From Xenococcaceae cyanobacterium MO_234.B1 (GTDB taxonomy: Bacteria > Cyanobacteriota > Cyanobacteriia > Cyanobacteriales > Xenococcaceae): a stretch of 38,394 nucleotides of DNA. Every line of letters begins with the position of its first letter. Positions within the stretch are counted from its first letter, which is position 1. The stretch covers positions 1 through 38,394 of the forward strand of contig JASJEK010000005.1 of assembly GCA_030064915.1 (NCBI GenBank), read 5' to 3'. The notes under the pieces are model-generated. The model searched no databases and was not told the origin of the DNA. It worked only from the letters and a program-made list of their open reading frames with translations. A program made the position numbers and the translations under genes. This document shows, one piece after another, positions 1 through 38,394 of this stretch.

Positions 1-71
1 TTTTGGCGACAATCTTTTCTTTCTCCATTACAAACGGGGCAATCTCCACGGGTTAAGCGTTTCCAAGCCAT
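1..71 (-). CDS. N-terminus of a zinc-finger (replication/primase-type) protein, partial
   Basis: Only the first 23 codons are inside the window; the gene runs off the left edge. The start is ATG at 71-69 with a GGAG ribosome-binding sequence about 9 bases upstream. The peptide begins MAWKRLTRGDCPVCNGERKD and continues CRQ. The Cys-Pro-Val-Cys pair followed by a further Cys looks like the start of a primase-style zinc finger, of the kind found at the N-terminus of large cyanobacterial plasmid replication or primase-helicase proteins. That assignment is inference from a very short stretch. Its position, divergent from about 1.6 kb of gene-free DNA, would suit a replication gene beside an origin. 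Confidence 0.5.
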   Translation of the reverse strand, partial: MAWKRLTRGDCPVCNGERKDCRQ

Positions 72-139
72 TTTTCTGCTCCAAAAGTTAATTTTTATTA
101 CTTCTGGCGAGTGGAAAAGACCTCCACCGATAAGTTTCA

Positions 140-345
140 TAAACCTTGGTTGGGTAAGGTAAAAGGTAAAAGGTAAAAGGTTATGTCCTCATTGATTTTA
201 GGGTCAATCCGATAACTAATATAAAAACTACCTCTTACCACATAAGCTCTTACCTCTTACCTATAAGCTAAACCAACTAAGGGGTACTGAACGAATGGCA
301 AGAGTTCTCAAGATAAGACCTACAGGAGTGAGAATTTAACTATTA
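140..345. repeat. STRR-armed fold-back element 1
   Basis: Direct heptamer repeats GGTAAAA (155-182) are followed after about 50 bases by complementary-type heptamers CTCTTAC (about 231-270), so the two arms can pair through GGTAA/TTACC. The right outer edge carries GCAAGAGTTCT (about 300-310), the complement of the AGAACTCTTGC that starts the related element at 4199. This is a cyanobacterial short tandemly repeated repetitive sequence; no gene overlaps it. Confidence 0.6.
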
Positions 346-395
346 GGGAGTCCTGAATTGCTTAATTGCTGCATTCAGAAAGTCTAACTAAGCGA

Positions 396-617
396 TAAAA
401 TAGTATTGTTTTTAAATAATCTAGAGGTTTGGTTATATCCTCTGGAGGGTGATTTGGGGTGGTATCCAAATCGTTTATCGCTCAGTTGTTGTACGGGGGT
501 CTTATCCTCCCTCATCGCCAGATTTTTGCTCTGTTCTGAGTATTAAGCCCAAAAGAGAGTAGCCACCTGTTCCTAATATCCCAAACTAAATAATTATTTT
601 GGGCTACTTATTTTTTT
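396..617 (+). ncRNA. Candidate structured RNA with terminator-like end
   Basis: A -10-like TAAAAT (396-401) lies 16 bases after a weak -35-like TTCAGA (374-379). The next 200 bases contain nested perfect stems: AGAGG 423-427 with CCTCT 439-443; GATTTGG 451-457 with CCAAATC 466-472; and GGAGG 444-448 with CCTCC 506-510 enclosing the second. The 3' end has three mutually exclusive hairpins: AGCCCAAAA 546-554 with TTTTGGGCT 597-605, AGTAGCC 558-564 with GGCTACT 602-608, and CCCAAA 580-585 with TTTGGG 598-603. They end at a T tract (611-617), which is terminator-like. No known RNA family was recognised. It could be a small RNA, an antisense regulator of the divergent gene at 1-71 if that gene has a long leader, or part of an origin. 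Confidence 0.45.
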
Positions 618-1684
618 GAGCTAGCTAGTTTTATCGTGCCTTGGGGATTGTAGCCAATGGCTCAAACCTTGGCCAGACAAGCTTTTTGAAAATTGCCAGC
701 CAAAACTTTCCGTATTTCGCTTGCGTGACGGAGCGTTGAACTATTACAATAAGTTCAACTAGGGTTTTCTGCTGATTTTTTCTCAGCTTGCTTGAGTTCT
801 AGAATTTCATAACCTTACCTCCTTTAATGCGGGGTTTCTTTTAAAGAACGTCACAAAGTTTGCTCCCCTGTGGCGTTCTGCGCTTTTTGGGCGATTTTTT
901 AGACCGCTCGAAGGAGTAAATATTCCTGGTTTCGGGGCATTGACCTGAAGCCAGCAAAACTTAAACCTTCTAATCATCATACAACTAAAGAAGCTCATTT
1001 TCATCTACTAAGTCACAAAATTCAAAAGTAATAAATTGCCCCAAAGGGGCTATGGTCAAATCGCTTCGCTTGAGTGAGCGAGTGAGCGAATGGTCACTTT
1101 AAAGCTTTACTCGAATGCCGACAAGCAAGTCGGCATTCGAGCCTAGTCAAATCATACTTCTACGTCTATTTTCAACTTATGTGCCACCCGACATCTTCTT
1201 CTTTAGTAAGGTAAAGAATATTACGGTGCAGTCGAAGAGACTCCGCCTTTTCACGACGGAGCTTCCTTCGTCGAAGTGAATGTTTCATCAATTAATGTCT
1301 TTACAGACATAGGCTAAGGAGATATTCGTGAATCTCTGGAATTTGATTCCCCAATTTAATCTGGCTTTTGCTTCCTTACAATAAAGCTTTCAGAGCCCAT
1401 TGGGGCACTTTAGCTTTAAATTTCGGCAATTTTGGGTTTAAGTCACAGTCTTGGTGGGATATCGCCGTAATTTAGCAATTTAGCCCCAACTACTTCCACT
1501 ATTACTGTTTCAGAATATCTCTTGCGGAAAATTCGGTTTTGTCACCCAAAAAAGGAGTAGTTATGTAGTATGATATAAATCAAGAATTGTACTTACTGCT
1601 TCCACCCCTAAGGAAAAGTTAGACGCTCATTGGAGCCCTTCTCATGAATTCCAAAGAACCTTCTCATAGGCGACTATTACTATC
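618..1684. other. Gene-free region with hairpins
   Basis: No convincing gene was seen. It holds a hairpin GTTGAACT 735-742 with AGTTCAAC 752-759 followed by a T-rich run, a tract of GAGTGAGCGA-type short repeats (about 1070-1090), the strong hairpin listed separately at 1110-1141, and CTCCG/CGGAG arms near 1230-1250. Together with 72-395 this is a plausible location for an origin of replication, but no iteron array was seen. Confidence 0.4.
1110..1141. repeat. 13-bp perfect inverted repeat, 6-base loop
   Basis: CTCGAATGCCGAC (1110-1122) is followed after AAGCAA by its exact complement GTCGGCATTCGAG (1129-1141). It has no T tract on either strand, so it is not a standard rho-independent terminator. 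It stands alone in gene-free DNA; a protein-binding, nick or recombination site are possibilities. Confidence 0.7.
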
Positions 1685-1885
1685 ATGCCATTAATTAAAT
1701 TAAATCTATCACCAAAATTACTGGTTTTATCGAGTTTTCTGCTGTTGTTTTCCATTATCACGGTAGCCAAAGCTCATAACTTTGTCAGATACTATAATCC
1801 TCACTCTGATAGCGAAGAAGCTGACCAAACAAGAACTGTGGGTAGTGGTTCTCGGATGAGGGAAATTTATCGGGAAAAAAAGTAA
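1685..1885 (+). CDS. Small secreted protein, possible DUF928-like remnant
   Basis: A 66-residue ORF with a clear N-terminal signal peptide: basic start, hydrophobic LLVLSSFLLLFSIITV, and a plausible cleavage site after AKA. The mature part is polar and contains QTRTVGSGSR, which recalls the short Arg-Thr-x-Gly-x-Gly segment near the N-terminus of DUF928 proteins. DUF928 genes commonly sit next to CHASE2 genes in cyanobacteria, and a CHASE2 kinase follows here. The product is far shorter than DUF928 proteins, so it would be a truncated relic or a small independent exported peptide. The ribosome-binding site is weak. Confidence 0.4.
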   Translation: MPLIKLNLSPKLLVLSSFLLLFSIITVAKAHNFVRYYNPHSDSEEADQTRTVGSGSRMREIYREKK

Positions 1886-1900
1886 ATTTCCCCATGGGAA

Positions 1901-1990
1901 AGTAATAAGTAATGAGTAATGAGTAATGAGTAATGAGTAATGAGTAATGAGTAATGAGTAATGAGTTAGGAGTAATGAGTTAGGAGTAAT
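1901..1990. repeat. STRR array, heptamer TAATGAG
   Basis: About nine direct TAATGAG heptamers, degenerating at the right end to TTAGGAGTAATGAG. It lies between the small secreted ORF and the CHASE2 kinase. No complementary arm was seen nearby, unlike the elements at 140, 4199 and 20592. Confidence 0.8.
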
Positions 1991-2100
1991 TGCTAGGAAA
2001 GGTCAAACTTATTACTTTAAAATGCGAAAATTAATTTTTGCCACCGTAAATTTCGCTCACCCCTCCCACACCTTTCACCCCCTTAATTCGCCCCAAAATA

Positions 2101-4173
2101 GTGACAAAATACTTAAATAAGAGCCTAATTCGCTCAATTTTACTAATAGTTGTGTTTCCCATAGTAAGTCTAAGACTTCTCGGATTTTGGCAATGGATGG
2201 AATGGTATAGCTACGACTTATTGTTTTATTTGAGTCCGACTGAGCCAAGAGATGAAAGAATCGTGCTGGTAGTTTGGGACGAGAAAGACCTACAACGAAC
2301 CTCCTCGGCGACCATGAGCGATCTGACTCTCTCCCTTGTCCTCGACAAAATTAAAGAACAGCAACCACGGTTTATTGGCTTAGACATTTACCGAGATATT
2401 CCTGTTCCTTCTAGATCGTTATCGAAGGAACAAAATAACATGGCTTACAATAGGCTTCAAGATATTTTCCGTTCCACTCCCAATCTCATAGGAATTGAAA
2501 AGGTCAGAGAACCCATCATCAATCCTAACCCAATTCTTGTTGAACAAAAACAGACGGCCGCATCGGATCTGATAACTGACCCAGACAATGTCCTTCGCCG
2601 CTCCTTTATCAACACCTCTAGGGATTCTTCTTATATTGGGATGGCATTAGGCTATTTATATTTAGCCCATGAAGGTTGGAACCACGAGAAGGTTGGGGAA
2701 TCTTCACTGGCTTTTTTCAAAGAAGACCAAAAAATTGTCTTACAAGATGTAAAAAATTGGGATGGAGGCTACATTAACAATAAAGTAGGTAGGGATTTTC
2801 TGGTCAACTGGCGTAAAGGTTCTGATCAATTCCTTCAATATTCCGTATCAGAGCTATTGACAGGAAAAGTTCCGACTGATGCCTTTTACGACAAAATTGT
2901 TTTACTCGGGAATGTTTCTTCTTCGACCGCTGATCTTCACTATCTTCCTACCGCTAAATGGGATCGAGTACAACCTTGGACTTATGGAGTCAATGTGGTG
3001 GCCCAGATAGCCAGTTCCATTATTAGCGCAGCACTAGATGAGAGACCTTTACTCAGAGTAGCCCCTTGGGGAATGGGCTATCTTCTACTGGCACTAGGAA
3101 TCTTTTCCATGACTTTGATAATCTTAAAGTTTTCGACCCTGAGAATCAAGCAACTATACTTAATCTCTAGCGTATTTAGCTTGATTCTCACCGGCTTATT
3201 GCTAGTAGCTAGTCTAGTAGCTTTTCAAGCTGTTGGCTGGTGGATTCCCATTGTCCCCGCAGTCTTGGGGGTCTGGTTAACTTTCAATTCCGTCAATTAT
3301 GAAGTACAAATCCAGAGGGAGAAAAATAATCTCTCCCAGTTAGAGTTATTAACTGGTCATCTAGGTCACGAGATAGGCAATTCAACTTACGCTATACAGA
3401 TGAACACAGAAGAGATTGAAGTCAAAACAGAGGATGCCCAAAGCTTGGTTGATTTAATCTGGGATAATTTCTGTTACCAGTTCCCAGAATCAGAACCAAA
3501 GAGTTACGATCTCAGTGATGATTATCTGACCAGAGATAAGTTACATCGATACCTGGATGAACTCAAGAAAAACCTCACTGAAATTCAAGAACAAACTCGA
3601 CAAATTTGGCTCAAGCTCCAAAAAATATCCCGCCAGAGAAAACGCACTAAATATTACATAAAACTTACCAACTTCTGGTCAAAAAGAGCCCCAGAAATAA
3701 CGATGGTTAATGATTTTGTTCGAGAATTGGTTGAAGAAGTTACGATGGATTTACAAGAGGAATATGAAATTAAAATTGAGGTCAAACAAATCTACGACCC
3801 TCACCTCTCAAGGATTAAGTTAGACAGATTCAGTCTAGAAATAATCCTGAAAAATTTATTGGAGAACGCTTTTGATACCTTGTCGGCTAAATCTGACACA
3901 GCTTCAAACTACAATCCAACTGTGATAGTTGAGACAAAAAAAAGCAAGCAGGGGATGGAAATTACTGTAGAAGATAATGGGTCAGGAATTCCCAAAGCTT
4001 TCAGGAATAAAATTTTTAAACTAGGGGTTTCAGGAAAATCTGCGGCTCAAGGACAGGGAATAGGATTATTTTTAGTTCAGGAACTTTTAAATTTACAACA
4101 AGGACAAATAAGATTGGAAAGTCGAGTCGGAGAAGGTAGTAAATTTATAGTTTCTCTCCCAAAAAAACGTTGA
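2101..4173 (+). CDS. CHASE2-domain sensor histidine kinase
   Basis: A 690-residue membrane sensor kinase that would detect an extracytoplasmic signal and phosphorylate a receiver. Order of parts: one membrane helix (about 10-30), an exposed CHASE2 sensory domain (about 40-310, with VVWDEKDLQR and GLDIYRDIPVP), three membrane helices (about 320-400), a helical dimerisation region with phosphoacceptor His423 in GHEIGNS, then the ATPase domain with N-box Asn589 (NLLENAF), G1 Asp625 (EDNGSG) and a GQGIGL G2 box at about 651-656. All key residues are present, so it should be active. It starts at GTG without a strong ribosome-binding site. The next gene downstream, on the same strand, carries a receiver domain and is the obvious partner. 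Confidence 0.93.
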   Translation: MTKYLNKSLIRSILLIVVFPIVSLRLLGFWQWMEWYSYDLLFYLSPTEPRDERIVLVVWDEKDLQRTSSATMSDLTLSLVLDKIKEQQPRFIGLDIYRDIPVPSRSLSKEQNNMAYNRLQDIFRSTPNLIGIEKVREPIINPNPILVEQKQTAASDLITDPDNVLRRSFINTSRDSSYIGMALGYLYLAHEGWNHEKVGESSLAFFKEDQKIVLQDVKNWDGGYINNKVGRDFLVNWRKGSDQFLQYSVSELLTGKVPTDAFYDKIVLLGNVSSSTADLHYLPTAKWDRVQPWTYGVNVVAQIASSIISAALDERPLLRVAPWGMGYLLLALGIFSMTLIILKFSTLRIKQLYLISSVFSLILTGLLLVASLVAFQAVGWWIPIVPAVLGVWLTFNSVNYEVQIQREKNNLSQLELLTGHLGHEIGNSTYAIQMNTEEIEVKTEDAQSLVDLIWDNFCYQFPESEPKSYDLSDDYLTRDKLHRYLDELKKNLTEIQEQTRQIWLKLQKISRQRKRTKYYIKLTNFWSKRAPEITMVNDFVRELVEEVTMDLQEEYEIKIEVKQIYDPHLSRIKLDRFSLEIILKNLLENAFDTLSAKSDTASNYNPTVIVETKKSKQGMEITVEDNGSGIPKAFRNKIFKLGVSGKSAAQGQGIGLFLVQELLNLQQGQIRLESRVGEGSKFIVSLPKKR

Positions 4174-4198
4174 GCTTCTTGTCCTAAAGGTATAATCA

Positions 4199-4473
4199 TA
4201 AGAACTCTTGCATAAGTCCCATAAACCAAGGTCCTGTTGAGGTAAGAGGTAAGAGGTAAGAGGTAAGAGGTATAGAAAGTCTTAAATTAAAGAAAAAAAA
4301 CGGTTATAAAAGCTAAATTAAATAATATAACCCTGTAGGCTTTTTATATCTTGTTTATCCTCTATAAAGACCCCTTATTTAGCCAAAATCTACCCCATAA
4401 ACTCTTACCTCTTACAAACACGAAACCTTTTACCTTTTACCTTTTACCTATAAGCTGACTTCTGCAAGAAGTC
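4199..4473. repeat. STRR-armed fold-back element 2
   Basis: The left arm is four GGTAAGA heptamers (about 4238-4272). The right arm is CTCTTAC plus three CTTTTAC-type heptamers (about 4405-4449), in the complementary sense. The outer ends form an imperfect inverted repeat: AGAACTCTTGCATAAGTC on the left and, read as the complement, AGACTTCTTGCAGAAGTC on the right (15 of 18 matching). The right end itself holds a palindrome, GACTTCT-gca-AGAAGTC (4457-4473). It fills the gap between the kinase and receiver genes and may separate or modulate their transcription. Confidence 0.7.
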
Positions 4474-4511
4474 TATTCTTCCATTGCTGAAAATAGTTTA
4501 AATAAAACACA

Positions 4512-6074
4512 ATGCCAGTTTTAGAAAAGAGGAGTCCGAAATATCTAGTAGTTGACGATCTAATTGCTCCCAATAAGACCTATCAAGAGAGATTTAGGGC
4601 TCAAATAGGAGTCCCTAGGGAAAATGTCGTTTTTGCTTCTAATTATGAAGAAGCTACCCAACAAATTAAATCTATTTCCAATATTGTTTTATGTTTTGTC
4701 GATTGTATAATTCCCAGGACTTACAAAAAAGAGGGTCTTTTGGAAAAAATCGAAGAATATGAGCGGCAAAAAGATAGTTTGAGTATAAATAACCTGAAGT
4801 TAGCAGAATGGGGAATTAAGATAATTTCCGAGAATCAACAGTTAGAAATATGTGCTTTTTCCGCCCACTTGGATGCCAAAGATTTATCAAGATTAGCCAA
4901 TCAATATAGTAACGTAGTTAAAACTGCTGAAAAACCATTAAGAGCCAAAGATTTAGAATCCCTCAGACCCAAATATATAGAGCCATTTTTCCCTCAACCT
5001 ATAACGGCTAATAAGGTTTCTGGTCATTTAGCCCCCCGACCGAAAAAATCATTTGACTATTCTTCTCTAGATGAAAATTTATCGTTTTTTATCCAGGAAA
5101 AAACTCAAGAAATTAAAAGATTAGTGAGAAGAACTTCAGAAGATATTATTGAGATTGGCACTTATTTAATTGAGGTGAAAAGTAAATTAGGTCATGGCAA
5201 TTTTTATAATTGGCTTGATGCAGAATTTAGCTGGAGCTATACTTCAGCATCACGTTTTATGAGCGTGGCCAATAGATTTGAATCTTCCACAGTGCAAGAT
5301 TTAGAGATTTTGCCTAGTGCGTTATATGAGCTGGCATCTGCCTCTGTTCCTGAAGCGGCGGTAACTGAAGCACTCGATAGAGCCAAACAAGGGGAAACAA
5401 TTGACAAAAAAACCGCCAAAGGGATTAAAGCTAAGTATAAATCTCCTCAAAAACAAATCAGTAAAACTACGCAATCGTTGACTGTTGAAAAAGTTCCAGT
5501 AGATGAGGCCGATTTGAGAGGAGCCAATCAATTGGTAAAAGAGCCTGAAAGTAGGAAAAGAAAAAATAGTAATAGCTCTCAAACGTCTTTGACCCCGAAA
5601 AACATAATTCAACCTCAGCAAGAAATTTTAAAAGTTTATCCAGGGTCAAAGGCAGTTAGGAATAGTTGGTGGCAGTTAGGAGAACATCATCAACTATTTT
5701 GTGGGTCACCAAATTCTGATAAATTTTTGGAGAGACTCCCCTCGAAAATTGCTTTAGGGATTAATTTTCCCCCGAAAAATAATAAGTCTTTGATTCCTTC
5801 GATTAAAGCCAAATCAGAGCTGAGTTTTGGTTCTGAGTACGATGATATTAGTGTAGATTGGTTAGTAAAAACATTGTCAGAATGTATTCGTGAAACCACA
5901 GAAGCCAATGAAACCGTAGTCTTTTCTTACTTATTCGACCTAAAACTCCTAGAAAAAGCCGTAGAATTGTATTGCTGTTGTATTGTAGCCGAGCCTGATT
6001 TATCCAAGTGCGATCTCATTCTCCAAAAATGGAGGGAGAAAGAGCCCAATTCAGTAATACGTATTAAGTATTAG
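4512..6074 (+). CDS. Receiver-DUF3102-degenerate DNA methyltransferase protein
   Basis: A 520-residue three-part protein. Residues about 8-165 form a response-regulator receiver domain: acidic pair Asp15-Asp16, likely phosphoacceptor Asp64 in FVDC, and a Lys-Pro after TAE. Residues about 190-290 match DUF3102 (IIEIGTYLIEVKSKLGHGNF, then a helix-turn-helix-like SYTSASRF). After a Lys/Ser/Gln-rich linker, residues about 383-520 follow the layout of ParB-linked beta-class N4/N6 adenine/cytosine methylases: WWQLGEHHQLFCG at the front and DLSKCDLILQKW at the end. The catalytic DPPY position reads NFPP, and the glycine-rich cofactor motif is replaced by VVFSYLFDL, so methylation is unlikely. Inferred role: a signal-responsive DNA-binding regulator or partition factor controlled by the CHASE2 kinase upstream. 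Confidence 0.8.
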   Translation: MPVLEKRSPKYLVVDDLIAPNKTYQERFRAQIGVPRENVVFASNYEEATQQIKSISNIVLCFVDCIIPRTYKKEGLLEKIEEYERQKDSLSINNLKLAEWGIKIISENQQLEICAFSAHLDAKDLSRLANQYSNVVKTAEKPLRAKDLESLRPKYIEPFFPQPITANKVSGHLAPRPKKSFDYSSLDENLSFFIQEKTQEIKRLVRRTSEDIIEIGTYLIEVKSKLGHGNFYNWLDAEFSWSYTSASRFMSVANRFESSTVQDLEILPSALYELASASVPEAAVTEALDRAKQGETIDKKTAKGIKAKYKSPQKQISKTTQSLTVEKVPVDEADLRGANQLVKEPESRKRKNSNSSQTSLTPKNIIQPQQEILKVYPGSKAVRNSWWQLGEHHQLFCGSPNSDKFLERLPSKIALGINFPPKNNKSLIPSIKAKSELSFGSEYDDISVDWLVKTLSECIRETTEANETVVFSYLFDLKLLEKAVELYCCCIVAEPDLSKCDLILQKWREKEPNSVIRIKY

Positions 6075-6102
6075 AGCTAGTGCCGCTGCGGGTCAGTCAG
6101 AA

Positions 6103-6117
6103 GTCGTGATGTCAGTC
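6103..6117. repeat. GTCGTGATGTCAGTC dispersed repeat, single copy
   Basis: This 15-mer recurs at 16447-16490 and 22723-22752, each time between genes and flanked by CAGAAGTC-type sequence. It is a dispersed intergenic repeat of unknown role. Confidence 0.7.
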
Positions 6118-6140
6118 GTCAGAAGTATTGGTGGGTCAAG

Positions 6141-6578
6141 CTAAATGATTTTTTTGGGCTCTTTAATTCTCAACCAAGAACAAACAGGATTAGTGCGATA
6201 ACAAACAACGCCATCAGCAACCTCATTGACTCCCCAAAACATCCCTAAACAGATAGCCAAGAGAAAAGCGAGGGCCCAAAACCAGCCCAAACGAGAATAA
6301 TTACGAAAGGTCTGTTGAAATTGCCCGAGATTTTCCCGTTTTTTTTGCTCAAAATCTTCCTGACTCTTGAGGAGTTGTAAAACTCGTTCTTCCTGTTGGA
6401 GAATCGGGTAGAGGCGAACTGAAATTAATTGATCTAAGAACTGGGTAAAATGTTGTTCGACTCTGGAGGGAGCAATACTGATTGTTGTTCTGTCCAGGTT
6501 TCGACCAGAGCCTGAAGGCTGATTTCGTTTCCCAGGTTCTGCTCTATCTTCCGATCGATTAAGGTTTGTAACTCGCCA
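6141..6578 (-). CDS. Membrane-anchor segment in the -1 frame of the upstream gene
   Basis: An open frame that overlaps the end of the 6434-7375 gene and ends at TAG 6143-6141. It contains no ATG, GTG or TTG before its conserved-looking part, so it lacks an ordinary start. From the slippery site it encodes about 128 residues: a polar, Ser/Gly-containing linker, a long charged helix (RVEQHFTQFLDQLISVRLY, then LQQEERVLQLLKSQEDFEQ), one strong membrane helix (GWFWALAFLLAICLGMFWGV) and a short tail with two cysteines ending PKKII. Composition and the helix-plus-anchor layout look like real protein. It is best explained as the C-terminal half of the upstream protein, reached by -1 frameshifting, giving a membrane-bound product of about 411 residues. 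Confidence 0.7.
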   Translation of the reverse strand, partial: WRVTNLNRSEDRAEPGKRNQPSGSGRNLDRTTISIAPSRVEQHFTQFLDQLISVRLYPILQQEERVLQLLKSQEDFEQKKRENLGQFQQTFRNYSRLGWFWALAFLLAICLGMFWGVNEVADGVVCYRTNPVCSWLRIKEPKKII

Positions 6579-7375
6579 CTACCGAAGGCTTGAGTAAGTC
6601 CAGTATAGGTAAGGTGGTCAAAAGTTTTTTCCACCTGGGTACGTTGATGGACTATCTTGTTGGCAATAATTTCGAGAATTTTTTGCTGCTGAAGCTCAGA
6701 TAAATGGGCAATACTGTCAAATACCTGTTTTATGTAGTTATCGCCAGCATGATGAGCCACGCCAAAATGTTGGGCTATTTCCGCCTTCGATTTTCCCATC
6801 TCAAGTAAATCGCAGCAGGAAACGAAAATCTCAGCCTGCTTCTGGGTATAAAAATCCTGCTCTTTTAAGCCACATAAAGGTAGGATTTGCAGCAGTTGAG
6901 AGATACTAAGTTTAAGAGATGCCAATTGTTTGAGCTCGAGCAGGCTAATGGAATCGGAGGCTGTGGAATTAGAAGCCGTTGAGGGATTGTCTGATTCTGA
7001 TTCAATCAAGTGGTGACTTTCTAAGAAAGAATCAGCTTCAGTAAAAGTATATTCTTCTTTCGGCTCTAATTCGACCAGAGCTAAAATCTGGGATACTTCA
7101 TCTTCTGATAAAGTTCTTCCCACCAATTGGTGAAGTTCGGGTGCAGTCAAATTGCCTTGATTAACGGATAATTCAGCTTTTTGTTGACTGGAACGAAGCA
7201 AGTAAGCACACTGGGCATCACTTTTTCCTGACTCAAGATAGCGAAAACACTCTCGGACGATTTCGCTCTCATGTTCAAAATATTCCTCCTTACCCTCAAA
7301 ACCACAGAGAGAGAGAATCTTATCGGCTGATTCGGTCGACTTACCTTCAAATAATTGTTCGTAGCGCTCACTCAT
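6434..7375 (-). CDS. Repeat-domain protein of the actin operon (zero-frame product)
   Basis: The zero-frame product is 313 residues with no family I recognise. It contains an internal repeat. The first copy (about 16-65) has ILSLCGFEGKEEYF, then ECFRYLESGKSDAQ; the last (about 155-205) has ILPLCGLKEQDFY, then CCDLLEMGKSKAEIAQHFGV. A shorter middle copy (QILALVELEPKEEY) lies around residue 95. The segment GKSKAEIAQHFGV resembles a helix-turn-helix, so DNA binding is possible. ATG start with AAGGA about 10 bases upstream. It is the last gene of the minus-strand operon headed by the ParM-like ATPase. Its natural full-length form probably continues by frameshift into the membrane anchor at 6141. 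Confidence 0.75.
   Translation of the reverse strand: MSERYEQLFEGKSTESADKILSLCGFEGKEEYFEHESEIVRECFRYLESGKSDAQCAYLLRSSQQKAELSVNQGNLTAPELHQLVGRTLSEDEVSQILALVELEPKEEYTFTEADSFLESHHLIESESDNPSTASNSTASDSISLLELKQLASLKLSISQLLQILPLCGLKEQDFYTQKQAEIFVSCCDLLEMGKSKAEIAQHFGVAHHAGDNYIKQVFDSIAHLSELQQQKILEIIANKIVHQRTQVEKTFDHLTYTGLTQAFGSGELQTLIDRKIEQNLGNEISLQALVETWTEQQSVLLPPESNNILPSS
6509..6533 (-). promoter_or_regulatory. Candidate -1 ribosomal frameshift signal
   Basis: On the minus strand the heptamer GGGAAAC (6533-6527) sits in the exact phase G-GGA-AAC relative to the upstream gene. This is a canonical X-XXY-YYZ slippery sequence. Six bases later a small perfect hairpin follows, AGCCT-TC-AGGCT (6520-6509). 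Slipping back one base continues into the anchor-encoding frame, which stays open to 6143. Confidence 0.6.
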
Positions 7376-7402
7376 AAGATTAGTCCTTAAAATAAAATGT
7401 GA

Positions 7403-8245
7403 TTAATTTTGTTGTGCTTTGATTTGGGTACAAATTCGCTGTAATTCGTGTAGAGAAGACCAAGGCAAAACAAGTATTTCCCCTGAAATCTTCACTGAAA
7501 CCCATTTTCCACTTTCTCGACCAAAATTGAATTGCTCCATAAATTGAGCAGCTTCTTCCCAAGAATGGAGTTTCAACCTATCTTTAATGTGAATTAAAAC
7601 CTCTGGTCTGAAAGTACCTAATTTCCGAATCTCACTGGGTTCATAGGTTTGGTCAAGGGAGAGATGCTTAATTTTTTCCTTTTCCAGTTCCAGTCGAGCC
7701 AATTCAATTTTGAGCTTAAGTTCTCTCTCGGTTTCGGTTTCTGGAGCCGGGAATTCCAGAAAATCCGTGTATTCCTGTTCGAGAAAACCAATAGGTTTGA
7801 GCCCTTGAGAAGATAAATCTTCTTTGAGAGATTGATTTTTGGCTTTGGTAGTTCGATAAGCTTCAAAAGCTTCGTCAGCTAGTTCGTAAAGAGTATGTTT
7901 CAGTAGGGCTAAAACTAATCTCTGTGCTTTAGAGTTTCCTGATGCTGCCCACTTGTGCCAGTAAAGACAAGCTACATCAATCGGAATCGGATTAATGGGT
8001 TTGTTCGCTCCTTCAATCGAGAGTTTTTCTCCTAAATTCCAACATTCAAAACCCTTGTCAAATAGGCTTTTGAAGTACTTTGAGCGAGAAAAATACAACA
8101 TAGAATCTCTACTTTTATCAATGACAGAAGCTACCTGGGTTTGACTCAAACAATATTCCCCATTGGGCAACATCGCTACTTCCAGAGGAATATCCCCCAA
8201 ATAAATAGTTCTACGTTGAGCCTTATAAGTTGATGGTTCTTCCAT
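7403..8245 (-). CDS. Plasmid protein with DNA-binding-like N-terminal domain
   Basis: 280 residues, not assigned to a named family with confidence. The N-terminal 60 residues (IPLEVAMLPNGEYCLSQTQV, then ASVIDKSRDSMLYFSRSK) resemble a short strand-plus-helix domain seen in phage antirepressor or KilA-N-like cyanobacterial proteins. The middle is helical, and residues about 160-205 form a charged coiled-coil-like helix (ETERELKLKIELARLELEKE). The C-terminus is mixed. It lies 27 bases after the 132-residue gene and 27 bases before the repeat-domain gene, so it is co-transcribed with the actin operon. A DNA-binding adaptor linking the actin filament to plasmid DNA is a reasonable but unproven guess. 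Confidence 0.7.
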   Translation of the reverse strand: MEEPSTYKAQRRTIYLGDIPLEVAMLPNGEYCLSQTQVASVIDKSRDSMLYFSRSKYFKSLFDKGFECWNLGEKLSIEGANKPINPIPIDVACLYWHKWAASGNSKAQRLVLALLKHTLYELADEAFEAYRTTKAKNQSLKEDLSSQGLKPIGFLEQEYTDFLEFPAPETETERELKLKIELARLELEKEKIKHLSLDQTYEPSEIRKLGTFRPEVLIHIKDRLKLHSWEEAAQFMEQFNFGRESGKWVSVKISGEILVLPWSSLHELQRICTQIKAQQN

Positions 8246-8271
8246 TTTTAGCTAAATTCTCCTGGGATTAT

Positions 8272-8670
8272 TCAAAAAACAGTGGGATAGTCCCCTTCTT
8301 CTTCTTCAGTTAGAGGGGTTAGGGAGGGTTCAGATTCGGGTAGGATATAGTTCCTTTCTGCTTCCTGGGGAGTAGGAAGCTCCGAATTCAAGTTAATACC
8401 TAATCTCTGCTGAAGATAGCGAAAATGCCCTTGCCAGGCTTGGTTGGCATCAATTAAACTTTGACGGATTGCTTCTGGGGTGGCTCCCTGATACTCATAC
8501 ACCAAAGGGGCGAAGTGAGTAATTAAGGAATCGAGAATCAGTCGATGTCGGACATAGGGAGTAGCATCTTCATCATTGAGATATTTAGAAATCCAGGCTT
8601 CTAAACTATCCTCTTGTACTTTTAATCTGGCGCGAATATCTATCAGCAACTTGGAAGACTTTGATTTCAT
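8272..8670 (-). CDS. Small acidic helical protein, possible ParR-like adaptor
   Basis: 132 residues, predicted mostly helical with an acidic Pro/Glu-rich C-terminal tail (LTPLTEEEEGDYPTVF). The start ATG overlaps the stop of the ParM-like gene in an ATGA junction, which implies translational coupling. No family is recognised. In type II partition operons the gene immediately after parM encodes the DNA-binding adaptor ParR, of about this size. Position and length therefore suggest that role, but no ribbon-helix-helix motif is obvious. Confidence 0.75.
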   Translation of the reverse strand: MKSKSSKLLIDIRARLKVQEDSLEAWISKYLNDEDATPYVRHRLILDSLITHFAPLVYEYQGATPEAIRQSLIDANQAWQGHFRYLQQRLGINLNSELPTPQEAERNYILPESEPSLTPLTEEEEGDYPTVF

Positions 8671-9827
8671 GACTTTCTAGTTAAAATGGGACTTCTAGAG
8701 GGAAAAACTTGTTGCTGCATATAGCGAAACAAGCCATAAGCATCAGCTAAACGAACGCAAATGCTATCTTTTTGGGGGTCTAAATTAAAAACCATCTGTA
8801 CATCTTTTTCCAGGTCGGCAGACCAGAAAACTTTTGTGGAGTGGTAATTTCGCCCTAAAAAGTCTTTGAGTTCTCGTTGGAAATAATAGGCAGTGCCTCC
8901 ACCAATCACAATCTCGTGACTGTCTTGAGGCAAAGCCATTAATAACCATTTCAAGACAATGCGGGAATAGTCACCACGAACTCTTTTGATGACTTCAACA
9001 ATGTCGAGGACTTCTTCGACTTTCCGTTTGGGATTCTGACTTTTGGCGAGATGTTTAATGTTTTTAGTCGTAATTTTCGCCCCAGCAGAATGAACCGCAT
9101 GGAGTAATTCTTTCGACTCTAAACCAGAGGTCAGCTTTTGGATCTGCTCCAACATCTCTAAAAATCCGAGTTTGGCAGTTTGCCCATCAATCACACATCG
9201 GTCAGAAGTAATGACTGACAAATCCCGATAGCCCCACATCAAAGAGACAATTTTGGATTGATTGAAGCTCGACCCGAGTTTTTTGCCACGAGTTAACATG
9301 AGTCCTCCACCTTCAGGAAAACACTTGAAAAACTCCAAATTAACCGAAAATTCTTGACCTCGAAACCAAAAACGGGATAAAGCGGTCTCTAGTTCTTGCT
9401 GAATCTTGTTACGGTCTTGCCATTCACTATAAGGCAGGGCAATAGACAGTGCTAAGTCTAAATTAGAGGCTAAACCTTCTTTAGTGGCAATCACACCCAC
9501 AGTAGCCAGTACCTTAGTAATAGCTCCCTCATATTTCAAAGCTTTCTTATCGACTACTGCGCCAAATCGTTGGGCTAAAAACCCAGTGACATAGTAGTCC
9601 TCGTCATACTTAATCCAGGCTTCGGATTCAGGTAAAGGAGTCGTAATGCGATCTCCCTCATAGGCTGAGATAGATTCACGGGAAACTGTTGTAGTCACCG
9701 AATCCATCAATAGCAGCTTAAAGGAAGATAAATTCTCTCCCTCTGATACTCGATAGCAGATTTTACTATCTGTTGTACCAGGGTCTAATGTCAGTAGCAA
9801 CATTTGTGTCGCTTCACCTTTGTTCAC
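8667..9827 (-). CDS. parM: ParM/Alp-like actin-family ATPase
   Basis: A 386-residue actin-fold ATPase expected to form filaments that push or position plasmid copies. Visible motifs: phosphate-1 loop LDPGTTDSK near the start, phosphate-2 region MWGYRDLSVI around residue 205, and adenosine loop IVIGGGTAYYF around 315. Length fits plasmid ParM/Alp proteins. The longest frame starts at GTG 9827, but ATG 9803 (MLLLTLDPG) is better: it has AAAGGTGA just upstream and starts where ParM proteins usually do. It is first in the minus-strand operon and divergent from the relaxase. The shared 700-bp upstream region holds TGACCC repeats that could be its centromere or operator. Confidence 0.85.
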   Translation of the reverse strand: MNKGEATQMLLLTLDPGTTDSKICYRVSEGENLSSFKLLLMDSVTTTVSRESISAYEGDRITTPLPESEAWIKYDEDYYVTGFLAQRFGAVVDKKALKYEGAITKVLATVGVIATKEGLASNLDLALSIALPYSEWQDRNKIQQELETALSRFWFRGQEFSVNLEFFKCFPEGGGLMLTRGKKLGSSFNQSKIVSLMWGYRDLSVITSDRCVIDGQTAKLGFLEMLEQIQKLTSGLESKELLHAVHSAGAKITTKNIKHLAKSQNPKRKVEEVLDIVEVIKRVRGDYSRIVLKWLLMALPQDSHEIVIGGGTAYYFQRELKDFLGRNYHSTKVFWSADLEKDVQMVFNLDPQKDSICVRLADAYGLFRYMQQQVFPSRSPILTRKS

Positions 9828-9969
9828 GGCTCAATGTTTCCAATTAATAATCGTTGACAAAATGTTGGCTCAAAATAAACATCCTAGCTTGTAACCTGCT
9901 AGTTGCTGATAGGTAGGATCAACGGCTTTAGCTGTCAGGGAAGCACGGTTTATTTTTAGTTAAAGGAAT

Positions 9970-9999
9970 GAATGTGTGTAGCTATTTGTGTAACTATAG
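9970..9999. repeat. GTGTAGCTATTTGT motif upstream of relaxase gene
   Basis: GTGTAGCTATTTGT followed by GTAACTATAG (about 9976-9999). The related GTGTAGTTATTTGT with an added AGTTATTTGT copy occurs just after the relaxase gene (14658-14680), so the gene is bracketed by two versions of one motif. Confidence 0.6.
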
Positions 10000-10041
10000 C
10001 GTATTTTTTGGCTAAATATTATGCTCCTTAACAAAAATATT

Positions 10042-10195
10042 ATGACCCGTAAAAAAATAGTTATGGGTCACTGGTTCAAGCTTATTAAGAATCTTTTTAA
10101 ATAGTTACTAAAAACAGCAAATTAGGGGCAAAACCCTAGAATCATTAATAGCAAAATGACCCACGTTGGGACATTGTTGGGAAAATATGACCCAC
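10042..10195. promoter_or_regulatory. TGACCC cluster between actin operon and relaxase
   Basis: TGACCC appears at 10043-10048, 10157-10162 and 10188-10193, the last two as TGACCCAC after AAAAT-type sequence, with an inverted GGGTCA at 10065-10070. Two direct GTTGGGA copies (10165-10171 and 10176-10182) lie between the last two. The cluster is in the divergent intergenic region (9828-10537), a natural place for a parC-like centromere, an operator or oriT. No other gene was seen in that 710-bp gap. Confidence 0.55.
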
Positions 10196-10537
10196 TAATT
10201 GTGTGATTTTTTACCATTTTGACTCGATTCTGTACTTAGGAAAATTTGAGCAATCTAGTAGGCATTATTCAAGAATTAAAATTGCTGTTACCAAGGATTT
10301 ATCTGCTATACTTACCCCAGAGATTTCTTTTATTTAAGACCGCACAGTACGCCCAAAAATAAGCAAGAGTTTTCTGGTTGTTTCCTATATTCTCTATAAC
10401 TTGAACTCGGTTTGATTAATGTTACTAGTTCTTAATATTTGCCATTCTCAATAATTTCAATAAGTCAATCAATTCTTAAGGAAATATAAAGAGAGAATTG
10501 ACGAGTTTGTATTAAGATTAACTACGACAATGTTTCA

Positions 10538-13500
10538 ATGCTAACCACTAAAAATATTTCCGCCTTGCAGGGGAAATTATATTATGTGCAAGAAAATAAT
10601 CAATCGTTCCAACAAGCTCAAATTAATTCGAGTTGGTCAGGCTCTGGTGCGAAGAAACTGGGTTTGGAAGGAATAGTCAAAAAAGATGATTTTAGTAATC
10701 TGTTATCTGGTTGTTTGCCCAATGGAGAGCGCTTCAGAACCAAAAAACCAACTCGTGATGAATATAAAGAGCGTGGGGGGATAGACTGTACTTTCTCTGC
10801 TCCCAAAAGTGTCAGCATTTTAGCTTTGGTAGAAGGCAGAAAGGATTTAGAAAAAGCACAAATTACAGCAGTAGAGAAAACTTTACAGGTCTTAGAATCT
10901 CGTTATGCCACTACCAGGGTCAGAATAGGTAATGAGCGTCAGATAATCAATACAGAAAATTTAGTAATTGCTAAATTTCAGCACGACATCAGCCGAGAGT
11001 TAGACCCCCAATTACATACTCATTGCGTCTTGCTCAACATGACCCAGTTAAAGAACGGCAAATGGTATAGCTTGAGAAATCGAGATATTCACGCCCATAA
11101 GAAGCTGTTGGGGATGATCTATCAGAATGAATTAGCCCTCGCCGTTGGTCAGCTAGGGTACGAGATAGAGCAAAAAGGAAATGGACAGTTTGAAATCAAA
11201 GGGTTTAGCTCCGAACAATTACAATCTTTCTCCAAGCGCAGACAACAAATCCAAACCGCTATCCCTTCTGAAGCGGTTTGGTTGGAGAGGGAAAAAGCTT
11301 GGTACAAGACCCGTATAGCCAAAGGAAAACCGATACCCAGAGAGTTACTCCAAGACTGTTGGCGTGAAGAACTAGGGGATGTATCCTATCCCCAACCTAA
11401 TGGTACGTTCTTAAACAGATCGGTGAAGATTGCTCCGGAGCGGAGGAGCAGAGGAGCAGGGGAGAAAATGGGACTCACCTCTGCACCAGAGCACCCCTGC
11501 ACCCCTGCTTTCACAACCAAGCTGGATGTTAACCAAGCCGTCTCTGAAGCGATCGCCCATCTGGGGGAGAGAAAGGTAGCCTTTAAGCCGGAAGAGATTG
11601 AACAGTTTGTTTTGTCTGAGGTGGGTCAGTATCAACCCCAGGAAGTAGAGGAGGCGATCTCCAAGAGTAATGAACTGATCCATTTAGATGGAAAGGTAAC
11701 GACTCAAACTGCCTTGCTGAGAGAAATCAACACCATTCGGCTGGTGAAACAAGGTCAAGAGCGGGTTCAAGCTCTGACTACTCCCTCAGCAGTTGAAGAG
11801 TCTCTATTAGGGTCAAGTTTAACTGAGGGTCAGAAAAAAGCAGTTTCTCTGGCTGCTACGACTCAAGATCGGTTCATTGCATGGTCTGGTCAAGCAGGAG
11901 TAGGTAAAACCTATGCCCTCAATGAATTTAAACAGATTGCTGAAGGAGAAGGCTATACAGTGAAAGGCTTTGCTCCTTCAGCCAAAGCAGCTAAGGTATT
12001 GTCAGAAGAGATAAGCATTGAGACTACCACCGTTGCTAGAAAACTGGTTTCTCAATCTCTGAAGGAAGAAAGCCAACATCAGCAGATTTGGATTGTTGAT
12101 GAAGCGGGATTACTGGGAGCTAAGGATGCTTATGAACTGCTCGAGAAAGCCAAGTCGGAAAATGCCAGAGTCTTATTGGTGGGAGATACCAGACAGTTAA
12201 GCTCAGTGGCAGCAGGTAATCCGTTTAAATCCTTACAGCAAGCTGGAATCGCTACTGCTTACCTCAATCAATCCTTACAGCAGAAGACTAAAGATTTAAA
12301 ACAAGCTGTTGATTTACTATCTGATGGCAAGATTGCAGAAGGGATCGAGATTCTAGATAGCAATAAACGTATTGCAGAGATTCAGGATAGGGATGAAAGG
12401 GTTAACCGTATTGCCCTCGACTACTTAAAATTAAGTCCCGATGAGCGGAATAGAACTCTCATCATCGCAGGAACTCATCAAGAGCGAGGAGCTATATTAG
12501 ACAAGATTCGCGAGGGCCTAAAGCAAGAAGGTACTTTAGGAGAAGAAGTTACCATCAAAAGGCTTAAATCGAAAAATCTCACCGATATTCAGAAGAAGTA
12601 CCCTCACTATTACCTTAAAGGTAATGTTGTGATTCCTCTGGCTAACTATAAAAGATTAGGACTCCAGAAAAACCAACAGTACCAAGTCAAAGCCATAGAA
12701 AGAGACAGTCTGATCTTACTAGATTATGCTGGAATTGAAAGAAGAGTCGCCCCTGCTTCCTTTAAATACAAGGAAGTGTATGAAGCAGTTGAGACTAAAA
12801 TAGCAGTAGGCGATCGCTTACGATGGGGTAAGAATGATAAGCAACTTAATCGGGTTAAGGGGTCGGAGTTTGTCGTTACCCAGATTGCTGAAGGGAGCGC
12901 TACTATCTGTACTGAGACAGGTAAACGGGAACAAATAGACCTAAAAATACCCCAACACTTAGATCATGGCCTAGTCTCTACAACCTATAGTAGTCAGGGG
13001 GCAACAGCTAATCGAGTTTTAGTCTCTGTTACATCTGACCTAACACTAAGCCAAGAAAGCTTTTATGTAGCAGCTTCTCGTGCTAAATATAATCTCCAGC
13101 TTTATGTGGAAAATCGGGACAAGCTGGTGGAAAAAGCCCAGTCTAGTCGCGCTCAAAGTAATCCCCTGGAGCTAATAGGAGAGCATAGACTGCATTTAGT
13201 CGTTCGGACCAGATATTCCACACCTCAACAACAACCAAACCAAACATCACAACAAGATCATGAACGAAATCAACCCACCCAATCAAACTCTCAAAGAGAT
13301 TCTGGTCGAAGCCCTGAGTCCAGTCAACCAAAGGCTAGAAAATTTAGAGTTGAGCCACCAGAACTTAAAGCTTGGGCTAGAGGACTTTCTGACGGAATTA
13401 ACCAATTTACTGAACAACAAGAAATCGAGCAACTTAAAGGAAGTATTGAACGAATTAACCGAAACCTTAAAAACAGTCAGTTCCCAACTGGAAGAACAGA

Positions 13501-14596
13501 AGCAGTTAGAAACTCAATTGAACTTCTCGATAGAGCAATTACAAAACACAATCGAAAATCAAAATTAGAAGCTATCATACTTCATGTAGAGCAATCTACC
13601 CTCGAATCTGACATTGAACTCATTAATGCCATTTCCTCACTCCAACATTCCTTAGAAACCCAGTCATTCAACACCAGGAATCAACTGCAAAATCTTCAAG
13701 ACTCTATCAATGAACTGAGTCAAAGGCAGGCAGAAAGTAGAATACAGCCTTTCTCTCCACCCACTCCAGATGATTCTAAATGGTCAGAAGTCAAAGATTA
13801 TTTGGTTAATAAAAGAGGGCTCCCAGAATCATTGGTATCCTCTTTACATGAGCTGGGCTCTATTTATGCTGACTCCAAACAAAATGCTGTTTTTATCAGG
13901 AGGAATCTGGAAGGTGAAATTACTGGAGCTTCTTTAAGAGGAACTCACGAAGATAGTAAATTTAAAGGATTAGCTCCAGGTATACACAGAGCTCAAGGAT
14001 GGTTTACTCTCCAGAAAGGACAAGGAGAACTAGAGCGCATTGTCCTAACCTCTTCTCCCATTGATGCTCTTTCTGCTGCTGCTATCTCCCAGAAACAAGA
14101 AACCACCTTGTTCATCTCCACCGATGGGGAGCTCCCCCATCAGTTCTTACAGCAACAGCTATCTCAAGGTAAGCAAATCCTTGTGGCCTATGATAATGAT
14201 GAAGCAGGAAACCAGATGGCACGTGCCATCTTAGACAAGTTACCAGGGTCCGAGAGGATTACCCCCAAAGTCGGAAAAGACTGGAATGAACAGCTTCGGC
14301 TCCAAGAAGCTGAACAAATAGCTAAGAAAGTCCAACTTTTACTAGAAAAATTCGGTCAGACTTCTGCTGTTGATGGGTCAAAATCCTTTGAGGGCAAGTG
14401 TTTGAGGTTTTTGGCGACCAACAATTCCCTATCAATTTACTCGAAATTGAGGCAGCAGGTTATTTTTGAAGTCAATAAAGATAAGAACCGTATTTTCTAT
14501 CAGCCCAATCGAGCAGAAAGAAAAATACTCTCAGAACTCAAGCAAAATCCGATATTGAACCAGTCTCCGAGAAGAAAACTCGGTCGAGGAATGTAA
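10538..14596 (+). CDS. MobF-type relaxase-helicase with C-terminal TOPRIM domain
   Basis: A 1352-residue conjugative relaxase that would nick at oriT, stay covalently attached to the 5' end and unwind the strand. The N-terminal TrwC-like domain has the catalytic tyrosine pair Tyr15-Tyr16 and the metal-binding histidines His149, His160 and His162 (HDISRELDPQLHTH). A superfamily 1 helicase follows: Walker A GQAGVGKT 451-458, Walker B Asp521-Glu522 (WIVDEAG), GDTRQLS, TTYSSQG and VAASRAK. A helical linker (about 880-1080) leads to a DUF3991-like plus TOPRIM region (about 1082-1280), with Asp1219, Asp1221 and Gly1224 in YDNDEAG. A basic tail ends the protein. The TOPRIM suggests an added primase- or nuclease-like function on the transferred strand. 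The relaxase and helicase domains are certain; the TOPRIM function is inferred. Confidence 0.95.
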   Translation: MLTTKNISALQGKLYYVQENNQSFQQAQINSSWSGSGAKKLGLEGIVKKDDFSNLLSGCLPNGERFRTKKPTRDEYKERGGIDCTFSAPKSVSILALVEGRKDLEKAQITAVEKTLQVLESRYATTRVRIGNERQIINTENLVIAKFQHDISRELDPQLHTHCVLLNMTQLKNGKWYSLRNRDIHAHKKLLGMIYQNELALAVGQLGYEIEQKGNGQFEIKGFSSEQLQSFSKRRQQIQTAIPSEAVWLEREKAWYKTRIAKGKPIPRELLQDCWREELGDVSYPQPNGTFLNRSVKIAPERRSRGAGEKMGLTSAPEHPCTPAFTTKLDVNQAVSEAIAHLGERKVAFKPEEIEQFVLSEVGQYQPQEVEEAISKSNELIHLDGKVTTQTALLREINTIRLVKQGQERVQALTTPSAVEESLLGSSLTEGQKKAVSLAATTQDRFIAWSGQAGVGKTYALNEFKQIAEGEGYTVKGFAPSAKAAKVLSEEISIETTTVARKLVSQSLKEESQHQQIWIVDEAGLLGAKDAYELLEKAKSENARVLLVGDTRQLSSVAAGNPFKSLQQAGIATAYLNQSLQQKTKDLKQAVDLLSDGKIAEGIEILDSNKRIAEIQDRDERVNRIALDYLKLSPDERNRTLIIAGTHQERGAILDKIREGLKQEGTLGEEVTIKRLKSKNLTDIQKKYPHYYLKGNVVIPLANYKRLGLQKNQQYQVKAIERDSLILLDYAGIERRVAPASFKYKEVYEAVETKIAVGDRLRWGKNDKQLNRVKGSEFVVTQIAEGSATICTETGKREQIDLKIPQHLDHGLVSTTYSSQGATANRVLVSVTSDLTLSQESFYVAASRAKYNLQLYVENRDKLVEKAQSSRAQSNPLELIGEHRLHLVVRTRYSTPQQQPNQTSQQDHERNQPTQSNSQRDSGRSPESSQPKARKFRVEPPELKAWARGLSDGINQFTEQQEIEQLKGSIERINRNLKNSQFPTGRTEAVRNSIELLDRAITKHNRKSKLEAIILHVEQSTLESDIELINAISSLQHSLETQSFNTRNQLQNLQDSINELSQRQAESRIQPFSPPTPDDSKWSEVKDYLVNKRGLPESLVSSLHELGSIYADSKQNAVFIRRNLEGEITGASLRGTHEDSKFKGLAPGIHRAQGWFTLQKGQGELERIVLTSSPIDALSAAAISQKQETTLFISTDGELPHQFLQQQLSQGKQILVAYDNDEAGNQMARAILDKLPGSERITPKVGKDWNEQLRLQEAEQIAKKVQLLLEKFGQTSAVDGSKSFEGKCLRFLATNNSLSIYSKLRQQVIFEVNKDKNRIFYQPNRAERKILSELKQNPILNQSPRRKLGRGM
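11430..11515. repeat. Repeat element inserted in frame in the relaxase gene
   Basis: A purine-rich run of GGAGCAGAGGAGCAGGGG type is followed by its pyrimidine-rich complement (CCTCTGC and two CCCCTGC copies), forming a fold-back. It encodes residues about 298-326 (PERRSRGAGEKMGLTSAPEH), unlike any relaxase or helicase sequence. It sits exactly between the two enzymatic domains and preserves the frame. Confidence 0.6.
13260..13568 (+). CDS. Candidate overlapping gene inside the relaxase linker (+1 frame)
   Basis: A 102-residue ORF in the +1 frame relative to the relaxase, covering its helical linker. The product is strongly protein-like: Leu/Glu/Gln-rich amphipathic helices (LKEILVEALSPVNQRLENLE, EVLNELTETLKTVSSQLEEQ) typical of a coiled coil. 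Overlapping accessory genes inside relaxase genes are known from mobA/mobB plasmids. No good ribosome-binding site precedes the ATG. The relaxase frame is also plausible protein here, so this would be true dual coding, or an accident of shifting a helical Gln/Glu-rich sequence. Confidence 0.3.
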   Translation: MNEINPPNQTLKEILVEALSPVNQRLENLELSHQNLKLGLEDFLTELTNLLNNKKSSNLKEVLNELTETLKTVSSQLEEQKQLETQLNFSIEQLQNTIENQN

Positions 14597-14657
14597 AGTT
14601 TTATTGTTAGATTTGACAAAGTTAACTAGTATCTTCTAAATTAACTTAAGAATGAAG

Positions 14658-14680
14658 TGTAGTTATTTGTAGTTATTTGT
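14658..14680. repeat. Tandem AGTTATTTGT decamers
   Basis: GTGT followed by two exact copies of AGTTATTTGT (14661-14670, 14671-14680) just after the relaxase stop codon. They are related to GTGTAGCTATTTGT before the gene (about 9976-9989). Confidence 0.65.
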
Positions 14681-14965
14681 AATTCGGAGTTCGCTTTTAG
14701 GTTTTTTCTCAGTAAAATAGGCAAATTTTGCTGTATTCGGCTTACCAAGAAGGGACTTACCACCCCCTTCGGGCTGAAGTAACTCGTCATTAAGTAATAA
14801 GTTATTACTCGTTACTTATTACTCGTGAATCTTGATTGGTTTTTGAAGCCCCTATTGTCTTTGATTTTTTTTGAGCCAAAGATAATTAGACCATCTTGAA
14901 AAGTCAAAAGTTAGAAGTCAAAAGTCAACGCGGTGATTGGATATGCTTTCTAACCGAAAGCATCC

Positions 14966-15036
14966 GTGGAAAGGGGCTTTATTAGACAAGGTTGATGAAT
15001 CATAACTAATTAGTTCTGTTTTTAAGCCCCTTCCAC
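14966..15036. repeat. GAAGGGGCTT-type fold-back element, copy A
   Basis: GTGGAAAGGGGCTTT (14966-14980) pairs with TTAAGCCCCTTCCAC (15022-15036), about 71 bp end to end with a 41-base interior. Copies with the same arm motif occur at 15747-15820 and 24876-24946. Confidence 0.7.
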
Positions 15037-15429
15037 CACCGCAAAAGTTTCACCTCGCACCTTTAGAGAAGAGGATTCGCGCATTGATTGATTAAAGATT
15101 CGCGCTTCGCGTTCTCTCTTTAATACTTTTAATTTCTTTTCCCCCGCTTTGGGGGAGGCTTGAGACCGATTTCGGGCTGAATAAATTACTTTTGAATGCA
15201 TGACTTTTGCCTTTTGACTTGCTGCCTGAAGGGCGCGGTCACATCAATCTTGGCACCTTAATTTTTAAATTCAAGGGTCCCCCATCCATATTCATCTTCA
15301 TCTTTCCTTAAAAAGATGAAGATACTCCTCAAATCTGGTTAATCTTCCTAGATTTCAAGATTTTTCAATGGAATGACCAGTCTGAATTCGCCAGTTCGCC
15401 CGTTCCGCAACTGCGGTTAAGACTAACCT

Positions 15430-15589
15430 GCTCACGGGGCAATACTGTTCGGAGGGCGCATCTTTTATTTATTGGTGGAGGTATGGGGATGTAGGGAGAT
15501 AATTATTTTCCCCTACCCCCAATTCCCCAATTCCCCAATTCTCCAATCTCTTTCCAATAATCGTAACCGAACAGTATTGGCTCACGGGG
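15430..15589. mobile_element. MITE with 13-bp terminal repeats and 10-bp target duplication
   Basis: The perfect 13-bp inverted ends CAATACTGTTCGG (15440-15452) and CCGAACAGTATTG (15567-15579) bound a 140-bp non-coding interior. Both are directly flanked by the same 10 bases, GCTCACGGGG (15430-15439 and 15580-15589), which is a target-site duplication. A lone near-copy of the end, CCGAACAGTGTTG, lies at 16646-16658. This is a non-autonomous transposable element; the parent insertion sequence is not in the window. Confidence 0.85.
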
Positions 15590-15609
15590 TGAGCCCGCCC
15601 CCTCTCGGA

Positions 15610-15865
15610 GGTAGGGCTGTTTCAAAATGCTAGCTTGTTAAAGATTTTGGATGATGGGGAGATAGGGAAGTGGGGAAATGGGGAAATAAAACAGAATTTA
15701 GAAGTCAAAATCCCGAGTATTTGCCGAAAATTCCCCCTATCTCCCCCACCGAAGGGGGCTTGAGTACTTAATTTGTCGGTTTGATTCATTATCTTTGGAT
15801 AATATAAGCCGCCTTCGGTGCCCTATCTCCCCATCTGTCTCATACGAGAATGAAACAGCCCTACC
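15610..15865. mobile_element. Nested fold-back element with 15-bp terminal repeats
   Basis: The outer ends GGTAGGGCTGTTTCA (15610-15624) and TGAAACAGCCCTACC (15851-15865) are perfect complements. Inside is a second perfect 15-bp pair, GATGGGGAGATAGGG (15652-15666) with CCCTATCTCCCCATC (15821-15835), and inside that a CACCGAAGGGGGCTT/AAGCCGCCTTCGGTG pair (15747-15761 with 15806-15820). It looks like a MITE with one or more elements inserted into it. No coding capacity was seen. Confidence 0.75.
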
Positions 15866-15978
15866 CTCCCGGAGGGTGTAAGCCTACTTCCAAACCCAGT
15901 TAAACTCGCTCATTCGCTCATTCTGAACTCCCTCACTCAAGGGAAGCTACTTGCTCAGCACAACAGTCGAGGTTCTAC

Positions 15979-16377
15979 ATGATATTACGTAAGAGAAAAA
16001 GATTTTATCGTCTCTCATTGAGATTGAGATTTATCAGTTTATGTTTAGTTACAACCATTAGTATTTTCTTTCTTTCCTCTGGATTACCAGTCGGGATGCT
16101 TCTAGCTCAAACTGCTCCCTGTACTACTGGGTTCTTATGTCAAGCTACCAATAAAATAGTATCTACCACACCATTCGATCAGAACGCAGATCTAATTAGG
16201 GCAATTTTTCTGGGGATTAATGCCTTGATTGGGGCAGCGATCGCGTGGAGGGCTTACAAGGTCTGGATAGCCCGAGAAAGTGGGGAAGAGTATCAAACAA
16301 TTATCACTAGTTCCGTAATAGGGGTAATAGGGTTACTTCTATTTGAATCTTTAATTAACTTTGTTATTGGCGCATAA
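15979..16377 (+). CDS. VirB2-like pilin subunit
   Basis: 132 residues. A basic N-terminus and long hydrophobic signal segment (FISLCLVTTISIFFLSSGLP) end near LLAQTA. A short loop with two cysteines follows, then two membrane helices (LIRAIFLGINALIGAAIAWR and IITSSVIGVIGLLLFESLIN) joined by a short polar turn. This signal-plus-two-helix layout and size are those of VirB2/TrbC pilins, which are processed in the inner membrane and assembled into the conjugative pilus. GAGG lies 6 bases before the ATG. It is the first gene of the secretion cluster, immediately upstream of virB4 as in other type IV systems. The assignment rests on topology and context rather than a signature motif. Confidence 0.8.
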   Translation: MILRKRKRFYRLSLRLRFISLCLVTTISIFFLSSGLPVGMLLAQTAPCTTGFLCQATNKIVSTTPFDQNADLIRAIFLGINALIGAAIAWRAYKVWIARESGEEYQTIITSSVIGVIGLLLFESLINFVIGA

Positions 16378-16387
16378 TAGTGGACTT

Positions 16388-16660
16388 CTTTTAGAAGTCG
16401 TGATGTCAGTCGTCAGAAGTCAGAAATAGTGGACTTCTTTTAGAAGTCGTGATGTCAGTCGTCGTGATGTCAGTCGTCGTGATGTCACCCACCCCTAACC
16501 CAACCCACCCCCGCCCCAACCCACCCCTAACCCCTCCGAGGAGGGGAACAGGAGGGGAGCCAGGAGGGGAAGTCAAAAGTCAACACCGTGGTTGGATTTT
16601 ATTGCGAGACCAGAACCCAATTCCCAACAAGAGTTTCTGACTTATCCGAACAGTGTTGAA
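16388..16660. repeat. Dispersed repeat cluster between virB2 and virB4
   Basis: Several copies of GTCGTGATGTCAGTC (about 16396-16490), then a C-rich ACCCACCCC/AACCCCTCCGAGGAGGGG tract, a copy of AAAAGTCAACACCGTGGTTGG (about 16573-16592, shared with 14920-14940), and a relic mobile-element end (16646-16658). No gene is supported. Confidence 0.65.
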
Positions 16661-16683
16661 TTGTATCTGAGAAAAAATTTAGT

Positions 16684-19600
16684 TTGCTATTACAAGAAGC
16701 TAAAGAAATTACGAATAAGGCTTTTGAGATGGATAATCAATCGAATAATGAAATCAAAGTAAGTAGAGCTTTAGGGAAATCGGGAAATCTTTTTTTTATT
16801 CCTGAACAGTACGTTTACCCTTTTTCCTTAATCACCATTGGTGTAATATTTGCCTATTGGTTAGTAGGAGCTATTTATCCTGTTGAGAAGACATTATTTT
16901 TAGGGATTTGGCTGAGTTTAATCATTACTTATTCTCTGTTTTATGGAAAGACCCCTTGGAAATTAGTCGGAGGTTTCCACGAGGCTCCTAATTGGATATT
17001 GGGATACTTATCATTCGACCCCAATCAACCCCAATTTAAAGCTAAAAAAAAGTTAGTCAATCAAAAAATTGGCTACGGTCAGAATAAGAGAAAAGTCGAG
17101 CCATTTGAAAAAAAGCTCCATTCGAGTTGTTTGGTAGAAATCCATAAAGGTTCTAATCAAATAGGAGCTTATTTACTAGAAAAGAACCAAAAATATCGGT
17201 TAGTTTTTGTCTGGGGATTTTCGGGGATTCGGAGTAATTTAGCTTCCTACAGCATTCAAGAAATTCTAGAGCTTTTAAAAGAAGGGCTAAAAGATTTACC
17301 AGGTAATGAGTCTTTAGTGTTTCGTTGTGGGAATTTTGCTGATAATAAAACTAAGGTTAATGAATTATCAAATTTAAGGAATCTCTCTAATAATAAGAGA
17401 GTGAGCTATTTGCTTAAAGCTTTAAAATTAAGGTTTGATGGCTTATTGAAAAAAGGCAAATTCAATGAAAGTGCTTGTTATATAGAATGTAGTTATACTC
17501 TAGATGACACGGGGATTAAAGGAAATGATTTAATTGAAAAGATCTTAGTAAGCCTCCAAGAATTATCCGATAGCATAGTAGGGAAAAAGCAGTCAAAAGA
17601 ACAAGCTAAATATAAACTTTTACTGGAAAAAGCTTATCAGGAAGGGTTTATTCTTTGGCGAGAATTCTTACAATCTAAATTGGGTTTAGATTACTATATA
17701 TATCCCCTAACTGCCTACGAGATCTATCAACGAGATTATCTAAAATACAATGACAGTGATCCGACTAAAAAAGTCCCCCAACTTCTGATTCTTAAACATA
17801 ATAAGCTGGAATTAGAAATCAATTCTCCCTATCATTTAACTACAGATATTTTCCATATAGGAAGTCCCGATGCAGATAAGCAATGGGTCTTTTTACCAGG
17901 GAAAAAGCTTTATGTAGGTGGAGTTGTCTATCATGAAAAGCCAGGGAAGTGGCAGGGAGTAAAAACTCAACTAGAAGCTGGTTCTTACTGTTTAAATCAC
18001 CCCAGTACTGTTAATACAGAAATCCTTATTGAGTTAACTCGTCCCAATCAAGAATTTTTACAAGTAAAAACCCAACAAAGAACTAAAGATAGTAATTCCA
18101 GTTTAAACCATGCTCAAAGGCGAAAAATAGTCGATGTAGGAGCTAACTATAATATCAAACAAAGTATGGAATTGGAAGAAAGTTTTTTAGAGGGAAGAGT
18201 TGCGATAAACGTGGCTTGGGTGGGATTAGTTTATCGTCAAACTCCAGAATCTTTAAGATTAGCTATAAATAGTTTTAGCAATTTATTTAGACAACCAGCA
18301 GTAGTCAAAAGAGAATTAGAATATTTTGACGAAATATGGTTAACAACTCTGCCTTTTCGCTGGGAAAATATGTTGTACAAATATAAACGTCGGCAGCAAT
18401 ATTGGTCCGAATCCACAGTATGTCTATTACCCCTCAATTTTGAATCAACAAAGGCCACTAAAGGTTTATGCCTAATTTCCGATAAAGGAGCAACTCCTTT
18501 ACATATTGATATCTATACAAAACAACCTCAACATACGGCTATCTTAGGAACCACAGGGTCAGGGAAATCGGTCTTGTTAAACGGTTTTGTTTTAATGGGA
18601 TTAGCTTATGGATTAGATGTAACCATTGTGGATAAAACTAGAGGAGATGGTACGGGAACTTTTGATGCCATTACCAATTTTTTGCAGGGTTCTTACTTTA
18701 ATACAATCCAAGAAAGTAACAATCTTTTTGAGAATGTTAATCCCCAATCAATTTTTAATTTGGAGAAAAGAGAAGCGGCGGAGAAAATTTTTAGAAGATT
18801 TTTAAAAACAGCATTAATGAGCTTGGTAATTAATAAAGATGAAGACAAAGAGAAAATTAGAAATTATCGCTCAGTACTCAGCCTCTCTTTACAAAACTTT
18901 TTCCAAGATATAACGATTCAAAATCGTTATAGGGCAGCACATCGACAGGGTATCGGCTCGGGAAGTTGGCAAGATATTCCGACGATGAAAGATTTTCTGG
19001 GTTTTATTCGAGCCGACTATCAAGGTACAGAACCACCAGCAGCCCTAATTAATGCCGCCGCTGAAATCAAGTATCAACTTCAAGTAATAGTAGAAAGTCC
19101 TTTTGGTCAAATTATTTCTACTCCTTCTACTTTTGAAACTGGGAACAAATTAGTGGTCTATGGCATCGGGGACGTGGAAGAAGAAGAGATGACTCCTATC
19201 GCTTTATCCGCTTATTCAGCAGCAATTAGAAAGTCTCTTCGTTCCCCGAGATCCCTATTTTGTATGGATGAGGCGAGTAACTTGGGAAGTAACTTTGATT
19301 GTTATGGGGAAACACTACGTTCTTTTTGTTCTAGGGGTCGTAAAGAAGGAGTATCGGTAATTTATGGAGGACAGGATTTAGACAGTATTAATGCTCTGCC
19401 CAATTCAGCTCAAATTATTGAAAATACTTCTAACTTTTTCATAGGAAAATTGAATAGCTCTGCTTTAGAATTATTAGAGAAGAAATTAGATATCCCCCGC
19501 AATATTTCTCGGCAAAATACTTTAGATAGTTTTTCTAATAAGAATGACAATTCAACGCCTTGGCTGCTGAAGTCTGGCTCAACTCTTAGTTGGGCTCACT

Positions 19601-19737
19601 ATTATCCTTCACTGCAAGAATTATGCCTAATTAAGAATGAACCAGAGTTTGTCCAACTCAGAAATGAGTATTTTGATAGATATGAAAATCCCTACGAAGC
19701 TATAGCAAATTTAGTCAAAAAAATCACAAATAACTAA
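16684..19737 (+). CDS. virB4: VirB4-family conjugative ATPase
   Basis: The large ATPase that energises pilus assembly and substrate transfer at the inner face of the cytoplasmic membrane. Two membrane helices near the N-terminus (about 38-92) suggest a built-in VirB3-like anchor, as no separate virB3 is seen. The C-terminal half carries Walker A GTTGSGKS (622-629), Walker B with Asp862-Glu863 (FCMDEAS) and a GGQDLDSI segment. The longest frame begins at TTG 16684 (1017 residues). ATG 16729 (MDNQSNNE) is the better start, with AAGG about 8 bases upstream, which shortens it by 15 residues. It lies 306 bp after virB2, the gap being filled with repeats, and 11 bp before the next gene. Confidence 0.93.
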   Translation: MLLQEAKEITNKAFEMDNQSNNEIKVSRALGKSGNLFFIPEQYVYPFSLITIGVIFAYWLVGAIYPVEKTLFLGIWLSLIITYSLFYGKTPWKLVGGFHEAPNWILGYLSFDPNQPQFKAKKKLVNQKIGYGQNKRKVEPFEKKLHSSCLVEIHKGSNQIGAYLLEKNQKYRLVFVWGFSGIRSNLASYSIQEILELLKEGLKDLPGNESLVFRCGNFADNKTKVNELSNLRNLSNNKRVSYLLKALKLRFDGLLKKGKFNESACYIECSYTLDDTGIKGNDLIEKILVSLQELSDSIVGKKQSKEQAKYKLLLEKAYQEGFILWREFLQSKLGLDYYIYPLTAYEIYQRDYLKYNDSDPTKKVPQLLILKHNKLELEINSPYHLTTDIFHIGSPDADKQWVFLPGKKLYVGGVVYHEKPGKWQGVKTQLEAGSYCLNHPSTVNTEILIELTRPNQEFLQVKTQQRTKDSNSSLNHAQRRKIVDVGANYNIKQSMELEESFLEGRVAINVAWVGLVYRQTPESLRLAINSFSNLFRQPAVVKRELEYFDEIWLTTLPFRWENMLYKYKRRQQYWSESTVCLLPLNFESTKATKGLCLISDKGATPLHIDIYTKQPQHTAILGTTGSGKSVLLNGFVLMGLAYGLDVTIVDKTRGDGTGTFDAITNFLQGSYFNTIQESNNLFENVNPQSIFNLEKREAAEKIFRRFLKTALMSLVINKDEDKEKIRNYRSVLSLSLQNFFQDITIQNRYRAAHRQGIGSGSWQDIPTMKDFLGFIRADYQGTEPPAALINAAAEIKYQLQVIVESPFGQIISTPSTFETGNKLVVYGIGDVEEEEMTPIALSAYSAAIRKSLRSPRSLFCMDEASNLGSNFDCYGETLRSFCSRGRKEGVSVIYGGQDLDSINALPNSAQIIENTSNFFIGKLNSSALELLEKKLDIPRNISRQNTLDSFSNKNDNSTPWLLKSGSTLSWAHYYPSLQELCLIKNEPEFVQLRNEYFDRYENPYEAIANLVKKITNN

Positions 19738-19748
19738 TCTTTAAAGCC

Positions 19749-20597
19749 ATGAAAAAAGCCAAAGTCTTGCTGTTAGTGTCTTCTTTAGTTATTGGTTATG
19801 GTTCACCAGCCATCGCCCAAACCCAAGATATTCAAGGAGATTCAATTACAGAGATTCAAAATAGTGCAATCTCCCCAAAAATCTTCGGTAATAATATTTA
19901 TAGTCAGACAAGTCAGGGGGTAAATTTGTTCGGGATAAATCTTGATTCTTATTTAACTTCTGTGCAAGATTTTTTTCTCGAGCGAATAGCCAAACAAATC
20001 AATTTAGAAAATCCTCAATCAGATATATTTTTTTCAGTTTTGAATCAACATGTCTTGGCAGGAATCAGCTCGAAGCTTGGGGATTTATTTGGGGTTTTGG
20101 GTTATCCAAATCCTAATGAAATAAGTGAACAAGTCCCCGAAATAATTGTCAATACTGAAACCGAGCCCCTAGAAGAATTTACGACTTTTGGCAAAAAAGA
20201 ATTAGCCATAGCTGCTAGTAAAAAAATGTTAACAGAAGCCTATCTAGAATCTCGATTAGGGGATGAAGCTCAAGAGCAAAAAAAACAGCAATTAGTGATT
20301 GTCTCCGATTTAGCTAACCATTCTGTGACTGCTGCTACAACGGCTAACAGTCAAAATGTTACTCAAGATGTGCTTAAACAAGTTGCCATTCAAAATGCCA
20401 ATCAAGCTTTGATTAATCAAGCTATGTACGCGGAGCTTACTCAAATAGAAATGAATCAAAATATGTCTCTTAATGAGTTGTCTAAAATTTCTCATAATTT
20501 AGACAAGAAAGATTGGGAAGATACGGTTAATTCCACTGCAAGTCGAGTATCTCTAGTACAAGCAATTACTCAATTTAGTTCCCTTTTTTACAGGTAA
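19749..20597 (+). CDS. VirB5/TrbJ-like secreted protein
   Basis: 282 residues with a classical signal peptide (MKKAKVLLLVSSLVIGYGSP, then AIAQ). The mature protein is polar and helical. The C-terminal third (VTQDVLKQVAIQNANQALIN, MYAELTQIEMNQNMSLNELS) resembles the long helices of VirB5/TrbJ minor pilins, which sit at the pilus tip. Its position between virB4 and virB6 supports that. Similarity is structural and positional only. The TAA stop codon lies inside the first heptamer of the STRR element that follows, so the C-terminus may have been changed by that element. Confidence 0.7.
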   Translation: MKKAKVLLLVSSLVIGYGSPAIAQTQDIQGDSITEIQNSAISPKIFGNNIYSQTSQGVNLFGINLDSYLTSVQDFFLERIAKQINLENPQSDIFFSVLNQHVLAGISSKLGDLFGVLGYPNPNEISEQVPEIIVNTETEPLEEFTTFGKKELAIAASKKMLTEAYLESRLGDEAQEQKKQQLVIVSDLANHSVTAATTANSQNVTQDVLKQVAIQNANQALINQAMYAELTQIEMNQNMSLNELSKISHNLDKKDWEDTVNSTASRVSLVQAITQFSSLFYR

Positions 20598-20778
20598 TAG
20601 GTAATGGGTAATAGGTAATAGGTATTGTCAAGCCAAGACTTGTGTAAAAACCGACAAATTAAATAAAGGTTCGAGGCGAATGCTAGAACACTTAGACTTA
20701 AAAACTTGAAGTTATGGATGCTTATCCAAAACCGCTCTGAAAGTCACCTATTACCTATTACCTATTACCTATTACCTA
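20592..20778. repeat. STRR-armed fold-back element 3, between virB5 and virB6
   Basis: The left arm is GGTAATA heptamers (20592-20626), the right arm is TATTACC heptamers (20746-20778), and about 120 bases lie between. The arms are complementary and could form a long hairpin in the polycistronic mRNA. The left arm supplies the stop codon of the upstream gene. Confidence 0.8.
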
Positions 20779-20816
20779 AACAAGACCAAGTTTAATAGCA
20801 CTTATACAAGAGTCTA

Positions 20817-21887
20817 ATGAATATTCAACTATCTTTATTTATGGCTCAAACTAGCTCCCAGGAATTTCTTGAAAAAAATCGAGATCTTAGTCAACTATTA
20901 GCTAATTCTTTCGATGATGTCTGGCAAGAAACAATTAATAGTGATTTGTTCGTTCGGACAGCTTTTTTTGGTGCAATACTTGCTGCTTTGGCTTTAGCAA
21001 TATTTGCCTATCAGTGGTTGGAATATCAATATGGTCAACGGGGTTATTTGGATTGGTCATCGATTATTATTCCCGTATTTTTAGTGATTTTATTAGCCAA
21101 ACCTGTTAATAAACCAATTTTCTTGGGGGAAGTATTATTAGCTTTTAGGGATATGGGGAATGGGATCAGTACAGAACTTTTAAACCTTTTATCCAAAGAC
21201 TTAACTACCTCGAAAGCTGCTGATATTGGTGCAGTTAAAACCATGATGGAGTTAATAGCTTCTGATGCGGTACAAACCTGTGCTGCTATTGGGGAACAAG
21301 ATTTAAGAAATGATTGTTTTGTGGATGCAGAACAACAAATATTGCAAATCGTCAATCAATATAAAGACCCCAATCCAGTTAAGGAAAATTGGGCTACCAA
21401 GCTCGGAAGAGAACTGAGCCAAAAAATCCAGAATGCGATGGGTTCTAGTTATGCTAATTCCCGTTGGTTTGGTCGGCTATTCAGTGGTTTTGGTCTTTCC
21501 TTTCAATCAGCTAATAGTTTTGCCGTTCCGATCTTGTTTCTATCTATAGGTTATGCCTTCTATTGGGTCTTGGAATTAATTGCCATATTAACAGCTTTAA
21601 CCAGCCCAATTTTTTTAGGAATTTCTTTATATTCTATTGGTCATAAACCATTTTTGCTGTCTTTAAGTTTATTGTGGGGAGTTTGGTTGGCTAAATTCTG
21701 TTATTCCCTAGTCATTGGATTTACGGGGTTACTAATGTCTCTAACTCCATCTAGTTCCACCTTATTATTTCCTTTAATAGCTGGAATTTTTGGTCCCATA
21801 ATCGCTTTTATTATGGGTGCTGGTGGGGGGTTGGCTTTATTTTCTCTGTTTACTGGTGCCGGGGTATTAGCTTTAAGTCGTCGCTAA
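20817..21887 (+). CDS. VirB6/TrbL-like inner-membrane channel protein
   Basis: 356 residues with multiple membrane helices: about 50-70, 80-100, 235-260 (ILFLSIGYAFYWVLELIAIL), 262-285, 290-315 and 325-350 (glycine-rich FIMGAGGGLALFSLFTGAGV). A soluble loop of about 130 residues with two cysteines lies between the N- and C-terminal helix groups. This is the usual pattern of VirB6/TrbL, the polytopic component that passes DNA across the inner membrane. The longest frame starts at ATG 20817; a second in-frame ATG at 20841 (MAQTSSQ) is possible. It follows the STRR element and is 15 bp from the next gene. Confidence 0.85.
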   Translation: MNIQLSLFMAQTSSQEFLEKNRDLSQLLANSFDDVWQETINSDLFVRTAFFGAILAALALAIFAYQWLEYQYGQRGYLDWSSIIIPVFLVILLAKPVNKPIFLGEVLLAFRDMGNGISTELLNLLSKDLTTSKAADIGAVKTMMELIASDAVQTCAAIGEQDLRNDCFVDAEQQILQIVNQYKDPNPVKENWATKLGRELSQKIQNAMGSSYANSRWFGRLFSGFGLSFQSANSFAVPILFLSIGYAFYWVLELIAILTALTSPIFLGISLYSIGHKPFLLSLSLLWGVWLAKFCYSLVIGFTGLLMSLTPSSSTLLFPLIAGIFGPIIAFIMGAGGGLALFSLFTGAGVLALSRR

Positions 21888-21902
21888 AATTTAATCGAGG
21901 TT

Positions 21903-22679
21903 ATGATGATAAACTCTAACTCAAAAACTCTAGTTAATAAATTAGCTTCGGCTAAAAATATTAACTATACTCCTCTCTTTTTAATTCTGATTCTCACCTT
22001 ACAAATTATTAGTATAATTCAACTAATGTTTCAGGGTTCGTTATTATTACAAGAACTGAATGAACCGGCTTCTAGATTTGTCGAGTTAGCTAATGGTCAA
22101 ACCGTTAAAACTACACCAATTGATTCTAGAGAGCGTTCGACTGAAGTAATAGATAAGTTTACCAGAACCATGATGGAGATGCTGTTTTCGGCTTCTAACA
22201 CCATTATTGACTCACAAGGCAAGACGATTCAGGAGCTTGGGGTAGAAATTAATGGTCAAACTACCAGTGAACGGACTGCTATAGCTTTACTCTTTGTCGA
22301 ACCAGAAATTTTGCCGATTCTGTTAGAAGATATAGCTCAAGTTACATCCCCAGAAATTTTTCAAGGGAAATCAACCAGGGTACTCAAAATCAGATATTTG
22401 TCTAAACCTAGAAAAATCGAAAATCAAGAAGGGCAATGGGAATTAGAAATGGTGGCGAATCTCTATTCCTATGAGCGCCAAGAGCAAAAATTATTGGCTA
22501 GTAAATTTAATAAAAAAATTCGCTTGAGAATAGTAGATTATCCCACAGATACATTTCAAGCTTTTTCCCTTAATTTGAATCAACAACTCCTGAATTTAAT
22601 GGATAAAGAATATCTTAAACAAGTATTTGGGGAATTGAGTAACGCCGGTCTGGAAATTAGTTTGATTTCTCCACTTTGA
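21903..22679 (+). CDS. VirB8/TrbF-like periplasmic assembly protein
   Basis: 258 residues: a short cytoplasmic start, one membrane helix (about 24-45, PLFLILILTLQIISIIQLMF) and a periplasmic domain of about 200 residues. Near the end, WELEMVANLYSYERQEQKLL then NKKIRLRIVDYPTD is compatible with the strand-rich NTF2-like fold of VirB8/TrbF. Location between virB6 and virB10 matches the VirB8 slot. ATG 21906 (MINSN) is the likelier start, because GAGG at 21897-21900 is only two bases from the first ATG and five from the second. The assignment is by topology and gene order. Confidence 0.7.
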   Translation: MMINSNSKTLVNKLASAKNINYTPLFLILILTLQIISIIQLMFQGSLLLQELNEPASRFVELANGQTVKTTPIDSRERSTEVIDKFTRTMMEMLFSASNTIIDSQGKTIQELGVEINGQTTSERTAIALLFVEPEILPILLEDIAQVTSPEIFQGKSTRVLKIRYLSKPRKIENQEGQWELEMVANLYSYERQEQKLLASKFNKKIRLRIVDYPTDTFQAFSLNLNQQLLNLMDKEYLKQVFGELSNAGLEISLISPL

Positions 22680-22752
22680 ATTCAGCCCTAAGGGCATTAT
22701 TCACGAAGTCAGAAGTCAGTCGTCGTGATGTCAGTCGTCGTGATGTCAGTCG

Positions 22753-22812
22753 TTTTACCTCTGCGTAAACTCAGAGGATTCAAATAATGAATATGTAAAT
22801 TTAGAGGTAAAA
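22753..22812 (+). promoter_or_regulatory. Hairpin that can hide the virB10 ribosome-binding site
   Basis: TTTTACCTCT (22753-22762) is the perfect complement of AGAGGTAAAA (22803-22812), which contains the Shine-Dalgarno-like AGAGG (22803-22807) of virB10. A second CAGAGG (22772-22777) can pair with the same CCTCTG (22758-22763), so two structures compete. Just upstream (22705-22752) are three GTCGTGATGTCAGTC-type repeats. Confidence 0.55.
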
Positions 22813-22815
22813 GCT

Positions 22816-24294
22816 ATGGTAGCTACACCAGAAAAACTAACAACTGAATTTTATATACCCGAAAAAGATGGAACCCAAAAAGAAAAAGATTGGGATGATT
22901 TTTTACCCGATGAAACTCTAGATGAAGCAGCAACAGAAGTAACTTATGAAGATAAGGATTCTGATATAGATATTCCGGAAGATCCTTACAAAGTCAGAAC
23001 TAAAAGAACTTTTGTGAACAATCCTTACAATAAGGCCATAATTGCTCTGGGATTAGTAGGAACGGGAGTTTTTTTGTTTATGCAGTTGATTCGTCTAATC
23101 ACAGGAGGTTATGTGATTAGTCAGGAGACATCTTTATCTCCAGCATTCGAGCCACAACCAGAAGCAAGTAGTGTTTTTGATTCGGAGCCTGAAATAGTTA
23201 ATGATGATTTGAGAATCCATCAGGCTCTCAATGAACAAAGTAATGAAATTAAAGAAGTTGAACAATTTAATCAAAAAGTAGCTCAAACCTCTGAGCCAGT
23301 AGGTCAACCTTCAACTCCCCCAACTCCTACAGCCCAAGCACCTGCACCATCACCGCAACCAACTCCCGTTAGAACTGTCAGTTATACACCCCAGGCGCAA
23401 CCCCAACCAACTCCTGTTTCCATCAAACCCAAAGTTGAAAAAAAAGACCCGATGGAGCAATGGTTACTGGCAGCTAATATGGGCAGTTATGGAGCAACAA
23501 ACCTCAATGATCAACAGGCTTCTTATCCCAACCCTGATAATTATTCTTCTAAGCAAAAACCGGAAAAAGTAGTACCAGTTAGCTATCCACTCCTGAAAAC
23601 TCCGACTCAACGAGAAACACTATCTGCTTCTAAGGAAAATAAGAGTTATTCATCTTTATCATCGGACGAATTTAAGAGAGGGACTAGGGTTAAAGGAGAA
23701 ATCGAATTACCCATTATTTGGATGTTAGAAGCTGGTCAATATAATCAACAACGGGATTATTTGATTAGACTCAAATCGGCAATGAGGGGAGCAAATGGAC
23801 AAGAAATAGTCCCCAAAGGTTCATTAGCTGTAGTTAAAGCTCAACAATTTTTCGGCAGTACGGGTTTGATTCAACTAGAAGTTAGGTCAATAATCATGGA
23901 AAAAAACGGTCAGACCCAAGAATATTTGGTTCCGGCTAATTCTCTCGTAGTTTTGGATGAAGACGGTGGAATTTTGTCAGCCAAAGCCGAAAAAGCTAGT
24001 AACGTCTCTAGGGAAGCTGGGGCTTTTTTACTTTCAGGGATTAGTCGTGCTGCTTCTGTAATGAATAGTCCTAACTCTACTTTCTATAGTTCTTTTGGCA
24101 GTTCTACTACTTATGGCGATGGCGACGTGGTATCCGGTTTTATTAAAGGGGCTACCAATTCAGCCGTTAATTCGATACAGCAACGGCAAGCAAGGGTCAG
24201 AAATCGGCCTCAATCCCAATCAACGGTTTACGTGATTGATGGGGGAACAGAGGTTCAATTAGTCGTTAACAAATCTTTTTCTTTGGAACCATGA
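22816..24294 (+). CDS. virB10: VirB10/TrbI-like channel protein
   Basis: 492 residues. Acidic cytoplasmic N-terminus (about 1-70), one membrane helix (AIIALGLVGTGVFLFMQLIR, about 74-95), and a long Pro/Gln-rich periplasmic stretch (about 140-270, with PTPTAQAPAPSPQPTPV). The C-terminal TrbI/VirB10 beta-barrel-type domain begins near GTRVKGEIELPIIW (about 293) and includes VPKGSLAVVKAQQF and a C-terminal VQLVVNKSF. VirB10 spans both membranes and gates the outer pore. AGAGG lies 8 bases before the ATG. It overlaps the next gene by four bases (ATGA), so the two are translationally coupled. Confidence 0.92.
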   Translation: MVATPEKLTTEFYIPEKDGTQKEKDWDDFLPDETLDEAATEVTYEDKDSDIDIPEDPYKVRTKRTFVNNPYNKAIIALGLVGTGVFLFMQLIRLITGGYVISQETSLSPAFEPQPEASSVFDSEPEIVNDDLRIHQALNEQSNEIKEVEQFNQKVAQTSEPVGQPSTPPTPTAQAPAPSPQPTPVRTVSYTPQAQPQPTPVSIKPKVEKKDPMEQWLLAANMGSYGATNLNDQQASYPNPDNYSSKQKPEKVVPVSYPLLKTPTQRETLSASKENKSYSSLSSDEFKRGTRVKGEIELPIIWMLEAGQYNQQRDYLIRLKSAMRGANGQEIVPKGSLAVVKAQQFFGSTGLIQLEVRSIIMEKNGQTQEYLVPANSLVVLDEDGGILSAKAEKASNVSREAGAFLLSGISRAASVMNSPNSTFYSSFGSSTTYGDGDVVSGFIKGATNSAVNSIQQRQARVRNRPQSQSTVYVIDGGTEVQLVVNKSFSLEP

Positions 24295-24860
24295 AACATC
24301 TAATTATTAAATTTATCCTTCTTGGGAGTTTTCTGTTTCCCCTGTCCGCACTGGCTTCTGGAACAAGAAGAATCGCGACAACTGATGCTCAAGGATTAAA
24401 TGGTCGGACAATTCAATTGCTGGTTTATCCTGGTTATGACTTAACCATCGATTTTCTGGAACTAGATGAAATTATCGTTGATGCGACCCCAGGAGATCCT
24501 AGTTCTTTCACCTTCAACGGTCTAGTGGGGAACTTATGCCCGAAATTTGCTTCTGGCCAATGCGATGGTAATGGCTCTCGATTAATCAGGATTAGACAGA
24601 TTAAACCCATCGAGTTTGAAAATATAACTTCGAGTCGGGATGGCAGTACCACATTAACTTTAGTAACTGACGGGCCGCAAGGATTTAAAGTCTATAAATT
24701 TATTTTGAAAAAAGGGCGAGGAACCCCGGCTTTTAACCATTTAAAGATTACTCCAGACCCAGAAAAAACTCCTCTTACTCTCATAGATGAATCTCTGAGT
24801 GAAGAAGAACTGGAGCGAGCTAGACGGCGCTGGAAAAGAAGGGCTCCAATGAAACTATGA
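24291..24860 (+). CDS. VirB9/TrbG-like outer-channel protein
   Basis: 189 residues with a signal peptide (FILLGSFLFPLSALAS) and a strand-rich mature domain. The segment STTLTLVTDGPQGFKVYKFI resembles the N-terminal domain of VirB9/TrbG, which lines the periplasmic channel with VirB10. It is shorter than typical VirB9 (about 270-300 residues) and ends in a basic helix (EELERARRRWKRRAPMKL). The stop codon lies at the first bases of a mobile element, so the gene may be truncated by that insertion. The order VirB10 then VirB9 is the reverse of the Agrobacterium arrangement. Confidence 0.65.
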   Translation: MKHLIIKFILLGSFLFPLSALASGTRRIATTDAQGLNGRTIQLLVYPGYDLTIDFLELDEIIVDATPGDPSSFTFNGLVGNLCPKFASGQCDGNGSRLIRIRQIKPIEFENITSSRDGSTTLTLVTDGPQGFKVYKFILKKGRGTPAFNHLKITPDPEKTPLTLIDESLSEEELERARRRWKRRAPMKL

Positions 24861-25078
24861 CAAAGATGGACAGGCGCGGAAGGGGGCTTGTATTCTACAA
24901 TAATCTGATTTGTTACTTACATCTAAGTCTATTTAAGCCCCCTTCGCGGACTGCTTCGCCCCTAATTTAATACAATTGAACTGAAAAAGTCTTGAAAAAT
25001 AGGGGCGAAGCAGTCCTTCATCACCATAAAATCATTGGATTCAAACCTTTAATATATGGAAGCCTGTCCATCTTTGTC
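24859..25078. mobile_element. MITE-like element with 17-bp terminal repeats
   Basis: The ends GACAAAGATGGACAGGC (24859-24875) and GCCTGTCCATCTTTGTC (25062-25078) are perfect complements. Inside are two further hairpins: AAGGGGGCTT/AAGCCCCCTT arms (24880-24889 with about 24935-24944), and a perfect 17-bp pair, GGACTGCTTCGCCCCTA (24948-24964) with TAGGGGCGAAGCAGTCC (25000-25016). It is non-coding, 220 bp, and sits between the VirB9-like and M23 genes. The virB9-like stop codon overlaps its first base. Confidence 0.8.
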
Positions 25079-25096
25079 TAGGATTTCTCTCGGGGT

Positions 25097-26908
25097 TTGT
25101 CAGCCAACACAAGAACAATGCGAGCGATCCAGTTTCAGGCTCTAATAGTAACAATATTAGTCTTATTTTCTAACCAGAAACTTCTGGCACAATCTTTTGC
25201 CGAATCAAGCTTTTTGCCTAATTCTGTTGAGTATGAAGTTGATGGAGTCAGGTTATTGCTTCCGGATTGGATGGAGATAACTTTTCAAAATTTACCACCG
25301 ATTACGACCAGTGGCGAAATTAGAATTCCTCGTCAAATTGTCAACGATTTAGGCTACGATCCTTCCCGCATTTGGCAAGCAGGACAAACAGCAGATACTT
25401 ATATGATGTTAGGAGATTTTACAGATTCGTTTCGATTACAGGAATTGGCACTGAAAAATATTGCCGAAATTGTTGGGTTAGACTTGTCTGAGCTAAATCT
25501 AAAAGACTATTCTCTCGTTTCTTGGCAAACAGCAGCAACTTTAACTAAAGGGATACCAGGATTAGAAAATTTGCCGATTAATAAAGTCAAGCCGTTATAC
25601 GACTTGTTTGCTTTTCAAGGAGTATCTTTCAGAGGCACAACTAAAATTAGAGAGGTTTTACGACAATATCCAGCTTTAAAAGATTTAGCTTTAGGAGAGT
25701 TAGGGGATAATCTAGCTAATTACAATTTAGATTCTATCCCTGGACTATCAGAAACTCCCATCGAAAAATATCAAGATTGGCCCAGAAGCTACATAAATCA
25801 AGTTCCTGGCTTAAATCAAGTTCCTTTTGCTTTATTTCCCCTCTTTTTTGGCCATGTTGGCTTTAGTGTCTTGGGGCAAGCGGATGTAGTTTTTTCGCCC
25901 GCCGAGTATGGAGATTCCAAGGCTGTTGGTTATTTCATTACTGGTGGTGCTAGTAGGGGCACGGCGAGAAAACCCAAAATTCAACCTGTAGATTGCCAGG
26001 TAGGGGAACCATGCTCTTATTTGGAGTTAAACGATCTATGGGGAATAGGAGGTGCCCTACATGGGAAACGATGGGGTTCTGGAGAAACACAGCAAACTGA
26101 AGGTGGTTTTGGCCCTTTAGCATTAGTGAATGGCAGAAGAGAACCGACAGGAATGCTTCCCTATGGCCCTGGCTTTAAAGTGGTCATGACGGGAGCCGCC
26201 TCTAGTCAAGGAAAAGCCGAATTTGGATTATATTTCAGAGCTTGTACCGAAACTTTTTTCTTTGGTTACACCTGTACTCCCTATTTTATTGGACCAATAC
26301 CCTGGTTTCCGATTCGTGAAAAAGAGGCACTGGTTATTTTTTCCCCAGTAGAATCAAATCGAGTTAATCCACCTCAAAACTATCAACAGGAAATTGAGGC
26401 AATTATCGCGGAAGCGGGGGGCAATAACTCTTGTCCAGGAGACTGCTGGGGTCAAACAACGGGAAATTTCGTCCATCCCATAGCTCCAGGAACGAGAGTT
26501 TCTAGTCCTTATGGTCGGCGTAATCGCCCGATTAGGGTCGAGCAACAATTTCATCGCGGCATTGATTATGCTGCTCCTTTAGGGACTCCTGTCAAATCCG
26601 TTGCTGGGGGCATAGTTATTCAAGTAGAGAGTAATAGTTGCCCAGATTTTGGTGATTCTAATGCTAAAAGAAATTGTGGTAGTCAATTGGGAAACTGGAT
26701 TGATGTACAACTTGAGAATGGCCAAATTGTTAGATACGGCCATCTACAACAGGGTTCAATCAAGGTTAGAGAAGGAATGCTGGTGTCGAAAGGTCAAGAA
26801 ATTGCAGGAGTTGGAAACTCAGGCTGGAGTACTGGACCACATTTAGATTTAAGAATTCACGATGGCAGAGGCAACTACGAAAATCCCGATCATTACATAA
26901 GAAGATGA
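25097..26908 (+). CDS. Secreted M23-family peptidase of the secretion cluster
   Basis: The longest frame is 603 residues. ATG 25118 is the likelier start, as a signal peptide begins there (MRAIQFQALIVTILVLFSNQ, ending LLAQ). The N-terminal 400 residues are a cyanobacterial-type region with PGL-containing repeats (IPGLENLP, VPGLNQVP) and paired cysteines. Residues about 460-600 are a LytM-like M23 domain with HRGID (His486, Asp490), YGHL and HLDLRIH. The usual HxH zinc motif reads His582-Leu-Asp584, so one zinc ligand is Asp instead of His. M23 enzymes cut peptidoglycan cross-links; here it probably opens the wall for the channel, in place of a VirB1 transglycosylase. It overlaps the next gene by four bases (ATGA). 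Confidence 0.85.
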   Translation: MSANTRTMRAIQFQALIVTILVLFSNQKLLAQSFAESSFLPNSVEYEVDGVRLLLPDWMEITFQNLPPITTSGEIRIPRQIVNDLGYDPSRIWQAGQTADTYMMLGDFTDSFRLQELALKNIAEIVGLDLSELNLKDYSLVSWQTAATLTKGIPGLENLPINKVKPLYDLFAFQGVSFRGTTKIREVLRQYPALKDLALGELGDNLANYNLDSIPGLSETPIEKYQDWPRSYINQVPGLNQVPFALFPLFFGHVGFSVLGQADVVFSPAEYGDSKAVGYFITGGASRGTARKPKIQPVDCQVGEPCSYLELNDLWGIGGALHGKRWGSGETQQTEGGFGPLALVNGRREPTGMLPYGPGFKVVMTGAASSQGKAEFGLYFRACTETFFFGYTCTPYFIGPIPWFPIREKEALVIFSPVESNRVNPPQNYQQEIEAIIAEAGGNNSCPGDCWGQTTGNFVHPIAPGTRVSSPYGRRNRPIRVEQQFHRGIDYAAPLGTPVKSVAGGIVIQVESNSCPDFGDSNAKRNCGSQLGNWIDVQLENGQIVRYGHLQQGSIKVREGMLVSKGQEIAGVGNSGWSTGPHLDLRIHDGRGNYENPDHYIRR

Positions 26909-27420
26909 ACAAATTGAGCGTGGCCATTTTACTAACTACCGTTCTGGGAATAGGAGCTTTTAACAAGGCAATATCCGCTAACGAAAATTTAGCTAAATGT
27001 TTGACTAATCAAGAGACAGCTACCATCCAGTCTAGTACTTCTGATGCCCAATTTCGCTACTATTTAGTCAACATCCAATCTAGTGAAGCAGGTAGTTACC
27101 CCAAGGTTTTTCGGTTAGATCGAGGGGGGAACTGCAATATCGCTGTCAACCGGGAAAATATACGCCTCTACCCTTTGACTAATTTTTTAGGTGAGACAGT
27201 GGCTCTGGAGCTTTTATTCCCGAAATATCAGACAATTATGCGTGATTTAGGGGGCAAAGAAGCTTTTATCGAGGCTTTGATTAAGGAATTAGACGCTGGT
27301 GTTCCCCACCCATTTTTTCACGATCAGGTGAAGGCACTCAAACTATTAGGAGTGGACAAGCGAGGAGATAGATTCTTATCTAGTAATCGTTGGCTCAGAA
27401 GGCATTCCTGCCCATCCTGA
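26905..27420 (+). CDS. Secreted protein of unknown function
   Basis: 171 residues with a signal peptide (LSVAILLTTVLGIGAFNKAI, ending SA). The mature part contains three cysteines (residues about 32, 74 and 169) and an RYYLVNIQSSEAG strand-like segment, then a helical half. No family is recognised. Its ATG overlaps the M23 peptidase stop codon, so the two are translationally coupled. A partner of the peptidase or a periplasmic channel accessory is possible. It precedes virD4 by 35 bp. Confidence 0.75.
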   Translation: MNKLSVAILLTTVLGIGAFNKAISANENLAKCLTNQETATIQSSTSDAQFRYYLVNIQSSEAGSYPKVFRLDRGGNCNIAVNRENIRLYPLTNFLGETVALELLFPKYQTIMRDLGGKEAFIEALIKELDAGVPHPFFHDQVKALKLLGVDKRGDRFLSSNRWLRRHSCPS

Positions 27421-27455
27421 ACTTAATTTCTAATCAAATTCTTATAGATTAAACG

Positions 27456-29183
27456 ATGAAAGTAGAATCAACAGCCAAAATATCGATTCCCTCTCTTCCA
27501 CCAGAAATACAACCCTTTATGGGCTATCTTTCCAGTCCTTCTGGTCTATTGTTATTAGCTTGCTGTTTTTTATTGCTGATTGTTAATAAAGGGAATAATC
27601 CCAAAGGAGTATTAGCTTCAGCTCGGTGGGCCAATTCCTCTGAAATCAAAGCCGCCAGACAACTGGCTTGCCAACAAATGGAAAGTTCATCTCAAGAGGA
27701 GTTTGCTCTTTATATCGGCACTCCACGAGCTAGTAAAATGATTACCGAACCCGATGGTCGTAAAATACTTTGTCTTCCAGAAGACCCTCGTACTACCTAT
27801 CTTCCTAATGCTCAAGAAAATATTTTGTATATAGGTCGCTCTGGTTCGGGAAAAAGTTTTAGTGCTGGGAATCCTTTAACCATGTCAGCGATACAGCAAG
27901 GATTTACCGTATTTTATTATGACTTTAAAGGTCATGAAAATCCGGCTCCTAGCTCTAAATTAGTTCATTTTGCTCACCTCCATGGCTATAAAGTCAGTAT
28001 TATTGCCCCGAGTTTTCCTGAAACTTGTTGCTGTAATCCTTTAAGTTTTATGAAAGATGGGTTCGATGCCGAAACAGCTCTGGAAATAGCCACTACTCTC
28101 AACGCTAATTTGAAACTAGCAACGGGTGGGGGGAATAGTGGCTTCTTCTCCAACACAGGAAATCAATTGGTTCAGGCAATCATGATGATTGCTAAATCTT
28201 CCCCTTATCCAGATATAGCGATGTGTCATAAGATTCTAGGATTGGATAATTTAGTCGGGAGATTAAAAAATGCTCAGTTAAATCAGTACCAAAAGGTGGT
28301 ATTCGATACTTTTCTGGCCTCGGCGGGGGCTCCAGAGACGGCAGCTAATATTGCTACCACAGCTAGCATCATGTTTAGCCGATTCATGAACCCTCAAGTT
28401 TTGGCGGCTTTTGGGGGAAAGAATACTTTACCTTTAGATGTGGATGGTCGGCACTTAATTATTTTTAAGATGAATCCCAATCAGAAAAGTGTCGTCGCTC
28501 CTTTACTGGCAGTAGTTATGCAGTTAATGGTGAACCGTAATGTTTATCGTCGGCGAAAAGTACCATTGATTGTTTCTTTAGACGAGATTAATAGTATTTA
28601 TCTAAAACCGTTAGTGGATTGGCTCAATCAAAATCGCTCCAGTAAATTTGCCGCTTTATTGGGAGTTCAATCTTTGGGATTTTTAGAAGAGGTTTACGGA
28701 GAAAAAGTGGTCAGTGGAATTTTAGGAGGTTGTACGACACAGATGATTTTTCAACTTAATGATCGAAAAACAGCAGCTTATTTCTCGTCTATTTTAGGAG
28801 AAAAAGAAGTTGAATTTATTCAAAAAACGAGGAGTAGTAATCAAGGCAAAACAAGTTATTCTTATGCCAAACAAAGGCAAACTAGACCTTTAGTCGAATT
28901 AGCCACATTAACAAGAATTAAAAGGGGTCGAGCTATTATTGTTAATTCAGGACAAGAAAATGAAGCAGAATCTAGAATACCCATGCGGAAAAAAGTGGTC
29001 ATTCCTAACAGAGATATTCAAGCTATGGCTGTAGGGAAAAAGATGTGGCCTCAATATCTTGAGCAAATGATTAGAGAAAAGAAAGCTGGAGCAATGACAG
29101 ATGGGGATTTAAAGAAAAGGGAGATAGCCGCAGATAATTTACTGCCTGACCCTGGAGCCAAAGAATTAGCAAGTTTAGTATAG
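27456..29183 (+). CDS. virD4: VirD4/TraG coupling protein
   Basis: A 575-residue type IV coupling ATPase that brings the relaxase-DNA complex to the channel. One clear membrane helix (about 28-46, PSGLLLLACCFLLLIV) is followed by Walker A GRSGSGKS (127-134), a YYDFKGHENP segment, Walker B Asp376-Glu377 (LIVSLDEIN) and a TraG/TraD-type C-terminal ATPase region (GVQSLGFLEEVYGEKVV, FQLNDRKTAAYFSSILG). It is close to the usual VirD4 length but shows a single obvious N-terminal helix rather than two. It lies downstream of the channel genes and 12 bp before the next small gene. Confidence 0.93.
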   Translation: MKVESTAKISIPSLPPEIQPFMGYLSSPSGLLLLACCFLLLIVNKGNNPKGVLASARWANSSEIKAARQLACQQMESSSQEEFALYIGTPRASKMITEPDGRKILCLPEDPRTTYLPNAQENILYIGRSGSGKSFSAGNPLTMSAIQQGFTVFYYDFKGHENPAPSSKLVHFAHLHGYKVSIIAPSFPETCCCNPLSFMKDGFDAETALEIATTLNANLKLATGGGNSGFFSNTGNQLVQAIMMIAKSSPYPDIAMCHKILGLDNLVGRLKNAQLNQYQKVVFDTFLASAGAPETAANIATTASIMFSRFMNPQVLAAFGGKNTLPLDVDGRHLIIFKMNPNQKSVVAPLLAVVMQLMVNRNVYRRRKVPLIVSLDEINSIYLKPLVDWLNQNRSSKFAALLGVQSLGFLEEVYGEKVVSGILGGCTTQMIFQLNDRKTAAYFSSILGEKEVEFIQKTRSSNQGKTSYSYAKQRQTRPLVELATLTRIKRGRAIIVNSGQENEAESRIPMRKKVVIPNRDIQAMAVGKKMWPQYLEQMIREKKAGAMTDGDLKKREIAADNLLPDPGAKELASLV

Positions 29184-29195
29184 GAGAAACAACAA

Positions 29196-29600
29196 ATGTC
29201 TGAAAAATTAACTGATTACGAATTACAACAAATCCGTAAAAAATTACCTCCCAAAATTCAAGCTTTAAAAGATAAATATCCCCAGACTGTGTATAACGTT
29301 TCCGAAGCTTGGGGATTAAAACCTTTACCTCATGGTTATATTGCCGAACAGATCAGCATTTTCTACGGGGATAATCCTGCGGGAGCAGATATTTCATTCT
29401 TTGAAGGTGAATTAATAGTTTTTGAGCTAAACCTCCCAAAAGATAAGAATGTAATCAAGATGTCTATTGATGCAGATTGGGCATATATTCAGGTGGGAAA
29501 GGAAGTCTTACTAGATCGTTTAGGAGAAGTGATTTTACCAGACATATTGCTGGAACAAGGAAGATTACTTGAGTTCACTTTAGCCAATTATCAACTTTAG
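29196..29600 (+). CDS. Unknown small protein after virD4
   Basis: 134 residues, no signal peptide or membrane helix. The N-terminal half is charged and helical (YELQQIRKKLPPKIQALKDK); the C-terminal half looks strand-rich, with FFEGELIVFELNLP and WAYIQVGKEVLLDRL. No family is recognised. GGAG lies a little over 10 bases before the ATG, and the next gene follows after 10 bp. Co-transcription with virD4 suggests an accessory role in DNA transfer. Confidence 0.75.
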   Translation: MSEKLTDYELQQIRKKLPPKIQALKDKYPQTVYNVSEAWGLKPLPHGYIAEQISIFYGDNPAGADISFFEGELIVFELNLPKDKNVIKMSIDADWAYIQVGKEVLLDRLGEVILPDILLEQGRLLEFTLANYQL

Positions 29601-29610
29601 GAGGTTAATT

Positions 29611-30582
29611 ATGATTTTACCGGGTGATTCAGGGGCAGATACGGGAAAAATAGCAAGAGAGCAAGAAGAAATTATCAAGGCAATAGTCAATAAACTCCAA
29701 AAATTTAGTGATTTTGCTGCTAATTATTTAGCTAAAAAGATCGACCAAAATTCCCTCGCCCAAAAGTCCTCAAAGAGACTATCTATCATTGTTAATGGCA
29801 AAAAAATATTCCAATCAGATATCACTCAAGAACCCCAAACCTACTCTATTAGCCCTGAAAATTTTCAAAGAATAAAAAATGCCCTCAATAATCCCTATAA
29901 GAATTTAGATGAAATTCAGATAAAATTAGGAAGAGAGACATTATTTTATGCCCATAAGAATCAACTTGTAATCGATAAATTGAATCTAAGTCAGTCACCA
30001 AAACCTCAACAAGATTTGAGTCTTGAACAAAAATTAGAACAGCTAACTAAACTTGTAAGTCAGCAGCAAGAAAAAATTGAACTGCTTGAAAAGAAGCTAG
30101 ACCAAAAACTTGATTTTATTATCCAAAATGCTGACCAATTAAAAAATAAAAAGCTTAACAATTGGTTAAGTAATGTAGGTAATAAGCTATCTGCTACTTG
30201 GGAAAATGTTAAAACGACAATTAATAATCTAGTCAACTCTGAAATCCAGAAACGAGGAGAACAGGTAGCTAACCTCAGTGCTAGCTTTTTAGAAAAGCCA
30301 ATTAATTTCATGCTCAATAGGTTTGGCAGGGAAGAAAAACCAGGTATCTTAACTTTTCATGGTCAAGCTTACTCTTTCAATAAAAATATAAGTAGTGGAG
30401 AAATTTCGATTTTTTCAAATAATAAGCAAACAAATATTCTAGAAAAAGGTAATTTTACTCCCCAAGCTTCTCCAGAAGATATCAAAATCTTGAGAACTTT
30501 ACCAGAAAAAGTCAAAAATACTATCGCTCGAAATCAAAATCAAAAACAAAATCAAAAAAGGAATCTCCGCCCATCTCCTTAA
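29611..30582 (+). CDS. Unknown coiled-coil protein
   Basis: 323 residues with a strong AGGAGG ribosome-binding site. The N-terminal part (about 1-105) includes RLSIIVNGKKIFQSD and LGRETLFYAHKNQLVIDKL, a strand-rich unit that recurs in cyanobacterial proteins. A coiled coil follows (about 125-165, LEQKLEQLTKLVSQQQEKIE) and then a helical region. The C-terminus is a basic Asn/Gln/Lys-rich tail (RNQNQKQNQKRNLRPSP) fit for nucleic-acid contact. No named family. It is the last gene of the secretion cluster; a relaxosome or DNA-processing accessory is a guess. Confidence 0.7.
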   Translation: MILPGDSGADTGKIAREQEEIIKAIVNKLQKFSDFAANYLAKKIDQNSLAQKSSKRLSIIVNGKKIFQSDITQEPQTYSISPENFQRIKNALNNPYKNLDEIQIKLGRETLFYAHKNQLVIDKLNLSQSPKPQQDLSLEQKLEQLTKLVSQQQEKIELLEKKLDQKLDFIIQNADQLKNKKLNNWLSNVGNKLSATWENVKTTINNLVNSEIQKRGEQVANLSASFLEKPINFMLNRFGREEKPGILTFHGQAYSFNKNISSGEISIFSNNKQTNILEKGNFTPQASPEDIKILRTLPEKVKNTIARNQNQKQNQKRNLRPSP

Positions 30583-30605
30583 TCAAAGCCAACTAACTTG
30601 TAAAA

Positions 30606-30628
30606 TAACTTCTTGCAGAAAGAAGTTA
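30606..30628. promoter_or_regulatory. Inverted repeat upstream of parA
   Basis: TAACTTCTT (30606-30614) and AAGAAGTTA (30620-30628) are perfect 9-bp arms with a 5-base loop. No T tract follows, so an operator is more likely than a terminator. It lies 91 bp before the parA start. Confidence 0.45.
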
Positions 30629-30719
30629 ACTAAATATTAAGATTCTCAATTGAATAGTTGTAGCAAGGTATAGGGTTTCTCACACTTGTGAGGTACACTT
30701 TGGTTGAGGAATTAAACAT

Positions 30720-31502
30720 ATGAACAATAAACAAGTTAGATTAAGTCTGTTATCCCATGCTGGAGGAGCCGGAAAAACCACTTTAGCTGTAAATATTGGC
30801 TACGAATTAGCTCAAAGAGGCTATTCAACATTAATCATTGACCTAGACTGCAACTGTAGTCTGATAGAATTTTGTGGCGTTGCTCCTACCCCTGAGAATA
30901 TCGAACTGGTCTTTAATCCTAAATTCAACGGAAATTATCCAACTCAAGCTATATTTGGGACTGACAAATTGCAAATTATCCCTGGTTCAACCCAAATGTC
31001 GGAAGTGATGAATTCTCTAGTCGGAAAAAAACGCCGAGAATACTACTTACAAAAATTAATCTCTACTTTCCCTCTAGTTCACGATTTTGTCATCTTTGAC
31101 TGTCGGGCTGGATTAGATCTACTCTCTGATAATGCCATTGCAGCTTCGACTCACCTATTAATTCCTTTAAATATGGGAGTCAAAATTATGACTGGAGGAC
31201 AACTCATTACTTCTATCTTAGAAACGATCGCCGATTTAGAACTCAATCCGGCCCCTGAAATTATGGGAATTGTCCCAAACAAAACGGGTAAAGCTGCTTA
31301 TCATCGTCAATTTTTACAAGAACTGCCTGAAATTTGTGACGCACTCCAGGTGAAGCTTTATCAAGACATTCCCCTTTGGCAACATTTAGAAAATTCAGGG
31401 GTAGAAGCCCGACCCCTCAAACAGGCTCGCCCAGGAGATAAAATTTGTCAAAATTTTAGCCTGTTGGCTGATGATTTAGAACGGGCCAGAAACGGTCAGT
31501 AA
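30720..31502 (+). CDS. parA: ParA-family partition ATPase
   Basis: A 260-residue P-loop ATPase that would move plasmid copies over the nucleoid with ParB. Near the N-terminus, SHAGGAGKTTLAVNIG is the Walker A region. The signature lysine of the deviant ParA motif (KGGxGKT) is Ala14 here, while the catalytic-site Lys19 is kept. The Walker B-like segment TLIIDLDCN and a VIFDCRAG segment follow. The size fits small plasmid ParA without an N-terminal DNA-binding domain. GAGG lies about 13 bases before the ATG. parB follows after a 58-bp gap that contains a palindrome. Confidence 0.9.
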   Translation: MNNKQVRLSLLSHAGGAGKTTLAVNIGYELAQRGYSTLIIDLDCNCSLIEFCGVAPTPENIELVFNPKFNGNYPTQAIFGTDKLQIIPGSTQMSEVMNSLVGKKRREYYLQKLISTFPLVHDFVIFDCRAGLDLLSDNAIAASTHLLIPLNMGVKIMTGGQLITSILETIADLELNPAPEIMGIVPNKTGKAAYHRQFLQELPEICDALQVKLYQDIPLWQHLENSGVEARPLKQARPGDKICQNFSLLADDLERARNGQ

Positions 31503-31504
31503 AA

Positions 31505-31526
31505 TTTACCAGACCAGTCTGGTAAA
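31505..31526. promoter_or_regulatory. Palindrome between parA and parB (parS or operator candidate)
   Basis: TTTACCAGAC (31505-31514) and GTCTGGTAAA (31517-31526) are perfect 10-bp arms separated by CA. It starts just after the parA stop codon and lies 34 bp before the first possible parB start, a typical place for a plasmid parS or autoregulatory site. Confidence 0.65.
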
Positions 31527-31560
31527 CTGCAATGGCCGTTCCCAGAGAAACTGCTTTTTT

Positions 31561-32700
31561 GTGTCCCAATTATTTTTACGTAATTCTATGGCTCGTCGTA
31601 CTCCTAGTCTCAAGACTGCCTTCTCCCCAGCAATTGAAGCATCCAATCTATCTCAAAAAGTTCAGGATTTACAAGCAGAAATTGCTCATCTAAAGGCTGC
31701 TAATCAAGACTTATCCTCTCTTGTCGCCAAGCTCAAAAAGGAATTTGGAGAGCAGATGATCGATATCAATAAGATTCGACCAAGCCAACAATGTCGTCAA
31801 ACTTTTACTGACCAGGAGATAAGAGAAAAAGCTAACTCCCTACTTATACATGGGCAACTGCAACCGATTATCTTAATTCCTGCGGAAGAAGAAGGAAAAT
31901 TTGACCTTGAAGAAGGGGAATTAAGATGGAGGGCTGCCCGCTTATTAGTCCGAGAAGGTCATGACCAATGGCAACATCTGCGTTCTGTTTTCAACCCCAA
32001 AACTACTGATGAAGTTGAAATTTTCCTAAAAACTTTACTGCACCATGCTTTGTATCATCCTCTCAATCCTCTAGATAAAGTTGAAAGCTTTTGTCAGTAT
32101 GTCAAACTAACAGTCGCTCCTCATCAATCTCATCAAGAGATTAAATCTCGTATTCAAGCTTTAGATTATTTCTTTCGTAAATATCCTGAATTAAGAAAAA
32201 AACTCGATAATCTGCTATTACAGCCAGGAGTCTCTTTAGAAACAGAACTCAATCTCACTTCCGAACAGGCTCAACTGTTAGCAATCATGGCTAAGACTCA
32301 AATGAAACTAGAATCTTTAGCTAGAGATCAACTAAACTTATTAGATTTGCCAGAAGACCTGAAACAAGCAATACGACAAAAAGGCTTAAACTGTAAAGCT
32401 GCTACTGTGATCGCCAAAATCAATAGCAAAAAGTTACCCCTCACAGAAGCGCAAGCTCAACAAGAAAGACAAGAATTAGTGTTGAGAGTCTTGCAAGAAA
32501 AATTAAATACCAGAGAAATTAACCAGATTATTAAAGCCAGATTGCCTCAAAAATCAACTTCTTCTTCAAGGCTCAAACAATTTCAAACTAATTTGTCCAA
32601 GTTATCTTTTGACAATGCTTCCCATGAAGAATTAATCAATTTACACCATTCTTTAACTGATGTTATCAATCAAATCAATGAATTGTTAGCAACTCGTTAG
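31561..32700 (+). CDS. parB: ParB-family partition protein
   Basis: 379 residues from GTG 31561; an in-frame ATG at 31588 (MARRTPSLK) is an alternative, and neither has a strong ribosome-binding site. An N-terminal basic segment and coiled coil (about 33-65) precede the ParB/Srx-type domain (about 69-135), with DINKIRPSQQCRQTF, HGQLQPIILI and a degenerate EEGELRWRAARLL in place of the usual GERRWRA. A helical DNA-binding middle and a C-terminal dimerisation-type helix (LHHSLTDVINQINELLATR) follow. It binds parS and is moved by ParA. It follows the ParA gene in the usual operon. Confidence 0.88.
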   Translation: MSQLFLRNSMARRTPSLKTAFSPAIEASNLSQKVQDLQAEIAHLKAANQDLSSLVAKLKKEFGEQMIDINKIRPSQQCRQTFTDQEIREKANSLLIHGQLQPIILIPAEEEGKFDLEEGELRWRAARLLVREGHDQWQHLRSVFNPKTTDEVEIFLKTLLHHALYHPLNPLDKVESFCQYVKLTVAPHQSHQEIKSRIQALDYFFRKYPELRKKLDNLLLQPGVSLETELNLTSEQAQLLAIMAKTQMKLESLARDQLNLLDLPEDLKQAIRQKGLNCKAATVIAKINSKKLPLTEAQAQQERQELVLRVLQEKLNTREINQIIKARLPQKSTSSSRLKQFQTNLSKLSFDNASHEELINLHHSLTDVINQINELLATR

Positions 32701-32861
32701 ATTCGAGAGTCGGATAGTGTTATAAAGTTGTTGAAGCACTATTAAATAGCGGTTGCTATTCATGAAAGAAACTACTCCCGCACGGACATCTCACGGTGGC
32801 GAATTCGATTAAGTCCCGATAAGCAAGTTATTCTTGTGATTTGTGGATTGGTAAGATTGAG

Positions 32862-32961
32862 GGTTCTGTCGCCAAAAATTTGAAAAACACCACCTATAGT
32901 GTTGCTACTACAATATTACAACACTATAGGCAGCGTTCGAGAAAATTTTTGCGACAGAACC
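32862..32961. mobile_element. 100-bp MITE with IS6/IS240-like ends
   Basis: GGTTCTGTCGC (32862-32872) and GCGACAGAACC (32951-32961) are perfect complements, and similarity continues into the A/T run AAAAATTT. The end resembles the GGnnCTGTTGCAAA ends of IS6-family elements such as IS240. Inside is a perfect 12-bp pair, CCTATAGTGTTG (32893-32904) with CAACACTATAGG (32919-32930). No clean target duplication was seen. The rest of the gap 32701-33251 holds no gene. Confidence 0.65.
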
Positions 32962-33026
32962 AAATATTGAGCCGATACGGGAAATGGCTCTGGCAAATCA
33001 CAACAGTCGAGAAAGAGAAAAATTTT

Positions 33027-33085
33027 CAGTATAATTACTGATTTTCAGTAATTATACTGTTAACTAAAATTCAGTAATTATACAG
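33027..33085. promoter_or_regulatory. Three CAGTAATTATACWG iterons
   Basis: CAGTATAATTACTG (33027-33040) is the complement of CAGTAATTATACTG (33046-33059), 14-bp arms around ATTTT. A third copy, CAGTAATTATACAG, lies at 33072-33085. It is about 170 bp upstream of the 33252 gene and likely binds a regulator, possibly that gene's own product or ParB. Confidence 0.6.
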
Positions 33086-33251
33086 AGAATTTAGCGAAAT
33101 TGAGGAAAAAAAGCAAAATTTTCGGTTAAATCTGTGTTTTGCTCACAAAATCCTCAACTTTCTTCTTTAGATTGAAAAATGCAATCTGTGAAAAGTATAT
33201 TCAAGTGAAGAATCTAAGATTAAGCTCTACTGTCATTAATCACGAGAAAGT

Positions 33252-34256
33252 GTGGAACTTTCACAAAAAATTGTGGGGGGAAGAACAGTGCTGTTAACTC
33301 AAGAGCATAATTCCCATGGGGCAGTTACTATAGCTTTAGCTGAGCCAAAAGCCAATTCTGGATTAGTCCAAACTGTAAGGGGAGAAAAGCTTGATAGTAG
33401 TCTTGAACTAACACTAAAAGAACAAAATACTCGAGAACAGTTAGAAAAACAGGTAGAGCAATCCTTCTATTTAGCAGGAAAAGCCCTACAACAATTGCGA
33501 GACCATCGGCTCTATCGTTCGACTCATTCTAGATTTGAGGACTATTGTCTGGAGCGTTTCGGCTTTCATCGACGGCATTCATACAACTTAATTGGTGCTG
33601 CCTTGGTGGTAGATAATCTGTCTGTTGTTGAATGTGCACAAATTGTGCACATTTTACCCACTAGAGAATCCCAGTGCCGACCTCTGACTCCTCTGGAACC
33701 AAAGTTACAGAGAGCTGCTTGGCAACAGGCAGTAGCCGATGCAGGAGGAAAAGTTCCTTCAACTCGGATCGTGAAAGAAGTGGTTAAGGAACTGACAAGA
33801 GCCACAAACGTTAGCAACCCTCATTATGTAGGTGAAGTTTGCCTAATCCTCGCTAAAGATGAACCCAAACTAAGAGGAAAAAATAAGTGTTGGGGAATTG
33901 TGAGTGTAGTTCAAGAAGATAGCTGCCATTTGCAACTTTGGCATGAAACAGTAGAGTTTATCGAACTCGATTATTTACAATCTTTGAACTACAGCCCAGA
34001 AGAATGTACTCAAATGCAGGAACTAGCCACTCGTTTGACCAGGCTGCTTGATAGTGGCACTTTAGAAAAAGCTGGTTATGTTCTTTTAGAGCATTTGGGA
34101 AAAATTAGGCATCCCTATCTGACTCCACTAGAAGAACAACTACTCAGATTGCTGGAACGGGAATCTGGTGTTTATCGCACGGAAAAACCAACTGAGTTGA
34201 ATGATTCTGGTAGAAGGCAAGGTGATGATGCACTAATTAATCCCCGAGCTGGTTGA
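33252..34256 (+). CDS. Cyanobacterial plasmid DNA-binding-like protein
   Basis: 334 residues from GTG. The central region (about 60-180) contains a DUF3102-like helical unit (LRDHRLYRSTHSRFEDYCLE, then RFGFHRRHSYNLIGAA) with helix-turn-helix character. It is followed by ILPTRESQCRPLTPLEP and AWQQAVADAGGKVPSTRIVK, a signature I associate with a cyanobacterial plasmid and prophage family of unknown function. The C-terminal part is strand-rich, then helical. Its place after parAB and after iterons suggests a plasmid maintenance or regulatory DNA-binding protein. The DUF3102-like resemblance links it loosely to the receiver protein at 4512. It marks the right end of the plasmid backbone before the eCIS genes. 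Confidence 0.75.
   Translation: MELSQKIVGGRTVLLTQEHNSHGAVTIALAEPKANSGLVQTVRGEKLDSSLELTLKEQNTREQLEKQVEQSFYLAGKALQQLRDHRLYRSTHSRFEDYCLERFGFHRRHSYNLIGAALVVDNLSVVECAQIVHILPTRESQCRPLTPLEPKLQRAAWQQAVADAGGKVPSTRIVKEVVKELTRATNVSNPHYVGEVCLILAKDEPKLRGKNKCWGIVSVVQEDSCHLQLWHETVEFIELDYLQSLNYSPEECTQMQELATRLTRLLDSGTLEKAGYVLLEHLGKIRHPYLTPLEEQLLRLLERESGVYRTEKPTELNDSGRRQGDDALINPRAG
33631..33653. other. 23-bp perfect palindrome inside a gene
   Basis: AATGTGCACAA (33631-33641) and TTGTGCACATT (33643-33653) are perfect complements around a single A. It lies in the coding sequence of the 33252 gene and encodes CAQIVHI. It could be an internal binding site for a partition or regulatory protein. Confidence 0.65.
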
Positions 34257-34433
34257 AATTAGCTGTAAGCAAGCATTTTTTCTTCTGGTTGCTAGGAAAC
34301 GAAGAGAATATGAGTTTTGCTGTCTGTGTTTAAGCTACTCTCCAAGAGGTTAAGTTGATGTTTGATCGCCCGAACTTAAAAAGCAACAATCAAGCTAACA
34401 ATAGCTCACTCTGTCGAAGAGGTTTGAATTGGT

Positions 34434-35063
34434 ATGAGTAATTCCCAAGTTCTTCGCGATATTAGCAGACATTTGCGCCAGTTATTGCTGGATGGTTTGA
34501 GCGGTGACGAGTCTGTTAGTGGTGCATCGCTTTCGGAAGGCAACATTTCCCTCGATTCGCCAGCACGGCTGGCTGAAAGCGGAAGCTCTAACTCAGGAAC
34601 TTCTAGTCCATTACTTTCCTTATATCTCTATCAGGTCACACCTAATGCTCATATTAATAATCGGTCACCAATTTCTTCAAATAACGGTGAACAGCATTAC
34701 CCCCCTCTTAGTTTAAATCTTTCCTATCTATTAACTCCTCTCGACAATTCACCCGAAACTTGTCTTCTGGTATTAGGTCGTGCGATGCAGGTTCTGGCAG
34801 CACACCCGATTATTCGTAATCGTTTTTTAGACTCCCTGTTGCGCCCGAACCCTCCTGAAGTGCGTTTAACTCTCAATCCGCTCAACTTGGAGGAGATGAC
34901 GCGGATTTGGAATGCCTTTAATCAACCCTATCGTCTATCTGTTTGCTATCAGGTGCAAGTTGTCTCTATCGATAGTATCCGATTACCTGCAGAAGAGCCG
35001 CCTGTGACAGAGCGGCTGCTAGATGTGCACCAAATAGTAGCAAGCAATGGAGGTGAGCTATGA
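34434..35063 (+). CDS. DUF4255 protein, eCIS sheath-cap family
   Basis: 209 residues matching the DUF4255/Pvc16 family of contractile injection systems, whose members cap or terminate the sheath-tube assembly. Features: N-terminal helix SQVLRDISRHLRQLLLDG, a Ser/Gly-rich loop, SPLLSLYLYQVTPNAHINNR, and YPPLSLNLSYLLTPLDNSPE followed by LLVLGRAMQVLAAHP and VCYQVQVVSID. These are the typical landmarks of the family. AGAGG lies about 12 bases upstream. It overlaps the next gene by four bases (ATGA). It opens a new gene block unrelated to the plasmid backbone. Confidence 0.88.
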   Translation: MSNSQVLRDISRHLRQLLLDGLSGDESVSGASLSEGNISLDSPARLAESGSSNSGTSSPLLSLYLYQVTPNAHINNRSPISSNNGEQHYPPLSLNLSYLLTPLDNSPETCLLVLGRAMQVLAAHPIIRNRFLDSLLRPNPPEVRLTLNPLNLEEMTRIWNAFNQPYRLSVCYQVQVVSIDSIRLPAEEPPVTERLLDVHQIVASNGGEL

Positions 35064-35854
35064 GCCTGCCTCCAATCGTCCGCAGTGCTACGCTCCCGCT
35101 GCAGGTTTTAATTTCTGGTAGAGTGCAGGATAGTCTTACGCCCGGAGAGGCTCCTCGTAGTTCTCTGACGGTTCGTTTACTTGAGATCGAACCGTCGATA
35201 AGTGAGAGCGAAGACTATCCATATGGTTATAACTATGAAGAGGCCAGAGCCATTGGCGGTGAGCTATTAGACCCCGAAATTGAGACAACAGACAGGATGG
35301 TAAAGGGAGGATTTCCTCTTAGGGTGAATGTTCGACCAGACGGAACCTTCGCCATCTTTGGAGTGCCTGAGACAGCCTTTCCAGGGATAGCTGAAAAAAC
35401 GTATCATTTACGGCTGGAGGCTAGCGCACCCAACTATGAACCTGCAACTTTTGACTTTGATGTAGGCCCGATTACTGGACAGCCTGAGCTAGTGGCAAGG
35501 TCTATTCCTCTTCCAGAGGTTCCAGATACCACTGTTAAGCTATTTACCCGTGATTTGCCCCGGAGCAATATTTCTCTTTTTCTCCGGCGAAGTGCAGTTC
35601 GTTTACGGGGACGGGTGATTGAACTCAACAACCTGTCTCAAGGAATAGAAAACGCCACAGTGTCTGTGGCTAATGGCCCTAGTGCTACCACAGGCAGCGA
35701 TGGCAAGTTTGAGTTTTCAACCCCAATGCCTGTTAAGGCATCGATCGCCATTACTGTCTCGGCAACGTATTTTGATAATAAAACGTTTGAATATGAGCTG
35801 AATTATAACCAAACCATCAATTCATTGCTGATTAGTCTTACTCGTACTTCTTAG
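35060..35854 (+). CDS. Beta-sandwich (carboxypeptidase-regulatory-like) eCIS accessory protein
   Basis: 264 residues with a strong GGAGG site and an ATG overlapping the upstream stop codon. Two beta-rich parts: about 8-150, with LRVNVRPDGTFAIFGVP, and about 180-262, with RLRGRVIELNNLSQGIENAT and SDGKFEFSTPMPVKASIAIT. Both resemble carboxypeptidase-regulatory-like or transthyretin-like beta-sandwiches. No catalytic motif. Its position between the DUF4255 gene and the sheath suggests a structural or anchoring role in the injection system; the exact function is unknown. Confidence 0.8.
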   Translation: MSLPPIVRSATLPLQVLISGRVQDSLTPGEAPRSSLTVRLLEIEPSISESEDYPYGYNYEEARAIGGELLDPEIETTDRMVKGGFPLRVNVRPDGTFAIFGVPETAFPGIAEKTYHLRLEASAPNYEPATFDFDVGPITGQPELVARSIPLPEVPDTTVKLFTRDLPRSNISLFLRRSAVRLRGRVIELNNLSQGIENATVSVANGPSATTGSDGKFEFSTPMPVKASIAITVSATYFDNKTFEYELNYNQTINSLLISLTRTS

Positions 35855-35922
35855 CCTGATGAGTGAAAACTAGATGACTACATACCTTATTTGACGTAAA
35901 TTAATGACAGGAGGAACAATTA

Positions 35923-38394
35923 ATGCCTGACTATCTACACCCTGGTGTTTACATTGAAGAGCAACCGGCACAGCAGACCATCGAGGGGGTCAGCACGAGT
36001 ACGGCAGGAATGGTAGGAGCCACAGAGATGGGTCCGGTTGAGGGGCTACCTAAATTAGTTACCAGCTTTGCCGAGTTTCAACGGATCTATGGTGGTTTTT
36101 TGCCAGAGCAACCCTGGGGAAATACACGTTTTTTAGCCTACGCAGTTCAAGGATTCTTTCAAAATGGAGGCCAACGTGTTTACATCAAAAGAGTAATCAA
36201 TGAAGCAACAGCTTCTTCTGCAAATCGAATCTTGTCCAATGGGTATGTCGATGGTGGAAATAGCTACCTACTTACTAAACTTGCAGAAGATCTAAGTACA
36301 GATGAAGACACGGCAGTTCTGATTTCTAGCCGTGGTATTGAGAGAAACAGTCAAATTATCCTCGTTCAAGAAGGTGTACCTGATCGTCTGCAAACTGTTG
36401 ATAGGGTAGATGGCAATAAAGTTACTCTCAGCGGAGATACACGGTCTACCAAATACAGAAAATCTGATCTGGTGATGATTCCAGTGGCGGATCTGGAAAT
36501 TGGTAATACGCTGCGGCTTGAAACGCGCGATCCCGGTAGCTGGGGAAACCAAATACGGGTTAAAGTGACACCCTCTTCCCAAACATCTACTGCTTTACTT
36601 GGTCTTGACCTCAGCACTAGCTTAAGACCGCAAGGTATTGTCTTGACTTTGGATAGCATTGCCGCAGACAAGACGACAGTAACTTTAGGGGCGGGAGAGA
36701 CTGCTAATTTACGCGAGGGCGATTGGCTTCGCTTTAGTAACGGGACAGATGCGACACCTCAAGAGCGCAAGATCATCCCCGGTGGTATTGATGGGGCTCA
36801 GAATCAGGTGACCCTGAATGCGCCTTTGGAAACTATGGCTCCAGCTATCAATCAAGTGGAAGTACTGGTGGCACTGCGCGTCAATGCGACAACAAAACTA
36901 AGACCGCTTTTTGCATTGACTTTGGATAGCATTGCCACAGACAACACTACAGTAACTTTAGGGGCGGGGGATACTGCTAATTTACGCGAGGGCGATCGAC
37001 TGCGCTTTAGTAACGGTACAGATGCTCAAGAACGCATCATTGCAGTTGGCGGAATCGCAGGTAATCAGGTTACCCTGAATTCTCCGTTACAGCCTATGGC
37101 TCCAGCGATCAATCAAGTAGAAATGCTGGTAGCTCTGCGGGTCAATGCTGAAACTACAAGTGTTACGGTTAACATTGAGGCTACTCAAGGTTTTCAGAGA
37201 AATGACCGGGTCATTATTGACGACAGTGATGGTGCCGTCAGCGGTGTCATTAGTGCTGATCCGCCAGCCAGTAATGATAGTTTGACGCTCACACTAGACA
37301 ATCCTTTCCCCGTTGATCGGCAACTCGATGTGGGAACTGTGCTCCGTTTATCTAGGGGTACGAGAACCGTCAATATTGAAGCTACACCAGGCTTTCAGAG
37401 AGATGACCGGGTTGTTATTGAAGATGATGCTGGTTCCACTAGTGCCGTCGTTAGCGCGGATCCTCCCGCCAGTAACGACCGTCTAACGCTGACGTTAGAG
37501 AACCCGCGAGATATTCCATCTGGAGCTTCTCTGCGACTCCGCAATGCGGGGCGGGGAAACAACACCGTCAGGGTTGCAGGTGCCCGTAATCTCTATGTGG
37601 GAGGGGCAGTAGAAATTGAGAATGGGGACGACGAGCGTATTTATGCCACCGTAACAGCTATTAATAGTGAGCAGGTACAACTTGATGAAGATGTTCCTGC
37701 TTCGTACCTGGAAGGGGATTTACTGCGAACTTGTGAGTTCGATCTAAATGTTCAATGGGTCAAAAAAGATCCCGTTACGCTTCGGGAAACCATTGTGCGT
37801 GAGGAAAATCACCAATATCTCAGCCTGGCGGATAGTGCTATGAGTAATGCTGTTACTCGAATTAATAAAGATTCAAAGTTGATAAAGGCTACCAATCTCA
37901 ACAATACAAACTCACCCCCGTTTAATTTCCCGACCACAATCGATCATAGTGACTTTACGTCCTACCTTTATTTACAAAACGGGTCAGATGGAAGTGCTCC
38001 ACAACCAGTCCATTATCGAGGTACTGATGGTGGTCCAGGGAAGCGAACGGGCATTGTTGCCTTAGAAGACATTGACGACATTTCGATGATTGCTGCACCT
38101 GGCATGACCGATTCTGTCGTTCAAGGAGCACTAATTGAACAATGCACTATTTTGAAAGATCGTTTTGCCGTTTTGGATTCACCACCAGGTTCTGATAAGG
38201 AGGCCATTAAACAGCACCGTGGGCAGTACGATAGCCTATATGCGGCTTTGTATTATCCATGGGTTAAAGTTTTTGATCCACTTCAGCCTGGTAACACAGA
38301 AGGATTATTGAACCCACCGAGCGGTCATGTGATGGGGATCTATGCTCGTGTGGATACTGAACGAGGTGTCTATAAAGCACCAGCAAATGAAGTC
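35923..38394 (+). CDS. Contractile tail sheath protein with inserted beta repeats, partial
   Basis: The reading frame is open from ATG 35923 to the window end (824 codons) and continues beyond it. GGAGG lies 7 bases upstream. The N-terminus YLHPGVYIEEQPAQQTIEGV and the far C-terminal region (YAALYYPWVKVFDPL, PPSGHVMGIYAR, RGVYKAPANEV) are classical contractile-sheath landmarks. Between them, residues about 235-602 are five beta-rich units: two nearly identical A units (235-326, 327-412; both with LTLDSIA, TVTLGAG, LREGD), two B units (413-479, 480-545; both with NIEAT, GFQR and ADPPASND) and one divergent C unit (546-602). Such insertions would decorate the outside of the sheath. The protein is unusually long for an eCIS sheath. 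Confidence 0.93.
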   Translation, partial: MPDYLHPGVYIEEQPAQQTIEGVSTSTAGMVGATEMGPVEGLPKLVTSFAEFQRIYGGFLPEQPWGNTRFLAYAVQGFFQNGGQRVYIKRVINEATASSANRILSNGYVDGGNSYLLTKLAEDLSTDEDTAVLISSRGIERNSQIILVQEGVPDRLQTVDRVDGNKVTLSGDTRSTKYRKSDLVMIPVADLEIGNTLRLETRDPGSWGNQIRVKVTPSSQTSTALLGLDLSTSLRPQGIVLTLDSIAADKTTVTLGAGETANLREGDWLRFSNGTDATPQERKIIPGGIDGAQNQVTLNAPLETMAPAINQVEVLVALRVNATTKLRPLFALTLDSIATDNTTVTLGAGDTANLREGDRLRFSNGTDAQERIIAVGGIAGNQVTLNSPLQPMAPAINQVEMLVALRVNAETTSVTVNIEATQGFQRNDRVIIDDSDGAVSGVISADPPASNDSLTLTLDNPFPVDRQLDVGTVLRLSRGTRTVNIEATPGFQRDDRVVIEDDAGSTSAVVSADPPASNDRLTLTLENPRDIPSGASLRLRNAGRGNNTVRVAGARNLYVGGAVEIENGDDERIYATVTAINSEQVQLDEDVPASYLEGDLLRTCEFDLNVQWVKKDPVTLRETIVREENHQYLSLADSAMSNAVTRINKDSKLIKATNLNNTNSPPFNFPTTIDHSDFTSYLYLQNGSDGSAPQPVHYRGTDGGPGKRTGIVALEDIDDISMIAAPGMTDSVVQGALIEQCTILKDRFAVLDSPPGSDKEAIKQHRGQYDSLYAALYYPWVKVFDPLQPGNTEGLLNPPSGHVMGIYARVDTERGVYKAPANEV

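Follow-up and report, generated by a model that had tools for sequence, protein, structure and literature searches.

The head gene and its overlapping -1 frame

The stretch of DNA analysed here (the window) comprises 38,394 nucleotides of a contig of Xenococcaceae cyanobacterium MO_234.B1. On its reverse strand lies a gene for a protein of 313 amino acids, the head gene (6434..7375), which encodes a soluble form in the zero frame, from an ATG at 7375 to a TAG stop at 6436-6434, and for which homologs were found. A second open reading frame on the same strand, the tail ORF (6141..6578), overlaps it by 142 nt in the -1 frame. This frame is open for 145 codons, from 6578 to a TAG stop at 6143-6141, and is conserved according to a tail profile. 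At this locus the -1 frame contains no ATG, GTG or TTG codon from the point where it opens up to the transmembrane segment. The coiled-coil/transmembrane tail, whose sequence includes ...KKRENLGQFQQTFRNYSRLGWFWALAFLLAICLGMFWGVNEVADGVVCYRTNPVCSWLRIKEPKKII, consists of a charged helical stretch, one predicted transmembrane helix (6228..6284, reverse strand; 19-residue hydropathy mean 2.03) and, 3′ of the helix, an invariant Cys pair (C126 and C133 of the tail ORF; 6180..6203, reverse strand) belonging to the motif G.N.P..i.C.....CY.LR. The overlap contains a single in-phase heptamer of the X_XXY_YYZ type, G_GGA_AAC (6527..6533, reverse strand), where the zero frame reads CTG GGA AAC. After a -1 shift at this site tail translation would be expected from about 6527, and the computed frameshift product has 283 + 128 = 411 amino acids. 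The coordinates, the start-less -1 frame and the phase of the heptamer, as put forward in an original prediction made from the sequence alone, all held.

Searches of Pfam, NCBIfam, PHROGs and PDB assigned no family to either head or tail. A few head members gave weak helix-turn-helix (HTH)-type matches below the cut-offs, which hint at DNA binding by the head as no more than a possibility. A PDB match to a 'CAP repeat' protein (8vd6) was discounted, as it came down to a single short motif matched weakly in five copies, and a single-sequence AlphaFold2 model of the head was unusable (mean pLDDT 41.7).

Operon and plasmid context

The head gene belongs to a reverse-strand operon ordered actin, 132-aa ParR-position protein, 280-aa protein and head/tail. 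The actin gene encodes an actin-like ATPase of the ParM/CorM type (386 aa; 8667..9827), identified by sequence matches: the protein is 47% identical to the RefSeq ParM/StbA of pTCL26-01_C and matches the solved CorM (PDB 9rmi; E 3e-10), and its match to Pfam ALP_N is weak and under the cut-off. Its score against the NCBIfam model of FcmB (NF052678; E 9e-14) was 51 bits, below the cut-off of 300. The gene for the ParR-position protein (8272..8670) overlaps that of the actin; its product shares 31% identity over 88 aa with that of the same-position gene of pTCL26-01_C (L002) and has no Pfam or NCBIfam match above cut-off. Between this ParR-like gene and the head lies the gene of the 280-aa protein (7403..8245), whose function is unknown and relatives of which also occur in G003. 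Divergent from the operon, the forward strand encodes a MobF (TrwC) relaxase (10538..14596; Pfam PF08751, E 2e-79), followed by type IV secretion genes, which indicates a conjugative plasmid context; the operon is likewise divergent to a relaxase gene on the Nostoc plasmids L002 and L003. A tandem pair of 21-nt AT-rich repeats (10014-10055) between the actin and relaxase genes is possibly part of a centromere site. Beyond this pair, the region upstream of the actin gene has only a small number of short AT-rich repeats and shows no clear parC array of direct repeats. The original prediction had referred to an actin-type plasmid machine; given the adjoining actin, a partition-type operon is likely though not proven.

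Two further observations concern the surroundings. At 2101-6074 lie genes for a CHASE2 histidine kinase and, after it, a DUF3102-domain protein of 520 aa, the latter converging on the head/tail gene and ending 66 bases past the tail stop. The conjugative plasmid contig also encodes a Pvc16_N domain protein (34434-35063; E 5e-42).

The -1 overlap is conserved among cyanobacteria

Two homologs in another genome of the same genus, 51-54% identical, display the same overlap in the same -1 register, and their tails are alike to the same degree (51-54%). The same head/tail layout was retrieved by protein search from complete Nostocales plasmids and one Gloeothece plasmid, and in this early plasmid and genus set a transmembrane tail overlapped the head in the -1 frame at 24/24 loci examined. 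The locus set was then widened by genome searches with a head profile and a tail profile. The tail profile yielded 65 non-redundant tail loci, 59 of which overlap a head in the -1 frame. These 59 loci span at least six families and two orders; they share descent and are not independent trials. The tails are homologous and carry a transmembrane helix, usually together with a C-x(3-8)-C pair (40/42). Two tail loci are in the +1 frame (L203 and L210, the latter a 47-aa tail remnant), and four, truncated or degenerate, have no head. No in-frame fusion of head and tail was present among the tail-profile loci, the longest tail-bearing open frame being 225 aa, barring one of 393 aa (L055, G439:C3) that runs on downstream as if joined to the next gene.

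Neither head nor tail was found in IMG/VR viral contigs. The window tail gave no tblastn match to plasmids, probably owing to excess divergence, and a nucleotide search of plasmids with the window gene was also negative, as was a search of genome contigs with a chromosomal head; with a Nostoc head, the genome-contig search returned one 99% copy in Nostoc paludosum. Chromosomal operons (L087-L089) retain the actin, the ParR-like protein and head/tail, and no relaxase is among the ORFs listed near them. At one pair of loci (L069 and L070; G560:C131 and C138) the head is duplicated, the first copy lacking a transmembrane tail and the second, shorter one having a frameshift site and a tail. In the window's own genome, another tail (L194, G000:C8) is cut off at a contig end.

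Another explanation would be an error in sequencing or assembly, or a pseudogene made by a frameshift mutation of recent date; in its favour, the source is a draft genome of 459 contigs. However, the same architecture occurs in the two 51-54% homologs of another genome and on complete plasmids, the -1 overlap recurs in dozens of distant loci, and both frames are conserved. A single-base assembly error, which the original prediction had named as a possible refutation, is thereby excluded, and an error or pseudogene in general all but excluded.

Alternatively, the tail could be a separate overlapping gene whose translation relies on re-initiation or on coupling, using a start codon of the -1 frame that is weak or non-canonical. 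L203 (748-2167, G630) has precisely such a layout, with a head of 289 aa and a tail of 187 aa encoded by two ATG genes that overlap by 14 nt in an actin operon. Moreover, RefSeq annotates some tails as genes of their own, and the overlap of L005 contains an in-frame ATG. Several observations speak against this explanation. No start position is conserved: elsewhere ATG, GTG and TTG codons are scattered, and the window, L004, L007, L014 and L018 have none of them in the tail frame before the transmembrane segment. Nor is there, L203 excepted, a conserved start near the head stop of the kind looked for in a translationally coupled pair. Annotated starts vary among close relatives or are missing; public annotation begins the tail at differing internal codons in L002, L007, L008, L010, L011 and L014, and omits it from L009, L012 and L015. 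The register, finally, is -1 in 59 loci versus +1 in 2. Independent tail homologs without the heptamer would, according to the original prediction, have refuted a frameshift; L203 is the only intact locus with the tail as a separate gene, as opposed to 59 -1 overlaps, all with a heptamer. We thus regard a separate tail gene as very unlikely and retain the -1 frameshift as the preferred reading. The split in L203 suggests that head and tail modules cooperate even when encoded separately. Because present annotation splits off the tail, starts it at variable positions or misses it, the membrane protein remains hidden, and such tail proteins are absent from databases or truncated there.

In-phase slippery heptamers within the overlap

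All 59 loci with a -1 overlap contain an in-phase shift-prone heptamer inside it, mostly near the homologous place. The heptamer is canonical (X_XXY_YYZ: G_GGA_AAN, A_AAA_AAG or, in L031, T_TTT_TTG) in 50/59 loci and of the G_GGG type in 9/59. Differing in-phase heptamers occupy corresponding places close to the 5′ boundary of the overlap: A_AAA_AAG (ATG GGA AAA AAG) in eight Nostocales plasmids, GTG GGA AAG in five loci, GAG GGA AAG in four and G_GGA_AAA on the Gloeothece plasmid. In the GAG GGA AAG group, which consists of four Nostoc-type loci, a TGA closes the -1 frame immediately 5′ of the heptamer, and in L052, L053 and L068 this frame also opens exactly at the heptamer; no earlier shift is therefore possible at these loci. 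Among 42 head-profile overlaps, 39 carried a canonical in-phase heptamer, compared with 11.2 expected from synonymous codon shuffling, and heptamer density upstream in the same heads was 0.14 per 40 codons. Ribosomes are known to shift very readily at G_GGA_AAG in E. coli, and a haloarchaeal virus makes use of G_GGA_AAC (PMC5009743). The original expectation of a heptamer conserved at the same point held for the class of heptamer but failed for the exact GGGAAAC, as the two closest relatives of the window have G_GGG_AAG, which is not X_XXY_YYZ, at the homologous position.

Two sequences outside the X_XXY_YYZ pattern, G_GGG_AAG and G_GGG_GAG, are found repeatedly where the heptamer is expected, in L005, L006, L187 (= L195), L191 (= L196), L192 and L193 and further in L197, L184 (= L198), L062 and L183 (= L199). 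A slip of the P-site GGG is possible at these sites. L192 (G000:C377) and L193 (G000:C111) lie in the window's own genome and have shorter, divergent heads whose -1 overlap is at G_GGG_AAG; upstream of L192 are an actin gene and a ParR-position gene.

The -1 frame could also be reached by programmed transcriptional slippage in place of ribosomal frameshifting, and A6 runs are indeed present in some relatives (GGAAAAAAG). However, GGGAAAC in the window and GGGAAAN in most loci are too short for known slippage runs, given as >7 A or 8 T in the GeneTack paper (PMC3711429), and a codon constraint that keeps phase would be a mark of ribosomal slippage, not of the transcriptional kind. This explanation is hence very unlikely, and ribosomal frameshifting at the heptamer is preferred.

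The original prediction further included a hairpin as stimulator, formed by the 12-nt palindrome AGCCTTCAGGCT (6509..6520, reverse strand). This part failed: the palindrome exists, but its RNA fold is weak and unremarkable against shuffles, with 4 bp closing a UUCA loop at -4.3 kcal/mol (z -1.3 by itself and z 0.3 in its 35-nt context), and L005/L006 do not share it. No conserved stimulator was seen at the window's site. Five loci (G439/G560/G591 group) share an almost invariant 9-bp stem, GGGCTGYTG/CAGCAGCCC, with a variable loop, 5-6 nt 3′ of the heptamer, and SD-like motifs precede the heptamer in 14/42 loci versus 4.9 expected. A stimulator, if any, differs between lineages, and none is universal.

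Dual-coding constraint begins at the heptamer in five groups

Position 2 of a zero-frame codon corresponds to the wobble position in the -1 frame. Past the heptamer, nucleotide differences move from zero-frame position 3 towards position 2 in five groups that are well sampled. The position-2 share rose from before to after the heptamer in three plasmid groups (0.19 to 0.41, 0.21 to 0.47 and 0.16 to 0.38) and in two further groups (0.21 to 0.38 and 0.19 to 0.36). Sequences within groups are related, and the substitution counts are not independent trials. Sequence comparison thus shows that dual-coding constraint starts right after the heptamer in these five groups. The change was small in three other sets, namely the trio to which the window's locus belongs (0.18 to 0.21), the G_GGG group (0.25 to 0.28) and the divergent G568/G584 set (0.23 to 0.29), and the sites in these consequently rest on layout and tail conservation. 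Coupled translation of a separate tail gene would leave unexplained both the constraint on the -1 frame from the heptamer onward and the enrichment of heptamers, which adds to the case for the -1 frameshift.

Proposed mechanism and possible roles

In the mechanism that we propose, ribosomes translating the head gene would slip at G_GGA_AAC (6533-6527), a fraction of them re-pairing one base back, and a 128-residue tail read in the -1 frame would then replace the last 30 residues of the head. This tail would supply a helical segment rich in charges, followed by a single transmembrane helix and then a short C-terminal stretch bearing the conserved Cys pair. Two proteins with 283 residues in common, a soluble form of 313 aa and a membrane-anchored isoform of 411 aa, would in this way arise from one gene of a plasmid actin operon. 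The conserved -1 overlap, the heptamer class, the dual coding in five groups and the homology of the transmembrane tails are established by sequence comparison. A -1 programmed ribosomal frameshift making the 411-aa isoform is very likely, an inference from sequence comparison in the absence of protein or ribosome-profiling data. The originally predicted pair of products, a soluble 313-aa form and a membrane form of about 411 residues, is thus supported by comparative evidence, while the anchoring function is inferred and the predicted 'set ratio' of the two forms also stays an inference. We further infer that the head is cytoplasmic and the tail anchored in the membrane; a simple charge test around the transmembrane helix was not decisive on the orientation of head and tail.

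From the operon context, the long form may tether an actin/ParR-like segregation complex to the membrane, and the ratio of the two forms may matter. This inferred role is as well supported as not when set against other roles taken together. A frameshift that is real could also yield a long form that couples to the conjugation machinery or regulates envelope or shape; this alternative rivals the function only. It is favoured by the divergent MobF relaxase in the window, L002 and L003, and by the related FcmB/FcmC system, which regulates cell shape (PMC12645912). Against it, the ORFs listed near the chromosomal copies L087-L089 include no relaxase, and the order actin, ParR-like gene and head matches partition operons. 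On balance we lean slightly away from such other roles and keep membrane tethering as the working interpretation. A bolder reading, which could prove right or wrong with similar chance, is a widespread and hitherto unannotated recoding family on cyanobacterial plasmids and some chromosomes in which frameshifting, in part at G_GGG_AAG, would set the ratio of soluble to anchored forms of an actin-operon adaptor and filaments would be membrane-tethered. Among the evidence against the proposed mechanism are the true fcmB/fcmC loci: as these lack a head/tail gene, an actin of such kind can work without one.

Relation to known systems

The related actins include FcmB, of the FcmB/FcmC system of filamentous cyanobacteria, and CorM (9rmi). 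FcmB forms membrane-associated filaments and originated in a plasmid partition system; membrane localisation is credited to FcmC, and neither a frameshift nor a transmembrane segment is mentioned (PMC12645912). Unlike the operon described here, bona fide fcmB loci consist of fcmB-fcmC only, and the window locus does not meet the FcmB criterion, with 51 bits versus 300 and a different gene content. The idea of the frameshift gene being FcmC, or belonging to the chromosomal fcm locus, was considered and rejected after inspection of about 30 fcmB loci. Type II ParMRC partition operons resemble the present one in the actin, annotated as ParM/StbA in relatives, in the small ParR-position protein that follows it and in their occurrence on conjugative plasmids. 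ParMRC operons are not known to contain a gene of the head/tail type; this gene is extra here, and neither the identity of ParR nor a parC centromere is established.

Known bacterial -1 frameshifting (dnaX, IS3-family orfAB, copA) likewise involves a -1 shift at an in-phase X_XXY_YYZ heptamer in an ORF overlap, and several of the heptamers found here are identical to known ones (A_AAA_AAG, G_GGA_AAG). The present case differs in that the shift appends a conserved transmembrane tail to a protein of a plasmid actin operon, that there is no universal stimulator and that 9/59 loci use G_GGG_(A/G)AG. Few bacterial -1 frameshift genes outside insertion sequences are well supported, and to our knowledge no shift adds a membrane anchor to a protein of a cytoskeletal operon. 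In the open-access literature searched, we found no report describing the head/tail family or any frameshifting in actin operons of cyanobacteria; subscription papers and supplements such as the GeneTack cluster lists (PMC3711429) were outside the scope. The type of event, a -1 frameshift at a heptamer, is known, but a conserved recoding family with a membrane-anchored isoform is apparently undescribed. Varied heptamers recurring near the same place in at least six families and two orders, G_GGG_AAG among them, would provide a rich natural data set on the evolution of slippery sites. The work on FcmB/FcmC (PMC12645912) raises the question of how plasmid actin systems in this group come to the membrane, and the proposed anchor gives an answer that can be tested.

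In other actin operons of cyanobacteria (L153-L155), a protein resembling MinD/ParA (GEKGGVGKS) is encoded together with a separate membrane protein that has GFCT(I/L)W at its end; the latter may be an analogue of the tail that is specified by a gene of the usual kind.
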